From: Acinetobacter celticus
Lineage (GTDB): Bacteria > Pseudomonadota > Gammaproteobacteria > Pseudomonadales > Moraxellaceae
Length of the DNA: 64,000 bases
Assembly: GCF_001707755.1 (NCBI RefSeq)
Contig: NZ_MBDL01000009.1
Location: forward strand, 186,001 to 250,000
Reading direction: 5' to 3'
Below the pieces are notes generated by a model. That model saw only the letters and a list, made by a program, of their open reading frames with translations, was not told the origin of the DNA and did no database searches. Both the position numbers and the translations under genes were made by a program. How positions within the stretch are numbered: position 1 is the first letter of the stretch; each line of letters starts with the position of its first letter. Below, piece after piece: positions 1 to 64,000 of the stretch.

Positions 1-315
1 ACGTGCTACGCCTTCCACTGGATGTACATGCGCATCGATACGGGCCACTTGTGGTGTCATATCGGCACGCACACCAAGCAATCGACCAGATAATTGGTCA
101 ATAACTTTAAAAGTGGCTAAGTCTAAATCTTGATTCGATTCTGAAAGAGAAGAAAGAGATTCGATGTATTCGATAAATGGCGTGTACACCAGCTGAAAAC
201 CTCGAGATGCGAGGAAATCTAATGCTTCACGGCGCAAAATTTCAATCACTTGCGCTTGTTCTGGTAATACATCAGCTACACCATCAGGTAATAACCATGT
301 CTCTGAAATGGGCAT
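1..315 (-). CDS. hisZ: ATP phosphoribosyltransferase regulatory subunit HisZ (5' part only)
   Basis: The first 105 residues are present and the gene runs off the left edge. The reading starts [18 protein letters not shown], typical of HisZ, a class-II histidyl-tRNA-synthetase-like protein without aminoacylation activity. HisZ binds the short form of HisG and makes it a feedback-regulated ATP phosphoribosyltransferase, the first step of histidine synthesis. The segment [14 protein letters not shown] near residue 82 matches the ATP-site region of the HisRS fold. The start at 315 is the only good ATG. HisRS itself is less likely because the N-terminus lacks the usual HisRS opening and begins with the HisZ-type LLPDGV segment. 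Confidence 0.85.
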
Positions 316-340
316 GTTGTAAACCTAAATACTTGTCAGC

Positions 341-383
341 GCGGAACGAATCCGCATAAAAAAATCGGGAACACACCCGATTT
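341..383 (-). terminator. Tandem hairpins in the hisZ leader, first one terminator-like
   Basis: Read on the minus strand, an 8-bp stem (376-383 with 362-369, loop 370-375) is followed by a run of seven T, then a second small stem (351-355 with 341-345). Both lie within 70 bases of the hisZ start. This is either a terminator for an upstream minus-strand transcript or an attenuator of hisZ. Confidence 0.5.
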
Positions 384-750
384 CTCATAGTCTATCACGT
401 TCGTTTTCAGCATGCACCAGACAATTTAGGAAAATAATCATTAATAATGCCAAATAAAACTTCTGAACGTTTTTGACGTAGGTAGAAGTTGAAAAAGTCA
501 GTTTTAATCAATGAATAACATCACAAGGTCTAAGCCTTTACAGTCGCTATCTGGGACAACCACGAACATCGCTAAATCCATTGATAATTTTTATTCAATT
601 GGTTGTTTTTTCTTATATTTCCAATTAAGAAAGACTTACATTTTTTTTTGCGTATATCTTATAATTTCGCTGAATTAAACAGCAATACATATAAACAATA
701 GCGCTTTATTCAATGCGCTTATAACATTATTTTCTTAGGGGAAAAATCAG
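384..750. other. Gene-less region between hisZ and the 751 gene
   Basis: No convincing ORF or RNA gene is visible. A TATAAT at 660-665 is preceded at 18 bp by TTACAT (636-641), a plausible promoter for the gene at 751. A short stem AGCGC/GCGCT lies near 700-719 in its leader. I looked for a tRNA on both strands and found none. Confidence 0.4.
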
Positions 751-1269
751 ATGGAATTACACAGTAATCTGTATTACAAGCATAAAAATGTGCAAATAAT
801 GTCAAATATTGACCGCTTATTTAAAGAACATCATGGCAATGCAGATACATTTACTGCTGTCGCAATTGAACTAAACCCACACTGTGGACAAGAACTTGCC
901 GAAGATATTTTAAATACGGTTGATAATATTGAATTTGATTTAGGCCCAGAATCATTATGCTCAGTTGAAGGCTATTCAATTGCTCATTTTGTGCATGGTT
1001 CAGCGGGTGATGAATTTGTTGAAGCAATTCTGCTTTTCTTAAAAGCATTGGTTCCAGATATTCATGCTCAAGCATGGGGCTGTGGAGACGATGACCCTTG
1101 GGAATTTTGGTTTAAATTTAATGGCGATGAACTTATTCGTGAAGATGATGAACCCTTCAATGACCCAGAAGAAGACCAAGAGATTAAAGCCAATATTTAT
1201 CTGTGGTGGCATACTGATATGCCCAAAAACATTAAAGAAGGTTTTTTAAACGAAAAAGCTGAACAATAA
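751..1269 (+). CDS. Acidic hypothetical protein
   Basis: A 172-residue soluble protein with no signal peptide or membrane segment. I do not recognise the family. It is strongly acidic, especially in the last third, where D/E clusters (GDDDPWEFW, REDDEPFNDPEEDQE) alternate with aromatic residues. Histidines and a few cysteines (PHCGQ, SLCSV, WGCGD) are scattered and form no clear metal motif. The start at 751 has an AGGGGA element about nine bases upstream. A second ATG at 799 (MSNIDRLF) is possible but has no better ribosome site. It stands alone between divergent or convergent neighbours, so context gives no function. Confidence 0.7.
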   Translation: MELHSNLYYKHKNVQIMSNIDRLFKEHHGNADTFTAVAIELNPHCGQELAEDILNTVDNIEFDLGPESLCSVEGYSIAHFVHGSAGDEFVEAILLFLKALVPDIHAQAWGCGDDDPWEFWFKFNGDELIREDDEPFNDPEEDQEIKANIYLWWHTDMPKNIKEGFLNEKAEQ

Positions 1270-1276
1270 AAAAAAC

Positions 1277-1311
1277 AATGCCTAAGATGCGTATACGTAT
1301 TCTTAGGCATT
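1277..1311. terminator. Hairpin terminator between convergent genes
   Basis: An 11-bp perfect stem (1277-1287 with 1301-1311) flanked on its left by an A-run, which reads as a T-run on the minus strand. It sits between the 751 gene and the 1505 gene and can serve both. Confidence 0.7.
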
Positions 1312-1504
1312 CATCCTATATTTAAAACATAAACTCAATTATTTACAACATTGGCAATTCTGTGCTGAGCTTAACTTTTGCAATGGTATTTCTGTTTTGA
1401 CATTTTGCATATTGATAATTTTATTTAAACGTTGGGTTTTAAATTTCCGACATGTATCTAGATCTACCATCAACATACATAAAAAAAGTCGCAAACCCCT
1501 GCCA

Positions 1505-1813
1505 TTATTCGCCTTTCGGATCCACTATTTTTGCCAATAAAGTAACCAACTCAGCATTCTGTAATTCAACCTGTTGCAATTTGTGCGAGGTATGATCCAT
1601 CGCTTCTTGCTGTACATGCATTTTTTTGGCGAGATCTTGCATAATTTCCAAGGTCTTTTTTAGGTTTTCCTCTAAATGAACAATTTTTTCTTCCAAATGT
1701 AGATTGGCTGATATTTCAGCATTATCTTCTTGATTATTAAACTGTAACCAAATAAGAAAAATAACCGCCAAGGCAAGTAAAAAAATAAATCCCCACAATA
1801 AAATCATCAGCAT
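1505..1813 (-). CDS. Small membrane-anchored coiled-coil protein
   Basis: A 102-residue protein. Residues about 3-24 form one strongly hydrophobic helix (LWGFIFLLALAVIFLIWLQF). The rest is a charged helix with heptad-like spacing (LEEKIVHLEENLKKTLEIM and onward), so a coiled coil is likely. The N-terminal helix has no cleavage site or lipobox, which suggests a single-pass inner-membrane protein. I do not recognise the family. Similar architectures include YhcB/ZapG-like and DUF1043-like envelope proteins, but I see no diagnostic motif for either. The gene is monocistronic. Confidence 0.6.
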   Translation of the reverse strand: MLMILLWGFIFLLALAVIFLIWLQFNNQEDNAEISANLHLEEKIVHLEENLKKTLEIMQDLAKKMHVQQEAMDHTSHKLQQVELQNAELVTLLAKIVDPKGE

Positions 1814-1966
1814 CGCTCTTTTAATCTTTAATTGACTTTATCTTAACCAATTTTTAAATCAATATTTTCAGAAAAAACAACAATTTCATATTTTTTCGAC
1901 TAAAAACATCGATCACCTGCCAAAATGTATTCTAATCATAGTTTTTTAATTTCGATACGACCAAAT

Positions 1967-1988
1967 AGAAGCATCCGAAGATGCTTCT
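1967..1988 (-). terminator. Terminator of the Epd-like gene
   Basis: A 9-bp stem (AGAAGCATC at 1967-1975, GATGCTTCT at 1980-1988) closes a four-base loop, nine bases past the stop codon. Confidence 0.6.
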
Positions 1989-1996
1989 TAACGCCT

Positions 1997-3019
1997 TTAA
2001 GCAAAGGACTCACACAAATCTAGTAAGCGGTTTGCATACCCCCATTCATTGTCATACCAAGCAAAAACTTTAACTTGGCGACCAACCACCATGGTTTGGC
2101 TCAAATCTACAACCAACGAATAAGGTGAATGGTTAAAATCGCTTGAAACTAAAGGTTCATCTGTGACTGACATAATGGCTGCATAATCTTGTGCTGCCGA
2201 CTTTACCAATACCTCGTTCACTTTATGCATGGTCACAGGTGATTGCGAAATAAATGTCAGGTCTATGGCAGCCACATTAATGGTCGGAACACGAATAGAA
2301 AAGCCATCTATGCGATTTTCCATTTTGGGCATGACTCGTTTCAACGCGCCCACAGCAGAAGATGTAGTAGGAATAATATTTTGACCCGATGCTCGTGCGC
2401 GACGCAAATCACGGTGTGCATGATCTAGCACCGATTGATCTGCTGTCACGGCATGAATTTCCGTCATCATTGCGGACTCTATGCCAAAGGCATCATCAAT
2501 AATTTTAACCAAAGGCACCAAGGCCTGCGTGGTACATGACACACTGGAAATAATTTGGTCTGTTGCTTTTACCTCATTGTGATTCACACCGTACACAATA
2601 GCGACATCGACACTATCAAACGGTGCTGCACCAATGATGACGCGTTTTGCACCTGCTGTAACATGCTGAGTCGCGGCTTCTCGTGAGCGAAATAACCCTG
2701 TACATTCCAACACCACATCAATATTTAGCGCTTGCCACGGCAAATCAATCGGTTGCTCATTTTGTAAAACTTGTACACGTAAAACTGATGTACCTGCTTG
2801 AATATTCAAGTATTGCTTATCGTTTTCAACTTCTATGCTGACAGTGCCCTGAAAGCGACCATGTGTGGAATCATATTTAAACAAATGCAAAAGTGTATCA
2901 ATATCGGCAACATCATTGATTGCAACAATTTCAAAATGAAATACTTTCGGATTTTCAAACCATGCACGTAAAACATTGCGCCCAATTCGGCCAAACCCAT
3001 TAATTGCCACTCGTTGCAT
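1997..3019 (-). CDS. epd: Erythrose-4-phosphate / glyceraldehyde-3-phosphate dehydrogenase family protein
   Basis: A 340-residue NAD-dependent aldehyde dehydrogenase of the GAPDH fold. The N-terminus MQRVAINGFGRIGRNVLRA is the dinucleotide-binding motif, and the catalytic cysteine lies in SVSCTTQALVP near residue 155. The substrate loop (DLRRARASGQNIIPT) resembles Epd more than glycolytic GAPDH. Epd oxidises erythrose 4-phosphate towards pyridoxal phosphate. The usual Asn after CTT is Gln here, so substrate choice is uncertain. I chose the ATG at 3019 because GAAGGA lies just upstream. An in-frame start eight codons earlier has no ribosome site. The gene is divergent from alaS and separately terminated. 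Confidence 0.75.
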   Translation of the reverse strand: MQRVAINGFGRIGRNVLRAWFENPKVFHFEIVAINDVADIDTLLHLFKYDSTHGRFQGTVSIEVENDKQYLNIQAGTSVLRVQVLQNEQPIDLPWQALNIDVVLECTGLFRSREAATQHVTAGAKRVIIGAAPFDSVDVAIVYGVNHNEVKATDQIISSVSCTTQALVPLVKIIDDAFGIESAMMTEIHAVTADQSVLDHAHRDLRRARASGQNIIPTTSSAVGALKRVMPKMENRIDGFSIRVPTINVAAIDLTFISQSPVTMHKVNEVLVKSAAQDYAAIMSVTDEPLVSSDFNHSPYSLVVDLSQTMVVGRQVKVFAWYDNEWGYANRLLDLCESFA

Positions 3020-3256
3020 GCCTTTTCCTTCATTTTGAAACAATTACAAAGCACTGAGTATATTAATAGATATTCGCACTTAATCGTTATCATTAATTCC
3101 TTTAAGCCTTATTTATCACGCGTTTTACCACTTTGTAATTTAATAATAACCTGACTTAAATATCCCCATACATTTCTAATGATTATTCCCCTAACTTTAT
3201 TTGTACTGGTTCGTTCCTAAAATTCCACAAAAATTCACACAGTTAAATTAAAATCA

Positions 3257-3285
3257 TTGGTCGATACGCCATTTTCCGTTATAAT
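3257..3285 (+). promoter_or_regulatory. Sigma-70 promoter for alaS
   Basis: TTGGTC at 3257-3262 and a perfect TATAAT at 3280-3285 are separated by 17 bp. It lies about 100 bases before the alaS start in the divergent epd-alaS region (3020-3388), which has no other gene. Confidence 0.6.
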
Positions 3286-3388
3286 TTGGCGTTTTAAAAA
3301 TTTTAAGCCGGTATCTCTCGTGAGCTTTATCGAAGTAAGACTCACTCGAAATACTATAAGCCAAATCGAAATTATGGAGTGACTTGGT

Positions 3389-6076
3389 GTGAGTACTCGT
3401 TTTATGACATCAGCTGAAATCCGCGAAGCTTTTCTAAGCTATTTTGAATCGCAAGGGCATACACGTGTCGCGTCAAGTTCTCTAGTACCTGCCAACGACC
3501 CAACTTTATTGTTTACCAACGCAGGTATGAACCAGTTTAAGGACTGTTTCTTAGGTCTAGAAAAACGCGATTATGTACGTGCAACCTCATCACAAAAATG
3601 CGTACGTGCAGGCGGTAAGCATAACGACTTAGATAACGTAGGTTATACAGCTCGCCATCACACATTCTTTGAAATGTTGGGCAACTTCTCTTTTGGTGAT
3701 TACTTTAAACGTGATGCCATCAAATTTGCTTGGGAATTCCTAACAGGTGACAACTGGCTTGCTCTCCCTAAAGATAAACTTTATGCCACTGTGTATCACA
3801 CAGATGATGAAGCATTTGACATCTGGAACAAAGACATTGGCTTAGATGCTAGCCGTATTATTCGCATTGGCGATAATAAAGGCGGTCAATACGCATCTGA
3901 TAACTTCTGGGCAATGGGTGATACAGGCCCGTGTGGCCCTTGTTCTGAAATTTTCTTTGATCATGGCGACCACATTTGGGGTGGCTTACCAGGCACACCT
4001 GAAGAAGATGGCGACCGTTTCATTGAAATCTGGAACAACGTATTCATGCAGTTCAATCGTACTGCTGATGGCGTATTACATGCACTTCCTGCACCATCTG
4101 TAGATACAGGTATGGGCTTAGAACGTATTTCTGCCGTTTTACAACATGTCAATTCAAACTACGAAATCGACTTGTTCCAAAACCTATTGCGTAATGCTGC
4201 AGAAATTATTGGTTTAGACACCACTGCAATTAAAGCTGCAGAAAACAACACACCTGTCGACTACCCTGCGTCTTTAAAAGTTGTAGCAGACCATGCGCGT
4301 TCATGTTGCTTCCTCATTGCTGATGGCGTAAACCCATCGAATGAAGGTCGTGGCTATGTGCTTCGTCGCATTATTCGTCGTGCAGTCCGTCACGGCAATA
4401 AGCTGGGTGCAACAGGCTCATTCTTCCATAAAATGCTTCAACCGCTTGTTGATGTAATGGGTGTTGCTTATCCAGAACTTGCTGCAAACCAAGCACGTAT
4501 TGAAGCTTTATTATTAAAAGAAGAAGAACAGTTCGCTAAAACGCTTGAGCAAGGTCTAAAACTACTTGAAGGTGAACTTGTAAACCTAAAAGGTTCAGTC
4601 ATTCCAGGTGCTGTGGTCTTTAAACTTTACGATACTTACGGCTTCCCTGCTGACTTAACCGCTGATATTGCCCGTGAACGTGATTTAACCATTGACGAAG
4701 CTGGCTTTGAAGTTGAAATGACTGCACAACGTCAACGTGCACGTGATGCAGGTAAGTTTACCATTGACTACAACAGTATTGTGAATGTTGAAGGCGAAAC
4801 GCAATTTGACGGTTACGATGCAACTCAAGGTCAAGGTCAAATTATTGCGATCTATAAAGATGGCGAACAAGTTGACGAAGTCAATGAAGGCGATGAAGCA
4901 TTAATCGTGTTGAACCAGACGCCTTTCTATGCAGAAAGCGGTGGTCAAATTGGTGATACAGGTCTATTCAAAAATGAAACCGGTATTTTTGAAGTTCAAG
5001 ATACTAAAAAATCTGGTGGGGCTTTTGTCCATCAAGGTATCGTGACTGTAGGTAGTTTAAAAGCAACTCAGTCTGTTGAAGCCATTGTTCAAGCCGATAT
5101 TCGTGAAGCAACGGCACGTAACCACTCTGCGACTCACCTTTTACATGCAGCCCTTCGTCAAGTATTGGGTGCTCATGTACAACAAAAAGGTTCTTTGGTT
5201 GCTAGCGAACTCTTACGTTTTGACTTTGCCAACGATCAGCCTGTGACCTTCGAACAACTTCAAGAAATTGAACGCATTGTAAATCGTGAAGTCATTGCCA
5301 ACACAGCCGTTTCTACTGAATTGCTCGACATCGAATCTGCCAAAAACAAAGGCGCGATGATGCTATTTGGTGAAAAATACGGTGATGAAGTTCGTGTACT
5401 TTCTATGGGCTCAATCCAAGAAGATAAAAACTTCTCGATTGAACTTTGTGGTGGTATTCACGTCAAACGCACAGGTGATATTGGTTTATTCAAGATTACC
5501 TCTGAAGGTGGCGTAGCGGCAGGTATTCGTCGTATTGAAGCAATTACAGGGATCAAAGCGGTTGAAGTTGCACAAAAAGCGGATCGTGACATTCATGCAA
5601 TCAATGACTTGCTCAAAGCGCAAAAAGATCAAACTGTAGAAAAAGTTGAACTTTTAGCCTCTACAGCCTCTAGCTTGCAAAAACAAATTGAGCAACTGAA
5701 TCAGAAATTGGCTAGCTTCCAAGCAGCCGAGCTATTGAGCCAAGTGCAAACCATTGCTGGCCGTCAAACTTTAATTACCACAGTACATAATACAGATGCG
5801 AAATCACTTCGTAATTTGCATGACGGTGTTAAATCTAAATTAGACAATGCCATTATTGTGATTGCGGCAGTTGATGCCGATAAAGTTAGCTTAATTGCTT
5901 CTGTTGCTCAAGAGTTTACGGCAGCCGTAAAAGCTGGCGACATCATTAAACACTTAGGCCAAGAACTGGGTGGTAAAGGTGGTGGTAAACCAGATTTGGC
6001 ACAAGGTGGCGCGCCATTGAATGACAAATTAGTTCCAGTAATGGCCAACTTAACCACTTGGTTAGCGCAAAAATAA
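3389..6076 (+). CDS. alaS: Alanyl-tRNA synthetase
   Basis: An 895-residue class-II synthetase that charges tRNA-Ala in the cytoplasm. The N-terminal catalytic core begins [18 protein letters not shown] and carries [20 protein letters not shown] (motif 2 region). The editing domain has HSATHLLH near residue 578 and CGGIHV near 690, the zinc and deacylation residues. The C-Ala domain ends in a glycine-rich GGKGGGKPD segment. Length and domain order are normal. I chose the GTG at 3389 because GGAGTGA lies six bases upstream. The ATG at 3404 is the alternative. The alaS-lysC-csrA order is shared with Pseudomonas. Confidence 0.95.
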
Positions 6077-6091
6077 GACCAAAGCCTTATG

Positions 6092-6137
6092 GGCAAAGTT
6101 TAGTTATACATTAGACTTTGCCTCCTCCTGTTTTTTT
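6092..6137 (+). terminator. Probable alaS terminator
   Basis: GGCAAAGT (6092-6099) pairs with ACTTTGCC (6115-6122). A run of seven T follows at 6131-6137 after an eight-base gap, so termination may be imperfect. Confidence 0.5.
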
Positions 6138-6142
6138 CTATC

Positions 6143-6256
6143 ATGCTTCAATTCAGTATGACCTAAAGCAAAAAGCAGGTTTTAGATACAAAAAAACGTC
6201 ATCATGTTGGGCCTTCACAAGTCAACCGCTGGATAAATGACAAAGAAGGAGTCTGA
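6143..6256 (+). pseudogene. Possible relic of a short helix-turn-helix protein
   Basis: An in-frame reading from ATG 6143 to TGA 6256 is broken by one TAA at 6164-6166. Its second half, KKRHHVGPSQVNRWINDKEG, has the look of a phage CII-type or small regulator recognition helix (compare VDKSQISRW of lambda CII, from memory). It is only 37 codons, so chance cannot be excluded. The rest of the 6077-6432 gap holds no gene. A 9-bp imperfect stem (6356-6364 with 6368-6376) lies in the lysC leader. Confidence 0.2.
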
Positions 6257-6432
6257 AAGGCGATCATGTAAAAATGCCTTTTGGGTGCAAAGTATCCCAA
6301 TAAACTCCCTCCTTAAAACAAGGAATGAGTTTAGGAGCTACGTGGTATATTGATTCTCCCTCTTCAAAAGAGAGAGTCAAATATGTGTAAGTGCTTTAAG
6401 TCGTTAGACTTATTTACTTGGTAAGGATAGTT

Positions 6433-7713
6433 ATGGCATTAATCGTTCAAAAATATGGCGGCACCTCAATGGGTACTCCAGAGCGCATTTTAAATGTTGC
6501 TCGTCGTGTAAAGCGCTGGCATGACAACGGCCACAAAATTGTGGTGGTTGTGTCTGCAATGAGTGGCGAAACCAATCGCCTACTTGCTTTAGCGAAAGCC
6601 ATTACGGACACCCCTGACCCACGCGAGTTAGACCAAATGGTCTCTACTGGTGAACAGGTAACGATTTCGATGTTAGCAATGGCACTCAATTCAATTGGTG
6701 TTAAAGCTAAGTCACTTACAGGCCGTCAAGTTGGTATTAAAACCGACAGCGCATTTACCAAGGCACGTATTGAAGCAATTGATACCGATGTGATGACCCA
6801 TCACCTTGATGCTGGACGCGTCATTGTTGTTGCTGGCTTCCAAGGTTTTGATACTGAAGGCAACACCACGACATTAGGCCGTGGCGGTTCAGATACCTCA
6901 GGTGTTGCACTTGCTGCCGCACTCAAAGCAGAAGAATGCCAAATTTACACCGATGTAGATGGTGTTTACACCACCGACCCGCGTGTTGCACCTAAAGCAA
7001 AAAAAGTAGATCGTATTTCATTTGAAGAAATGCTAGAAATGGCATCTCTTGGTTCTAAAGTTCTTCAAATTCGTTCAGTTGAATTTGCAGGGAAATATCA
7101 AGTGCCTTTGCGTGTTTTATCAAGTTTTGATAATGACAATGATGGCGCATTTGATGAAGACTTTAAACAAAACGTCGGCACTCTTATTACTACTGAATTG
7201 GAAGACAACATGGAACAGCCAATTATCTCTGGTATCGCATTTAACCGTGACGAAGCAAAATTAACAATTTTAGGTGTGCCTGATGAACCAGGTATTGCAG
7301 CTAAAATTTTATGTCCAATTGGTGATGCTAACGTTGAAGTGGATATGATTATCCAAAACGTTGAAGAAGATGGTACAACCGATTTCACCTTTACGGTTAA
7401 CCGTGGTGAATTAGCTAAAGCTAAAACTATTCTTGAAGATACCGCAAAGAAAATTGGTGCTCGTGAAGTTGCAACCCGTTCTGATATCGTAAAAGTATCG
7501 ATTGTTGGTGTTGGTATGCGTTCACACGCAGGCGTTGCAAGTAAAATGTTTACTGCATTAGCCCAAGAAGGCATTAATATTTTAATGATTTCAACGTCTG
7601 AAATAAAAATTTCAGTCATCATTGAAGAAAACTACTTAGAACTTGCAGTACGTACATTACATACCGCATTTGGTTTAGACCGTGAACATGGCGAATCAAC
7701 TATTCGTAGCTAA
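6433..7713 (+). CDS. lysC: Aspartokinase
   Basis: A 426-residue enzyme that phosphorylates aspartate, the entry step to lysine, methionine, threonine and diaminopimelate. The N-terminus MALIVQKYGGTSMGTPERI is the amino-acid-kinase signature. FTKARIEAIDTD and the glycine-rich LGRGGSDTSGVALAAAL segment line the active site. Two ACT domains occupy roughly residues 265-426 and bind the feedback inhibitors. The ATG at 6433 is preceded by AAGGAT at good spacing. An in-frame TTG five codons earlier is rejected. No homoserine dehydrogenase domain is fused, as in Pseudomonas-type monofunctional enzymes. Its own leader of over 300 bases separates it from alaS. Confidence 0.93.
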   Translation: MALIVQKYGGTSMGTPERILNVARRVKRWHDNGHKIVVVVSAMSGETNRLLALAKAITDTPDPRELDQMVSTGEQVTISMLAMALNSIGVKAKSLTGRQVGIKTDSAFTKARIEAIDTDVMTHHLDAGRVIVVAGFQGFDTEGNTTTLGRGGSDTSGVALAAALKAEECQIYTDVDGVYTTDPRVAPKAKKVDRISFEEMLEMASLGSKVLQIRSVEFAGKYQVPLRVLSSFDNDNDGAFDEDFKQNVGTLITTELEDNMEQPIISGIAFNRDEAKLTILGVPDEPGIAAKILCPIGDANVEVDMIIQNVEEDGTTDFTFTVNRGELAKAKTILEDTAKKIGAREVATRSDIVKVSIVGVGMRSHAGVASKMFTALAQEGINILMISTSEIKISVIIEENYLELAVRTLHTAFGLDREHGESTIRS

Positions 7714-7769
7714 TAAATAGATCAAAAATTGTCATTGTTAGACAGTTTCTGAAAAATGTTATAAAAAAA

Positions 7770-7803
7770 CAGAGCCACTATAGTTTTTCCTATAGTGGCT
7801 CTG
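7770..7803. terminator. Strong hairpin after lysC
   Basis: A perfect 14-bp stem (7770-7783 with 7790-7803) with a six-base loop lies about 56 bases past the lysC stop. An A-run precedes it, and only a weak T-rich tail follows. Confidence 0.65.
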
Positions 7804-7847
7804 CTATATTAACCATGAGGTTTTTTAGAAAATTTTGTTAGAATTCC

Positions 7848-7872
7848 ATCTATAACGGAGATTGTTATAGAT
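7848..7872 (+). promoter_or_regulatory. Hairpin presenting GGA in the csrA leader (candidate CsrA site)
   Basis: ATCTATAAC (7848-7856) pairs with GTTATAGAT (7864-7872) around the loop GGAGATT. CsrA prefers GGA in a hairpin loop, and the csrA ribosome site (CAAGGAGAT) holds a second GGA. This suggests autoregulation. Confidence 0.45.
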
Positions 7873-7953
7873 CTCTAATAATTTTTTTGCTTTTCAAGTT
7901 ATGTTTTTACATTCAAATCAACTGCAGGTTTAGCGTTTTGCAAGGAGATAAAC

Positions 7954-8208
7954 ATGCTGATTCTGACTCGTCGCGTCGGAGAAACATTAATGATTGGAGA
8001 CCAAGTAAGCGTTACTGTACTTGGTGTTAAAGGCAATCAAGTACGCATTGGCGTAAATGCTCCAAAAGAAGTATCTGTTCATCGTGAAGAAATTTACCAA
8101 CGTATTCAACATGAACGCGCTATGCACGAGCACCTTCAACATATCGATCAAGATTATCAACCTTCTTTCGAAGATGAGAATCTTTCACAAAACAATTTTA
8201 ATCGTTAA
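7954..8208 (+). CDS. csrA: Carbon storage regulator CsrA/RsmA
   Basis: An 84-residue RNA-binding homodimer that controls translation and stability of many mRNAs. Residues 1-50 are the canonical fold: [16 protein letters not shown], then [29 protein letters not shown], including the RNA-contacting Leu4 and Arg44 region. The protein is about 20 residues longer than E. coli CsrA. The extra C-terminus is His-, Glu- and Gln-rich, as I recall for Moraxellaceae CsrA. The ribosome site AAGGAG is ideally placed. The gene has its own leader and a terminator, so it is transcribed separately from lysC at least in part. Confidence 0.95.
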
Positions 8209-8230
8209 GATTCATTGTTCAGTGAAAAAT

Positions 8231-8252
8231 AAAGCGGCTACTTAGCCGCTTT
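8231..8252. terminator. Bidirectional terminator between csrA and rnhB
   Basis: AAAGCGGCTA (8231-8240) pairs with TAGCCGCTTT (8243-8252). It sits between convergent stop codons. Confidence 0.75.
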
Positions 8253-8267
8253 AAATTTATCTACTCT

Positions 8268-8867
8268 TTATAATGATTCATTATCCAATTGAGCCACATA
8301 CATTTGCTCTAAGACCTTACGTACAGGCCCAAAACTACGGCGATGTTCTGAAATAACCCCATGTTGTGCAATTGCTTCAAAATGTGCTTTCGTTGGATAG
8401 CCCTTATGTTTTGCAAAACCAAATTGAGGATATTTCAAATCTAGCTCAACCATTGCATGGTCACGAGTTACTTTGGCTAAAATACTGGCGGCAGAAATTT
8501 CAGGATGAATCGCATCCCCTCCAACAACCGCATCACAGCTCATCATTAAGCCCAGAGGAACCTTATTGCCATCAACCAATACATGGTCTGGCTGTATGTC
8601 CAATTTCTCTACGGCTCTGCGCATGGCCAATAACGATGCTTGTAAAATATTATATTCATCAATTTCAGCTGCCGATGCTTCGGCAATTGCCCATGCCAGT
8701 GCTTTTTCTTTAATTTCTATAAACAGTTTTTCGCGTTTTTTTTCACTCAGCTTTTTGGAATCGTTTAAACCTTCAATGGGGTTATTAGGGTCTAAAATGA
8801 CAGCAGCAGCCACAACTGAACCCACCAAAGGGCCACGCCCCGCTTCATCTGCACCAGCAATTTTCAT
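8268..8867 (-). CDS. rnhB: Ribonuclease HII
   Basis: A 199-residue endonuclease that cuts RNA in RNA-DNA hybrids and removes single ribonucleotides from DNA. The type-2 motif [10 protein letters not shown] starts at residue 7, supplying the DE pair. Further acidic active-site residues fall in SCDAVVGGD near 110 and the VTRDHAM segment near 134. The [11 protein letters not shown] and HRRSFGPV segments complete the family pattern. The length is normal. It is convergent with csrA and has no operon partner. Confidence 0.95.
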
Positions 8868-8893
8868 AGCATTTTACCTTTCAATATTTGAAA

Positions 8894-8920
8894 AAATAGG
8901 CTGAATCAATCAGCCTATTT
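8894..8920 (-). terminator. Terminator of the 8935 lipoprotein gene
   Basis: AAATAGGCTGA (8894-8904) pairs with TCAGCCTATTT (8910-8920). The A-run on its left is a T-run for minus-strand transcription. Confidence 0.75.
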
Positions 8921-8934
8921 CACATCAAAAAAAA

Positions 8935-9318
8935 TTAGCGGACAGCTTCCTGTACACATGCATTAATTGTCTTTGATACAACATTACTTACAATTGTAGC
9001 ACGTGCCGTAGGGTCTAGTGCAGCGGTTGCTAAATCTACAGCAGTCACGCTTTCTGGTACTTTTTCACTAACACAACCACAAATTTCAGATTGAATATTC
9101 TGCTTTTGTGTTGCTGTCATAATTTTTGTAGCAGCCTGCCAAGCAGGAACATTATTAATTTCAGTGGTACATTTTGCATTGATTGCAATTTTAACGGCAG
9201 CTGTACCCAGCTGTTGCGTCGCACTTTGTGGCTCTGTACCAGTACCTGATGTCCCCATTGTGGTGCATGCTGAAAGAACAAGTGTCAGTGGCGCCATAAC
9301 AGCAATGAGCTTTTTCAC
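8935..9318 (-). CDS. Small cysteine-containing lipoprotein
   Basis: A 127-residue protein with a lipoprotein signal peptide: MKKLIAVMAPLTLVLSAC, lipobox LSAC with Cys18 as lipidation site. The mature part carries four further cysteines in the pattern C-x9-W, C-x-C, then C after 38 residues (AKCTTE, EICGCV, NACVQ). I do not recognise the family. The same pattern occurs, without gaps, in the protein at 10127-10477, so the two are paralogs. Even cysteine spacing suggests disulfides in the periplasm. It is divergent from a cytochrome b561 gene. Confidence 0.75.
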   Translation of the reverse strand: MKKLIAVMAPLTLVLSACTTMGTSGTGTEPQSATQQLGTAAVKIAINAKCTTEINNVPAWQAATKIMTATQKQNIQSEICGCVSEKVPESVTAVDLATAALDPTARATIVSNVVSKTINACVQEAVR

Positions 9319-9403
9319 TGTTTATCCTTACGCTTATAAATTTAGGTGAGCCATTTTGCCCAATGTAGCATTCAGAAGAAATAGCCTCTATGCAAATAAT
9401 CAT

Positions 9404-9417
9404 TAAATGTACATTTA
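9404..9417. promoter_or_regulatory. Palindrome between divergent lipoprotein and cytochrome genes
   Basis: TAAATGTACATTTA is a perfect 14-bp palindrome in the 196-base divergent promoter region. It could be an operator. No cognate regulator is identifiable nearby. Confidence 0.3.
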
Positions 9418-9514
9418 TAAAACAGATCTAAGCGTTGCAAAATTTCAACGCTATGTTCTTCTCTAATACTTTTTTAAAGCCCAATAAATGAATATGATAT
9501 TTTAATCAAACAAG

Positions 9515-10078
9515 ATGATGCTTCAAATGAAAAACACTTCGGGATACTACACGCGAACAGCCCAAATTCTGCATTGGCTCATGGCAATTATTTTTATTAC
9601 AGCATGGCTTATTGGTTTTTATAGTGGTAATTTTTTAAGTTACGACACAGACGGAAGCTTTAAAGGTACTGTCATTACCCTACATAAAAATATTGCAACA
9701 ACCATTATTTTTTTAGTGATCATCCGAATTTTTTGGCGCTATACCCACCCCTCCCCTGAACTACCAAAGAGTATGTCGCCTTTTATGAAAAAAATGGCGC
9801 ATTTTGGCCATCTTGCTTTGTACTTGATCTTACTGGCCTTACCTATTACAGGTTGCTTATTTAGCTGGAGCGCAGGCCATCCCGCACCTGTACTTTATTT
9901 ATTTGACATACCACAACTTGTACAAGAAGATTCCGATCTACTTGCTATTGTTAAACCTCTGCATATCTATATTTCTTGGATCGCAAGTTTATTACTTACA
10001 GGCCATATTTTAGCCGCCTTAAAACACCACTTTATTGATAAAGACAATGTTCTTAACAGCATGACCAAACAAAAGTAA
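9515..10078 (+). CDS. Cytochrome b561 family membrane protein
   Basis: A protein of up to 187 residues with four membrane helices (about 20-40, 60-80, 105-125 and 155-175). Histidines inside or next to helices fit bis-heme-b ligation: ILHWLMA, TLHKNIA, KPLHIYI and TGHILAAL. Proteins of this group (CybB, YodB, YceJ) move electrons between quinol and periplasmic acceptors or superoxide. The start is ambiguous among ATGs at 9515, 9518 and 9527, none with a strong ribosome site. The third gives MKNTSGYYTRTAQILHW, closest to family N-termini. It is flanked by two paralogous exported cysteine proteins, possible redox partners. Confidence 0.85.
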   Translation: MMLQMKNTSGYYTRTAQILHWLMAIIFITAWLIGFYSGNFLSYDTDGSFKGTVITLHKNIATTIIFLVIIRIFWRYTHPSPELPKSMSPFMKKMAHFGHLALYLILLALPITGCLFSWSAGHPAPVLYLFDIPQLVQEDSDLLAIVKPLHIYISWIASLLLTGHILAALKHHFIDKDNVLNSMTKQK

Positions 10079-10098
10079 TTCACGGTTTCACACCCAAT

Positions 10099-10135
10099 AA
10101 ACGCTAAAAGCATCAATTCAATGCTTTTAGCGTTT
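10099..10135. terminator. Bidirectional terminator
   Basis: A perfect 15-bp stem (10099-10113 with 10121-10135). It includes the stop codon of the convergent 10127 gene. Confidence 0.75.
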
Positions 10136-10477
10136 CAATTGAACCACACAACCTTTTACAGTATTGAGTATGGCTTTATGAATCAGCTGATTTTTTGCAT
10201 CTGTACTCACAGCCGCATGCGCTAATTCTGTCGCAGGTACATCATTTAATGCATTTTCCCCCACACAGCGACATACTTCATTTTGAAATTGAAGTTTATT
10301 ACTGTCCGTCATTAAATAGGTGGATACTTTCCATAAGTTAGAATCTTTCAATTCTAAAGCACACTGATGTTCAATGACAGGTTTCAACAATTTTTGCATT
10401 GGTGTTTGGTGTGCTTGCACACTCCCCACATAGACCAAAGCAAGTATTACACAACCAATTTTTAATATATTTTTCAA
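10127..10477 (-). CDS. Exported small cysteine protein, paralog of the 8935 lipoprotein
   Basis: A 116-residue protein with signal peptide (LKNILKIGCVILALVYVGSVQA, cleavage likely after VQA). The mature part matches the 8935 lipoprotein without gaps over about 85 residues: the same C-x9-W-x6-MT spacing, C-x-C (EVCRCV), and a final cysteine 38 residues on. It has no lipobox and is probably soluble in the periplasm. I chose the TTG at 10477 because AAGG lies eight bases upstream. The longer reading to 10525 would begin inside the preceding terminator hairpin. The function is unknown. Confidence 0.7.
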   Translation of the reverse strand: MKNILKIGCVILALVYVGSVQAHQTPMQKLLKPVIEHQCALELKDSNLWKVSTYLMTDSNKLQFQNEVCRCVGENALNDVPATELAHAAVSTDAKNQLIHKAILNTVKGCVVQLKR

Positions 10478-10496
10478 TGAAATAACCTTAAAATAT

Positions 10497-10520
10497 AAAA
10501 GGTAGCTGATGCTACCTTTT
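10497..10520 (-). terminator. Terminator after the deaminase gene
   Basis: AAAAGGTAGC (10497-10506) pairs with GCTACCTTTT (10511-10520) around TGAT. Only about 20 bases separate it from the TTG start of the next minus-strand gene. Confidence 0.75.
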
Positions 10521-10546
10521 AACAATTTATAGATGAAACGTACAAA

Positions 10547-11551
<1,005 letters not shown>

Positions 11552-11571
11552 TTATCCTCATAAAAACAAAA

Positions 11572-11598
11572 AAGGGTGTAAAGCAAGTTTACACCCTT
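11572..11598 (-). terminator. Hairpin between permease and deaminase genes
   Basis: AAGGGTGTAAA (11572-11582) pairs with TTTACACCCTT (11588-11598). On the minus strand it is followed by a T-run, 25 bases before the deaminase start. Readthrough or a promoter inside the permease gene must feed the deaminase. Confidence 0.75.
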
Positions 11599-11614
11599 AG
11601 ATACATTTGGTGAT

Positions 11615-12937
11615 TTAACCGCCAAACATCGCAAATTTCAATGCCCAAAGGGCTGCAATAATCCAGACCATATACGGTACTGATCTTGCTTTACCTGTAA
11701 ACAATTTAATTAAGGCATAGCTAATAAAGCCCATTGCAATACCATCTGCAATTGAATAAGAAAATGGCATAAATACAATGGTTAAAAATGCTGGAACCGC
11801 TTCTGTAATGTCGTCCCACTCAATATGTACAATGCCTTGAATCATCAACACACCAACAAAGAGTAAAGCCGGTGCAGTAGCAAAACCAGGCACAGACTGT
11901 GCTAATGGCGCTAAGAACAAGCAAAGAAGGAACAGAACAGCAACCACAACAGCGGTTAGGCCTGTACGACCACCCGCAGCCACACCCGCAGAAGATTCAA
12001 TGTATGGCGTTGTTGACGATGTGCCTAAAGCCGCACCTGCAACAATTGCCGTTGAATCTGCAAATAACGCTTTTTTCAAACGAGGTAACTTGCCATCTTT
12101 TAACAAACCAGCGCGGTGCGACACACCAACCAATGTACCTGTAGAGTCAAATAAATCGACCAAAAAGAATACAAAAATAACGCCAATTAAGCTTGCTTCA
12201 AATAGACCAGAAAAGTCCATTTGCATGAATGTTGGTGCAATTGAAGGAATCTCGCCAACAACGCCTTTAAATTCATTAAAGCCCAGCACTGTTGAAATGG
12301 CAGTAATCAGTAAAATACTGATAATAATTGCGCCACGCACTTTGAACTGATGCATGATTACAATAAGTAAAAAGCCCAATAACGCTAACATTGCAGGAGG
12401 TTGACCAAGGTCACCTAAGCCCACTAAAGTTGCATCATTTTTTACAATAATACCTGCATTCTTAAGTGCAACAAGCGCCAAGAACAAGCCAATACCGCCA
12501 CCAATAGCCAATTTCAAAGACATTGGAATGGCATTAACAATGGCTTCACGTATCTTAAACATGCTGATAGCAATAAATACTAAACCAGATACAAATACCG
12601 CTGCCAACGCAGTTTGCCAAGGTACACCCATACCCAAACAAACCGAATAAGTGAAGTATGCATTCAAGCCCATGCCTGGTGCCAATGCAATAGGATAGTT
12701 GGCAATCAAGCCCATCACCAAACAGCCGATTGCTGCTGCAAGGCAAGTTGCAACAAATACAGCCCCATGATCCATGCCTGTTTCAGACAAAATCATCGGG
12801 TTGACAATAATGATGTAACACATCGTTAAGAAAGTTGTTACACCTGCAAGCACTTCTGTTCTAAAACTGGTTTTATTTTCACTCAGTTTGAACAGGCGTT
12901 CCAACACACTCTCTGAAGATGGATTAGGAGTCGTCAT
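11615..12937 (-). CDS. NCS2-family purine permease (AzgA/PurP type)
   Basis: A 440-residue inner-membrane protein with about 12-14 membrane helices. The opening FKLSENKTSFRTEVLAGVTT and the next helices (TMCYIIIVNPMIL, APGMGLNAYFTY) are typical of the AzgA-like branch of nucleobase:proton symporters, which includes E. coli PurP/AdeQ and GhxP/GhxQ. The central VDLFDSTGTLVGV and SSTTPYIESSAGVAAGGRTGL carry the conserved substrate-site acidic residues. The neighbouring deaminase suggests adenine as substrate, but hypoxanthine or guanine remain possible. A large palindrome lies in its leader. Confidence 0.88.
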   Translation of the reverse strand: MTTPNPSSESVLERLFKLSENKTSFRTEVLAGVTTFLTMCYIIIVNPMILSETGMDHGAVFVATCLAAAIGCLVMGLIANYPIALAPGMGLNAYFTYSVCLGMGVPWQTALAAVFVSGLVFIAISMFKIREAIVNAIPMSLKLAIGGGIGLFLALVALKNAGIIVKNDATLVGLGDLGQPPAMLALLGFLLIVIMHQFKVRGAIIISILLITAISTVLGFNEFKGVVGEIPSIAPTFMQMDFSGLFEASLIGVIFVFFLVDLFDSTGTLVGVSHRAGLLKDGKLPRLKKALFADSTAIVAGAALGTSSTTPYIESSAGVAAGGRTGLTAVVVAVLFLLCLFLAPLAQSVPGFATAPALLFVGVLMIQGIVHIEWDDITEAVPAFLTIVFMPFSYSIADGIAMGFISYALIKLFTGKARSVPYMVWIIAALWALKFAMFGG

Positions 12938-12976
12938 GACCTAGCCCCTATTTAGTAAACGTTATGCCCTAAGCAC

Positions 12977-13020
12977 TCCACAAAATAAATCATCATTGTA
13001 TAAATAATTTATTTTGTGGA
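12977..13020. promoter_or_regulatory. 44-base interrupted palindrome upstream of the permease
   Basis: TCCACAAAATAAAT (12977-12990) pairs perfectly with ATTTATTTTGTGGA (13007-13020). It lies 40-83 bases before the permease start. It may be a regulator operator or a leader hairpin. I see no purine riboswitch core. The rest of 12938-13350 holds only the terminator at 13127. Confidence 0.4.
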
Positions 13021-13126
13021 TGTTCTAGCAATCTGTATGCCAGTATTGACATACTGAAGGAAAAATATTTATGCAATCAATGAGTTAAGTATTATTGATT
13101 CAGTTCGTTAAAACAGCATCAACAAA

Positions 13127-13153
13127 AAAGCTGCATATCACTTATGCAGCTTT
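13127..13153 (-). terminator. Terminator of the 13351 gene
   Basis: AAAGCTGCATA (13127-13137) pairs with TATGCAGCTTT (13143-13153). An A-run on the left becomes a T-run on the minus strand. Confidence 0.7.
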
Positions 13154-13350
13154 ATTTATCTGAATTAGATCAGCGATTTAATGCACCTAAATCAACCTAA
13201 CCATACATGTGGCAAATTATAACACATTGATTTTTCTTGTTTCTAAATTTTATTTTGCAGATAAAATAATTATATTTAACTTATTGGTTTTATTTAAAAG
13301 AAATAGAAATTTTGTGAAAAAAAATTCAAAACTCGTTTCTGTAGTTAATG

Positions 13351-13545
13351 TCAAAATCGCAGGCCCAACCTATGAGCAAGCTCAGGTTGAATACTCTCAT
13401 CGTAATCGGTATTTGGATAAAATCGGTTTTCCTCATTCATTAACTGATTCAGCTCAACTTGTTTGCGCATTTCAGTATCTTTAAAAATGATAAACCCAAG
13501 TAAACCAATAAAAATAATAAAGGAAAAAATGATTAAGACTCTCAT
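13351..13545 (-). CDS. Small single-pass membrane protein
   Basis: A 64-residue reading with an N-terminal hydrophobic helix (VLIIFSFIIFIGLLGFIIF) followed by a charged tail. It is not a family I recognise. The arrangement (basic start, helix, hydrophilic tail) and the terminator about 200 bases downstream support a real gene. The ribosome site is weak (TTAAG). The overlapping plus-strand reading at 13209 lacks such features and is probably noise. Confidence 0.5.
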   Translation of the reverse strand: MRVLIIFSFIIFIGLLGFIIFKDTEMRKQVELNQLMNEENRFYPNTDYDESIQPELAHRLGLRF

Positions 13546-13720
13546 AACTTAATTTTATTTTTAACGAAACCTTTCATTATAATAACAAAATAAAACAATA
13601 AAGTGTGATCAAGCTCGTAAATCATTCAACTCTTTATTTATTCCTATTTTTTGCTTTTTATCACAAGTAACTACAGTTCTTTGCTATCAACTAACCAAAA
13701 ACCTACTAAAAGTAACTTAC

Positions 13721-14356
13721 TTACTTTTTATATAAAATTAAAGTTTTGGCCAAATTTTGTTTAGCTTTCGACTCACATTTTTGCTGAAAATAAACTGTTT
13801 GAAATAGCATTTCTGCCTGATAAAAATTGTTTAATACATCAGCTCGCTTGACGTCATAAAGCGTAGCATCAACCCAAGCGTATTCTTTACGAATCTGCGC
13901 CTCATACTCGTTAAATCGCATTTCATCTGTAGCTAAAATTGCTAGATCTATATCCAATAAATATTGCAAATCAGATTCATCAGTAGCGCTATGTAACCGC
14001 GTTGCCCGAATCCAATTGGCTACCTTGCTCAGTTGCTTGGCAGGGAATAAATCGGCACAAAGTTGTAGCATCAACAGCGCGCTGTCATCTTCATTCTGTA
14101 CCGACTGCGGATTATAAACGACATCATGAAACCACAGTGCCAGCTCAACACCTTGTGCATCTTGCAATAAGTGCCGAACTTCATCTAAATGTTTTAAGCA
14201 TTCAATAATATGCTGAACGCTATGATAATGGCGCTGTGGCTCTGAATAAGCTTTTAATAGTTGCTGAAAAATTGTGACACTATGCGTTGCAGGAAAAGCA
14301 CATCGTTTGGAAAACTCATCCCAATCTTGCTGAAATTGTTTTAAGTTGTCCTGCAT
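13721..14356 (-). CDS. Predicted HD-domain metal-dependent hydrolase
   Basis: A 211-residue protein of the COG4339-type predicted HD-superfamily hydrolases. Metal ligands are seen in RHYHSVQHI near residue 42 and the HD pair in WFHDVVYNP near 76, with a later Asp in LDIDLAIL. The EDDSALLM stretch is also typical. The substrate is unknown. It has no membrane or secretion signals. The next gene, yaaA, is transcribed the same way with a 65-base gap, so co-transcription is possible. Confidence 0.8.
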   Translation of the reverse strand: MQDNLKQFQQDWDEFSKRCAFPATHSVTIFQQLLKAYSEPQRHYHSVQHIIECLKHLDEVRHLLQDAQGVELALWFHDVVYNPQSVQNEDDSALLMLQLCADLFPAKQLSKVANWIRATRLHSATDESDLQYLLDIDLAILATDEMRFNEYEAQIRKEYAWVDATLYDVKRADVLNNFYQAEMLFQTVYFQQKCESKAKQNLAKTLILYKK

Positions 14357-14421
14357 TGCCTATTCTCCTAAAACGCATACAATTTTAATCAATAGAAAAG
14401 TACGCTCAAGTAGCTTCCAAT

Positions 14422-15201
14422 TTAAGCTACTTTTTCATCTCGCTTAAAGACCAATTCAACTGCATTAGAATTGCCTGCATCAAAATAATAACCATCTGTA
14501 TTAAAGCTTTTTAAAGCCTCTATCTGGTCTATTTTATTTTCAACAATATGGCGCGCCATTAAACCACGGGCTTTTTTTGCATAGAAGCTAATCACCTTGT
14601 ATTTGCCATTTTTTTGATCCAAAAACACAGGTTTTATAATTTGCGCTTGAATCTTATTTTCTTTCACCGATTTGTAGTATTCATCTGAAGCTAAATTGAC
14701 CAACAACTCAGATTGAGCACTTTCTAAATCGTGATTAAGCATTTGAGTGATCTGATCTCCCCAAAACTCATATAAATTATGACCTCTAGAGTTTTGCAAC
14801 TTGGTGCCCATTTCTAACCGATACGGCATCATTAAATCTAAGGGACGTAAAAGACCATATAAACCTGAAAGCATGCGTAAATGTTGTTGTGCATAGTCAA
14901 ATTGCTGATCATTAAAGCTATATGCATCTAAGCCTGTATAAACATCACCTTTAAATGCAAATAAGGCTTGGCGGGAATTAGAAAAATCCAAATCAGATTG
15001 CCAGTCTTTGAAACGCGCTACATTCAAATTGGCAATTTTTTCACTCACCTGCATTAAATTGGCGATATCTGAAGCAGATAACTTACGACTAACGTCGATA
15101 AGTTCTTGTGAATGATCCAATAATCTTGGTAATGTGTTTTTATCTGTAGGTAATGCCGATTCGTAATCTAGCGTTTTGGCAGGAGAAATAAGAGCGAGCA
15201 T
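14422..15201 (-). CDS. yaaA: Peroxide stress protein YaaA (DUF328)
   Basis: A 259-residue protein. The N-terminus [18 protein letters not shown] and internal segments [27 protein letters not shown] and [11 protein letters not shown] are diagnostic of the UPF0246/YaaA family. E. coli YaaA lowers free iron and protects DNA during peroxide stress; it is OxyR-controlled there. [14 protein letters not shown] near residue 209 is the conserved basic motif of the DNA-binding cleft. Length is normal. I see no recognisable OxyR site in the short upstream region. Confidence 0.92.
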
Positions 15202-15324
15202 AAATAACTTGATTAAAATTTAAGTAATCAGACTATAACAGTAGACTTATTTGATTGCCAACCTGTGTTTTTACTGAACGTTATCGGTAGAATACGGCTT
15301 TCTCCTGCTATTTAATCTATTATT

Positions 15325-15957
15325 ATGTCTGAACAGATTTTCATTCAAGGTGTTGCTGGCCAAATTGAAGTTTTTGTAGATTATCCACAGGGTGAAGTGA
15401 AAGGATTCGCGGTTATTTGTCACCCTCATCCCCTGCAAGGTGGAACGCCTCAACATAAAGTTCCGACATTACTTGCTCAAATGCTCCTTGAACATGGCTG
15501 TATTGTTTACCGACCAAGTTTTCGAGGATCAGGCCAAAGCCATGGCGTGCATGATGAAGGTTATGGCGAAACTGAAGATACCTTGCAATTAATTCAATAT
15601 GCACGTATCCAACATCCAACCTTGCCCTTTTATGCAGGTGGATTCAGTTTTGGTGCACATGTTATGGCCAAGTGTTATCACGCTTTGCAAGAAGAAATCA
15701 GACCCAAACAAACAATTTTGTGTGGCTTACCAACAGCAACGGTTGATGGCATACGTCACTATGTAACACCCGCAATTAAAGGTGATATTCTTTTCATCCA
15801 TGGCGAAGCCGATGAAGTCACTTTACTGTCTGACATGATTGCATGGGCCAAACCACAACGCCACTTAGTCACAGTTTTACCTGGCGCAAATCATTTCTTT
15901 ACAGGCTATTTAAAGCAATTACGTATTGCAATTAGTCGTTTTTTAATTTCAGGTTAA
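15325..15957 (+). CDS. Alpha/beta hydrolase (COG2945 type)
   Basis: A 210-residue cytoplasmic hydrolase. The nucleophile elbow GGFSFGAH lies near residue 110, the acid in IHGEADEV near 157, and the catalytic His in GANHFFTG near 192. CHPHPLQGGTP and RPSFRGSGQSHGVHDEG give the oxyanion and lid regions seen in this small hydrolase family. The substrate is unknown. It is a single gene, divergent from yaaA and closed by a strong terminator. Confidence 0.85.
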   Translation: MSEQIFIQGVAGQIEVFVDYPQGEVKGFAVICHPHPLQGGTPQHKVPTLLAQMLLEHGCIVYRPSFRGSGQSHGVHDEGYGETEDTLQLIQYARIQHPTLPFYAGGFSFGAHVMAKCYHALQEEIRPKQTILCGLPTATVDGIRHYVTPAIKGDILFIHGEADEVTLLSDMIAWAKPQRHLVTVLPGANHFFTGYLKQLRIAISRFLISG

Positions 15958-15980
15958 TTTTTTCATCTATTTAAAAATTA

Positions 15981-16006
15981 AAGCCATGACTGTCATGGCT
16001 TTTTTA
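15981..16006 (+). terminator. Terminator of the 15325 gene
   Basis: AAGCCATGA (15981-15989) pairs with TCATGGCTT (15993-16001), with T-run to 16006. Confidence 0.85.
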
Positions 16007-16294
16007 TTCATCGCATTTTATATTTCATTCAACTTTATACAACAACCAGATCGACTTTTTTAAATCAATTTGTGATTATTTCAAAACTTCAAATGTAATA
16101 AAAAGCCAAATCAATTCACACTTCCTCAACACGTTTTGAGACAAAATACAATATCAGGAAAACTCATCCAAAATTGCTAAAAATTAAGCATTATTGCAAT
16201 TCATATCATAGACTAATAAAAATACAATCAACCATTTAGCCAATATTGGCTTTTGGAATTTACATGAAATTTCTTTCATGCTTATAGGGATACT
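16007..16294. other. AT-rich intergenic region
   Basis: No gene or clear repeat is visible here. It must hold the promoter of the DUF2147 gene. A short inverted repeat around ATGAAATTTCTTTCAT (16264-16279) lies just before its ribosome site. Confidence 0.3.
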
Positions 16295-16735
16295 ATGAAA
16301 ACACTTATTGGGGTAATTAGTCTTGCTTTGTTATGTTCTTCTGCAATGGCACAAGATATTACAGGAACATGGCGTTACATGGATGATAAAACAGGCGAAG
16401 CTAAAGGTCTGGTAAAAATAGAACAACAAGCCGATGGAACTTATGCAGGCACTGCTCTAAAAGCCACTCCACGTGCAGGCTACACACCCAAAGAGCTGTG
16501 TTCCAATTGCCCTGCTCCCTATACCAATAAGCCAATTATCGGCATGCAAGTTATCACAGGTTTAAAATCATCAGATCAAACCAACTATACCAATGGTAAA
16601 ATTATCGATCCAGTTTCAGGAAGAATTTACCAGTTAAAAGGCAAACTCAACGCGAATGGGAAAAAACTATTTCTTCGTGGTTATTTTGGCGTCTCTGCGG
16701 TTGGACGTAATCAAACGTGGTTGCGTGTGGAATAA
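16295..16735 (+). CDS. DUF2147 family exported protein
   Basis: A 146-residue protein with a clear Sec signal peptide (MKTLIGVISLALLCSSAMA, cleavage before QDITG). The mature domain begins ITGTWRYMDDKTGEAKG and continues with VKIEQQADGTYAGT, the beta-rich pattern of DUF2147, and has a CSNCP cysteine pair near residue 72. The conserved GRIYQLKGKLNANGKKLFLRGY stretch, quoted here as GRIYQLKG and LFLRGY, closes the family signature. The domain resembles small lipocalin-like barrels. Its role is unknown. Monocistronic. Confidence 0.85.
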   Translation: MKTLIGVISLALLCSSAMAQDITGTWRYMDDKTGEAKGLVKIEQQADGTYAGTALKATPRAGYTPKELCSNCPAPYTNKPIIGMQVITGLKSSDQTNYTNGKIIDPVSGRIYQLKGKLNANGKKLFLRGYFGVSAVGRNQTWLRVE

Positions 16736-16877
16736 AATGCAACTCGGTAGCAGTCATTCATGCACTGCTTTTACTTACTAATCGCTTAAAAACAATCTGG
16801 CAGACTGCGTATGACCATGCTGTCTGCCATGTAAACTATAAATCTATTTTTCTCTAAAAATCTATGATCAGTAAAAA

Positions 16878-17243
16878 TCAGCCTTTCCACTGAAACTGAC
16901 TAAATGACTCATCTTCTTTCAACGTATTTTCAACCGCTTGCGCCAATTGATTCAATAAACTCTGCTCTGTAATGCGCTCTAACCAATCCTGATCTTCATT
17001 TGGGTACGATGTAATTTCACACACCAAATGCCCCTCAATATCGTGTTCTTGGCAGGTCACAGACAGTGGCAATGCATGGTTATCGACACTTACTGCAATT
17101 TGATCGCCACTTTGAGATAAGGTTTCAAAACCATATTGCCCTAGTTTCATTGCCAATAAGTCTGCCACTTGCTTTTGTGCTAGCTTAAAGTCATTGACTT
17201 CAGATTGGTGGTCGCAGTTCGCAACAAATTGTAATTTTTTCAT
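16878..17243 (-). CDS. Hypothetical cytoplasmic protein
   Basis: A 121-residue soluble protein starting MKKLQFVANCDHQSEVND. It has no signal peptide and three or four cysteines (NCDHQ, VTCQEH, LVCEIT) without a metal-binding arrangement. I do not recognise it. I chose the ATG at 17243, with TTGGAT upstream. A longer reading from 17312 adds a hydrophobic segment that overlaps the tyrA-aroA terminator and is rejected. It follows tyrA-aroA on the same strand after that terminator. Confidence 0.65.
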   Translation of the reverse strand: MKKLQFVANCDHQSEVNDFKLAQKQVADLLAMKLGQYGFETLSQSGDQIAVSVDNHALPLSVTCQEHDIEGHLVCEITSYPNEDQDWLERITEQSLLNQLAQAVENTLKEDESFSQFQWKG

Positions 17244-17303
17244 TGTGCTATCCAATTCAAAGGCATTTTTGTTGTATGGTTTTAGAATAAGCAATAAACA
17301 CAA

Positions 17304-17329
17304 AACAGCCAAGCAAAAGCTTGGCTGTT
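17304..17329 (-). terminator. Terminator after tyrA-aroA
   Basis: AACAGCCAAGC (17304-17314) pairs with GCTTGGCTGTT (17319-17329) around AAAA. The T-rich tail is short. Confidence 0.7.
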
Positions 17330-17360
17330 GTTTAACAAATGCACAATTTTTGCGCTGTTT

Positions 17361-19610
17361 TTATTCAGTGACTTGAATAGCTAAACCAGCTTGAGTTGCA
17401 AGTGCAGTAAATGTTGGAAAGCTGGTAGCAACTGTTTCTGTTCCTACAATTTTAATTTCACCCGAAGTACGCAAACCGGCCATAGAAAAGCTCATCGCAA
17501 TACGATGGTCATGATGTGATTCAATTTCACCACCAGTAAAAATAGCAGACCAATCGCCAGCTTTACCTTGACCTTCAATAATAATGCCATCATCCGTTGG
17601 CGTACAATCAATCCCCATAATTTTTAAACCGTCTGCCATGACTTGAATTCGGTCAGACTCTTTGACACGAAGTTCTGCAGCACCAGTCAAAATAGTTTGC
17701 CCTTCTGCACACGCAGCAGCAATAAACAATGCAGGGAATTCATCAATTGCCAATGGCACTTGATCTTCTGGCATATGAATGCCTTTTAATGTACGCGACC
17801 CACGAATACGAATATCTGCAATAGGTTCGCCACCAGCAATACGCTCATTTTCAACAGTCAGGTCAGCACCCATCTGTTTTAAAATTTCAATCACCCCTGT
17901 ACGCGTTGGGTTAATACCCACTGCTTCCAAGGTAATATCTGAACCTTCTGTAATGGCAGCACCCACCATAAAGAACGCAGCAGATGAAATATCAGATGGA
18001 ACCTGAATATCCGTTCCAATTAACTTGCCACCACCTTGAAGCGAAATACGGTTACCTTCAGTGTTTACATCATAACCAAAAGCACGAAGCATACGTTCTG
18101 AATGGTCGCGAGTTGGCTCGGGTTCTGTCACCGCTGTTTCGCCATTTGCCCAAAGACCTGCCAATAAAATACCAGATTTCACTTGCGCAGATGCCATTGG
18201 CAAATCGTATTGAATACCTTTTAAAGCCTGATTTCCAGTAATAGAAATAGGAGGCGTGCCACGCTCACCTGTGGTTTGAATCTGTGCACCCATTGTACGT
18301 AAAGGTTTGGCTATACGTTCCATTGGGCGTTGTGTTAATGAAGCATCGCCAGTCATAACCGAATCAAATTTCTGAGCAGCCAACATGCCTGACAGCAAGC
18401 GCATCGATGTACCTGAATTCCCCATATAGAGCGCACTTGCAGGTGCTTTTAAGCCATGCATACCAACACCATGGATTGTAACTTCACCATTTTTAGGGCC
18501 TTCAATACTTACGCCCATGTCACGAAAAGCTTGTAAGGTTGCCAAAGCATCTTCACCTTCCAAGAAGCCTGTTACATGCGTAGTACCTTCGGCAATGGCA
18601 CCAAACATAATGGAACGGTGTGACACAGATTTGTCACCTGGCACGCTAAACTTACCTTGGAATTTTTTTTGGCCTGGTAAAATAGTAAATTGCTGTGTCG
18701 TCACTTTGTTTTTCTCCATCAAAGGTTTGTTGGCGAGCATATGATTAAAATGCTGTCTGGCGGCCTGTGCATGTCCTAACACACCCATCAGCGCCTGAGA
18801 ATTTTCATCTTCAATTAATTTACGCAAGGTTGTGAGCTGTTTTTCGAAGCCATCAACAGCATTTAAAATTGCTTTTTTGTTGGCAAAAAATATGTCATGC
18901 CACATTTGTGGGTCACTGGCAGCAATGCGAGAAAAGTCTCGAAAACCACCCGCGGCATAACGAAAAATATCAAAATTATCTTCACGATTGGCCAATTGCT
19001 CGACCAAATTAAATGCCATTAAATGTGGAAGATGACTGGTATGCGCAAGCACTTCATCATGCTTTTCAACATCCATACAAATCACTTCCGCTTTAGCCAC
19101 TTGCCAAAGCTGAATCAGTTTTTCCACAGCCCAATCTGCACTGCTAGGTAGCGGTGTCAAAATCACTTTATGATTTGCAAATAAATCGACTTTACCTGCA
19201 TGCACACCAGTATGTTCTGCACCTGCAATAGGATGTCCCGGAACAAAACCTTCTGGCAGATTTTCACCAAAAACGGCTTTAGCCGCTTCAACCACATTGC
19301 CTTTGGTGCTTCCCACATCGGTCAAAATAGTATGTTCCGAAAGATAAGGTTTAATGGTTTCTAAAACCTTTTGAGTCGCACGAACAGGCAATGCCAATAC
19401 CACCAAGTCAGCGCCTTGAACAGCATCAACAGGGTTGCTATAGCCTTCTTGAATTAAACCCAGCGCTTTTGCATCATCTAAGGTTTTTTGTGAACGGGTT
19501 GAAGCAACAACTTGCTTTGCCAAATTTTCGGCAATAATCACACGTGCCAAACTTGAGCCAATGAGCCCAAGTCCAATGAAAGCAACTTTTTCAAACAGTG
19601 GTCCAGACAT
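17361..19610 (-). CDS. aroA: Fused prephenate dehydrogenase / EPSP synthase
   Basis: A 749-residue bifunctional enzyme. Residues 1 to about 295 are TyrA: Rossmann motif VAFIGLGLIGSSLARVI, then GHPIAGAEHTG and HTSHLPHLMAFNLV. Residues about 312-749 are AroA, with PGDKSVSHRSIMFGAIAEG, GNSGTSMRLLSGML and DEFPALFIAAACAEG. TyrA makes the tyrosine precursor. AroA joins shikimate 3-phosphate and PEP. The fusion is known in Acinetobacter and Pseudomonas, so it is normal here. The gene begins three bases after hisC ends, so the two are co-transcribed with pheA further upstream. Confidence 0.95.
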   Translation of the reverse strand: MSGPLFEKVAFIGLGLIGSSLARVIIAENLAKQVVASTRSQKTLDDAKALGLIQEGYSNPVDAVQGADLVVLALPVRATQKVLETIKPYLSEHTILTDVGSTKGNVVEAAKAVFGENLPEGFVPGHPIAGAEHTGVHAGKVDLFANHKVILTPLPSSADWAVEKLIQLWQVAKAEVICMDVEKHDEVLAHTSHLPHLMAFNLVEQLANREDNFDIFRYAAGGFRDFSRIAASDPQMWHDIFFANKKAILNAVDGFEKQLTTLRKLIEDENSQALMGVLGHAQAARQHFNHMLANKPLMEKNKVTTQQFTILPGQKKFQGKFSVPGDKSVSHRSIMFGAIAEGTTHVTGFLEGEDALATLQAFRDMGVSIEGPKNGEVTIHGVGMHGLKAPASALYMGNSGTSMRLLSGMLAAQKFDSVMTGDASLTQRPMERIAKPLRTMGAQIQTTGERGTPPISITGNQALKGIQYDLPMASAQVKSGILLAGLWANGETAVTEPEPTRDHSERMLRAFGYDVNTEGNRISLQGGGKLIGTDIQVPSDISSAAFFMVGAAITEGSDITLEAVGINPTRTGVIEILKQMGADLTVENERIAGGEPIADIRIRGSRTLKGIHMPEDQVPLAIDEFPALFIAAACAEGQTILTGAAELRVKESDRIQVMADGLKIMGIDCTPTDDGIIIEGQGKAGDWSAIFTGGEIESHHDHRIAMSFSMAGLRTSGEIKIVGTETVATSFPTFTALATQAGLAIQVTE

Positions 19611-19613
19611 AAC

Positions 19614-20705
19614 TTACGCTTTTGCCTCTAAACCAAGCACTTTCGCTAATGCAACTAAGAACTTCGCATTTTCAGCTTCCGTCCCAATAGATACACGTAG
19701 ATGATTTGCAATGCCCACAGGACGTACAATCACACCTTCTTTCAATAAAGCATTAAATGTTTGAGCAGGATCAGCCTGAATATCCACCAAAATAAAATTG
19801 GCACGAGACGGCACATAATTTAAGCCAAGTTGTTCAAACCCCGCCTCTAACTGCGCCATACCTGCTTTGTTTACTTCACGCGATTTTTCAATAAATACGC
19901 CATCTTTCAATGCTGCCACAGCGGCCACCATTGCTAAATGATTCACATTAAATGGTTGACGAATACGGTTCAAAAAGTCTGTTACTTCAGCAGAAGCTAA
20001 AGCAAAACCGACACGCAGTGCCGCCAAACCATAACATTTAGACATGGTACGGCTAACAATTAAGTTTGGATATTGTGCAAGAAATTTCAAGCTATTGAAG
20101 TTTTCTGGGTAATATTCAACATAAGCTTCATCTAATACCACAATGACATTGGCAGGAACTTTTTGCATAAAAGCATCAAATTCAGCTTCTTCAAACCAAG
20201 TACCAGTTGGGTTATTCGGATTGGCAATAAAAATTAGTTTGGTATTGGCTTTAATTGCTTTTGCCATGGCATCTAAGTCGTGCGAAAAGCCTTTTGCAAG
20301 TACTTCAATGGCTTCTGCATTAATCGCTTGAGTGACCAAACCATATACGGCAAAGGCATGTTGGCTGTACACCACAGAATCGCTTGAAGACACAAATGCA
20401 CGTGCAAAAATTTCAAGAAGATCGTTTGAACCATTCCCCAAAGTAATACAGTTATGCGCTACACCAAACTGTGCATGCACCTGATCTTTTAGAATAAAAC
20501 CGCCACCATCAGGATATCGACCAATTTCAGCAAGTTCTGCAGCAACTGCTTCTTTGACTTTGTCAGAACAACCTAAAGGGTTTTCATTTGAGGCTAATTT
20601 GACAATGTCGGTAATACCTAATTCACGTTCAAGTTCGCTAATGGGTTTACCAGGCTGGTATGGTTTTAATTTTTCAATGCCTTCGTGGGCTGGAACAAAC
20701 GTCAT
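19614..20705 (-). CDS. hisC: Histidinol-phosphate / aromatic aminotransferase HisC
   Basis: A 363-residue PLP aminotransferase of fold type I. NENPLG, GNGSNDLLEIFARAF, NPNNPTGTWF and DEAYVEYY are family motifs. The PLP lysine lies in SRTMSKCYGLAALRVG near residue 223, and LRVSIGTEAENAKFL near the C-terminus binds phosphate. Position between pheA and tyrA-aroA, rather than in a his operon, matches the HisHb paralog of Pseudomonas. An added or main role in transaminating prephenate or aromatic keto acids is therefore likely. Length is normal. Confidence 0.9.
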   Translation of the reverse strand: MTFVPAHEGIEKLKPYQPGKPISELERELGITDIVKLASNENPLGCSDKVKEAVAAELAEIGRYPDGGGFILKDQVHAQFGVAHNCITLGNGSNDLLEIFARAFVSSSDSVVYSQHAFAVYGLVTQAINAEAIEVLAKGFSHDLDAMAKAIKANTKLIFIANPNNPTGTWFEEAEFDAFMQKVPANVIVVLDEAYVEYYPENFNSLKFLAQYPNLIVSRTMSKCYGLAALRVGFALASAEVTDFLNRIRQPFNVNHLAMVAAVAALKDGVFIEKSREVNKAGMAQLEAGFEQLGLNYVPSRANFILVDIQADPAQTFNALLKEGVIVRPVGIANHLRVSIGTEAENAKFLVALAKVLGLEAKA

Positions 20706-20774
20706 TTTACACTTCCGATATTTTCAAATAATCAATGCACTCAACTTCAATCTAAAATTAAGTGCAACTACGAT

Positions 20775-21884
20775 TTATAACACGGCAATAGGATATGAAC
20801 CCAATACACGAATTTCTTTCACCAAAGGACGAATCTCTTCAATGGCAGCTTTTACATTGTCCTGTTCGACATGGCCTTCTAAATCGATGAAGAACACATA
20901 AGCCCATTTTTCAGGCAAAGCAGGTCGTGTTTCAATACTGGTTAAACTAATATTGTGTTTTGCAAAAGGTGCAAGAATTTCTAACAATGCACCCGCACGG
21001 TCATGTGCAGAAATAAGTAATGATGTTTTATCATTGCCACTTTGCGGAATTTTTTCACGGCCAATCACCAAGAAACGCGTGGTGTTTTCTGGGTTATCTT
21101 CAATATTGCCATGTAAAATTTCTAAGTCGTAAATATTCGCAGCCACGTCTGATGCAATTGCTGCTGAATGCCATTCGTTACGAATACGGCGTGCAGCTTC
21201 GGCATTTGAACTAAGTGCAACACGTTCTACACCCGGATAATGCGCGTCTAACCAACCACGGCATTGCGCCAAAGTTTGTTGATGGGCATAAATCTGCTTA
21301 ATGCTGTCTTTACGGGTATTTTCAGACACTAAAAACTGGTGATGAATACGCAATTCAACTTCACCAATTACATTTAAATGTGATGCTTTAAAACAATCTA
21401 AAGTATGATTAACCACTCCTTCAGATGAGTTTTCTACAGGAACCAAACCATAGTGTGCACTACCCGCTTCAACTTCACGGAACACTTCATCAATGGTTGG
21501 TAACGGACGGATCACAGCATCGTGACCGAAATGTTTAAGTACAGCAGAATGCGTATACGTACCCACTGGGCCTAAAAATGCAATACTTTGCGGTGCTTCA
21601 AGCGCCAAACATGCCGACATAATTTCACGAAATAAGCGTGCCATAGTCACATCAGACAAAGGCCCTTCGTTGCGCTCCATAACATTACGTAAAACTTGCG
21701 CCTCACGCTCAGGACGGTAAAACAGCGGGTTCTCTTCGGCGGCAAACTTCGCTTTAGCAACTGCTTCTGCTAGCTTTGCGCGACGGTTAATTAGTTGCTG
21801 AATCTGCATATCAACAGAGTCGATATCATCGCGGATTTGAGCTAAATCAATAGAAGCCGTGGTGTTCTGATCGTCATTGATCAT
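20775..21884 (-). CDS. pheA: Chorismate mutase / prephenate dehydratase
   Basis: A 369-residue P-protein. The N-terminal AroQ mutase domain (about 1-100) has IDSVDMQIQQLINRRAKLA. The dehydratase domain contains IAFLGPVGTYTHSAVL and the catalytic region ENSSEGVVNHTLDCF. The C-terminal ACT domain (about 285-360) shows HDRAGALLEILAPF and SIETRPALPEKWAYVFF, the phenylalanine-sensing GALV and ESRP-like motifs. I chose the ATG at 21884, with AAGGG upstream. An earlier ATG at 21908 has no ribosome site. It leads the hisC and tyrA-aroA cluster. Confidence 0.95.
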   Translation of the reverse strand: MINDDQNTTASIDLAQIRDDIDSVDMQIQQLINRRAKLAEAVAKAKFAAEENPLFYRPEREAQVLRNVMERNEGPLSDVTMARLFREIMSACLALEAPQSIAFLGPVGTYTHSAVLKHFGHDAVIRPLPTIDEVFREVEAGSAHYGLVPVENSSEGVVNHTLDCFKASHLNVIGEVELRIHHQFLVSENTRKDSIKQIYAHQQTLAQCRGWLDAHYPGVERVALSSNAEAARRIRNEWHSAAIASDVAANIYDLEILHGNIEDNPENTTRFLVIGREKIPQSGNDKTSLLISAHDRAGALLEILAPFAKHNISLTSIETRPALPEKWAYVFFIDLEGHVEQDNVKAAIEEIRPLVKEIRVLGSYPIAVL

Positions 21885-22369
21885 TGTTATGTCGCCCTTC
21901 AAAAACATGGTTGTAAACAGTATAACAATAGTTAGCTTTCAAATGTTACGCAATAAGACTTTGATTGATTCAGTCTTAAAAACATACAGTTGTTTAAACC
22001 TTCAGCATGACTTAGAATAAATATCAACAAAACAAATATATAAAAATATGGTTTACAAGATAAATTCGTAAAACGGATCTGTTGAATAGTGCCTGAATAT
22101 CGTGATGTGATTAGTATGAAATTGATTATCCGATCCAATTTTCATCTACAAGAAATTACTTACAAATAGATTAATAATTAGACTAAATTGGTTTAGTATT
22201 TAACGAAACAGTTCACAAAAATATTCATTAACTGTTCATTTAGTTTCCATTTTACTGACTTTAAACTCGCTTTTTAATTAGGTTTTTAGACTGAGCGACA
22301 ACAAAGTCATCACCAATTATTAATCATTTTTCTATCGTCTTTAAAAAAAACAATACGGGAGTACAAATA
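21885..22369. other. Divergent intergenic region, 485 bases
   Basis: Promoters for pheA (minus) and the PfpI-like gene (plus) must lie here. No ORF is convincing. Two near-matching octamers, CAGTTCAC (about 22209) and CTGTTCAT (about 22232), lie 23 bases apart. I see no leader-peptide attenuator with a phenylalanine run before pheA. Confidence 0.35.
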
Positions 22370-22888
22370 ATGCGCAAAAGAATCGCTGTACTGGTTACGC
22401 ATGACTTTGAAGATTCTGAATATACAGAAACTGTAGAAGCCTTCCGTGCAGCCCGTCATTGCATTTCCAATATAGAGCATCAAGCAGGAAACATTGTCTA
22501 TGGGAAACACCGCAAGTCTGCGGTCACGATTGATCTCAGTATTGATCTGGTTTCCATCCATGATTTTGATGCTTTACTCATTCCTGGCGGTCACTCGCCC
22601 AATTTACTGCGCGCAGATGAACGCTATGTCGACTTTGTCCGATGTTTTGCAGGTGCCTACAAACCTATTCTGTGCATTTGTCATGGCCCGCAATTATTGA
22701 TTAATGCTCAAATCGTCAAAGGACGTCGTATGACCTCTATTCAACCGATTATTGATGATCTAGTGAATGCAGGTGCGGTGTATTATGATCAACCTGTCGT
22801 GAATGATAATAATTTATACATTAGCTCACGAGCACCCGATGACTTACCTGAATTTATACGTGAAAGTCTGCAAGTCCTTAGCAAATAA
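22370..22888 (+). CDS. DJ-1/PfpI family protein (YhbO-like)
   Basis: A 172-residue protein. The nucleophile elbow is ILCICHGPQLLI, with the reactive Cys near residue 104, followed by His as in PfpI, YhbO and YajL relatives. RIAVLVTHDFEDSEYTE supplies the conserved acidic residue near 14-18. DALLIPGGHSPNLLRADERYV is the second family signature. These proteins act in stress protection as glyoxalases or possible deglycases; peptidase activity is doubtful. The gene stands alone with its own terminator. Confidence 0.88.
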   Translation: MRKRIAVLVTHDFEDSEYTETVEAFRAARHCISNIEHQAGNIVYGKHRKSAVTIDLSIDLVSIHDFDALLIPGGHSPNLLRADERYVDFVRCFAGAYKPILCICHGPQLLINAQIVKGRRMTSIQPIIDDLVNAGAVYYDQPVVNDNNLYISSRAPDDLPEFIRESLQVLSK

Positions 22889-22914
22889 AAAAGAGCCTTT
22901 AAGGCTCTTTTTTT
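22888..22914. terminator. Terminator between PfpI-like and acyl-CoA dehydrogenase genes
   Basis: AAAAAGAGCC (22888-22897) pairs with GGCTCTTTTT (22903-22912). T-rich on both strands. Confidence 0.85.
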
Positions 22915-22924
22915 AAATGATGCA

Positions 22925-24067
22925 TTAACGCCCTAGCAAACCACGAGCAACAATCTCTTTCATAATTTCATTGGTGCCACCATAAATGCGCTGAATACGT
23001 GCGTCGACAAAGAAACGTGAAATTGGATATTCGCTCATGTACCCGTAACCGCCAAATAATTGCAGTAGGTTATCGGCAATTTTCATCTGCATATCTGTCG
23101 AGAAACTTTTTAAGGCTGCTGCTGTTTCAACATCCAGCTTGCCTTGCATATACAGTTCTACATTTTGATTATAAAACGCAGCTGTTGCCAATTCGTCAAT
23201 TTTAGCCTGAGCAATCACAAAACGGGTGTTTTGAAATTGACTGATCGGCTGACCAAAAGCTTGACGCTCTTTGACATACTGAATTGTGACGTCGATAGAA
23301 CCTCGAATTGCACCAATAGCCGTCGCTGCAATGGCTGTACGTTCACGTGGCAACTCTTGCATTAAATAGGCAAAACCTTGGCCTGCCTGTCCTAAAAGTT
23401 GCTCTTTCGGTACTTTTACATTGTCATAAAATAGTTCTGATGTATCTTGTGAATGTAAGCCAATCTTTTCCAGATTTGTGCCTTTCTTAAAGCCGTCTAA
23501 GTGCGTGTCGACCAATAAAAGTGAAACACCCTTTGCACGTGCTTGCGGGTCTGTTTTAGCCGCCAACACAACTAAGTCGGCATGCTGACCATTTGAAATA
23601 AAGGTCTTCGAACCATTAAGCAGGTAATGGTCGCCTTGTAGAATTGCACTACTACGCATCGCCTGTAAGTCAGAACCTGCACCAGGCTCGGTCATGCCAA
23701 TTGCACCAACAACTTCACCGCTCACCATTTTAGGTAACCAATGTTGTTTTTGCGCTTCTGAACCAATATGCAAAATATACGGCGCTGCAATTTCCGAATG
23801 ACATGAAATACCCGTAGAAAGTGCACTAAACCCTGCACGAGCAGACTCTTCGACCAACATTAAAGAATAATGCGTTGGTACACCATAACCACCATATTCT
23901 TCAGGTACATCAATACAAAGAAAGCCATTTTCGCCCAAAGCATTCCAAACAGAACGTGGCATAAGACCATCGCGCTCCCACTGCTCATAATGCGGTGCAA
24001 TATGTTCATTCATAAAACGGCGGAAATTATCACGAAATAGTTCTAAATCTGCATCATAAGCTAGCAT
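22925..24067 (-). CDS. Acyl-CoA dehydrogenase
   Basis: A 380-residue FAD flavoprotein of the short or medium-chain class. The FAD and substrate loops are GAIGMTEPGAGSDLQAM (about 124 on) and LNGSKTFISNG. RQAFGQPISQFQNTRF lies near 270. The catalytic glutamate is in RIYGGTNEIMKEIV near residue 367, the usual MCAD-type position. QLFGGYGYMSEYPI precedes it. It catalyses alpha-beta desaturation of acyl-CoA, probably in fatty-acid or branched-chain catabolism. No CoA-transferase or enoyl hydratase neighbour is present, so the chain length cannot be inferred from context. Confidence 0.9.
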   Translation of the reverse strand: MLAYDADLELFRDNFRRFMNEHIAPHYEQWERDGLMPRSVWNALGENGFLCIDVPEEYGGYGVPTHYSLMLVEESARAGFSALSTGISCHSEIAAPYILHIGSEAQKQHWLPKMVSGEVVGAIGMTEPGAGSDLQAMRSSAILQGDHYLLNGSKTFISNGQHADLVVLAAKTDPQARAKGVSLLLVDTHLDGFKKGTNLEKIGLHSQDTSELFYDNVKVPKEQLLGQAGQGFAYLMQELPRERTAIAATAIGAIRGSIDVTIQYVKERQAFGQPISQFQNTRFVIAQAKIDELATAAFYNQNVELYMQGKLDVETAAALKSFSTDMQMKIADNLLQLFGGYGYMSEYPISRFFVDARIQRIYGGTNEIMKEIVARGLLGR

Positions 24068-24186
24068 TTCTTTTCCTTATTGAGATGATGTGGTTTTATG
24101 ACCTTATCCTATTGTAATTCTAGGTATTCGTCATGGGCCAAAACCTGCGCGTTCAATTTATATTGCAAATTCTATTGCCCATAAAA

Positions 24187-24210
24187 AAAAGGAAGCTGAT
24201 GCTTCCTTTT
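24187..24210 (-). terminator. dctA terminator
   Basis: AAAAGGAAGC (24187-24196) pairs with GCTTCCTTTT (24201-24210) around TGAT. The left A-run is a T-run on the minus strand. Confidence 0.85.
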
Positions 24211-24229
24211 TCACTCATTCAATAACTGA

Positions 24230-25573
24230 TTAAACAAGCTGTGTATTTTCTTCTGCCATTTGACGGTCTACATCTTCTGGGTTTGCCAAAGCATGGTTTA
24301 ATTTATCCATGTCCAACTGCCCCACCCATTTTGCAACCACAATAGTTGCCAATGAGTTACCCACTAAATTCGTTAATGCACGTGCTTCAGACATGAAACG
24401 GTCAATACCTAAAATTAGTGCCAAACCAGCAACTGGAATATGACCGACCGCAGACAATGTCGCCGCCATTACAATAAAGCCAGAACCCGTGACACCTGCA
24501 GCGCCTTTAGATGAAATCAGCAAGACTGCAAGTAAGGTAATTTGATGCGAAAGATCTAACTGAGTATTGGTTGCTTGTGCAATAAAAATTGCCGCCATGG
24601 TCAGGTAAATAGACGTACCATCTAAGTTAAATGAATAACCTGTTGGAATCACCAAACCAACCACCGATTTTTCACAACCTGCAATTTCAAGCTTTTTCAA
24701 CATGCGTGGTAAAACTGATTCTGAAGATGACGTCCCCAGTACAATCAGTAATTCTTCACGGATCATACGAATCATTTTCAAAATACTAAAACCGCTTATA
24801 CGGGCAATCGTACCTAGAATGAAGAAAACAAAAAGCAAACAGGTAATATAGAAGCAAATAATTAACTGTGCCAACTGCGCCAGTGAACCAATACCATATT
24901 TACCAATGGTATAAGCCATTGCACCGAATGCACCAATTGGCGCTAATTTCATGATCATATTTACAATGTTAAAGAACACATGTGAAATTTGATCAATAAA
25001 TTTCAATACTGGTTTACCAGCAGCACCTAATTTATGCAGTGCAAAACCAAAAAGTAATGCAAACAAAAGAACTTGAAGAATTTCACCTTGAGCAAATGCA
25101 CCGACAACAGTATCAGGAATAATATTCATGAAAAAGTCAGTGCTCGACTGTGCTGCACCAGATTCTATATATTTAGAAATACCCGCAGTATCTAAAGATG
25201 CAGGATCGACATTCATGCCGACACCTGGTTTTGCAATGTTAATCACCAATAAGCCAATCACTAAGGCAATGGTCGAAACAATTTCAAAATACAGCAATGC
25301 AATACCGCCAGTTTTACCCACTGACTTCATACTTTCCATACCAGCAATACCGCTCACCACGGTACAGAAAATCACTGGTGCGATAATCATCTTAATGAGC
25401 TTAATGAAGCCTTGTCCTAATGGATATAACTGCTCGCCTAAGCCTTTTACATATTGTTCAGTACCGTTGACAAGTTGAGTGCCACTTGGGTAAAAATGCC
25501 CAACCAGAACACCGGCAATAATAGCGACTATCACTTGAAAATACAGCGACTTATAAATTGGTTTTTTAGCCAT
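24230..25573 (-). CDS. dctA: C4-dicarboxylate transporter DctA
   Basis: A 447-residue inner-membrane symporter of the glutamate/dicarboxylate family (DAACS). Conserved elements are [18 protein letters not shown], the serine-rich hairpin [13 protein letters not shown] near 277, [19 protein letters not shown] near 312, and [33 protein letters not shown] in helix 8 matches DctA rather than GltP. It takes up succinate, fumarate and malate with protons. No DctBD-like sensor pair adjoins it. The upstream region carries two palindromes. Confidence 0.9.
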
Positions 25574-25990
25574 GAGAATTCTTCACGATCTGTTGCTTCA
25601 CTCAGAAGCTTCTTTTATTGTCTATTTCTTTTCAAAAACAAACAGCCCAAACTCATTTGCCGCTGACAAAAGAGCACCATCGTATTGGGTATCGCCCAAT
25701 ATTTAGAAAACATTAATAAACTGTGAATATGGTTTTAGAACAAAACCACGCCATGCCAAAATTTCATTCAGCAAAAGCTCAGGAGATGAAGAACACACAA
25801 GAGTACGGTTAAATTTTACCTAATTTTTATTTTTTTGTTTGGCCTCAAATGTTAAATTTGATTAACAAATAAACGAGTTTCATTAGACCATAGTCTAAAC
25901 CCCTACCAAATAAGCACTAGAATTTGGCTGAAAAACATAAAAGATCAAAGTAGACTACAGGGTTTGCCTGTACTTTTAAAAGCTTGTTGA
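25574..25990. promoter_or_regulatory. dctA-ybiB divergent region with two palindromes
   Basis: No gene is visible in these 417 bases. TATTGGG (25683-25689) pairs with CCCAATA (25695-25701) about 110 bases before dctA. TTAGACCATAGTCTAA (25883-25898) is a 16-base palindrome closer to the plus-strand gene. Both are operator candidates. Confidence 0.35.
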
Positions 25991-27007
25991 ATGAATACTA
26001 AACGCAATATTTATAAAGATTTTGAACATCCTTTTGCCCAATTTATCCGAATTATTGGCAAAGGAAAAAATGGCGCACGCTCGCTCACCTTTGAAGAAGC
26101 TTATGAAGCCTTTAGCATGATTCTCAAAGATGAAGTATTGGATGTGCAATTGGGTGCATTTTTAATGCTTCTACGAGTAAAAGAAGAATCGGTAGATGAA
26201 CTTGCGGGTTTTGTACAGGCCACACGAGATCAATTAACATTTAAACCCTTACAGGTCGATTTAGACTGGTCTTCGTATGCAGGCAAACGAAAACATTACC
26301 CTTGGTTTTTACTGGCCGCTCTGACTTTAGCAAAGCATGGTTATAAAGTCGTCATGCACGGCGCATCTGGCCATACCATGAACCGTATGTATACCGAACA
26401 AGTTTTAGAATATCTAGACTACCCCATCTGTCAAAATGACCAAGATGTTGAAACGCAATTGGCTACGCGTAATTTTGCCTATTTGCCCTTACATGCTATT
26501 TCCCCTATTTTAAGTGACTTAATTTCCCTGCGAAATGTCATGGGACTACGTTCACCCATTCATACATTGGCACGCTTAATTAACCCATTTAATGCCAAAG
26601 CAACCCTCCAAGCCATTTTCCATCCTGCCTATCGAAGCTCACATCAACAAACTGCTTTTCAATTGGGCTATCAAAATAGTGCCGTGATAAAAGGTGAAGG
26701 TGGTGAATTTGAACGTAACCCAGATGCTAAAACCCTAATATGTGGTATTCAAAATGGACAATTATACGAACATGAATTGCCTAAATTGACAGACAACCGC
26801 AGTCCGATTGAAGAACAGCTTGATTTGGCCGTATTTAAAGCGGTTTGGGAAGGTAAGCAAAGCCATAGCTATGGTGAAATTGCCACCATTGAAACGATGG
26901 GTATTGCCCTGTATGCCATGGGGGTTTGTGAACGTCATGACCTTGCTATGCAGCAGGCGCAAACCCTTTGGCTTAATCGGCACCTAATCACTAGCGAAAA
27001 ACCATAG
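25991..27007 (+). CDS. ybiB: Glycosyltransferase family 3-like protein (YbiB/TrpD2)
   Basis: A 338-residue protein with the anthranilate phosphoribosyltransferase fold. The N-terminal helical domain has LTFEEAYEAFSMIL and LGAFLMLLRVKEESVDELAGF. The TrpD glycine-rich motif GTGG is absent; instead KVVMHGASGHTMNRMYTEQVLEYL is seen, as in the YbiB/TrpD2 subgroup, which binds nucleic acid instead of making tryptophan. LRNVMGLRSPIHTLARLINP is a further subgroup marker. KGEGGEFERNPD near 237 matches the conserved tail motif. Single gene. Confidence 0.8.
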   Translation: MNTKRNIYKDFEHPFAQFIRIIGKGKNGARSLTFEEAYEAFSMILKDEVLDVQLGAFLMLLRVKEESVDELAGFVQATRDQLTFKPLQVDLDWSSYAGKRKHYPWFLLAALTLAKHGYKVVMHGASGHTMNRMYTEQVLEYLDYPICQNDQDVETQLATRNFAYLPLHAISPILSDLISLRNVMGLRSPIHTLARLINPFNAKATLQAIFHPAYRSSHQQTAFQLGYQNSAVIKGEGGEFERNPDAKTLICGIQNGQLYEHELPKLTDNRSPIEEQLDLAVFKAVWEGKQSHSYGEIATIETMGIALYAMGVCERHDLAMQQAQTLWLNRHLITSEKP

Positions 27008-27034
27008 AAATATAACAAGATTGATACAGACGGC

Positions 27035-27066
27035 TTTTAGATCTGCTAGTCATGGTAGATCTAAAA
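27035..27066 (+). terminator. Hairpin after ybiB
   Basis: TTTTAGATCT (27035-27044) pairs with AGATCTAAAA (27057-27066). No T-run follows. Confidence 0.45.
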
Positions 27067-27123
27067 TGCTAATTTAATAAATGTGCATTCTTTAGCAAAA
27101 ATATAAAAAAATGAGGATTCCAC

Positions 27124-27492
27124 ATGAATACTATTTTCAATAGCCATCAAGTAGAAAAAGAAGAGCTTGCTCGCACTGCATTATATGAGGCGATTTGCTT
27201 TAGAAATCCATTCACCCAAATTGTGATGCAATTTATACAACATCATCTGGACAGCATACCTGCTGACTATTGGACGTCACATTTTGGCTCACCCAAACCC
27301 AGCACTGAACAAATTATTAATAAGTTAGAATTGGATGATCGTTATTTTTTAAATTCTGATAATTTGACTGAAGAAGAAATAGCATTTCATGCCAATCATT
27401 TAGATTTTATATTGCCCGCAGATGCTAGCCCCTATGCACTCTGTGTGAGTTTCGAGCTTGGACAACCCTACTCCATTAGTATTGTGAATTAA
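27124..27492 (+). CDS. Hypothetical protein
   Basis: A 122-residue soluble, acidic protein. I do not recognise it. The N-terminal half is probably helical (EKEELARTALYEAICF), and the C-terminal half is more beta-like and ends in LGQPYSISIVN. No signal peptide or metal motif is seen. The ribosome site ATGAGGATT precedes the ATG at good spacing, and a strong terminator follows, so it is a real single gene. Confidence 0.7.
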   Translation: MNTIFNSHQVEKEELARTALYEAICFRNPFTQIVMQFIQHHLDSIPADYWTSHFGSPKPSTEQIINKLELDDRYFLNSDNLTEEEIAFHANHLDFILPADASPYALCVSFELGQPYSISIVN

Positions 27493-27519
27493 AAAAACCA
27501 GCATCATGCTGGTTTTTTT
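27493..27519 (+). terminator. Terminator of the 27124 gene
   Basis: A stem of AAAAACCAGC with GCTGGTTTTT and a T-run. Starts one base after the stop codon. Confidence 0.85.
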
Positions 27520-27572
27520 AATTGATGCTTTATGCCATTTTTGAATAAAGCATTTTGATATTTTATGCAGTC

Positions 27573-27839
27573 TTAAATAAAACGGATTGGCTTAAACTCA
27601 GGTTCTTCTACATGAGAATCGCAATGCTCATCTTCTTCTTTGGTACCACGGTCAATATAGCCACTACGTTCAGCTTCTGGTAAGTTTTTTGCTTCCCAAG
27701 CATAGACTGCTTGCATACAAGTTTGGCGTTGTTCTTTCGTTAACGCTAAGCCATTGGGCCATTTTCCAATTTCAACCGCAAGCTTTAAACGGCTCACAAT
27801 TTCAGGATCCAATACAGCAAGCATTTGTTCAATATTCAT
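27573..27839 (-). CDS. YeaC-like DUF1315 protein
   Basis: An 88-residue protein. MNIEQMLAVLDPEIVSRLK and AVEIGKWPNGLALTKEQRQ match the DUF1315/YeaC signature, including the EXGKWPXG core. The C-terminal half is acidic with a short His/Cys stretch (EHCDSHVEEPEF). The function is unknown. Its start is three bases from the nadK stop on the same strand, so the two are in one operon with nadK first. Confidence 0.8.
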   Translation of the reverse strand: MNIEQMLAVLDPEIVSRLKLAVEIGKWPNGLALTKEQRQTCMQAVYAWEAKNLPEAERSGYIDRGTKEEDEHCDSHVEEPEFKPIRFI

Positions 27840-27842
27840 GGG

Positions 27843-28745
27843 CTAATCCTGTTTAAATGAGTCAAAATCTTGATTCCAACCAAGCTTGGTACGACATGCT
27901 ATATAAAAGTCATAGCCAGGCGGATGCAATAAATTTAGTTTAAATGGATGCTTACGGATATGTAAGCTATCTCCGACACTAAGTGAAACACTGTTTTGCC
28001 CGTCAGCACTGACCATTGGCAACACACGATTTTCACGAATTAAAATTTTAATTTCACTGTGACCGCCGACCACAATTGGACGAGACGACAAGGTATGCGG
28101 ATGCATCGGCACCAGTGCAATAGCATCCATACCAGGATGCACAATAGGCCCACCACCCGACAACGCATAAGCAGTCGAACCTGTAGGTGTCGATACAATC
28201 AGACCATCGCTGTGTTGACGGTACACATATTGACCATCAATATTCAGCTCAAAATCGATCATATGTACCGATTTTCCTGAGTGTAAAACCACATCATTCA
28301 ATGCTATCGCATCGTAAATACTTTCACCTTTAGAACGTATTTCAATTTCTAGCAGAAAACGACGGTCTAATTGAAATTCACCTTTTAAGACTTGATCAAG
28401 CTTAAAAAGAACTTCTGTGGGTTTAATATCGGTTAGAAAGCCTAAACGGCCTCTGTTCACCCCAATCACTGGAGTATTGAATTTGACCAGCGAGCGGGCC
28501 GCATGTAACAAAGAACCATCACCGCCAACCACAATCACCAAATCAACCACTTCGCCCAACAGCGCCTTACTGACTGTTTGAGTGTTGGTATATGGCACCA
28601 ATTTAGCCGTCGCTGTATCAAAAACAGGATGTAGCCCTAAACTGAGTAAATGATCATGAATGAGACATAAAGTTTCAACAACTGATGATTTATCAGGGCG
28701 ACCGATTAATCCAATGTTACGAAATGTCTTGTGTGAAATTTGCAC
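27843..28745 (-). CDS. nadK: NAD kinase
   Basis: A 300-residue kinase that converts NAD to NADP. The GGDG motif is in VVVGGDGSLLHAARSL near residue 70. The NE-D equivalent is LNDVVLHSG, and the second glycine-rich region is PTGSTAYALSGGGPIV near 185. VSADGQ near 245 is also conserved. The start is a GTG at 28745, with GGAG eleven bases upstream. No in-frame ATG lies near the family N-terminus (HKTFRNIGLIGRPDK). It is divergent from mrcB. Confidence 0.95.
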   Translation of the reverse strand: MQISHKTFRNIGLIGRPDKSSVVETLCLIHDHLLSLGLHPVFDTATAKLVPYTNTQTVSKALLGEVVDLVIVVGGDGSLLHAARSLVKFNTPVIGVNRGRLGFLTDIKPTEVLFKLDQVLKGEFQLDRRFLLEIEIRSKGESIYDAIALNDVVLHSGKSVHMIDFELNIDGQYVYRQHSDGLIVSTPTGSTAYALSGGGPIVHPGMDAIALVPMHPHTLSSRPIVVGGHSEIKILIRENRVLPMVSADGQNSVSLSVGDSLHIRKHPFKLNLLHPPGYDFYIACRTKLGWNQDFDSFKQD

Positions 28746-28932
28746 CTACGTCATTGCTCCACTACGCTTCATGCTTATCATAGCATTAACGCTTTTGATT
28801 TTAAAAAACTTTGAATTGCTAATTTATCAGACTGATGTATCTATATTTTGCATACTTATACAGTTTAATTATTGCAAATTACGTAAAAGCTTCGCATGAT
28901 TAGCAAAATTTCTCAGGATCTTGTCATCATTT

Positions 28933-31326
28933 ATGAAGTCTGTACGCGGTATAGGTGCTATTGCATTTATTTTTTGTGTTTTGGTGATTGGCGCATTTGT
29001 CGCTTTCAGTGTTTATCTGATTAAAATCGACAATATAGTTAGAGCCAAATTCGAAGGACAGCGTTGGGATATTCCAGCGAAAGTATTTGCACGCCCCTTA
29101 GAAATTTATACCAATGCCCCTGTCAGCCAAGATGATTTGCGTGAAGAGCTCAAAATGTTGGGCTATAAAGGCGCAGAAAGTTATGCCAAAACAGGAAGCT
29201 TTGTCACGTCTGGCAATGAGATGTATGTGCATACTCGTGGTTTTGACTTTGGTGACCGTGTTGAGCCTGAGCAAGTACTCAAGATTTCATTTGGTAAAGA
29301 TCAAGTAACTGATATCAGTGCCACAAAGCCATCATCCAATGGTATTGCTCGTTTAGAACCGCTTTTAATTGGTGGTATCTACCCGCAACACAATGAAGAC
29401 CGCGTGCTGATTAAATTAAAAAATGTGCCTAAACCGCTCATTGAAGCGTTAATTGCAACTGAAGACCGCAATTTTCATCATCATCATGGTATTTCTGTAC
29501 GTGGTACAGCACGTGCTATTGTCAGTAATGTTACAGGTGGTAAACGCCAAGGCGGTTCAACTTTAACGCAACAGCTGGTGAAAAACTTTTATTTAAGTCC
29601 TGAGAAAACTTTAAAACGTAAAGTAAATGAAGCCCTAATGGCTTTACTCATTGAATTACATTACGACAAAGACGAAATTCTTGAAGCCTATTTAAATGAA
29701 GTGAATTTAGGTCAAAATGGTAACTATTCAATTAATGGTTACGGCTTGGCTTCACAATTCTATTTTGGCTTGCCTTTACGTGAATTAAGTATAGCTCAAC
29801 AAGCCTATTTGGTCGGTTTAGTACAAGGGCCCAGCCTCTATAACCCATGGCGCAACCCAGAAGCGGCTAAAAAACGCCGTGATATCGTGCTTAACAATAT
29901 GTTGGTGATGGGCTATTTAACCCAACAACAATATGAAACTGAAACTGCGCGTCCCTTAAATGTGCTTGCGAAACCGACACTTGGCCCTGCCCGCTTCCCA
30001 GATTTTTTAGATATTGTTCGTCGTCAATTACGCACCGAATATCAAGAAAGTGATTTAACCAATCAAGGGTTGCGTATTTTTACAACCTTAGACCCAATTG
30101 CACAAACACGTATTCAAAACAGTTTTAAAGAAACCGTAACTCGCCTAAGCAATGCAAACCCAAATCGTTTAAAAGATTTACAAGGCGCGACATTAGTCAC
30201 TCATCCTGAAAATGGCGAACTGGTGGCTGCTGTGGGTTCTACACAAGACTTTACAGGCTTCAACCGTGCAGTCGATGCCAAACGTCAAGTTGGTTCACTC
30301 CTCAAACCTGTCATTTATTTAAGTGCTATTGAATCTGGACGTTACAATTGGGCCAGTCCAATTCAAGACAGTAGCATCAGCATTCAAAGTGAAGGCAAAG
30401 CGTGGACACCCAAAAATTATAGTGGTGGTGAACATGGTGTCGTGCCAATGGTGCAAGCACTTTCACAATCTTATAACTTATCTGCTGTGCGCCTCGGTCA
30501 AGAGTTTGGTCTTTCCACGTTTATTAATCATCTGAAAAAGTTTGGTGTAACCGCAAATATCCCGAATTATCCATCCATTTATTTGGGTGCTGTCGATATG
30601 TCACCTATGGATGTCTTGGGTCTTTATGGCAACTTTGCAACAGGTGGTTTCAAATACCCAATTAAATCTATTCGTGCCGTAGTCGATAACAACGGCCGTA
30701 CATTAGATCGTTACAGCTTGTCAGTACAGCCAACTATTGACCCTGCCGCTGCTTATGTATTGAACTATGGGATGCAACAGGTGATGGCCTCAGGTACTGG
30801 CCGATCTGCCTACAATACATTCCCCACATCTTTAGAACTTGCAGGAAAATCGGGTACGACGAATGACACCCGCGACTCTTGGTTTGCGGGCTATTCAGGC
30901 AACTACGCCGCTGTTGTTTGGTTGGGCTTGGATGACAATAAAATTACAGGACTAACGGGCTCTTCAGGTGCATTACCGGTATGGATTAATATCATGAAGC
31001 AGTTGCGTCAAAAACCTGTCAATTTGCGCCAACCCGACGATGTGGAATGGCATTGGTTAGACCGAAATACGGGTGAACTTTCAGCTTCAGGCTGTGACGG
31101 TGCGATTCATATTCCACTTCTACGTAATTCAATTCCGAAACGTGCAACGGCGTGTAGCCAGTCACAATATGAAGTACAGCCTTACACAAGTGATACTGAA
31201 GCTACTCAAGAACCTGCACCGCAGAGTGATAATTTAGAAAACTTGATTCGAGAAAGTGAAAATAACTCCGATCAAGATACATCTAATCAAACACGTATTG
31301 TTTCCAGTGGAAGTTTTACAAACTGA
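28933..31326 (+). CDS. mrcB: Penicillin-binding protein 1B
   Basis: A 797-residue class-A PBP. One N-terminal membrane helix (IGAIAFIFCVLVIGAFVAF) is followed by the UB2H region. The glycosyltransferase has EDRNFHHHHGI and GGSTLTQQLVKNFYL. The transpeptidase has the SxxK serine in VGSLLKPV (near 453), SYNLSAVRL and KSGTTND. It builds and crosslinks peptidoglycan in the periplasm. An in-frame TTG at 28921 is the alternative start; AGGA lies two bases before it and 14 before the ATG, so the choice is uncertain. lpoP follows eight bases on. Confidence 0.93.
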   Translation: MKSVRGIGAIAFIFCVLVIGAFVAFSVYLIKIDNIVRAKFEGQRWDIPAKVFARPLEIYTNAPVSQDDLREELKMLGYKGAESYAKTGSFVTSGNEMYVHTRGFDFGDRVEPEQVLKISFGKDQVTDISATKPSSNGIARLEPLLIGGIYPQHNEDRVLIKLKNVPKPLIEALIATEDRNFHHHHGISVRGTARAIVSNVTGGKRQGGSTLTQQLVKNFYLSPEKTLKRKVNEALMALLIELHYDKDEILEAYLNEVNLGQNGNYSINGYGLASQFYFGLPLRELSIAQQAYLVGLVQGPSLYNPWRNPEAAKKRRDIVLNNMLVMGYLTQQQYETETARPLNVLAKPTLGPARFPDFLDIVRRQLRTEYQESDLTNQGLRIFTTLDPIAQTRIQNSFKETVTRLSNANPNRLKDLQGATLVTHPENGELVAAVGSTQDFTGFNRAVDAKRQVGSLLKPVIYLSAIESGRYNWASPIQDSSISIQSEGKAWTPKNYSGGEHGVVPMVQALSQSYNLSAVRLGQEFGLSTFINHLKKFGVTANIPNYPSIYLGAVDMSPMDVLGLYGNFATGGFKYPIKSIRAVVDNNGRTLDRYSLSVQPTIDPAAAYVLNYGMQQVMASGTGRSAYNTFPTSLELAGKSGTTNDTRDSWFAGYSGNYAAVVWLGLDDNKITGLTGSSGALPVWINIMKQLRQKPVNLRQPDDVEWHWLDRNTGELSASGCDGAIHIPLLRNSIPKRATACSQSQYEVQPYTSDTEATQEPAPQSDNLENLIRESENNSDQDTSNQTRIVSSGSFTN

Positions 31327-31334
31327 GGTTAAAG

Positions 31335-31889
31335 TTGCAGATATTAAACAAGACGCTAATCTGTGTAATCTTGCTTGGGCTAGCAGGCTGTCAAAGCTTG
31401 CCAGTACCTGAGCAGAAAGCACCGAAACAGCAAACACCCAAAGAGGTGAAAAAAGACATTCACGCTCCTTCGGGTGCGGTCATTCATCCGTATGACCGCC
31501 CAGACATTCAACGTCAGCGCATTGTGATTCCGAAACAACAGGAACGCGTGCAACAGTTTGATGATGGACGCAGTCTACCTGCCTTTAAAAAATTGATGCA
31601 ACAAACACAAAATGCATACGCCAAAGGTCAGTTTAATCAAGCAGAAGACGCAGCCACACAGGCTCAACGCCTTGCACCGCAGTCGGCAGAGACCTATTTA
31701 TATTTGGCCATGATTGCAAATCGTAAAAACCAACCCGCTAATGCTGAAGCTTTGGCACAGCGCGGTCTAAGTTATGCGCAAAGTACAGCCATGAAGCGAC
31801 AACTGTGGAATGTCATTCTAAAAGCCGGTCAAAAGCAAAATATGCCCCAGACCGTACAAAAAGCACAACATGCTCTAAAAGCCCTTTAA
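31335..31889 (+). CDS. lpoP: LpoP-type PBP1B-activating lipoprotein
   Basis: A 184-residue outer-membrane lipoprotein. The signal peptide ends in the lipobox LAGC near residue 19. A proline/lysine-rich linker (about 20-80) precedes a TPR-like helical domain: FKKLMQQTQNAYAKGQFNQ, then AEDAATQAQRLAPQSAETY. Gene position directly behind mrcB plus this architecture matches LpoP, the TPR lipoprotein that activates PBP1B in Pseudomonas and Acinetobacter. The start is a TTG with GAGG six bases upstream. Co-transcribed with mrcB, gap eight bases. The function is inferred from context and fold. Confidence 0.85.
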   Translation: MQILNKTLICVILLGLAGCQSLPVPEQKAPKQQTPKEVKKDIHAPSGAVIHPYDRPDIQRQRIVIPKQQERVQQFDDGRSLPAFKKLMQQTQNAYAKGQFNQAEDAATQAQRLAPQSAETYLYLAMIANRKNQPANAEALAQRGLSYAQSTAMKRQLWNVILKAGQKQNMPQTVQKAQHALKAL

Positions 31890-31900
31890 AGGGCTTTTTT
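31877..31900. terminator. Terminator of mrcB-lpoP
   Basis: AAAAGCCCTTTAAAGGGCTTTT is a perfect palindrome (31877-31898) containing the lpoP stop codon, with a T-run. Confidence 0.85.
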
Positions 31901-31925
31901 ATTGCAAAGTATTCTGTTCAATAAA

Positions 31926-32825
31926 CTAAAGAAAACGTAGCCCTGCAATGCCATAGGCATGATGCTGCTGTGCTTCGACCAAATGCTCTTGCGTCATTCC
32001 ACCCAAAGCAAATACAGGAATATGCATTTTTTGAGCGATCAATTCAAACTGCTCCCACCCCATTGGTAAGGCATCTGTATGCGTTGCAGTCGGTAGAACA
32101 GGACTTAATAAAATCGCATCACAACCAATAGCCTGCGCATGTAAGGCCGAGACTAAGTCATGACAGGCTGCAATATAACGATGCCCTGTATTAAGTTGAC
32201 CTTTTCGCATCTGCATAAGTTGCGACTGTTTTAAATGAATGGTGCCAACACCTTGTTGCTGAATACTGTTCAACTTCTGCCATACATCTATATTTACAAT
32301 CAATTTTGGCAAATCATCTATCCGAGTATTGGATAATGCAATCACCTGTTCAGCGTTTGCTTCTGTTCTAAAATACAAGAGTTGGTTTTTAGCTAGATGT
32401 TCTAACACAGTTAAATCATCTGAAATTTTAATGTGATGAGGCCAAAATAAACGTTGCAACATCGTTTTATTGGCTTTTGGAAAATTCAAGTCCAGCAATT
32501 GGTCACGCTTAAACCATGTCCACGGTTGTTGAATTTCGTTTAACAATTCATCTGCTACAGAAGCATGGAAGATATGTAAATTAACAATCACATCGTCATA
32601 TTCATGCTGAATACAATCGAAAGCATGCCACTCCTTTAAACCAATACCGACTTCTTCATAAACCTCACGCCGACAAGCCTCCAACGCTGTTTCACCATCT
32701 TCAACTTTTCCACCAGGAAATTCATGTTTATTACCCTGATGTTGTTGCGCATCACGCCATCCCACCAAAACTTGCCCTCGATGTAACAAAATGGCTATCG
32801 CAATATGTAAGTTCGGTTTAGACAT
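31926..32825 (-). CDS. mutT: Nudix hydrolase fused to a thiamine-phosphate-synthase-like domain
   Basis: A 299-residue two-domain protein. Residues 1 to about 130 are MutT-like: FPGGKVEDGETALEACRREV followed by YEEVGI is a complete Nudix box, and 8-oxo-dGTP is the expected substrate. Residues about 160-299 resemble the ThiE/TenI barrel: GVGTIHLKQSQL, AACHDLVSALHAQAIGCDAI, LSPVLPTATH and VFALGGMTQEHL. The fusion is known in gammaproteobacteria, including Pseudomonas. The second domain keeps the GG phosphate loop but lacks several ThiE residues, so its activity is unknown. Confidence 0.88.
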   Translation of the reverse strand: MSKPNLHIAIAILLHRGQVLVGWRDAQQHQGNKHEFPGGKVEDGETALEACRREVYEEVGIGLKEWHAFDCIQHEYDDVIVNLHIFHASVADELLNEIQQPWTWFKRDQLLDLNFPKANKTMLQRLFWPHHIKISDDLTVLEHLAKNQLLYFRTEANAEQVIALSNTRIDDLPKLIVNIDVWQKLNSIQQQGVGTIHLKQSQLMQMRKGQLNTGHRYIAACHDLVSALHAQAIGCDAILLSPVLPTATHTDALPMGWEQFELIAQKMHIPVFALGGMTQEHLVEAQQHHAYGIAGLRFL

Positions 32826-32903
32826 GTGTTGTATCCATTTTCTTAATTTATATAACCAAGTGTAAGCAACTTTAAGTTTTTTATAAATTCTTTGTATTAA
32901 CGA

Positions 32904-32935
32904 TTGACAGGCCTATTCGATAATGATTATCATTT
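32904..32935 (+). promoter_or_regulatory. hemP promoter with overlapping Fur box
   Basis: TTGACA (32904-32909) and TATCAT (32928-32933) form a promoter with 18-bp spacing. GATAATGATTATCATTT (32919-32935) covers the -10 and matches the Fur consensus closely. Iron repression of hemP is expected. Confidence 0.75.
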
Positions 32936-32969
32936 AAACCGTTCACTACACACCACGGAGTCCAACTAT

Positions 32970-33140
32970 ATGAACGCACCATTTAGCTTATTTACTCGTA
33001 ACACAGAATCTCATCATGCCTTACCTATGTTGCATTCAAATAACTTATTTTCGCTCGGTCGTGAAATTCGTATTATGCATGCAGGTGAAGAATACCGTTT
33101 ACGTTTAACTCGAAATAATAGACTGATTCTGACCAAATAA
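32970..33140 (+). CDS. hemP: Hemin uptake protein HemP
   Basis: A 56-residue basic protein. The C-terminal half LGREIRIMHAGEEYRLRLT followed by RNNRLILTK is the HemP/HmuP family signature. HemP acts in heme utilisation, in some bacteria as a positive regulator of heme receptor genes. The ATG at 32970 has GGAG nine bases upstream. A longer reading from 32904 begins inside the promoter TTGACA and is rejected. No heme receptor or TonB gene adjoins it, so it is an orphan here. Fur control is visible in the promoter. Confidence 0.88.
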   Translation: MNAPFSLFTRNTESHHALPMLHSNNLFSLGREIRIMHAGEEYRLRLTRNNRLILTK

Positions 33141-33173
33141 TTAAAACAACCAGACAATAAAAAACGTGGGAAC

Positions 33174-33204
33174 AAGCAGTATGAATCAGCGCATACTGCT
33201 TTTT
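33174..33204 (+). terminator. hemP terminator
   Basis: AAGCAGTATG (33174-33183) pairs with CATACTGCTT (33192-33201), then T-run. Confidence 0.8.
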
Positions 33205-33209
33205 ATGCA

Positions 33210-34559
33210 TTAAATTATTTTAATTTTTTTCGGCAAATAAATTTTGACACATAAGCCACCTAATGCCGATTTTGAAAATTCGATTGTTCCTTGATGTAAT
33301 TCTATAATTTTTTTACAAATAGACAGCCCCAACCCTGTTCCTTGCGTTTGCGTCCCCAAAGCACGATAAAAGCGTTCACCCAAACGCTCTAGCACATCAT
33401 CGGTCATGTCCGTTCCATTGTCTTCAATACGCCATAAAATGTGTTGTTCGTCAGATTCAGCAGACACGATTAACCTACCGTTGATTTGCGCATAACGAAC
33501 GGCGTTATCGACCAAGTTTCTTAAGCAAGTAAATAATAATTCTGAATTTACCCAAAGAGCACTCGATGGCACATCGACAGTCAATTGAATATTTTTTTGT
33601 TGAATAAACGGCGCCAAAGCTTGCAGCACTTCAAACATGACATCTGCTAAATCAATATCCGCTTTAGGCAAGTCCGCAGGATTAGATGGGTCTAACCGCG
33701 CCAACAGCAGTAAGTTTTCCAGCACTTGTGTACCACGTTTTACATCGTGTTGAATTTGTCTTAAATCTTCAGGCAATTGTGGATGGTCTTGATATTTACG
33801 CATTAACACTTGCGAACGCATTTGAATTGCAGACAAAGGAGAACGTAGTTCATGCGATGCATCGGCAGTAAAACGCTGTTCTGCCACCAAAGCTTGCTTT
33901 ACACGCTCTAACATAAAGTTCAGTTGTTGCACCATCGGTTGTAACTCAACCAATTCAGGTTCTGGCGAAACAATGGGTTCTAAATCGCCTGCACTTTTTT
34001 CAGAAATTTGATGCGACAGTGCATGAATCAATTTAAATTGTCGCTTAATGGAAAAATGTACAATGAGCCATTGTAAGCACCATAAAACAACCAATACTGC
34101 AAAATAACCTGCTGCCGTTGAAATAATTTCTTCAAAGCGAACATCTAAAGGTTGTATAGCATACAAGGTCATATCCGATTCATTTTTGACGTATACCCGC
34201 CACACGTCCTGCTGATACCGAAATATGGAATAACCCGGTTTCGTTTGCTGATTGACCAAATCTTGCAGAATTTCATTTTGAGCATCTTCGGACTGAGTCA
34301 AAGTTTGACCCTCGTAAACCAAACGGTAATGAATATCAAATTGATTGCTCAATTCGTCAATTTCCTGCCCAGTCGATTTGGTAATATCCGCAATTAACAG
34401 CATATCGGAAATTTCATCCATGATTTCATCTTGCAAATGCATGGTCTGATAGACAGAAATACCCAATAACAAAACCAAAGAAACCAAACCTGCCACAATA
34501 GAACTCAAAACCGAGGTTTTGACCAGATTTCGTTGCAATGAAACTGCGCGATGTTGCAT
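33210..34559 (-). CDS. qseC: Sensor histidine kinase, QseC-like
   Basis: A 449-residue inner-membrane kinase. Two membrane helices (about 14-38 and 150-170) bracket a periplasmic sensor loop of about 110 residues. A HAMP-like linker leads to the H-box DASHELRSPLSAIQ (His near 237). The ATPase has N-box RNLVDNAVRYA, G1 EDNGTDM and G2 GTGLGLSICKKI. It is paired with the response regulator upstream, gap three bases. QseC, PreB and PmrB share this layout. The neighbouring BOF-protein gene favours QseC. The signal it senses is unknown. Confidence 0.8.
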   Translation of the reverse strand: MQHRAVSLQRNLVKTSVLSSIVAGLVSLVLLLGISVYQTMHLQDEIMDEISDMLLIADITKSTGQEIDELSNQFDIHYRLVYEGQTLTQSEDAQNEILQDLVNQQTKPGYSIFRYQQDVWRVYVKNESDMTLYAIQPLDVRFEEIISTAAGYFAVLVVLWCLQWLIVHFSIKRQFKLIHALSHQISEKSAGDLEPIVSPEPELVELQPMVQQLNFMLERVKQALVAEQRFTADASHELRSPLSAIQMRSQVLMRKYQDHPQLPEDLRQIQHDVKRGTQVLENLLLLARLDPSNPADLPKADIDLADVMFEVLQALAPFIQQKNIQLTVDVPSSALWVNSELLFTCLRNLVDNAVRYAQINGRLIVSAESDEQHILWRIEDNGTDMTDDVLERLGERFYRALGTQTQGTGLGLSICKKIIELHQGTIEFSKSALGGLCVKIYLPKKIKII

Positions 34560-34562
34560 AAA

Positions 34563-35228
34563 TTAAGCCTTAGGCTGATTCATGCGGTAACCTAAACCGC
34601 GAATAGTTTTTATATATTGGCTCCCAATTTTTTTACGTAATTGATAAATAAAAACCTCAATGGCATTACTTTCAATTTCATCGCCCCATGCATATAAAGA
34701 CTCCTCCAGTTGCTCACGGGTAATAACATGTTCTGGTTTTTGCATCAATTTATATAAAATTTGAAATTCTTTTGAGGTTAAGGTCAGCGCTTCGCCATCT
34801 TGAATAACCAATTTTGCCTGTGTGTCTAAAATTAAATTAGCAAATTGAATTTGTTGACTGTTTAGACTGTGTTTTTGGCGCATTTGTGTACGCACCCGAG
34901 CAGAAAGCTCTTCTAAACTAAAAGGTTTAACCAAATAATCATTGGCGCCTAAGTCCAGTCCTTCCACGCGGTCTTGAACGCTGTCCCGTGCCGTTAAGAA
35001 AATAACCGGTGTATTGAGCTGCTTTTTGCGTAGCGCTTGTAGAATGTCATCGCCTGTGGCTTTAGGTAGCCCACGGTCTAAAAGCACACAATCATATTCA
35101 TGCTGATCTATCGCTGAAATGGCATAGTCACCGCGCTCTACCCAATCAATACTGTAACCATCCATCTCTAACCAAGTCTTAATGCTTTGTGCCTGAGATA
35201 CGTCATCTTCTGCCAGTAAAATTCTCAT
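34563..35228 (-). CDS. qseB: OmpR-family response regulator, QseB-like
   Basis: A 221-residue regulator. The receiver domain (1-120) has acidic pocket EDD at 7-9, phospho-acceptor Asp in CVLLDRGLP (near 51), Thr in IFLTARD and Lys in DYLVKPF. The winged-helix domain (about 125-221) includes LTSKEFQILYKLM, the recognition region IEVFIYQLRKKIG and IKTIRGLGYRM. It is first in an operon with the kinase. A BOF-protein gene lies upstream on the same strand behind a terminator, as in E. coli ygiW-qseBC. Confidence 0.85.
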   Translation of the reverse strand: MRILLAEDDVSQAQSIKTWLEMDGYSIDWVERGDYAISAIDQHEYDCVLLDRGLPKATGDDILQALRKKQLNTPVIFLTARDSVQDRVEGLDLGANDYLVKPFSLEELSARVRTQMRQKHSLNSQQIQFANLILDTQAKLVIQDGEALTLTSKEFQILYKLMQKPEHVITREQLEESLYAWGDEIESNAIEVFIYQLRKKIGSQYIKTIRGLGYRMNQPKA

Positions 35229-35406
35229 TAACCCTCCGTCAGCGCGACGCTGCTGTAGTAATCTGTGGTTTTCTTTAATTATCTTCAGTTATTTTTCGTC
35301 AATCTTTAGCTATATACCATCAATGTTTCAGTGTGTTTTAACAAATAGAATTAACCTCAAACATAGCAGTTTTGTTGTTTAAAATTAAGCTTAACCATAA
35401 TAAAAA

Positions 35407-35443
35407 ACCGCATACCACGCTAAATATTACGTGGATATGCGGT
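35407..35443 (-). terminator. Terminator of the BOF gene
   Basis: Arms 35407-35419 and 35430-35443 pair with one bulge. A T-run follows on the minus strand. qseBC must therefore have its own promoter in 35229-35400. Confidence 0.75.
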
Positions 35444-35484
35444 GTGATGGCTAAATCAACAGAACTGATTTATAGAAAGCTAAA

Positions 35485-35886
35485 TTAAAATCTTACCGCA
35501 TCTACATCAATGCTGACATGTTTTGCAGGTTTGTGGTCAATGTCAATTTCACCTACAATTGTCACAGGCGTTTTCGCAGAGACTTTTTTGCCATGCCATA
35601 ATTTGTCATCAATTTTTACATTAATCGTGCCTGTATTGTCACGGAACTGATATTTTTCATCTCCCATTGCTTTTACAACATGGCCTTTTAACTCTACTTT
35701 CGTGTCATCTTTTAAAGAAAGTGCTTGTTTAACCGTCACTACTTTTGCCATTGCCGCATGGTTTACTATTTGATTCTCAGCTACATGTTCAGGCATCACT
35801 GGCGCTTTTACAGCAGGATTTGCCATTGCGACTACAGATATTGTCGCAAATCCAGCTACCATGATTGCTTTAGTCAATACGTTCAT
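35485..35886 (-). CDS. Periplasmic BOF (OB-fold) protein, YgiW/YdeI family
   Basis: A 133-residue exported protein. Signal peptide MNVLTKAIMVAGFATISVVAMA. The mature domain carries VKQALSLKDDTKVELKGHVV, GDEKYQFRDNTGTINVKID, WHGKK and TIVGEIDIDHKP, the pattern of the bacterial OB-fold family that includes YgiW, YdeI and VisP. YgiW relatives affect resistance to peroxide and cationic peptides. In E. coli the ygiW gene precedes qseBC, and the same order is seen here, which supports the assignment of the two-component system. Confidence 0.85.
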   Translation of the reverse strand: MNVLTKAIMVAGFATISVVAMANPAVKAPVMPEHVAENQIVNHAAMAKVVTVKQALSLKDDTKVELKGHVVKAMGDEKYQFRDNTGTINVKIDDKLWHGKKVSAKTPVTIVGEIDIDHKPAKHVSIDVDAVRF

Positions 35887-36018
35887 TTTCTAGCCCTTAA
35901 TTCATGCTTTATTGCGTTGAAACCATTAAAGCAACTGCAAATGAACAGAATCTTAAGATTGAGCAAAACCATGATTTAATACCAAACAACAACATTTAGA
36001 CCATGTATAACAATTGGT

Positions 36019-37776
36019 TTAATTCAGTGGTACCACGCGCAATACTTCTTCTAAAGTGGTAATACCTGCAACCACTTTACGTGCGCCCGCAATACGTAAT
36101 GGTTCAATACCCTCTTTGCGTGCCTGCTGTTTAAGTAGGGTTAAATTACCATTGGCACCAATAATTTGTTTGGTTTCCAAACTCAATGGCATAAATTCGT
36201 AAATCCCGACACGGCCTTTATATCCCGTATGACGACAAGCTTCGCAACCTACAGCCTTAAAAACAAAATCTGGGGTTTTTACATTGTAGTCAAAAGTTAA
36301 ATGCTTCCACTCTTGATCATTAATAAAGGTTTCTTGCTTACAATGTGGGCATAACTGGCGCACCAAACGCTGTGCCAACACCCCTAAAATAGTGGCTGCC
36401 GTTAAAAATGGCTGTACACCTAAATCATGCAAACGGGTTAGGCTAGAAGGCGCATCATTGGTATGCAAAGTAGAAAGCACCAAATGTCCTGTCAAGGCTG
36501 CTTGAATCGCCATATTGGCAGTGTCTTGGTCTCGAATTTCCCCAACCATAATAATGTCTGGATCTTGTCGCATCAGTGCCCGCACACCATCGGCAAAGCC
36601 TAAATCAATACCATTATTGACCTGCATTTGGTTAAAGCTCGGTTCAAGCATTTCAATTGGGTCTTCAATGGTGCAGACATTGACTTGTTCTGTCGCCAAT
36701 TGCTTTAACGATGAATACAACGTGGTGGTTTTACCTGAACCCGTCGGCCCTGTAACCAAAATAATACCGTGACTATGACTGGTCAGCTGATTCCACGATT
36801 CCTGCAAGCGTTCTTCAAAACCCAATTGCTGAAAACTACGTACCAAAACATCAGGGTCAAAAATACGCATCACCAGTTTTTCACCAAATGCTGTTGGCAA
36901 TGTCGATAAACGTAATTCTGTTTCCTGTCCTTTCGGTGTTCTTGTCTTTAAACGTCCATCCTGTGGTTTGCGTTTTTCGGCAACATTCATTCGGCCTAAA
37001 ATTTTAATTCGCGAAATGACAGCAGTTAAGGTATTTGCAGGCATGTTATAAATGGTATGCAACACACCATCAATACGAAAACGGACTTTCCCTGTGTCTT
37101 TTCGTGGCTCTAGATGAATATCACTGGCACCTTGTTCAAAAGCAAACTGTAATACCCAGTCCACCAATTTCACAATGTGTTGATCATTGGCATCTGGATT
37201 CTGTGAATCCCCCAATTGTAAAAGTGCCTCAACACCTTTGTTTTCACGATCATAAGCCGAAGACTTTTGCGATGAGTTTACCGCACGGCTTACTTGATAA
37301 TATTCCACCAAATAACGTTGCAATTGCTCAGGGTTTAACAACACTCGCTGAATTTTACGTGGTAAAACGGTGCGCTCTAAATTGACCATCCACTCAGATT
37401 TAAAGGGTTGATCGGTCGCAATTAACACATGTTCATTTTGAATTTCGACTGCAAGAATTTTATTGCGCATGGCAAATTCTTGCGACATGACATGGGTCAA
37501 GGCCTGCACGTCTGCTTTTAAAGGGTCAATAATATAAAAAGGCAGTTCAGACCTTTCAGACAACCACTGACATAAACGATTCAAAGTTAATGTCGATTGC
37601 GGATGACTAACATCTGCCAAATTAAAATTGGCAATCCATTGTAAAGGATGCCATTTCAACTGATCTCGCTGACGGTGCGTTGTCTGAATCAGCATTTTAT
37701 TTTTTTCTGTAATACGGCCGTCTTTTTGTAGTTGCTCTAAACACCATGAAGTGTCAATTTCAAAATTTAATGTCAT
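36019..37776 (-). CDS. gspE: Type II secretion / type IV pilus assembly ATPase, GspE-like
   Basis: A 585-residue cytoplasmic ATPase. The N-terminal third is an MshEN/GspE-type domain. The core has FEQGASDIHLEPRKDTGKVR, Walker A GPTGSGKTTTLYSSL (near 345), the Asp box TIEDPIE, Walker B DIIMVGEIRD and the His box LHTNDAPSSL. A CPHC...CEAC tetracysteine zinc motif follows. This matches GspE, PilB and HofB. No gspF or pil genes adjoin it. Acinetobacter T2SS genes are scattered, so GspE is the best reading. I chose the ATG at 37776 (MTLNFEID). An in-frame start eight codons earlier is less likely. Confidence 0.75.
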   Translation of the reverse strand: MTLNFEIDTSWCLEQLQKDGRITEKNKMLIQTTHRQRDQLKWHPLQWIANFNLADVSHPQSTLTLNRLCQWLSERSELPFYIIDPLKADVQALTHVMSQEFAMRNKILAVEIQNEHVLIATDQPFKSEWMVNLERTVLPRKIQRVLLNPEQLQRYLVEYYQVSRAVNSSQKSSAYDRENKGVEALLQLGDSQNPDANDQHIVKLVDWVLQFAFEQGASDIHLEPRKDTGKVRFRIDGVLHTIYNMPANTLTAVISRIKILGRMNVAEKRKPQDGRLKTRTPKGQETELRLSTLPTAFGEKLVMRIFDPDVLVRSFQQLGFEERLQESWNQLTSHSHGIILVTGPTGSGKTTTLYSSLKQLATEQVNVCTIEDPIEMLEPSFNQMQVNNGIDLGFADGVRALMRQDPDIIMVGEIRDQDTANMAIQAALTGHLVLSTLHTNDAPSSLTRLHDLGVQPFLTAATILGVLAQRLVRQLCPHCKQETFINDQEWKHLTFDYNVKTPDFVFKAVGCEACRHTGYKGRVGIYEFMPLSLETKQIIGANGNLTLLKQQARKEGIEPLRIAGARKVVAGITTLEEVLRVVPLN

Positions 37777-38042
37777 TACTTTATGTCCCCAAACATCCAA
37801 ATACTATAACAAAATTTAAGATGCCTATTTTTCTTTTTGTTCAAACCAAGCAATTTAAATGCCGATTTTTCATAACAAAAATTATTTTAGAAGCATTAGA
37901 TTGAAATACAAAAAATGGTATGAATACCGCAACAGATAAAACATTGACCCTCTACTTCTGTTTCGACTACAGTGCTAAAAAGACTAATTCTTAAGCAAAT
38001 ATTTAAATCATATTTTAGCGATTATCTGGTGAATACCGCCGA

Positions 38043-38384
38043 ATGTTCAGCTTAAAAGAAGCTGCACCTACTGCAGGAACATTAACAATTATTCAAGCAG
38101 GTATTTATGGCTTAAGCCTTTAGCTAGGCGACGCAGAGTTAATTGCAGGCACACTATTCGCATCATTTTTTGAAATTCATACTGCTATGGCAACAGTAGT
38201 CATACAAGGCACACCCACTGACAATGCTGTGTTTTATGCATTTATTTCAGCCCTTGCCACCCATGCCATAGCAAAGTCGATTAACACCTTACTTACTGGT
38301 GGTCTAAAATACGCTTCGGTTTTTGCTCCAATTCAAATTTTTCACATGACCATATTAATTACGCTACTTTGGTGGAATATTTAA
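38043..38384 (+). pseudogene. Remnant of a DUF4010/MgtC-type membrane protein with an internal stop
   Basis: A single reading frame from ATG 38043 to TAA at 38384 is broken by one amber codon at 38121-38123. On both sides it reads as membrane protein: LKEAAPTAGTLTIIQAGIYG before the stop, then LIAGTLFASFFEIHTAMAT and ALATHAIAKSINTLLTGG after it. The spacing of small, Asp/His and GG residues resembles the C-terminal DUF4010 domain of MgtC/SapB-like proteins. The N-terminal part of such a protein is missing. The 266 bases to the left hold no recognisable remainder. I call it a decayed 3' fragment. Confidence 0.6.
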
Positions 38385-38390
38385 ATGTAA

Positions 38391-39113
38391 TTACTTTACA
38401 CTTACATTTAAGCTTTGAATATGAACACTGTCTGTATCTACAGTAAAAGAAACATCCATATTCGCAAATAACATTCCATACACGCGATGCTCATCGTCCT
38501 GATAAGCAGGCCTTGGGTCTAAAGACAAGACTTGCTCAAGTTCTGCTAAAACTTGCAAATCAATGTATTGCTTCATCAATAACCTTTGTTTTTGCCCTTC
38601 TGCTTCAATAGACCAGCGTACAGTTTTACGCACAGGCTCATTCTGCGCATAGCCACTTTGCGCCTCTGTAAGCGCATCCGAATAATGAATATAAGGTTTA
38701 ATATCAATTATGGGTGTGCCATTTAATAAATCGCTACCCATAACATATAGCCGTACAGACTTACCTACTTTTTGAATTTTTTTAAACTGTACAACAGACA
38801 AACCAATGGGCGCAGGACGATACATACTGCGTGTTGCAAAAACCCCTATTTTTTTATTGCCCCCTAAGCGTGGAGGTCTAACTTGTGGACGAAATTTAGC
38901 CTGATCGTGCTGATTTTTATTGTCATGAAATTGCCAAATAAGCCATAAATGGCTGAATTCCTCAATTCCCTCAAAAGCAAGCGGATCATTAAATGGTACT
39001 TCCATTTCAATATAGGATTCTACTTGAACCAAATTTGGTTGTCGTGGGATACCAAACTTTTCACGGTAAGGAGAATTCATATACCCAATAATTGGTAAAT
39101 TCAAGCCTTTCAT
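38391..39113 (-). CDS. trmO: tRNA-Thr N6-methyltransferase TrmO (TsaA/YaeB)
   Basis: A 240-residue SAM-dependent enzyme that methylates t6A37 of tRNA-Thr. IGYMNSPYREKFGIPRQP at the N-terminus, FEGIEEFSHLWLIWQFH, and the SAM-binding segment GVFATRSMYRPAPIGLSVV are diagnostic of the UPF0066 beta-barrel family. LLNGTPIIDIKPYI near 138 is also conserved. The C-terminal extension (DPRPAYQ and onward) is usual. I chose the ATG at 39113. A TTG eight codons earlier is possible. It is divergent from fpr, with about 100 bases shared. Confidence 0.9.
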   Translation of the reverse strand: MKGLNLPIIGYMNSPYREKFGIPRQPNLVQVESYIEMEVPFNDPLAFEGIEEFSHLWLIWQFHDNKNQHDQAKFRPQVRPPRLGGNKKIGVFATRSMYRPAPIGLSVVQFKKIQKVGKSVRLYVMGSDLLNGTPIIDIKPYIHYSDALTEAQSGYAQNEPVRKTVRWSIEAEGQKQRLLMKQYIDLQVLAELEQVLSLDPRPAYQDDEHRVYGMLFANMDVSFTVDTDSVHIQSLNVSVK

Positions 39114-39218
39114 AATAACTTTTTCTGATAAGTTCAATTAAATATATTCAGTTTATCGAGAATGATTTTAGATTAGAATAGCAAGTTGTTCTAATTTGAT
39201 AATTTATTGAGACCTTTA

Positions 39219-39998
39219 ATGGCTGCTTTCAACGTCGAAAAGATTACTCACGTACACCACTGGAATGACACATTATTCAGTTTTAAAACCACTCGCGATA
39301 CTGCGTTACGTTTTAAAAATGGTCAATTTGTGATGATTGGTCTTGAAGTGAACGGTAAGCCTTTAATGCGTGCATATTCTATTGCCAGCGCAAACTACGA
39401 AGAAGAACTCGAATTTTTCTCGATTAAAGTGCCAGATGGCCCTTTGACTTCTATTTTGCAAAAAGTAAAAGTGGGCGATGATATTTTAATTTCTAGAAAA
39501 CCCACGGGGACTTTGGTACTGGATGACTTAAATCCAGGTAAAAACTTGTACCTTCTTTCTTCTGGTACAGGCCTTGCACCTTTCTTGTCAACTATTCGTG
39601 ACCCTGAAACTTATGAACGCTTTGAAAAAATCATTGTTGTTCATGGTACACGCTTCATTTCTGAATTGGCTTACCAAGATTTAATCTTAAATGAACTGCC
39701 AAACCATGAATTCTTTGAAGAGTTGGGCATTAAAGATAAGTTGGTTTATTACCCAACGGTAACCCGTGAAGACTTCCATACTCAAGGTCGCGTAACAACT
39801 GCGATTGAGTCAGGTCAATTATTTGAAAAAATTGGCTTACCACGTTTCAATCCAGAAACTGACCGTGCCATGCTTTGTGGTAGCCCTGCATTCCTTGACG
39901 ATGTCGTCGCCCTGCTTGACCAACATGGCCTGAAAGAATCTCCGAAAATGGGTGTTCTTGGCGACTATGTTATTGAACGTGCATTTGTTGAAAAATAA
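39219..39998 (+). CDS. fpr: Ferredoxin/flavodoxin-NADP reductase
   Basis: A 259-residue FAD enzyme of the bacterial FNR type. FAD motif RAYSIAS lies near residue 51. The NADP pyrophosphate loop is SSGTGLAPFLST near 112. The C-terminal AFVEK ending is that of the Azotobacter/Pseudomonas subclass. It moves electrons between NADPH and ferredoxin or flavodoxin, mainly for redox stress and Fe-S needs. The ATG at 39219 is preceded by GAGA. A TTG four codons earlier is rejected. No FinR-like regulator adjoins it; trmO is divergent. Confidence 0.92.
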   Translation: MAAFNVEKITHVHHWNDTLFSFKTTRDTALRFKNGQFVMIGLEVNGKPLMRAYSIASANYEEELEFFSIKVPDGPLTSILQKVKVGDDILISRKPTGTLVLDDLNPGKNLYLLSSGTGLAPFLSTIRDPETYERFEKIIVVHGTRFISELAYQDLILNELPNHEFFEELGIKDKLVYYPTVTREDFHTQGRVTTAIESGQLFEKIGLPRFNPETDRAMLCGSPAFLDDVVALLDQHGLKESPKMGVLGDYVIERAFVEK

Positions 39999-40028
39999 GA
40001 TTTAGATTTTTAAAATTTAAGCATCTTA

Positions 40029-40055
40029 AAACCGAGGTCATTGCCTCGGTTTTTT
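40029..40055 (+). terminator. fpr terminator
   Basis: AAACCGAGG (40029-40037) pairs with CCTCGGTTT (40044-40052) and a T-run follows. Confidence 0.9.
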
Positions 40056-40207
40056 ATTGTCAATCATCTAAACTTAACTATTTAATTTTCAAATTAGATT
40101 TTTGATCAAACCAAGACTGATATTTACGCCCTCGTTTTTATTGCTTAGGTTTTATCTTCAAATTTGCTAAGATTTAATCACAACGATAACATCAGCAAAA
40201 TAAATCT

Positions 40208-40993
40208 ATGCTATTTCCACAATTAAAATTCCAAGAATTTCTACATCCACGCCCAAAACCCAAAGGTATTGACGTGCAATGTAAACTGCAACATTTTGCA
40301 CTCATTACCTATGCCATTGACCCAATACGCTTTAAAGACCTTATTCCAGAGCGCTTTCAATTAGACACGATTCACTATCAAGGTGAAGAAAAAGCGCTGA
40401 TGTCAGTCGTGCCATTTATTGATGTCGATTTTACCTCTGCGGTGTTTCCCTTTCCAAAATTTACAATGGGACAAACCAATTACCGTGTCTATGTGATTGA
40501 TCAAGAAATAAAAGAACGATGTGTTTGGTTTATCGGCACGACTTTAGATTCATGGACGCTGATTGTACCTCGTTATTTTTGGCAATTGCCTTGGCATGCT
40601 GCTGTTTTTGAATTTGACTGCCAACAGGATGAGTACGGTTTGTACAAACAATATAAAATGCGCACGGAGTCCGAATGGGCCAATGCCGAATTGCACTTAA
40701 ACCAATCTACAGAAGATACTTGGAAATATGAAGGCTTCCCCGATTTAGAAAGCTATCAGGTTTTTTTAACCCATCCCCTAGCTGGTTTTTATCATCGCAG
40801 AGATGGAAAATTAGGAAGCTATCGCGTCTGGCATGACCGTTTAAAACCTCAACCTGCAAAACTACAGCACGCACGTTTTGAGCTTTTAGAACGTCTCAAT
40901 TTAGTGTCGTTTGAAGATCAGCTCAACCCTTATAGCGTACTAATTGAACCGATGAATGAGTTTACAATTTACCTTCCACCCCAAACATTCTAA
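40208..40993 (+). CDS. DUF2071 family protein
   Basis: A 261-residue soluble protein. CKLQHFALITYAIDPIRFK, VVPFIDVDFTSAVFPFPKF, NYRVYVIDQEI and the middle segment IVPRYFWQLPWHAA fit DUF2071 (YqjF-like), a member of the acetoacetate-decarboxylase-like fold. The function is unknown. The conserved Arg (TNYRVYV) and the aromatic-rich pocket are the most constant parts. The gene is monocistronic, with fpr's terminator upstream and a promoter/operator for a separate transcript downstream. Confidence 0.7.
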   Translation: MLFPQLKFQEFLHPRPKPKGIDVQCKLQHFALITYAIDPIRFKDLIPERFQLDTIHYQGEEKALMSVVPFIDVDFTSAVFPFPKFTMGQTNYRVYVIDQEIKERCVWFIGTTLDSWTLIVPRYFWQLPWHAAVFEFDCQQDEYGLYKQYKMRTESEWANAELHLNQSTEDTWKYEGFPDLESYQVFLTHPLAGFYHRRDGKLGSYRVWHDRLKPQPAKLQHARFELLERLNLVSFEDQLNPYSVLIEPMNEFTIYLPPQTF

Positions 40994-41039
40994 TTGTTCA
41001 CAAAAAAGATGAAAAATATTCAGCATATTGATTCATCTA

Positions 41040-41091
41040 TTGCCTTTTAGAATAACTCGTCTATAATTCAACAAAACAGACAGGTCTGTCT
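41040..41091 (+). promoter_or_regulatory. Promoter with palindromic TetR-type operator
   Basis: TTGCCT (41040-41045) and a perfect TATAAT (41062-41067) form a promoter with 16-bp spacing. AGACAGGTCTGTCT (41078-41091), arms AGACAG/CTGTCT, lies right at the expected transcript start. This is the geometry of repressor control. Confidence 0.6.
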
Positions 41092-41263
41092 ATTTTTTTT
41101 GCTGAAAACCGAATGAACTTAAACATTCAGAGGGTAAAAACAAACATAAGAAGAAGCACTAAGCTTCTCAAATCTTATCTTCAAAGTTGGCACAATTTTG
41201 AAGATAAGAAATATAAGTCTTTATCAGCAAAGCGCGATTAACCTAAAGTTATCGCGCTTTTTT
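41074..41263 (+). ncRNA. Candidate repressor-controlled small RNA with three hairpins
   Basis: A transcript of about 190 bases is expected from the promoter at 41040-41067. It contains a stem AGAAGC/GCTTCT (41152-41168), a perfect 13-bp stem (41173-41185 with 41197-41209, 11-base loop), and a terminator (41229-41241 with 41248-41260, one bulge) ending in a T-run. The only ORF is 42 codons (41113-41241), basic, without a ribosome site and with its stop inside the terminator. It may be a small RNA, or the leader and tail left by deletion of a repressed gene. Confidence 0.45.
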
Positions 41264-41332
41264 ATTGCCTATTATTTTAGATCAATGAATTAATCACTCA
41301 TCTTCATATACACAGATTAATCTCAAATCAAA

Positions 41333-41899
41333 TTATATGATCGCCAACTCTAACTGAATTAAAGTTTCTACTCGTTTCCAATAACTTTCTAAGCACACTT
41401 GATTTGGATCAATTTGAGCTTGAATAGTCATACCATCAAGAATACTGGACAAGAAAATAGCCAATTGCTCTACTTGCTTTACCCCTAAATGCATTAATGA
41501 ATTACATAATTGGGTTTTTAACCACTCTTTATAATCAATAGCAGGCTGAAGGGATGAAGGGTAAACTTTTGAAATTTCTTCTACCGCTTTTTGAAACATA
41601 CAACCATTAAAATCTGTTGTATGAAACCATGCGCCATACCATAAAAAAATTGCTTTAATCTGACTGAGATAATTTTGAGGGTTACATGTAGCAATTGCCG
41701 CACCTAATGACTGTTGTATGTGATTATTTCGAGTCACTAAACATTCCTCAATGAGTTTCGCTTTCGATGGGAAATATTTATAAAAAGTCATTTTTGCAAC
41801 ACCAGATTCGCTAATAATCCGATCAATACCAACTGAATTATAACTATACGTATTGAAGAGATTTAATGCTGTATTAAGTATTTTCTCTTTTTTTGACAT
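41333..41899 (-). CDS. TetR-family transcriptional regulator
   Basis: A 188-residue repressor. The N-terminal helix-turn-helix is SVGIDRIISESGVAKMTFYK followed by YFPSKAKLIEECL. This YKYFPSK subgroup often binds palindromes of the TAGAC...GTCTA type, such as NemR-like repressors. The C-terminal ligand domain has GCMFQKAVEEI, with cysteines that could sense electrophiles. The palindrome AGACAGGTCTGTCT at 41078 lies 240 bases past its 3' end and is its most likely site. It is convergent with the candidate small RNA. The ligand is unknown. Confidence 0.85.
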   Translation of the reverse strand: MSKKEKILNTALNLFNTYSYNSVGIDRIISESGVAKMTFYKYFPSKAKLIEECLVTRNNHIQQSLGAAIATCNPQNYLSQIKAIFLWYGAWFHTTDFNGCMFQKAVEEISKVYPSSLQPAIDYKEWLKTQLCNSLMHLGVKQVEQLAIFLSSILDGMTIQAQIDPNQVCLESYWKRVETLIQLELAII

Positions 41900-42137
41900 T
41901 TTTTTTTACCTGATGTACAAATAATTAAATTGAAAACCAGATCATTGGCTCATAAGAAATAGCATATCATTTTCATTATATATTAAATCAAGAATGATTA
42001 AATTTATTAAAAAAAACAGTCAAACAAAAACTAACAAACCATTGAAATACAAAACTTTAAAATAAAAAAAAAGCGCTAGCTAAACCTTGTATTTTTCACT
42101 AATATAAAAAAATGAAAACTAAAATTTAATTCAATAT

Positions 42138-42980
42138 ATGAATACGCTCTCCTTTACCCAATCTGAACACACTCGCGTAGAATCGTTGCATTTTATTCAA
42201 AACTCTATGCCTGCAAATGTATGGAATAAAAATATCAGTGTTATCAATCAATTCGAAAAACAAACGATAAATCACCCACTATTTAATCACCCCATCTTGG
42301 CGCGTTTACATCAAGGCCAACTTACACTTACACACCTAAAATTGATTCATATCAATTATTTTACAGCCATTGTTAAAAATTTTACTGATGCACTTAGTAT
42401 GGCTATTTATCAAGCCAATGCACTTGAGCAACATCAATCGATTCATCAAGAAAAGCGTATTGCATCTAAAATTTATGCACGATACTTACTTTCTCTCAAT
42501 TTAATTGATGAGCTGGGTTTTAACACTCATGACCTTACACAAAGTTCACCGTCAAAATCGCATTTGGTTTATTTTTTAAAATTGATGCAAACCCTGCACT
42601 TAGACCCTCTCGATCAGAAAGAGACTGAAATAGAAGCCCTCTCGCTCACGCAATTTATTCAAAATCATATGCACTCATATGCAGATTTATTGCTTATATT
42701 GGCATGTACTGAACTTCAGGTGATCAAATTCAGCCAAGCACTACGACAAAATATTTCTATTTATAACAGCGAATTCACTGAAGGCTATTATGCTTGTCAT
42801 GGCATAGCCCAAAAAAACAACCTTGGTCTTGCAAATGATGACAACCATGAAGATGATATCTGGTTACTACTCACCCAATGCTATACCCCAGAAAATGAGT
42901 CACATTTTCAGCGTATACACACTGAGTATTTAGAATTATGGGATAATTTTTGGAGCAAAATGAATCAATTAACCACTTAA
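42138..42980 (+). CDS. Heme-oxygenase-fold (iron-containing redox enzyme family) protein
   Basis: A 280-residue helical protein. NHPLFNHPILARLHQGQLT then HLKLIHINYFTAIVKNFTDA resembles the first helices of TenA/PqqC/CADD-like proteins. LNLIDELGFNTHDL and the last helix GLANDDNHEDDIWLL match the acidic/His motifs that bind two irons in heme-oxygenase-like oxidases (HDOs). Exact ligand assignment is uncertain from sequence alone. HDOs catalyse N-oxygenation, C-C cleavage or para-aminobenzoate formation. The gene stands alone between a TetR gene and a cation transporter, with no recognisable cofactor or biosynthetic partner. The substrate is unknown. Confidence 0.55.
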   Translation: MNTLSFTQSEHTRVESLHFIQNSMPANVWNKNISVINQFEKQTINHPLFNHPILARLHQGQLTLTHLKLIHINYFTAIVKNFTDALSMAIYQANALEQHQSIHQEKRIASKIYARYLLSLNLIDELGFNTHDLTQSSPSKSHLVYFLKLMQTLHLDPLDQKETEIEALSLTQFIQNHMHSYADLLLILACTELQVIKFSQALRQNISIYNSEFTEGYYACHGIAQKNNLGLANDDNHEDDIWLLLTQCYTPENESHFQRIHTEYLELWDNFWSKMNQLTT

Positions 42981-43113
42981 TTGATTTTTTGGCATCTCAA
43001 TATTTATTTTTTTCGCTATGTTTCATTCATTATACAAAAAAAGTATTTGTCAGCTTTCTATAGAGGAAGCTGACAAATATACATGACAGGTTTTTACTAA
43101 AAATCTTGAAAAT

Positions 43114-43749
43114 TTACTGACAAACCTCATTTTCTGCCACATATGCTTTGCGCTCTTGTAATGATTTTTTCATTACTTGATAGCCACCTGTTAGACCTAA
43201 AGTAGCCATAATAAATGCCACAATCAGATCGGGGAACATACTCCCTGTACCAAATACGCCAATGGCTGCAAATATCACTGCAACATTACCAATAGCATCA
43301 TTACGACTACACAGCCAAACAGACTGCATATTTGAATCGCCATCTCTAAAGGTATATAAAACAACCGCCGATGCCACATTTGCGATTAAAGCCAAAACGC
43401 CAATTGCCCCCATGGTCATGGCTTCTGGCGGTATACCTTGCATATAGGCATAAATAACTTTACCAATGACCACGAAACCAAATAGAGCCATAACTGTCCC
43501 TTTGACCAATGCAACTGTTGCACGCCAATAAAGACCAGCACCCAACACGGCCAAAGACACAGCATAATTTACAGAGTCACCAAAGAAATCCAGTGAATCT
43601 GCCCATAATGCAGATGAATGTGCATAAGCACCACCAATGAGTTCAACTAAAAACATCGCTAGATTGATAAAAAGTGCAATCCAGAGTGCTGTTCTAAATT
43701 TACTGTCTTTCTTGATTGGTGCAGGTTCATGACTACAACTACAAGCCAT
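43114..43749 (-). CDS. Cation diffusion facilitator-type metal efflux protein
   Basis: A 211-residue inner-membrane protein with about six helices. HSSALWADSLDFFGDSVNYAVSL carries the DxxxD-like metal site of helix 2. SRNDAIGNVAVIFAAIG in helix 5 carries the paired Asn/Asp. The N-terminus is CSCSHEP and the C-terminus NEVCQ. The protein lacks the long C-terminal cytoplasmic domain of CzcD, so it belongs to the short CDF group often coupled to MerR regulators. A MerR gene is divergent. Zinc, cadmium or cobalt are likely substrates. Confidence 0.82.
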   Translation of the reverse strand: MACSCSHEPAPIKKDSKFRTALWIALFINLAMFLVELIGGAYAHSSALWADSLDFFGDSVNYAVSLAVLGAGLYWRATVALVKGTVMALFGFVVIGKVIYAYMQGIPPEAMTMGAIGVLALIANVASAVVLYTFRDGDSNMQSVWLCSRNDAIGNVAVIFAAIGVFGTGSMFPDLIVAFIMATLGLTGGYQVMKKSLQERKAYVAENEVCQ

Positions 43750-43787
43750 CGCATACCTCTTGTTTATAATTTAAACTGTATTAGACT

Positions 43788-43818
43788 ATTTAAAACTATG
43801 GTCTAACTCCAAGGTCAA
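43788..43818 (-). promoter_or_regulatory. MerR-type promoter of the cation transporter
   Basis: On the minus strand TTGACC (43818-43813) and TTAAAT (43793-43788) are 19 bp apart. This stretched spacer is typical of MerR-activated promoters. TTAGACCATAG lies within the spacer. Confidence 0.5.
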
Positions 43819-43821
43819 GAC

Positions 43822-44238
43822 ATGCAACAATATTTAATTGGCGATCTAGCCAAAAAAACACAACTGAGCACAGATTCAATCCGTTTTTATGAAAAAAAGC
43901 AGCTTATTAAACCGAGCTTTCGTGCAGATAATAATTATAAATATTACGATGAAGACACCTTAAAACGACTGATTTTTATTAAACGTTGCCGTGCATTAGA
44001 GATTTCTTTGCATGAAATTACAGAATTAATTGCCTTAACCAAACAGCCCAAGCAAGATTGTTTGATTGTTGATCATTTAATTGAGGAGCACATTCGACAA
44101 GTTGAAGAAAAACTCAACGAACTACAAAAATTTAAAATACAATTGCAGGAGTTACGTCAGTCATGCAACTCAAATACTACTGTAGATCACTGTAATATAT
44201 TAAAAAATTTAGAAATGAACACAAATAAATCAGACTAA
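43822..44238 (+). CDS. MerR-family metal-responsive regulator
   Basis: A 138-residue regulator. The winged helix begins YLIGDLAKKTQLSTDSIRFYE and KKQLIKPSFR, the MerR signature. The dimerisation helix (about 80-112) is EEHIRQVEEKLNELQKFK. Cysteines at KQDCLIVD, LRQSCNSN and DHCNILK match the metal site of the CadR/PbrR/ZntR group, where the first Cys comes from the dimer partner. It should activate the divergent transporter gene when zinc, cadmium or lead is in excess. The exact metal cannot be set from sequence. Confidence 0.88.
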   Translation: MQQYLIGDLAKKTQLSTDSIRFYEKKQLIKPSFRADNNYKYYDEDTLKRLIFIKRCRALEISLHEITELIALTKQPKQDCLIVDHLIEEHIRQVEEKLNELQKFKIQLQELRQSCNSNTTVDHCNILKNLEMNTNKSD

Positions 44239-44306
44239 AATACTAGGTTGAATCATTTTTTTATATCCCTACAATAAAGCCATATATTTTGTATGCCTTT
44301 GTTGAC

Positions 44307-45704
44307 ATGACTATTTCCCACGTTACTGAACTCCTCTCACCTGCTGGCTCGCTCAAGAATATGCGCTATGCATTCGCTTATGGTGCAGATGCAGTGTATG
44401 CAGGTCAGCCCCGTTACAGCCTACGTGTACGCAACAATGCTTTTGATCATGACAATTTAAAAATCGGCATTTCTGAAGCACATGCTTTGGGTAAAAAATT
44501 CTACGTGGTTGTGAATATTCAACCTCACAATTCTAAATTAAAAAACTTTATTCGTGACTTAACACCCGTTGTGGCAATGCAACCAGATGCATTGATTATG
44601 TCTGACCCAGGCTTAATTATGATGGTACGAGAGCACTTTCCAGAAGTGTCAATACACCTGTCTGTTCAAGCCAATGCCGTCAATTGGGCCACAGTAAAAT
44701 TTTGGAAAAGCATGGGGCTAACCCGCGTGATTTTGTCACGTGAGTTGTCTATGGATGAAATTGAGGAAATTAAACAAAACGTACCTGACATGGAAATTGA
44801 AGTTTTCGTACATGGTGCGTTATGCATGGCTTATTCCGGTCGTTGCTTACTTTCAGGCTATATGAACAAACGTGATGCAAATCAAGGCGCTTGCACCAAT
44901 GCGTGCCGCTGGGACTATAAAATTCACGAGGCAGCAGAAGATAATACTGGTGATGTTATTCCAGTAACACAACTAGAAAAATCAACATGCTGTCAAAATA
45001 AAGATGCCGATGAGCAACACGCCATACAACAACACCAATTTGGCGAGCCGGTTTTATTACAACGCAATGAAGAAGAACAGTTCGTAGCTGAAGAAGACGA
45101 ACATGGCACTTACTTCATGAACTCAAAAGATTTACGTGCCGTACAGCATGTAGAGCGTCTAACCCAAATGGGCATTCATTCGCTCAAAATTGAAGGTCGT
45201 ACAAAATCTTATTTCTACTGTGCTCGCACCGCCCAAATTTACCGTAAAGCCATCGATGATGCTTTAGAAGGGAAAGCCTTTGATCCTGCATTAATGTCTC
45301 AGTTAGAAGGCTTAGCAAACCGTGGTTATACCGAAGGATTTCTGCGTCGCCATGTACATAGCGAATATCAAAATTACGAAACCGGTTCATCACGTTTTGA
45401 CCACCAACAGTTTGTTGGAGAAGTTTTGGAGCGCAATGGCGATTACCTCAAAATTGAAGTCAAAAACCGTTTTGTTGTCGGCGACTCCTTAGAATTAATG
45501 ACCACATCAGGCAATATCACTTTTACTTTAACCGAAATGAAAGATAAGAAAGGTAATCTGATTGAAGATGCAAAAGGTTCTGGTCACTTTGTAGATATTC
45601 CACTGCCTGCCGATGTTGATATGAACTACGCTCTGCTGATTCGAAACTTACCTCATTCTACAGCAGATATTTCAGCACCTTCTTTGGCCTATCAAGCAGT
45701 TTAA
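44307..45704 (+). CDS. trhP: tRNA 5-hydroxyuridine formation protein TrhP (peptidase U32, YegQ)
   Basis: A 465-residue U32-family protein. LLSPAGSLKNMRYAFAYGAD at the start, MSDPGLIMMVREHFPEV, HLSVQANAVNWATVKFW and EVFVHGALCMAYSGRCLLSG are family signatures. Cysteines (GRCLLSGY, GACTNACRW) form the proposed Fe-S site. TrhP with prephenate makes ho5U34 of tRNAs. A variable insert near 220-260 includes a CC pair. The ATG at 44307 lacks a clear ribosome site. The ferredoxin gene follows after one base, so the two are one operon. Confidence 0.9.
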   Translation: MTISHVTELLSPAGSLKNMRYAFAYGADAVYAGQPRYSLRVRNNAFDHDNLKIGISEAHALGKKFYVVVNIQPHNSKLKNFIRDLTPVVAMQPDALIMSDPGLIMMVREHFPEVSIHLSVQANAVNWATVKFWKSMGLTRVILSRELSMDEIEEIKQNVPDMEIEVFVHGALCMAYSGRCLLSGYMNKRDANQGACTNACRWDYKIHEAAEDNTGDVIPVTQLEKSTCCQNKDADEQHAIQQHQFGEPVLLQRNEEEQFVAEEDEHGTYFMNSKDLRAVQHVERLTQMGIHSLKIEGRTKSYFYCARTAQIYRKAIDDALEGKAFDPALMSQLEGLANRGYTEGFLRRHVHSEYQNYETGSSRFDHQQFVGEVLERNGDYLKIEVKNRFVVGDSLELMTTSGNITFTLTEMKDKKGNLIEDAKGSGHFVDIPLPADVDMNYALLIRNLPHSTADISAPSLAYQAV

Positions 45705-45705
45705 T

Positions 45706-45966
45706 ATGGCTTTATCGATTACAAATCAGTGTATTAACTGTGATATGTGTTTAGCTGAATGCCCAAATGACGCCATTTATGAAGGCACCAAGGTTTATGA
45801 AATAGACGTAGCACGTTGTACAGAATGTATCGGATTTTATGCACACCAAACCTGCGTTGCCGTATGTCCAATTGAGTGTATTGTTCCACACCCTGAGCAT
45901 GTAGAAACACCAGAGCAACTGTTACATAAATTTAAGAATTTGAATTTATTCAAAACTTTAAAATGA
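45706..45966 (+). CDS. yfhL: 2[4Fe-4S] ferredoxin YfhL
   Basis: An 86-residue ferredoxin. The first cluster motif is CINCDMCLAECP. The second is CTECIGFYAHQTCVAVCP, with the eight-residue spacing that marks the YfhL/Alvin group. The C-terminal tail of about 30 residues is usual. It starts one base after the trhP stop, so translation is likely coupled. The pairing suggests it gives electrons or clusters to TrhP, though E. coli has no such linkage. Confidence 0.9.
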   Translation: MALSITNQCINCDMCLAECPNDAIYEGTKVYEIDVARCTECIGFYAHQTCVAVCPIECIVPHPEHVETPEQLLHKFKNLNLFKTLK

Positions 45967-46090
45967 AATAAAAATTATCTAATTAAAAAAAATAACCTTG
46001 GGGGAAGGCTAAATAAGAGGAACGCAAATTGTCAAAGTTCCCAATAAAAAAAGAATAATGAATATGATAAAAACTAACACACTGTGTTAA

Positions 46091-46140
46091 AGGGCAAAGT
46101 TGAAGTGCGTGGGGACACTTTGGCTTTGCTCTTTCTTTTT
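46091..46140 (+). terminator. Long structured terminator downstream of yfhL
   Basis: Outer arms 46091-46099 and 46124-46132 (one G-U pair) enclose inner arms 46103-46107 and 46116-46120 with symmetric three-base internal loops. A T-rich tail to 46140 follows. It may close the trhP-yfhL transcript or mark a separate small RNA. Confidence 0.5.
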
Positions 46141-46177
46141 ACGCTTAACCTAAAAGACACAACATCAAAATGAAAAA

Positions 46178-46208
46178 AGGAACTTTAGTGTTAGCGACCA
46201 AAGTTCCT
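46178..46208. repeat. Inverted repeat in the yfhL-ahpF gap
   Basis: AGGAACTTT (46178-46186) pairs with AAAGTTCCT (46200-46208). The sequence CAAAGTTCC also occurs in direct orientation at about 46033. No gene is visible in 45967-46293. Confidence 0.4.
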
Positions 46209-46250
46209 ATAAAAGTTAAATCTAATCTTTATTTTAAAATATTCAATATA

Positions 46251-46284
46251 AAGGAACTGAAGATGCGTACATCTTCAGTTCCTT
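46251..46284. terminator. ahpF terminator
   Basis: A perfect 15-bp stem (46251-46265 with 46270-46284) with loop CGTA, nine bases past the ahpF stop. Confidence 0.75.
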
Positions 46285-46293
46285 TTCACTGTT

Positions 46294-47859
46294 TTACTGA
46301 CCTGAACGAATAATGTAATCAAATGCAGATAATGCTGCTTTTGCGCCTTCACCTGTTGCAATGATGATTTGTTTGTATGGCACTGTGGTACAGTCACCCG
46401 CAGCAAATACACCTTTTACATTGGTTTCATTACGGTCATTAATCACAATTTCACCGCGGTTTGAAAGCTCAACGGTTGTCTCTTTTAAGAAATCGGTATT
46501 TGGTAACAAGCCAATCTGGACAAAAATACCCGCTAATTCAACCGTTTTAACTTCATCTGTTGCGCGGTCTTTGTATTTTAATGCAGTGACTTGTGAACCA
46601 TCACCCACCACTTCCGTTGAAAGTGCATTCAAAATAACCGTGGTATTTGGCAAACTGTGTAATTTATCTTGCAATACTTGGTCTGCACGTAATTTAGTAT
46701 CAAACTCAACCAAAGTGACATGTTCAACAATACCTGCAAGGTCAATGGCTGCTTCTACACCCGAGTTACCGCCACCAATCACGGCTACACGTTTGCCTTT
46801 AAATAATGGGCCATCACAGTGTGGGCAATATGCGACACCGCGTGTTTTATACTCTTTTTCACCTGGGACATTCATTTCTCTCCAGCGTGCGCCAGTTGAA
46901 AGAATCACCGTTTTAGATTCAAGCTTCGCGCCATTTTCTAAAGTCACTTCAACCAAACCATTTGCTGTTTGATCTGCGCCTTTTATGCCAGAGACACGTT
47001 GCAAATTCATAATATCAACACCGTACTCACGTACGTGTGCTTCCATTTCAGCGGCAAACTTCGGCCCTTGGGTCTTTTGAATAGAGGTATAGTTTTCAAT
47101 ATCCATGGTGTCCATCACCTGACCACCCATGCGCTCTGCCACAATACCAGTACGAATACCTTTACGTGCGGCATAAATTGCAGATGTATTCCCTGCTGGG
47201 CCACCACCAACAATAAGGACATCAAACGCTTCTTTTGCATTTAATTTTTCTGCATCTTTCACAGCCGACTGTGTATCTAACTTAGCGACAATTTCTTCCA
47301 AAGTCATACGACCCTGACCAATATGCTCACCATTTTGGAACACCATTGGAACAGCCATAATTTTGCGTTCTTCAACTTCATCTTGGAAGAAAGCACCATC
47401 AATCATGGTTGCTGTTGTACCAGGGTTATTAATGGCAATTAAGTTCAGCGCTTGTACAACGTCAGGACAGTTATGACAGCTTAAAGATACAAAGACATCA
47501 AAATCAGCTGTTAAGTTTAAACCCTTAATTTGCGCTAAAATTTCATCAGAAACTTTTGGTGCATAACCTGAAACTTGTAACAATGCCAAAATCAAAGACG
47601 TAAATTCGTGACCCATTGGCAAGCCTGCAAAATTTACACGTGGTTGCTCACCCACTTTTGCAATACCAAAACTTGGCGCACGAGAGTTTGTACCATCAAA
47701 ACGCACTGTTACTTGATCAGAAAGTGCAGCAATTTCAGTTACCAGTTCTTTGATTTTGTCTGATTTATCAGAACCATTCAAAGTTGCCACAATTTCAATT
47801 GGGCTTTCCAAACGTTCAAGTAAAGTTTTTAATTGAGCAGAAGTATTTTGATCTAACAT
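46294..47859 (-). CDS. ahpF: Alkyl hydroperoxide reductase subunit F
   Basis: A 521-residue FAD/NADH disulfide reductase that regenerates AhpC. The N-terminal thioredoxin-like domain has [15 protein letters not shown] (first CxxC, near 129). The flavoprotein part has [19 protein letters not shown], the second CxxC in [14 protein letters not shown] (near 342), and [14 protein letters not shown]. Length is normal. I chose the ATG at 47859, with GGAGG eight bases upstream. A TTG five codons earlier overlaps that site. No ahpC is adjacent. The upstream region is AT-rich; OxyR control is expected but not provable here. Confidence 0.95.
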
Positions 47860-48086
47860 TGCTAACGCCTCCAAAGGAGTAAATATTTATTTGATGGAAT
47901 AATCATAAGTGATTTAATTAAATAGATAAAACAGTTTGTTTTTATAACAATGATCGTTTTATTAAATCAAAGAATAAAAACAAGCTGAATAACAATAATT
48001 TATATATGAGGACAAAAGCCTAAAATTTCAATATTTATGATTCAAAACATGAATATTCATGTAGAAAAACGAAATCCGCTACCATT

Positions 48087-49004
48087 TTAATAAATACGTT
48101 GCTCAATCCGAATTACTCGACTTTTAATTCGTGAAGCCAATATAAACATCGCCATACTGATTAATGCAGTCACCACAATAATAAAAAGTAGCGCCCAATA
48201 TACAACGCGATTTAAGATTTCAGCCTGAGCCACCTGCTTGCTCACACTTTCAGCCATGGGCGTTAAGGTTTGATTAAACAACTGGTTTTGCATCGTCCAT
48301 AATTGTTCAGGCTTAAAACCATAGTCTAAAAAATGCGGGTCATTTTTTTCTGCCTGAATTAAAACCCGAACTTGCGGAATAGCCGTCGCCCGATCTATAG
48401 GTCGATGTAACATTGCCGTCTGTGCCAATAAATAAGATTTCACAGCGGGCGCAATTTCTGCATCCCTTAATTCTTGCGCTAATGCACTGTCCTGAATATT
48501 TTTATCATATCGCACCAGTTGCTGATATTCCTGATGATGATCATCGCGCAAATCATATTGCACATAAGTTAGCCCAGACCAAATAACAATAAAAGCAACA
48601 AGCCAACCGACAAATTTCAGAACAAATGATTGAAAGCGAATAGAAAAAAACTTAATTTTACGCAGTACATGTATTGTAAGAAATGCACCAATAAATGAAG
48701 CAAAAATCTTTAAAAACAGCCAACCAAACCAAGACAATAAATTCACAAAATAATCAGATTGGTAGCCAAAAGATGTCAGACTTTCACCGATACTACTGGG
48801 GATGTGCAACTGTTCAACTTGCGTACTTAGACCAAAAAAACTGTAGACAAAGTCTTGTTGCACAAACAATCCCATCACTGAAACCAATAAAATACTGGTC
48901 GAAGTAATACCCAACAACATCAAATTTCTCTGGCGCTTTTTTAATAGCTTCACGCCAGACTCAAGATGCTGTGGATTGAGTGCGTATTCATCTATAGCAG
49001 GCAA
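48087..49004 (-). CDS. Membrane protein of the TelA cluster
   Basis: A 305-residue inner-membrane protein with about four helices: near 28-48 (LMLLGITSTSILLVSVMGLF), 88-112, 130-148, and 272-295 at the C-terminus. A large soluble region (about 150-265) lies between the third and fourth, with QLVRYDKNIQD and DRATAIPQVRVLIQAEKND. I do not recognise it. It follows the TelA gene on the same strand with a 56-base gap and is probably the third gene of that operon. Confidence 0.7.
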   Translation of the reverse strand: MPAIDEYALNPQHLESGVKLLKKRQRNLMLLGITSTSILLVSVMGLFVQQDFVYSFFGLSTQVEQLHIPSSIGESLTSFGYQSDYFVNLLSWFGWLFLKIFASFIGAFLTIHVLRKIKFFSIRFQSFVLKFVGWLVAFIVIWSGLTYVQYDLRDDHHQEYQQLVRYDKNIQDSALAQELRDAEIAPAVKSYLLAQTAMLHRPIDRATAIPQVRVLIQAEKNDPHFLDYGFKPEQLWTMQNQLFNQTLTPMAESVSKQVAQAEILNRVVYWALLFIIVVTALISMAMFILASRIKSRVIRIEQRIY

Positions 49005-49060
49005 ATAATTCTCCTGAACATCAATTAAAAGCAGTCTTTCTGCCGATTTGACATCAATAT

Positions 49061-50194
49061 TTAGCTGGACTTGGAGTCGCCTGAGCTAGACTCAAGCACC
49101 AATTGATTCAAATTATTCTGAAGTGCACGTAAACGCGTGGTTGCTTCCTCACGCTTTTGTACCCCTTCTTTTTGGATTTGTATCACATCATTAACGGTTT
49201 TAATGAGGATATTTTGTACATGTTCAAGGGTTTCAATATCAATCACTGAACGCTGGTTGGCGCGTGCGGTATCTACAGAGTTTTGGTGCAACAAATCTGC
49301 ATTGCGCTTTAACAGCTCATTGGTGGCATCATCTATCGTATTGGCTAATTGCACACTGTTCTTCTGCTCTTGTAACGAAATTGCCAAACTAATCTGATTT
49401 TTCCATGCAGGTAAAGTAATATTTTTAATGGCATAAAACTTATCAACCAACATTAAATTATTCGATTGAATAATACGAATCATCGGCAAAGTTTGCATGG
49501 CAGATTGTTGTAGTATCTGTAAATCACTCACCCGTTTTTCTAAATTATTCGCCAAATGATTTAAATCATAAATTCTTTGCGTGGTGTTTTGGTCTTGCAC
49601 TTGCGCTGTTAAAGTAGAAATTTCTTGTTGAATTTCCTGCTCTTTCATTTTTCCTGCCGCAATATACACACCCAACTGTTTATATTCTTCCTGCACACCG
49701 CCAAACATCTTATCTAAAGTATTGACCCTAGCTTTTAAACCATTTTGCGAAGTTTCAATTTCTTTCACTAAGGCATCAATCTGTTCTTTAGTGGTATTAA
49801 AATGCTGATCAAAACTGCTTTTTGCCCCTCTAAATTTACTTAAAATACCGCCAAAAAAACCCGAACTTTTGGATTTATTTAAAATGCTACTGGTATTCAA
49901 TTGCTGTGCCACCTGTACCACTTGATTCAACTTTTGTCCCGTTGTATCTAAATCTTTATTTTGCACCAAGTTCAGTAATTCATCGGTATAACCCGACGTT
50001 TTAGACGCAATATTTTTGCCATATTCAGCCACCGAATTGTGACTAATTTCAGCCAATTCTTTACGGGCAGCCATGACTTCCTGAAAGTCTGTGGCTTGCA
50101 ACCCAATACTTTGTAAATCTAATTGCTGAAATTTTTGCTCTGCCAAATCTATTGTGGCTTCAATCGGTAAAATAGTTGATTCGGGATGGGTCAT
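49061..50194 (-). CDS. telA: TelA/KlaA family protein (toxic anion resistance)
   Basis: A 377-residue helical protein. The core SILNKSKSSGFFGGILSKFR, FDQHFNTTKEQIDALVKEIE, MLVDKFYAIKNITLPAWKN and ISLAISLQEQKNSVQLANTI are family signatures of TelA. Members were linked to tellurite resistance but mostly act in unknown envelope or phage-defence-like stress roles. Predicted long coiled coils (about 130-230). No tellurium genes (terC, terD) adjoin. It is the middle gene of a three-gene cluster, 17 bases after a shorter related gene. Confidence 0.8.
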   Translation of the reverse strand: MTHPESTILPIEATIDLAEQKFQQLDLQSIGLQATDFQEVMAARKELAEISHNSVAEYGKNIASKTSGYTDELLNLVQNKDLDTTGQKLNQVVQVAQQLNTSSILNKSKSSGFFGGILSKFRGAKSSFDQHFNTTKEQIDALVKEIETSQNGLKARVNTLDKMFGGVQEEYKQLGVYIAAGKMKEQEIQQEISTLTAQVQDQNTTQRIYDLNHLANNLEKRVSDLQILQQSAMQTLPMIRIIQSNNLMLVDKFYAIKNITLPAWKNQISLAISLQEQKNSVQLANTIDDATNELLKRNADLLHQNSVDTARANQRSVIDIETLEHVQNILIKTVNDVIQIQKEGVQKREEATTRLRALQNNLNQLVLESSSGDSKSS

Positions 50195-50211
50195 AGCTCA
50201 CCTTGTACTGA

Positions 50212-51003
50212 TTATGATTTAGAGGTTTTCTCTAATGATTTTCTTAAAGTTTTAATTAAGTCTTCACGGCTATTATCCAGTTTTTCAAGCGAACTTGTCG
50301 AGCCACTTTGCTGGCTTTGTTTAACATGATATTGCCATGCTGGAATCAGAACCTGCTGTGCCTCTTTAAAACGGTCTAACAATGAAAATGACAGTTGTTG
50401 CGACAGTTGCATTTGTGTAATGGCAATATCATTACTACTTTGTATGGTTCGTAATGTATAAATTTTCTTTGCCAAGCGCTCTGCAAAATTATCTAAGGGA
50501 TGTTGATTTTGCACAAAAGTTGGATATTCACGCAAAAACTCTTCAGCGGCTTGTATGTATTTGGCCATTTGTTCACGCAGACCTTGTAACTGCTTAAACC
50601 GTGATTGAGATTTTTGAATTTCTAATTGTAATTTTTGGCTCAAATGATTGGCTTGATCTAATATTGCTTCTAAATTTTTATAATATTCAACCTGATTAGA
50701 ACCAAACTCTAAATCGATACCCAACCATTTTTGCAGGGCGTTAAATTTTCGCTGTTTGAGCACTTTTTTAGAGGCAGACAATGTCTGAATCAATTGCTCA
50801 ATGGTCTGACTAAGTTTCTGCGTTAATTGCGGATCAATTCCCTTCAAAAGGACAGACTGCGCTTGAATCAACGCATCTGCATAATGATTCAGCCGATATT
50901 GATCATTCAACAAAGGTACCAGTTCATTGCGTTTAATCGACAGCACTTCAGCCGGAATCACCGCAATGTCTGTTAATGGAACCAGAACCTCAATTTGAGA
51001 CAT
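50212..51003 (-). CDS. TelA-like helical protein, divergent relative
   Basis: A 263-residue protein. LLDRFKEAQQVLIPAWQYHV near residue 205 aligns with MLVDKFYAIKNITLPAWKN of the neighbouring TelA, and RTIQSSNDIAITQMQLS aligns with MIRIIQSNN. It is therefore a shorter, diverged paralog that lacks the N-terminal TelA segment. Long amphipathic helices with Gln and Lys dominate. No membrane segment is present. It is first in the operon. I chose the ATG at 51003; the GTG at 51009 is the alternative. The function is unknown. Confidence 0.7.
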   Translation of the reverse strand: MSQIEVLVPLTDIAVIPAEVLSIKRNELVPLLNDQYRLNHYADALIQAQSVLLKGIDPQLTQKLSQTIEQLIQTLSASKKVLKQRKFNALQKWLGIDLEFGSNQVEYYKNLEAILDQANHLSQKLQLEIQKSQSRFKQLQGLREQMAKYIQAAEEFLREYPTFVQNQHPLDNFAERLAKKIYTLRTIQSSNDIAITQMQLSQQLSFSLLDRFKEAQQVLIPAWQYHVKQSQQSGSTSSLEKLDNSREDLIKTLRKSLEKTSKS

Positions 51004-51136
51004 AAACACTTAAACTCAATGAAATTATTTCTATATTACGTCTTTTATAACAAAGTTTTTGTCGCTTTTTGCAAATAAGTTTTAAGAAGTTTATTCACTG
51101 ACCTAAGCGCTCATGCAATCATGACTTAAATTTAAA

Positions 51137-51367
51137 ATGAGCAGTTCCTACTTGGACAGGTTAGTCTATTTCTTATCTTAAAAATCAACATCATACTTTA
51201 TATCTTCTCGGCATTATTGCTGTTGAACTTTTTAGCATTGAACAATGCCTATGTGCGGCTTTATCTCGTCAATGAAAATAAAATTCAACGGTATTATCTA
51301 TTTGTACAATACCTCATTATTTTTTCTCATCTTATTTTTAATTTATTATCGTAAAGCATTGCTGTAA
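51137..51367 (+). pseudogene. Possible frameshifted small membrane protein
   Basis: Three reading segments in shifting frames join into one membrane-protein-like sequence: MSSSYLDRLVYFLS from 51137, then LKINIILYIFSALLLLNFLA and ENKIQRYYLFVQYLIIF, then FFLILFLIYYRKALL to a stop at 51365-51367. The second shift lies at a run of six T. A strong terminator follows eight bases later. The frame changes could be decay or sequence error. Elsewhere in 51010-51421 I see nothing. Confidence 0.35.
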
Positions 51368-51374
51368 AAACTAA

Positions 51375-51399
51375 AAAAGCCATGATCTACATGGCTTTT
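51375..51399. terminator. Terminator before rnk
   Basis: AAAAGCCATG (51375-51384) pairs with CATGGCTTTT (51390-51399). T-rich on both strands, so it can serve rnk and the plus-strand remnant. Confidence 0.8.
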
Positions 51400-51421
51400 A
51401 CAAACAAAAAGTGAGTGACTA

Positions 51422-51826
51422 CTATAAATAGTCGCCTTCACGTTCTGGCTGATACAACACTTTTTCAATTTTAACTTTCATTGTATGCCCATCTGGTTGT
51501 GGCCATTCAATTTCTTGACCTTCAGCCAGACCTAAAATTGCGGCACCCACTGGTGCAAGAATGTTCACCTGCCCTTTATCACCACGGAAATCATGTGGAT
51601 AAACCAAAGTAATTTCAGTCGGCTCAATTGCAGGTGCAATCGTAACCAATACCTTGGCATTCATACTGACCACATTCACAGGCACATCTTTCGGTGCCAC
51701 AATTTGCGCACGTGCCAGTTCATCTTCTAAATGTTCCATAGTCGGCGTTAACTTAGACTGATGCTCTAACATCGTTTCCAAGCGGCGCAAATCCTGTTCA
51801 GAAAGAATGATACTTGGTTTTGTCAT
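51422..51826 (-). CDS. rnk: Nucleoside diphosphate kinase regulator Rnk
   Basis: A 134-residue GreA-related protein. The short N-terminal coiled coil (about 1-45: PSIILSEQDLRRLETMLEHQ) lacks the GreA tip. The C-terminal FKBP-like domain has VVSMNAKVLVTIA, TLVYPHDFRGDKGQVNIL and APVGAAILGLAEGQEIEW, all close to E. coli Rnk. It binds RNA polymerase near the secondary channel. GreA is excluded by length and by the missing acidic tip. It is monocistronic. Confidence 0.9.
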   Translation of the reverse strand: MTKPSIILSEQDLRRLETMLEHQSKLTPTMEHLEDELARAQIVAPKDVPVNVVSMNAKVLVTIAPAIEPTEITLVYPHDFRGDKGQVNILAPVGAAILGLAEGQEIEWPQPDGHTMKVKIEKVLYQPEREGDYL

Positions 51827-51933
51827 ATCGTTTAATCCTTGGTAACTTGGTTAAATTAAATCAATTCGGTCGATTTATTCTTGTTATTACAGATTATTCT
51901 GTTATATCAGAATTTCGTCATATTGAATAATGT

Positions 51934-51959
51934 GCTTTTTTTACAGCTGTAAAAAAAGC
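51934..51959. repeat. 26-bp perfect palindrome downstream of glyA
   Basis: GC, seven T, ACAGCTGT, seven A, GC. It lies between the glyA terminator and the rnk start and overlaps the left arm of that terminator. Confidence 0.55.
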
Positions 51960-51982
51960 CTCCTAAAAAGGAGGCCTTTTTA
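51954..51982 (-). terminator. glyA terminator
   Basis: A stem of about 11 bp with one bulge (AAAAAGCCTCC with GGAGGCCTTTTT), followed on the minus strand by a T-run. Confidence 0.75.
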
Positions 51983-51993
51983 AAGTTCAAAAC

Positions 51994-53247
51994 TTAGTTT
52001 GCGTATACAGGGTATTTCGCACAAACAGCTTCAACTTTCGCTTTCACAGTGTTAATCACTGCTTCGTCGCCTTTCGCATCTAAAATGTCAGCAATCCAGC
52101 CAGCCAAATCACGAACTTCAGCTACGCCGAAACCACGAGTGGTTACAGCTGGTGTACCAATACGGATACCAGAAGTCACAAATGGAGAGCGTGGATCGTT
52201 TGGTACGGCATTTTTGTTCACAGTAATGTGAGCAGCACCTAACCATGCATCTGCTTCTTTACCTGTTACGTCTTGTTTAATTAAAGACAAGAGGAACAAG
52301 TGATTTTCTGTACCACCAGAAACAATATCAAAACCACGTGCAATTAATACTTCAGCCATTGCTTTAGCATTTACCACAACTTGTTTTTGATATTCTTTAT
52401 ATTCAGGTGTCATTGCTTCTTTAAAGCAAATTGCTTTAGCCGCAACAGCGTGAACCAATGGGCCACCTTGGTTACCTGGGAATACAGCTGACTGTAATTT
52501 TTTCTCAATTTCTTCGTTGGCTTTTGCAAGGATTAAACCTGAACGTGGACCACGAAGTGTTTTATGTGTAGTCGTTGTTGTTACGTCAGCAATTTGCACA
52601 GGGCTTGGGTAAACGCCCGCAGCAACTAAACCAGCAACGTGTGCCATATCTACAAATAGGTAAGCGCCAACTTTGTCCGCGATGTCGCGGAAACGTTGCC
52701 AGTCTACAATTTGGCTATACGCAGAGAAACCAGCAACAATCATACGTGGTTTGTGTTCTAACGCTAAACGTTCAACTTCTTCATAATCGATTGCGCCAGT
52801 TTCAGTGTTTAAACCGTACTGAATCGCATTATATGTTTTACCAGAGAAGCTAACTTTTGCACCGTGAGTCAAGTGACCACCGTGAGCCAAGCTCATACCC
52901 AATACTGTATCGCCAGGGTTAAGAAGCGCTAAGTAAACAGCAGAGTTTGCTTGTGAACCAGCGTGTGGCTGAACGTTTGCATAATCTGCACCGAAAAGTT
53001 CTTTAGCACGGTCAATAGCAAGTTGTTCAATGATGTCTACATATTCACAACCGCCGTAGTAGCGTTTGCCTGGGTAGCCTTCAGCATATTTGTTTGTAAG
53101 TTTTGAGCCTTGTGCTTCCATTACTGCTGGTGAGCAATAGTTTTCAGAAGCGATCAGTTCGATGTGCGCTTCTTGGCGAGCATCTTCCTGTGTGATTGCT
53201 TGCGCGATTTCTGGATCAAATTCAGCAATTGAGATGTTGGCAAACAT
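51994..53247 (-). CDS. glyA: Serine hydroxymethyltransferase
   Basis: A 417-residue PLP enzyme that turns serine and tetrahydrofolate into glycine and methylene-tetrahydrofolate. [20 protein letters not shown], the active-site [13 protein letters not shown] segment and the PLP lysine in [17 protein letters not shown] (near 229) are conserved, as are VDMAHVAGL and [11 protein letters not shown]. Length is normal. Single-gene unit with its own terminator. Confidence 0.97.
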
Positions 53248-53352
53248 TAGCGAGGTCCTATTAAATTAGGGCTTTTAAGCCGTGCTAAGATTGGCGCATA
53301 TTGTAGCATGAAGTTTATAAATTTCGAGAATGAAGTTTTCTCAGTTTTAAAT

Positions 53353-53390
53353 AAAAAAAGCGCATGTAAATACAAACATGAGCTTTTTTT
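53353..53390 (-). terminator. Terminator of the lipase-like gene
   Basis: AAAAAAAGC plus CATGT pairs with ACATG plus GCTTTTTTT across a G-A mismatch. T-run on both strands. Confidence 0.75.
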
Positions 53391-53402
53391 ATTCAAATCA
53401 AG

Positions 53403-54605
53403 TTATTGAATTGGCATGAGAGATTTTACATCTACCACAATATTGTCAATATTCAATGTATAAGCGGTGTTGTGATCCCATTTTTCTTCATATACAGGTA
53501 TAATCTTAGTTCCAAGTTTCGCTGCATTCGAAATCAACTCAGCTGTTGCATTTGCTGGAACAGTAGAATCATATCCACCTTGATATATCTTCACTGGCGT
53601 CGTAACTTTCACAGATAACGGCTGAGAAGTTGTATTCAAAAATGTTGTAATTGCAGGTATTTTCATAAAATTACTTTGTGTTAAATAACCTGATAATGAA
53701 CTAGTTGCTGTTGCAGCAACTGTCATTTGAACACCAAAATTTTGGCCTAACGCTCCTGCACAAACTGTTCCAGCTTGAGTGGCTATTACTGCCGCATTCG
53801 GTTGAAATACTTGAATATATGTAGGAGCCGAAGATTGGTCTTGCATTCCAGCAGTAATCAGTGCCGCATAGGTATTTAGAGAAGCTAACATTGGGACTTG
53901 ATCTATGGCTGGTAAATTAGCTACAAGATCCTCTCCTGTTTTAAAAATAGTTTTTAGATTAGATGCAGGAGCCACTGCCACTGTCCCTTTATAATTTAAT
54001 TGCGCCCGCGATGCATATTGCGCTGCACCCAAAGCAGCTTGACCACCCTGCGAATGCCCAACAGTTACCCATTGCTTAGATGCTTTAGTACCCAACCAAT
54101 TTCGCGCAGCAACCACAGCATCAGTAATGGAATATGCTTCACTTTTTACATTTAAGAAAGGATGATCGCCGGCAGAGCCCAACCCCTCATAATCTGGTGC
54201 AACAACAACATAGCCTTCTGCTAAAAACTTACTAATCATATTCTTAACATCAGAACCAAGTGCTAAGCGACTTGGCGCACAAATATCCGCTACACCTGTG
54301 GTACCATGTGCCCAAATTACAATCGGCCAACCATCCTTGGGTACTGGCGTTTTAGGTGTAAAAACTAGAGAAGTTGCTTGAACTTCTTTACCATTTACCC
54401 CCAACATTTTATACGTCATCACCACACTATCAGCAGCGGAGGCAGACATATCTGTTAAAGTATATGCAGTAGGTGTAGCTACAACTGGATTTACAATATT
54501 ATTTTTCGGAATCCCATCATCAAATACAGAAGAATCATCATCTCCCCCACAGGCTGTGAGTAAAAATGCACTGCTCATTAAAACTGCCAATAACTTTTTA
54601 TTCAT
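53403..54605 (-). CDS. Lipoprotein with secretory-lipase-type alpha/beta hydrolase fold
   Basis: A 400-residue protein. The lipoprotein signal peptide ends in LLTAC (Cys near 19), followed by a flexible GGDDDSS linker. The hydrolase core has VIWAHGTTGVADICAP (oxyanion side), GHSQGGQAALGAA (nucleophile Ser, near 185), GGYDSTVPANATAEL (acid) and KWDHNTAY (His, near 376). The pattern matches the fungal/bacterial secretory LIP family and similar Acinetobacter esterases. The protein may stay anchored in the outer membrane or be a T2SS substrate. Monocistronic. Confidence 0.8.
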   Translation of the reverse strand: MNKKLLAVLMSSAFLLTACGGDDDSSVFDDGIPKNNIVNPVVATPTAYTLTDMSASAADSVVMTYKMLGVNGKEVQATSLVFTPKTPVPKDGWPIVIWAHGTTGVADICAPSRLALGSDVKNMISKFLAEGYVVVAPDYEGLGSAGDHPFLNVKSEAYSITDAVVAARNWLGTKASKQWVTVGHSQGGQAALGAAQYASRAQLNYKGTVAVAPASNLKTIFKTGEDLVANLPAIDQVPMLASLNTYAALITAGMQDQSSAPTYIQVFQPNAAVIATQAGTVCAGALGQNFGVQMTVAATATSSLSGYLTQSNFMKIPAITTFLNTTSQPLSVKVTTPVKIYQGGYDSTVPANATAELISNAAKLGTKIIPVYEEKWDHNTAYTLNIDNIVVDVKSLMPIQ

Positions 54606-54976
54606 CCCTAATTTCCTTCGTTTTTTGTTTTAAAATATTTATTTGAAATTTATTGCATGTATTTTCATCTAACACAATAGGATTACAGACCAATTACACA
54701 CTATTCAAAAAATAAAGTGCTACAAAATTATTTCCTTTTGCTAAAAAAGGAAAAAAACTTAATCAATAGATTGAAACAATAATATTCACACGAAAAACAA
54801 AATGAGAAAATTAACTGATAAAACACAAATTTTATCAAATAGATAAAAGTTTGATGATTTAGCTATATTTCCATCATCCAAATGTTAAAGCGCCCACATT
54901 TAGAAGCCTTTCATTTGTGAATGTTCCATGCAAATGATAAATTGACGCTTTAATAATCTTCCAGATGAGATAAGCG
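54606..54976. other. AT-rich divergent intergenic region
   Basis: No gene is visible in these 371 bases. Promoters for the lipase-like gene (minus) and exoX-like gene (plus) must lie here. I see no strong palindrome or repeat. Confidence 0.3.
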
Positions 54977-55675
54977 ATGCAAGCCATTATTCTCGATACA
55001 GAAACACATACTTTAAATGGTCAACCTATTGAGATTGCATACGCGCCAATTCAAATTTCCGACCATAAAATCACTTTAGATAAATCACAGCTTTTTGATC
55101 AACTTTATAGTGTGGATGAACCTATTTCTTTTGCTGCAATGGCTGTGCATCATATTCTTGAATCAGATTTAACTGATCAGCCTCATTACACAAGCTTTAA
55201 GTTACCCAAAGAAACAGTTTATATTATTGGTCATAATATTGATTATGATATTCGTGCCTTAGAAAAGTGTGGGGTTGAAACGTCCAATATTAAAGCTATT
55301 TGTACCCTTGCACTTGCCCGCCTTGTTTGGCCAGATGCCGAAGCACATAATATTTCTGCACTCATTTATATGATTAGTAAAGGCAGTGAGAAAGCGCGTG
55401 AAATGATTCGCAAAGCACACCGTGCAGACATGGATATTATTTTAACGGCAAATATTTTGATGCATATTGTGCATCATCTCAAACTCAATAGTATTGAAGA
55501 ACTTTACGAAGCTTCTGAAGATGCTCGTATTCCGCGTAGTATTAATTTTGGTAAACACCGTGGTACAGCAATTACAGAATTACCATCAGATTATGTGCAA
55601 TGGTTACTTCGCCAAGAAGATTTAGATCCTTATTTACGCAAAGCACTTGAAAATAAGGCAATTGCCACTTTATAA
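54977..55675 (+). CDS. exoX: ExoX-like DEDDh 3'-5' exonuclease with C-terminal DUF3820-type domain
   Basis: A 232-residue protein. Exonuclease motifs are ExoI AIILDTETHTL (DxE, near residue 7), ExoII GHNIDYDIRAL (near 95) and ExoIII with HRADMDIILTAN (His/Asp near 150). Residues about 185-230 (INFGKHRGTAITELPSDYVQ) match the DUF3820 / putative quorum-regulated domain found behind ExoX in gammaproteobacteria. It acts on single-stranded DNA ends in repair. The start at 54977 has GAGATAAGCG nearby. No partner gene. Confidence 0.85.
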   Translation: MQAIILDTETHTLNGQPIEIAYAPIQISDHKITLDKSQLFDQLYSVDEPISFAAMAVHHILESDLTDQPHYTSFKLPKETVYIIGHNIDYDIRALEKCGVETSNIKAICTLALARLVWPDAEAHNISALIYMISKGSEKAREMIRKAHRADMDIILTANILMHIVHHLKLNSIEELYEASEDARIPRSINFGKHRGTAITELPSDYVQWLLRQEDLDPYLRKALENKAIATL

Positions 55676-55694
55676 ACTGACCTTAGATTCTCAC

Positions 55695-55796
55695 TTAAAG
55701 TGCAATACCATGCTCTTGCAATAATACTAGACTCGGACTTTTAAATCCGAGTCTTTTTCTTGGACGATGATTTAACCCATATTTTTCTAGATTGAT
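55695..55796 (-). mobile_element. 3' remnant of an IS30-family transposase gene
   Basis: The minus strand reads, in one frame to a stop at 55695, LEKYGLNHRPRKRLGFKSP and then SLVLLQEHGIAL. NxRPRKxLGFKSP is the C-terminal signature of IS30-family transposases. An in-frame stop precedes it at 55797-55799, and the other 90% of the gene is gone. It lies 20 bases downstream of exoX. The rest of the 55797-56037 region shows no further IS sequence I can recognise. Confidence 0.6.
55729..55758 (+). terminator. exoX terminator formed from transposase codons
   Basis: AGACTCGGA (55729-55737) pairs with TCCGAGTCT (55746-55754), then T-run to 55758. The stem overlaps the IS30 remnant codons on the other strand. 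Confidence 0.75.
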
Positions 55797-55984
55797 TTAA
55801 CATTGAACAAATACGAAAAAATGGAAAGCCTCTTTCAATGTATAAAGCAAATAATAAGCAGGGTGAAATATGCAAGTCACGCAAAGTTTTGCCAATATGG
55901 CATCAAAATTATATTAACAGAATATCTATATGACTTATTTCTAAACGACATGCATGCTACAGGTAATTTTAATGCTCAAAAATT

Positions 55985-56016
55985 AAAAACCCGTAAGTAA
56001 ATACTTGCGGGTTTTT
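55985..56016. terminator. sthA terminator
   Basis: AAAAACCCG and AAGT pair with ACTT and CGGGTTTTT across one T-G mismatch (55985-55998 with 56003-56016). Confidence 0.8.
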
Positions 56017-56037
56017 AATTGAAGACTTAAATTGAAC

Positions 56038-57453
56038 TTAGAACAAACGGTTCATACCATTTAATGTTGCTACACGGTACGCTTCAGCCATCGTTGGATA
56101 GTTAAACGTGGTTTCCACAAAATACTTAATAGTATTGTTTGGACTATTCATAACTGCTTGACCAATATGAATAATTTCCGCCGCATTATTACCAAAGCAA
56201 TGTACACCAAGAATTTCTAAAGTGTCACGATGGAATAAAATTTTCAACTCACCTACAGTATCGCCCGTAATTTGTGCACGTGCCAAATGACGGAAAGATG
56301 CTTGACCAACTTCATAAGGAATTTTTTCCTCTGTCAGTTGCTGTTCATTCTTACCAATAGATGAAATTTCTGGAATAGTATAAATACCTGTTGGAATGTC
56401 TGTAACTGGTGCGACATCTTTTTCGCCACTCATATTCGCACCCGCGCAACGACCTTGGTCATATGCAGCCGACGCCAAAGATGGCCAACCAATGACATCC
56501 CCGGCAGCGTAAATATTATCAATTTCAGTTTGATATTTTTCATTTACCGTTAATTGCCCACGGCTATTCGGATGCAAGCCAATATTTTCTAAACCTAAAC
56601 CATCGGTATTACCCGAACGGCCGTTACACCACAAAATAGCATCGGCTTTAATTTTTTTGCCACTTTGTAAATGCATCACAACATGGTCATCAAAGGTTTC
56701 TAAATGATCAATTTGTTCATTATGACGAATCAACACCCCTTGTTCACGTAAGTGATATGACAAAGCATCTGAAATTTCATCATCCAAATAACTAAGAAGT
56801 TTGTGCTGGGTATTAATCAAATCTACTTTGTGGTCTAAACCAATAAAGATAGATGCATATTCACAACCAATGACGCCTGCACCATAAATAATGATTTTCT
56901 TGATAGAAAAATCCAGATCCAAAATTTTGTCTGAATCAAACACACGTGGATGATTAAAGTCTAAAATACTTGGGCGATATGGACGCGAACCTGTAGCAAT
57001 GACCAATTGTTGGAAAACAATCGTTTCCGTGATGCCGTCTTCGCTAAATACCAAAATTGTATTTTTATCCTGCACATACGCACGACCATGATAAATATCA
57101 ATTTTATTACGATCATAAAAACGCGAGTGTGTATCAACTTGAAGCTGAATCACTTTGTGCGCATTACGAAGTACTTGCTTCATGGTGAACTGTTTCCAAT
57201 CCCCCACTTTTTGAAACATTGGATCACGCTGATAGCGAATAATACTAGATACAGTTTGACGCAATGCCTTACTTGGAATTGTACCCACATGAGTACAGTT
57301 ACCACCAAGCTGTTCACGCATATCGACAATTGCAACACGCTTGCCTGATTTCGCAAGTTTCATTGCCGCGCCTTCGCCCGCTGGGCCTGAACCGAGAACT
57401 ACCGCATCGTATTTCACGAAATTCCCACTAATGACCTCTTTCTTACGTGGCAT
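56038..57453 (-). CDS. sthA: Soluble pyridine nucleotide transhydrogenase
   Basis: A 471-residue FAD protein that moves reducing equivalents from NADPH to [23 protein letters not shown] binds FAD. Where relatives have a CxxxxC redox pair, [18 protein letters not shown] (near 50) has only one Cys, the hallmark of Sth[18 protein letters not shown] binds the nucleotide and [15 protein letters not shown] closes the FAD site. [14 protein letters not shown] is the C-terminal dimer motif without the lipoamide His-Glu pair. Ribosome site GGAG is well placed. Confidence 0.95.
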
Positions 57454-57663
57454 TCAACGCTCCTTTAAAACTAACTTTTCACTTATCTTGCCCATATTAT
57501 GACTTAATTAATATGACTTTGCTGTATTTAGCTCACATATATTAAATGATAACTACATTTAGTAAATGAATAGTATTTTTACCCTATCATTTCGCATTTC
57601 CGCTATAATAATGATGCTATTTTTTTAGAATATCTCCTCGTCAAAACAGTGGAAAAGTTGAAT

Positions 57664-58677
57664 ATGTCTGAAAACCGTAAACCAGAACAGGGTGTCAAAC
57701 TTCGTGGCGCAGAAAAGGTCGCCCGCATTCCTGTAAAAGTTATTCCTACGGTTGAAGCGCCCCGTAAGCCCGACTGGATTCGGGTAAAAATGGCCGCACC
57801 AGATGAAGTGCAGCGCATTAAAACAACCTTACGTGCGCAAAAATTGCATACTGTCTGTGAAGAAGCAGCTTGCCCCAATTTGCCTGAATGCTTTGGTGGT
57901 GGTACAGCAACCTTTATGATTATGGGTGATATTTGTACCCGTCGTTGCCCATTCTGCGATGTTGCACATGGTCGTCCAAATGCACTCGATGCAGATGAAC
58001 CTCGTCATATGGCAGAAACCATTGCCAATTTAGGCCTTAAGTATGCCGTCATTACATCTGTAGACCGTGATGACTTGCTTGATGGTGGCGCACAACATTT
58101 TGTTGACTGTATTAAAGAAGCCCGTAATTTAAGCCCAAAAACCTTATTAGAAATTTTGGTGCCTGACTTCCGTGGTCGTATGGATGTGGCTCTTCGTATT
58201 ATGACGGAATGCCCACCAGATGTGTTTAACCACAATATTGAAACTGTGCCACGTCTGTACAAAGCCATGCGCCCTGGTTCAGATTATCAACATTCTTTAA
58301 ACTTACTGAAAATGTTTAAAGAATACTGTCCTGAAGTGCCAACGAAATGTGGTTTGATGGTTGGACTGGGTGAAACTGAAGAAGAAGTACTTGCATTACT
58401 GGATGATTTACGTGCACACGATGTTGACTATATTACGATTGGTCAATATTTACAGCCATCTAAAGAACATGCGCCTATTTCGCGTTTTGTAACACCTGAA
58501 GAGTTCGAACGTTACACCGCACATGGTCAAAAACTGGGCTTTCGCAATATCTGGGCAGCACCTATGGTACGTTCAAGCTATTTTGCAGACCGTCAATACT
58601 ATGGCGAACCTGTTCCAGCTGTACGTCGTAAAGCAGATCCTGCTAAAAAAATTACCGTACAAACTATTGAAGCTTAA
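57664..58677 (+). CDS. lipA: Lipoyl synthase
   Basis: A 337-residue radical-SAM enzyme that inserts two sulfurs into octanoyl groups on lipoyl domains. The auxiliary cluster motif is [12 protein letters not shown] (near 65). The radical-SAM motif [10 protein letters not shown] (near 91) follows. [15 protein letters not shown] and [15 protein letters not shown] are also family signatures, including the C-terminal SSY. I chose the ATG at 57664. A GTG at 57649 is in frame but less likely. TATAAT at 57604 may be its -10. lipB is not adjacent. Confidence 0.95.
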
Positions 58678-58698
58678 TTAAACTTTAAGCCCTAAATC

Positions 58699-58722
58699 AG
58701 CCCTCATTATTGAGGGCTTTTT
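58699..58722 (+). terminator. lipA terminator
   Basis: AGCCCTCA (58699-58706) pairs with TGAGGGCT (58711-58718), then T-run. From here to 59001 no gene is visible. Confidence 0.85.
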
Positions 58723-59001
58723 AATTGATCTATTTTTTAATTCCTTCTTTTCAATATTTCACCCTGTATTAATTACCTAACTCTACATTTCTTTGCATGA
58801 AGGTGCTAGCAATGTGTCGTTTTTTTATTCAATCTAAATCTAGAGCCAAATACTCTTCTTTCTATATTTTTAAGATTTCCTCTTATTTTTGTCATTTAGA
58901 CCACATCAAGAACAGTTCAAGATATATTTTTATTTTAAGTAACGTTAACTGTTTCAATATGGCAAAAATACATAATAACCATTCACTGGAGGCAAAAAAT
59001 A

Positions 59002-61518
59002 ATGCTATTTATTCTCAGTGTCATCCTTTTACTTGTAGCCGTTTGGGCAATTTTTCTCTTTGAATTAGCTAGATTAACTGGTTCTTCCCTTCTTATTGTT
59101 GTGGTGCTATTGGTTGCTTTTCTTAGTCCGTGGTCACTCCTTTTGGGTATTCCATTAATTTTAATCAGTTTGATTGTACTCATTGAACCGCTTCGTATGC
59201 GCTTAATTAGCCAACCTGCCTATAATATTTTAGCCAATGCCATGCCCAGTATGAGTAGTACTGAACGTGAAGCACTGGATGCGGGCACCAGTTGGTGGGA
59301 AAAAGAACTGTTTATGGGAGCACCAGATTGGAAAAAATTCGATAGTTACCCCTACCCACAACTAAGTTCAGAAGAACAATCTTTTTTAGACAATGAGGTT
59401 GAACAACTATGTGGCATGCTGAATGAATGGGATATTCATCATAAACATAAAGATTTACCACCTGAAGCATGGCAATTCATTAAAGATCATGGTTTTTTGG
59501 GGCTCATTATTCCCAAAGAATTTGGCGGACGCCAATTTAGTTCCTTTGCACAAAGCCGAATTATGAGCAAAATTGCATCACGATCTTTAACAGCAGCGGT
59601 GTGTTGTATGGTCCCGAACTCTTTAGGACCCGGTGAATTGCTATTAAATTACGGTACAGAAGAACAAAAAAAGCGCTATTTACCCGGTCTCGCTAAAGGT
59701 GAGGAAATCCCTTGTTTTGGTTTAACCAGCCCTGAAGCTGGTTCAGATGCCGGCTCTATTCCAGATTCAGGTATGGTTTGTTATGGCCAGTTTGAAGGTC
59801 AACAAGTTCTAGGTCTGAAGATGAATTTTTCTAAGCGTTGGATTACCCTTGCGCCAATTGCTACCGTCATTGGTTTGGCTTTTAAAATGTATGATCCAGA
59901 TGGTCTATTGGGTGATGCAAATAAAAAAGAATACGGTATTACTTGTGCCTTACTCCCCGCTAGTCATGAAGGTGTTGTGACTGGTCCACGGCATAATCCT
60001 GGCTCACCTTTTATGAATGGCACTGTTGAAGGTAAAGATGTGTTCATTCCGTTGGACTGGATTATTGGCGGTGTAAAAAATGCAGGTAAAGGCTGGCGCA
60101 TGTTGATGGAATGCTTAGCGGTTGGTCGTGGTATTTCCCTACCCGCGCTGTCCACAGCAGCAGGTGAAATGGCCTATTTAAATGTCGGTGCATTTGCCAA
60201 AGTTCGTCAGCAATTTAAAATTTCTGTGGGTAATTTTGAAGGTGTGCAAGAAGCAACCAGTGAAATTGCCAGCGATGCTTACATGTTAGAGGCATTCCGC
60301 TATCTGGTCACTTGTGGTCTGAACCAAGGTGGTAAACCTGCTGTGATGACTGCAATGGCAAAATACTACGCTACAGAAACCATGCGACGGATGCTCAATC
60401 ATGGCATGGATGTCGTTGGAGGTCGTGCCGTACAACTGGGTCCACGCAACTTTATTGCCCTTGGGTATCAGGCAATTCCTGTTTCGATTACCGTAGAAGG
60501 TGCCAATATCCTGAGTCGTTCACTGATGATTTTTGGTCAAGGGTCTATGCGTTGTCACCCTTATTTATTTGAAGAACTACAATTGTTACAGGCTGAAGAT
60601 AAAAACACGGCACTCAAAACCTTCAATGACATGTTGTTTAAGCATTTAGCTTATACCTTCAACCGTACAGCGCGTGCATTTACTTATGGCTTTACAGGTG
60701 GTTCTGCACATGCCTCAGAAAATGCAGATACATTTAGTCGTCCTTATTATAAAATCATTAATCGTTTCAGTGCCAATTTCGCCCTAACCGCCGATATGTG
60801 TTTAGGTTTATTGGCCGGTGATATTAAACGTAAAGAAATGCTGTCTGGGCGTTTAGCCGATATTCATGCTCAAATGTTCATCGCCACAGCTATTTTGAAA
60901 TTTTATGAACATGGGCAAAAAACAGATGCAGAGCAAGCTCATGCACGACTGGCCTTAGACAAAGCCCTCTACAAAACTCAAGATGCCTTTTATGATCTTT
61001 TTGAAAATTTCCCTATCAAATTCGCTTCGGCTTTAGTCAAATTTATCTGCTTCCCTTTGGGTCGTGCAGTAACCAAACCAACAGATCAATTAAAACGTGA
61101 TGTTGCTACATATATGTTGCAAGACAATGCTTTTCGCCAGCAATTAAAACAACACGTTTGTTACAGCACAGACACGAATGACGTTTCTGGACGTATGGAA
61201 TCTGCTTTTCAAATGTTGCTAAAAATAGAACCGCTTTGGAATAAATTCAAAAAGGCCGAATCTAAAGGACAATTTCAAGGTCTGACTTTTGAAGCACATA
61301 TTGCCGATGCTGTGACTACGAATTTCATTACACAATCTGAAGCAGATCAGCTTATTGCATACAATATTCAACGCTATGACAGCATGCTCACCGATATTTT
61401 TGATGAACAACTATTCAATGAATTAACGCTAGATAATCCACATCTATTGCACAAAAAAACGGATTCAGCGCAACCCCAGAAAACGGACGATGAACCTGAG
61501 GCATTTCTACGATTTTAA
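59002..61518 (+). CDS. fadE: Acyl-CoA dehydrogenase FadE
   Basis: An 838-residue enzyme, far longer than typical acyl-CoA dehydrogenases but normal for FadE. Two hydrophobic N-terminal helices (about 2-30 and 32-62) anchor it. FGLTSPEAGSDAGSIPDSG is the substrate/FAD loop. GNFEGVQEATSEIASDAYML and GGRAVQLGPRNFIALGYQ follow. SITVEGANILSRSLMIFGQG is the conserved catalytic region. The C-terminal DUF1974 domain spans about 560-800. It does the first oxidation step in fatty-acid beta-oxidation. GGAGG precedes the start. Confidence 0.93.
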   Translation: MLFILSVILLLVAVWAIFLFELARLTGSSLLIVVVLLVAFLSPWSLLLGIPLILISLIVLIEPLRMRLISQPAYNILANAMPSMSSTEREALDAGTSWWEKELFMGAPDWKKFDSYPYPQLSSEEQSFLDNEVEQLCGMLNEWDIHHKHKDLPPEAWQFIKDHGFLGLIIPKEFGGRQFSSFAQSRIMSKIASRSLTAAVCCMVPNSLGPGELLLNYGTEEQKKRYLPGLAKGEEIPCFGLTSPEAGSDAGSIPDSGMVCYGQFEGQQVLGLKMNFSKRWITLAPIATVIGLAFKMYDPDGLLGDANKKEYGITCALLPASHEGVVTGPRHNPGSPFMNGTVEGKDVFIPLDWIIGGVKNAGKGWRMLMECLAVGRGISLPALSTAAGEMAYLNVGAFAKVRQQFKISVGNFEGVQEATSEIASDAYMLEAFRYLVTCGLNQGGKPAVMTAMAKYYATETMRRMLNHGMDVVGGRAVQLGPRNFIALGYQAIPVSITVEGANILSRSLMIFGQGSMRCHPYLFEELQLLQAEDKNTALKTFNDMLFKHLAYTFNRTARAFTYGFTGGSAHASENADTFSRPYYKIINRFSANFALTADMCLGLLAGDIKRKEMLSGRLADIHAQMFIATAILKFYEHGQKTDAEQAHARLALDKALYKTQDAFYDLFENFPIKFASALVKFICFPLGRAVTKPTDQLKRDVATYMLQDNAFRQQLKQHVCYSTDTNDVSGRMESAFQMLLKIEPLWNKFKKAESKGQFQGLTFEAHIADAVTTNFITQSEADQLIAYNIQRYDSMLTDIFDEQLFNELTLDNPHLLHKKTDSAQPQKTDDEPEAFLRF

Positions 61519-61905
61519 TTTCAAGCTAAAGTCAGGACAACTCAAAATAGATTGTTCTGACTCTCTACAATCATCAGCCCATGACACGATAACTTTAGCA
61601 ATATTGGCAATGGAAAATAACAGAATAGAAGGTTTGAACAGAAACAGGAACATCTAAACCAATTTCTATCAAAGATGCTGAATGTATTCTAAAAACAAGT
61701 AACTAGGTAAAACTGTACATACCATTGTATTGCCTTGTAATTTATTACTTTCAATCACTTAAGCTAAATATCACTAATTAAACTCAATGTTTAAATTAAA
61801 AGGGCTGAGTCCTGTTGAATACAAAACTCAGCCCTTAAAAGTTGTTTAATCAATCCATCCAACTTATTGGAGGCAGATCATTATGCGAGATTTTTTTAGT
61901 GAAAA
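61519..61905. other. fadE-degS intergenic region with one terminator
   Basis: AAGGGCTGAGT (61800-61810) pairs with ACTCAGCCCTT (61826-61836) and can terminate both convergent genes. Nothing else is recognisable in these 387 bases. Confidence 0.6.
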
Positions 61906-63129
61906 TTAACGTGGCAATGGAATATATTGCGACTCGCCATTTTTCTCTTGTAGTTTTCTTTCAGTAATTTTGACATCAACAATCATTGGCTTCTTATCAC
62001 GTTCAATAGAGACCCTTACGGTGCTATTTGGTGCTTGTAAAGCCACATAGTTAATTAAATGAGAGGCTGAAGTAATCACTTCATCATTCACTTTCAAAAT
62101 TTTATCGCCACGTTTTAGACCCGCTTTAGCAGAAGGGCCATTAGGTTGTACATGCGCAACAATAACTCCTTGCTCTTTCGGTGCAAAAACATCTTCCTGT
62201 TCAATAGGAAGCAAACTAATCCCTAAATAACCACGTACTACTCGCCCATCCTTCAAAATAGCATTCAGGACTTGCTGACAAATTTTTGCAGGAATTGCGA
62301 AACCAATACCCAATGAACCGCCAGATTGCGAGAAAATTGCAGTATTTACACCAATTAAATTACCAGCAACATCAATTAATGCACCACCTGAATTACCGGG
62401 GTTAATGGCCGCATCGGTCTGAATAAAGTCTTCATAGGTATTGATGCCTAAATCTGAACGACCTGTTGCAGAAATAATACCCTGCGTTACGGTTTGACCA
62501 ACGCCAAATGGGTTACCAATAGCCAGTACAACATCACCCACTTCATTGCCACTTAGTTTGAAAGGCAACACTGGAAGCTGATCCATTTCAATTTTAATTA
62601 CTGCAATATCAGTGTCTGGGTCTGTTCCCACCACTCTTGCTTCTGCACGACGACCATCATTTAAAGCCACAATAATTTGATCAGCCTGAGCAATTACATG
62701 ATTGTTGGTTAAAATATACCCATCTGGTCGTACAATAACACCTGAACCCAAACTATTTTCATTCGGTTCTTGCTTCAGTTGATCGGGGATTTGATTGCCA
62801 AAAAATTCACGAAATGCAGGATCATTTAACAAAGGATGATCTAGCTGTTTCACTTTTTGAGTGGTAAAAATATTTACAACAGCAGGTGCTGCTACTTTAA
62901 CAGCAGCACTGTATGACACGACCCCACCTGTACGTGAAGTATTGATCAGTGGTTCTACTTTTTCTGCGGGTAGTTTTACCCCATCTGGAGAAATAGGTGC
63001 TTTTGGCTTTTGTAGTTGTTGCCAACCTAAAAAACCAATGATGACTAGAATCAGTAACACCCAAGGTAACCAAGTAAAGGTCCGGCGCACAGTTGTATCC
63101 TCTAAAATTTTTATTCGTTGATGACTCAA
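61906..63129 (-). CDS. degS: Membrane-anchored serine protease, DegS/AlgW-like
   Basis: A 407-residue periplasmic protease. One membrane anchor (about 19-36: FTWLPWVLLILVIIGFLGW) precedes a trypsin-like domain with His in LTNNHVIAQ (near 142), Asp in DPDTDIAVIKI (near 172) and Ser in NPGNSGGALIDV (near 244). A single PDZ domain (about 290-385) has RGYLGISLLPIEQED and GLKRGDKILKVNDE. One PDZ and an uncleaved anchor indicate the DegS/AlgW group, which starts the RseA/MucA-type envelope stress cascade. Acinetobacter's sigma-E partner is not in the window. Confidence 0.88.
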   Translation of the reverse strand: MSHQRIKILEDTTVRRTFTWLPWVLLILVIIGFLGWQQLQKPKAPISPDGVKLPAEKVEPLINTSRTGGVVSYSAAVKVAAPAVVNIFTTQKVKQLDHPLLNDPAFREFFGNQIPDQLKQEPNENSLGSGVIVRPDGYILTNNHVIAQADQIIVALNDGRRAEARVVGTDPDTDIAVIKIEMDQLPVLPFKLSGNEVGDVVLAIGNPFGVGQTVTQGIISATGRSDLGINTYEDFIQTDAAINPGNSGGALIDVAGNLIGVNTAIFSQSGGSLGIGFAIPAKICQQVLNAILKDGRVVRGYLGISLLPIEQEDVFAPKEQGVIVAHVQPNGPSAKAGLKRGDKILKVNDEVITSASHLINYVALQAPNSTVRVSIERDKKPMIVDVKITERKLQEKNGESQYIPLPR

Positions 63130-63259
63130 TTATTTAAGTCATATTGTAAAGTAATTTTTCAACCATTCTTTAAAAAATATTCAGAGTTTTGTCACTCTTT
63201 AGTTACAATTAAATGCATGTTTAAATAGTAAAAATTGATTTTGAATTGGCAGAATACAG

Positions 63260-64000
63260 ATGGCTCAGTTAAACGACATTATTCAGTGGTGTAATCAAAC
63301 ATTGAAGTCACATGAATTTAAAGATTATGCACCCAATGGCTTACAGATTGAAGGCAAATCTGAAGTTAATAAAATTGTATGTGCTGTCACGGCCTCTCAA
63401 GAAGCAATTGAAGCCGCTATTGCACAAGGTGCTGACCTTCTTTTAGTGCATCATGGCTATTTCTGGAAAGGCGAACCCTACCCCATTACAGGTATGCGTG
63501 GCAAACGCATTAAAGCGCTCATTCAGCATGATATTTCATTGGTTGGCTACCACCTTCCTTTAGATAGTCATCCTGTACTAGGTAATAATGCAGCCATTGC
63601 TGATATTTTAGAATTAGATAATATTGAAGCTTTAGATCCTGCGGAACGCAACCCAATTGGTAATATTGGTTATTTAAAACAGCCCATGTCTGCGACAGAA
63701 TTTAAAGTGTTTGTATCGGAACGCTTAGGGTTTAACGCAATTCATCTACCCGCAGATAAAACCTCCATCCAAAAAGTTGGGTTTTGTACTGGCGGTGCGC
63801 AAGATTATATTTCCAAGGCAGCTGAACAAAATTGTGATGCTTATATTTCAGGCGAAGTCAGTGAACGGACATTTTACGAAGCCAAAGAATTAAACGTGCA
63901 TTATTATGCCTGTGGCCATCATGCAACGGAAAAATATGGTGTTCAGCGCTTAGCAAAAGCTATTTCAGAACAGTTCAATATTGAGTATAGTTATTTCGAA
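63260..64000 (+). CDS. ybgI: YbgI/Nif3-like dinuclear metal-binding protein, 3' end cut by window
   Basis: At least 247 codons are present without a stop; E. coli YbgI is 247 residues long, so only a few residues are missing. APNGLQIEG near residue 24, LLVHHGYFWKG near 62 (metal-binding His pair), and YHLPLDSHPVLGNNAAIA near 97 are diagnostic of the Nif3/YbgI/GCHY-I family. YACGHHATEKYGVQRLAKAI near the end supplies further metal ligands. Metal-dependent hydrolase activity such as GTP cyclohydrolase I-like is proposed in the family but unsettled. It is divergent from degS, a pairing also known in Pseudomonas. Confidence 0.9.
   Translation, partial: MAQLNDIIQWCNQTLKSHEFKDYAPNGLQIEGKSEVNKIVCAVTASQEAIEAAIAQGADLLLVHHGYFWKGEPYPITGMRGKRIKALIQHDISLVGYHLPLDSHPVLGNNAAIADILELDNIEALDPAERNPIGNIGYLKQPMSATEFKVFVSERLGFNAIHLPADKTSIQKVGFCTGGAQDYISKAAEQNCDAYISGEVSERTFYEAKELNVHYYACGHHATEKYGVQRLAKAISEQFNIEYSYFE

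Follow-up and report, generated by a model that had tools for sequence, protein, structure and literature searches.

Positions 41075-41265 of the window, meaning the entire 64,000-nucleotide stretch of DNA that was analyzed, are best read (with a probability of about 0.75) as a structured regulatory non-coding RNA of ~190 nt that is repressed by a TetR-family protein through the operator ACAGA-N4-TCTGT and that probably depends on Hfq and acts in trans. Part of this reading is carried by comparison with related genomes, which supports, at the level of sequence, a selected RNA structure, a conserved promoter-operator layout, co-inheritance of the RNA with the TetR gene and the absence of any conserved open reading frame (ORF). 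The other parts, namely transcription, binding by this particular TetR, repression, a ligand, Hfq and action in trans, are inferred.

The features of the locus are collected in Table 1. The original prediction had described a promoter (TTGCCT, 16 bp, TATAAT), an operator-like palindrome at the start point, three hairpins including a perfect 13-bp stem, a T-run terminator and a convergent TetR gene ~70 bases further on. The promoter, the palindrome (41076-41091, with a conserved core at 41076-41089), the terminator and all three hairpins were found again, the layout of the promoter being kept in relatives, and the TetR ORF, on the minus strand, lies 69 bases past 41263. The supposedly perfect 13-bp stem turned out to have 17-nt arms with one mismatch, and the P1 helix, which closes the RNA beside the terminator, had been missed.

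Table 1. Window coordinates of the predicted RNA, its control elements and the adjacent genes
Feature	Position	Strand	Basis
Promoter: -35 TTGCCT at 41040-41045, 16-base spacer, -10 TATAAT at 41062-41067	41040-41067	+	Sequence and layout in 76 relatives
Predicted structured RNA, about 190 nt	41075-41265	+	Fold z -7.17; covariation; own-genome model match 41075-41265
Putative operator ACAGA-CAGG-TCTGT	41076-41089	.	Arm conservation in relatives; no binding data
P1, 5' arm of closing helix	41098-41105	+	8 bp with 41224-41231; GCTG in every window-clade row; unscored for covariation
P2 hairpin	41111-41128	+	41111-41115/41124-41128; 1 of 5 pairs doubly changed; pairing in 95% of cells
CAGAGGGTA motif, largely unpaired, possible seed	41128-41136	+	Invariant CAGAGGGT in 12 window-clade rows
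AUAAGAAG stretch, A-R-N-like, possible Hfq site	41146-41153	+	Read in alignments; Hfq role inferred
P3 hairpin	41152-41168	+	41152-41157/41163-41168; 5 of 7 pairs doubly changed
P4 long stem	41173-41209	+	41173-41189/41193-41209; 17-nt arms, 94% complementary; 12 of 13 pairs doubly changed
Intrinsic terminator, stem 41229-41238/41251-41260 then T-run	41229-41266	+	Sequence, hairpin search, alignment
TetR-family regulator, 188 aa, proposed operator binder	41333-41899	-	Pfam TetR_N E 1.7e-12; orthologues in 79/175 genomes; no binding data
Haem-oxygenase/TenA-like protein, divergent from TetR, dispensable to the module	42138-42980	+	TENA_THI-4 20.6 bits vs cut-off 22

The predicted RNA folds with a z-score of -7.17, and none of 200 shuffled sequences was equally stable. 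Within the window clade (12 sequences), 22 of 44 pairs are changed on both sides compared with 12.2 in shuffles, a value reached by 0/500, and 58 cells are doubly changed compared with 19.5 in shuffles (again 0/500), a count that falls to 11-19 once the pairs are slid. A lack of covariation in the long stem had been named in the original prediction as a ground for refutation; P4 is the stem in which nearly every pair is changed on both sides, and the small-RNA reading stands unrefuted. The second clade (18 sequences used) has a different fold in which 4 of 20 pairs are doubly changed, with 7 such cells vs 1.2, and the count of extra pair types, one of five measures, was matched by 18/500 shuffles. 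The structures were derived from the same alignments that were used to test them, so the covariation result is somewhat favoured. In other clades, individual sequences fold less strongly (z -4.4 for L015, -3.1 for L091 and -2.1 for L116), and an alignment mixing the clades (A2) recovered only the palindrome and the terminator. The terminator is missing from the terminator-scan list, its loop exceeding the length rule of that scan. Measured from operator to terminator, RNAs of the window clade span about 190-210 nt, those of the tandoii group 216-241 nt, of the haemolyticus group 135-145 nt, of the ursingii group 260-281 nt and of the calcoaceticus-baumannii group 134-143 nt. Judged by comparison of the aligned relatives, the RNA structure is under selection.

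A promoter scan of the window performed at chance level (7 observed vs 7.3 expected), and the promoter therefore has to be judged by its conservation. Across 76 relatives the -10 element reads TATAAT in 63, TACAAT in 7, TATACT in 4 and TAGAAT in 2, the end of the -10 lies 8-11 bases ahead of ACAGA in 70 of them, and the best -35 spacer is 16 in 54. ACAGA-N4-TCTGT is the portion of the full palindrome that is kept in these relatives, with arms of ACAGA/TCTGT in 72/76 and ACAGA/TATGT in 4/76. The pairs formed by the arms are invariant in the window clade (5/5) and the second clade (6/6), which is the behaviour expected for a DNA site. If transcription starts 7-8 bases past the -10, as is inferred, the operator would occupy about +2 to +15. 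Repressor sites commonly sit at about +2, and it is by inference that TetR is assigned repression and not activation at this operator. The general pattern ACAGA-N4-T(C/A)TGT was arrived at after inspection of the very loci that were later counted. In 59 named loci (the orthologues among the best 80 of 218 TetR relatives) no operator copy was found near the start of tetR, save for an off-pattern match at -476 in L102, and the best operator-like site at tetR's own promoter in the window has 4/10 mismatches. Autoregulation is frequent among TetR proteins and not universal.

The distribution of the RNA was followed by nucleotide, protein, pattern and covariance-model searches. Searching 175 Acinetobacter genomes with the element gave matches in 28, and in 11 genomes, including the window's own, these cover most of the element with 70-100% identity, while a twelfth genome (G103) matches in two pieces. 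On reading, 7 further genomes hold the entire element in diverged form and G099 a shortened one, while L023 was judged not to be an element. In all 20 loci examined with wide flanks, the window's included, the next gene past the terminator is the convergent TetR gene, one copy of which is broken. A TetR protein scan of named genomes returned 218 relatives, the best 80 of which all come from Acinetobacter and were sorted into 59 orthologous loci and 21 paralogues with 49-53% identity. Among these best 80 of 218, the operator pattern lies past TetR in 58/59 orthologous loci, L087 being a contig end, and in 0/21 paralogue loci. Many of the named genomes recur among the 175, and for this reason counts from the two sets should not be added.

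Within the 175 genomes, a TetR orthologue is present in 79 (broken in one), and in 76 of the 79 the promoter-operator-terminator unit lies convergent beyond it. At L195 (G142) the contig ends 192 bases beyond TetR, where the RNA model still matches, and a different contig of this genome carries an operator with TATAAT at its edge. L220 (G019) has the RNA (model E 2e-6) without a recognizable operator, and its TetR differs in the N-terminal region. At L056 (G099) the TetR gene carries a stop and a frame change, the RNA lacks P4 and one operator half-site is altered. An exact search for TATAAT, 7-13 bases and ACAGA-N4-TMTGT found 67 places in 65 genomes, compared with 6 in the reversed control, 62 of them at the TetR site and 5 elsewhere. 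The exact -10 with operator is thus present in 63/79 genomes with TetR vs 2/96 without it (G023 and G174). The covariance model of the window clade (R2) produced 31 matches across 29 genomes, of which 24 lie at the TetR site and 7 elsewhere, each of the latter being rejected on reading. The second-clade model gave 35 matches in 35 genomes, 35/35 at the TetR site, including six from clades outside its training (E 1.6e-4 to 0.009). Because these matches include training sequences, stricter filters were used in both scans and 20/79 TetR genomes are matched by neither model, the absence of model matches from the 96 genomes lacking TetR carries less weight than the exact search. Matches to the TetR protein at E 1e-45 are confined to Acinetobacter among 348 genomes representing 16 genera of the family. 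As read from this pattern of inheritance, the RNA and the convergent TetR gene are one module. The TetR-repressed small RNA that had been suggested is borne out in so far as RNA, operator and TetR are co-inherited; binding and repression by TetR remain inference.

The order of genes in the window is trmO, fpr, DUF2071, RNA, tetR and haem-oxygenase-like. In 58 named loci (1.5 kb flanks; best 80 of 218), fpr lies upstream of the RNA in 8, DUF2071 in 6 and other genes in 44, and past TetR there is a haem-oxygenase-like gene in 22, a ROXA-like gene in 10, CzcD in 4 and other genes in 22. In G006, presumably A. baumannii, an SDF-family symporter gene and a ROXA-like gene flank the RNA-tetR pair, and A. 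baylyi carries the module at locus L085. The RNA-TetR pair is constant while the flanking genes vary. The protein encoded at 42138-42980 is 31% identical to Haem_oxygenas_2-like neighbours of TetR paralogues (two compared). The DUF2071 gene (window 40208-40993) precedes the RNA in some species and lies past TetR and the haem-oxygenase-like gene in others, and is thus mobile around the fixed pair. Divergent ORFs at window 43114-44238 resemble a CzcD-type cation transporter and a MerR-type regulator, as read from the ORFs only, and these two stay near the module in the wide-flank loci.

The original prediction had found no convincing ORF in the transcript and had left room for a promoter and tail surviving the deletion of a repressed gene. 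Such a remnant, or alternatively a gene for a small protein, would accommodate the 42-codon frame present in the window, and a transcript has not been shown. The 42-codon frame is not conserved, no conserved ORF was found between operator and terminator in relatives, where even the longest frames are short and show no relation from one species to the next, and alignment of the 76 relatives having the unit, suggested at the outset as a way to expose an intact intervening gene, exposed none. Together with the covarying stems, these results uphold the absence of an ORF, contradict the deleted-gene scenario and leave both the remnant and the small-protein reading barely tenable. A riboswitch, attenuator or leader was also rejected, since there is no same-strand gene downstream and the next gene, tetR, is convergent in 20/20 loci. 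No Rfam family matched at its gathering score in the window or in six loci. The L20_leader family (RF00558) gave a sub-threshold match in the window (40.3 bits, E 9.8e-7, against a gathering score of 58.7), and such matches occurred in 4 of 9 sequences scanned (the window, L011, L005 and L010). The likeness lies in the succession of a small hairpin, a long hairpin and a terminator. The RNA differs in remaining below the gathering score and in having no same-strand gene before the convergent tetR, and identity with L20_leader was rejected on these grounds.

In the proposed mechanism, TetR would occupy ACAGA-N4-TCTGT over the first bases of the transcript and thereby block transcription. A ligand, the identity of which is unknown, would free TetR from the RNA promoter so that the RNA could be made, ending at its own intrinsic terminator. 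The RNA would then probably pair in trans with mRNAs via unpaired segments, held by Hfq through A-R-N stretches and the U tail. The A-R-N rule for Hfq binding is taken from the accessible part of its source (PMC4104026), and it is the A-R-N stretches (AUAAGAAG) and the U tail that suggest Hfq here, its binding being inferred. The candidate seed CAGAGGGTA is missing from the calcoaceticus-baumannii group, A. baylyi and A. soli, so the pairing regions may differ between clades. The 9-base complement of CAGAGGGTA occurs at 36 places in 4 genomes, 4 of them within the RNA itself, and inspection of 26 of the 32 non-self sites in these genomes revealed no shared target gene.

Two further readings accept the RNA and assign its neighbour another role. 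The RNA may be real without TetR being its repressor: TetR could be an activator, another protein could sit on the palindrome, or the palindrome could be a 5' RNA hairpin, with TetR linked in some other way, for example through a shared two-way terminator. The palindrome does lie inside the predicted transcript and does fold as a 5' hairpin, yet its arms are invariant while the other helices vary freely, and the TATGT arm found in 4/76 loci disrupts the RNA pairing. TetR-operator binding data are absent, and the TetR paralogues have a common DNA-binding region, so a paralogue could bind the operator in some species; the window's genome, however, has no HTH paralogue of TetR at E 1e-8 (the one match is the linked TetR) and carries the operator nonetheless. 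G019 keeps the RNA without a recognizable operator, whereas across the genomes the operator with its -10 follows the presence of TetR in the proportions given above. An RNA that does not have TetR as its repressor is regarded as unlikely, although this reading retains some weight.

Alternatively, the RNA could work mainly in cis, as an antisense or feedback element on the convergent tetR mRNA. Its strict convergence with and proximity to tetR would suit such a role, as would the arrangement in G006, where the terminator nearly abuts the tetR stop. In the window, however, the RNA stops about 70 bases short of tetR, and antisense read-through alone would leave the covarying hairpins unexplained. 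Complementarity between the RNA and the tetR start region is also unsystematic, with a mean z of -0.38 in 56 loci and single loci reaching -3.9, in a crude test that ignores folding. A mainly cis-acting RNA is considered quite improbable, and a TetR-repressed RNA acting in trans remains the preferred reading.

Further copies of the operator were sought as possible additional targets. ACAGA-N4-TCTGT occurs at 4 places in the window's genome vs 3 in the control: at the RNA, at C3:47529, at window 51889-51902 and at C10:412329. At C3:47529 the match is a hairpin that comes after an ORF and precedes a stretch of T's, and no TATAAT precedes the match at window 51889-51902. With up to two mismatches there is no excess (10 and 14 places vs 12 and 10 in the reversed control), and the sole other place with one mismatch falls within an ORF read as a copper-oxidase gene. 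The 23 loci inspected in other genomes comprised 2 RNA sites, 12 sites within ORFs and 9 intergenic sites without a nearby TATAAT. In A. seifertii (L167, G085) one further exact -10 with operator follows a ureidoglycolate lyase gene, looks like the terminator of that gene and was rejected. A single operator target is firm for the window's genome only, at high stringency. In the calcoaceticus-baumannii group, loose matches number 6, 6, 8 and 8 vs 2, 1, 2 and 2 in the reversed control, per strand, and this excess makes additional targets possible there.

Several of the loose matches are recorded here as separate observations. The one at window 51889-51902 (ACAGATTATTCTGT) precedes an Rnk/GreA-type gene of the minus strand (51422-51826) by 63 bases. 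Two others, ACAGATAGTTCTGT and ACAGAATAGTCTGT, recur in G176, G177, G182 and G006, and two in G006 (L337 and L339) are intergenic. Loci L269 and L270 (G145 and G146), in genomes without a TetR orthologue, contain a similar-looking intergenic unit consisting of TCAGCGAAGCG and then a terminator, which may be a further small RNA whose 3' end resembles that of the present one.

The TetR paralogues may connect the module with colony switching in A. baumannii. In the 7 of 21 TetR paralogues that were inspected, the DNA-binding N-terminal region is all but identical to that of the TetR beside the RNA; in G006, three paralogues are 73-80% identical over 56-59 N-terminal residues, and the others are at most 56% identical. 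Haem-oxygenase-like genes, just under the Pfam cut-off, lie divergent beside paralogues in L310, L315, L311 and L314. According to the available portion of PMC9802203, A. baumannii AB5075 has 11 TetR regulators (TTTRs) with very similar HTH regions, any one of which turns cells translucent when overexpressed. The same portion reports that all three regulators studied by RNA-seq lower haem-oxygenase-like genes, among others, that autoregulation was unseen for three regulators and that cross-regulation was small, with two exceptions. Neither in the divergent promoters next to paralogues nor in that of the window was a good operator copy found (best 3-4/10 mismatches, six regions), and the regulators might therefore converge on the RNA promoter. 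This leads to a hypothesis that is offered tentatively and is much more apt to fail than to hold, identity with the proteins of that study, whose family mark is an HTH region very like that of ABUW_1645, not being established: the RNA promoter may be a common binding site of TetR paralogues with near-identical HTHs, the opaque-to-translucent regulators included, each responding to its own signal with the RNA as the shared direct output. If true, it would explain how the same colony switch arises from different regulators that, with few exceptions, ignore each other, and a shared operator would provide a concrete common target for redundant regulators of an Acinetobacter phenotypic switch.

Two side observations concern the paralogue loci. 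Ten TetR paralogue copies (~50% identity) from ten species are full-length apart from one in-frame stop (TAA, TAG or TGA), for example G094:C1:2933965-2934525, G140:C1:1269953-1270513 and G031:C13:64044-64604; these may represent either repeated inactivation or some switching form. At L313:1674-2943 (G006), a haem-oxygenase-like frame beside a TetR paralogue runs into an IstB/IS21-type ORF, and the gene looks interrupted by a mobile element.

TetR proteins are known mostly as repressors of protein genes, and the sole conserved target found for the TetR described here is a small RNA. Roughly half of the searched Acinetobacter genomes have the pair, which is inherited, moved and degraded as a unit. 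Within it the small RNA is rebuilt fast, ranging from about 134 to 281 nt with differing hairpins, while promoter, operator and partner are unchanged. With the operator, the RNA family and the partner gene all defined, the circuit is open to direct testing, including in A. baylyi, a laboratory species that has it.

An RNA family with a dedicated TetR seems undescribed, while the kind of element, a repressor-controlled small RNA, is already known. In Vibrio, one circuit joins the TetR-type regulators LuxR/HapR with the Qrr small RNAs, whose expression depends on LuxO and sigma-54 and which pair with the mRNA of the regulator. The resemblance lies in a TetR-type regulator and a small RNA being tied in one circuit; the present RNA differs in its sigma-70-like promoter, its one start-point operator and the lack of any sign of pairing with tetR. 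In the literature as far as it was accessible, nothing was found on this RNA or its link to TetR, and the A. baumannii copy may stand in published small-RNA lists. Aar, AbsR and Art are likewise chromosomal small RNAs of Acinetobacter (PMC5320573, PMC3976366 and PMC11472050), as is proposed here, and in the parts of these papers that were available a link to TetR was not seen for any of them. The small RNA SrvS, which derives from a plasmid aadB leader and acts on TTTR expression according to the available portion of PMC9802203, resembles the present case in that TetR-type regulators with very similar HTHs and a small RNA take part in one switch, with haem-oxygenase-like genes involved. Compared with SrvS as described there, the RNA proposed here is chromosomal, has its own promoter and adjoins its TetR.
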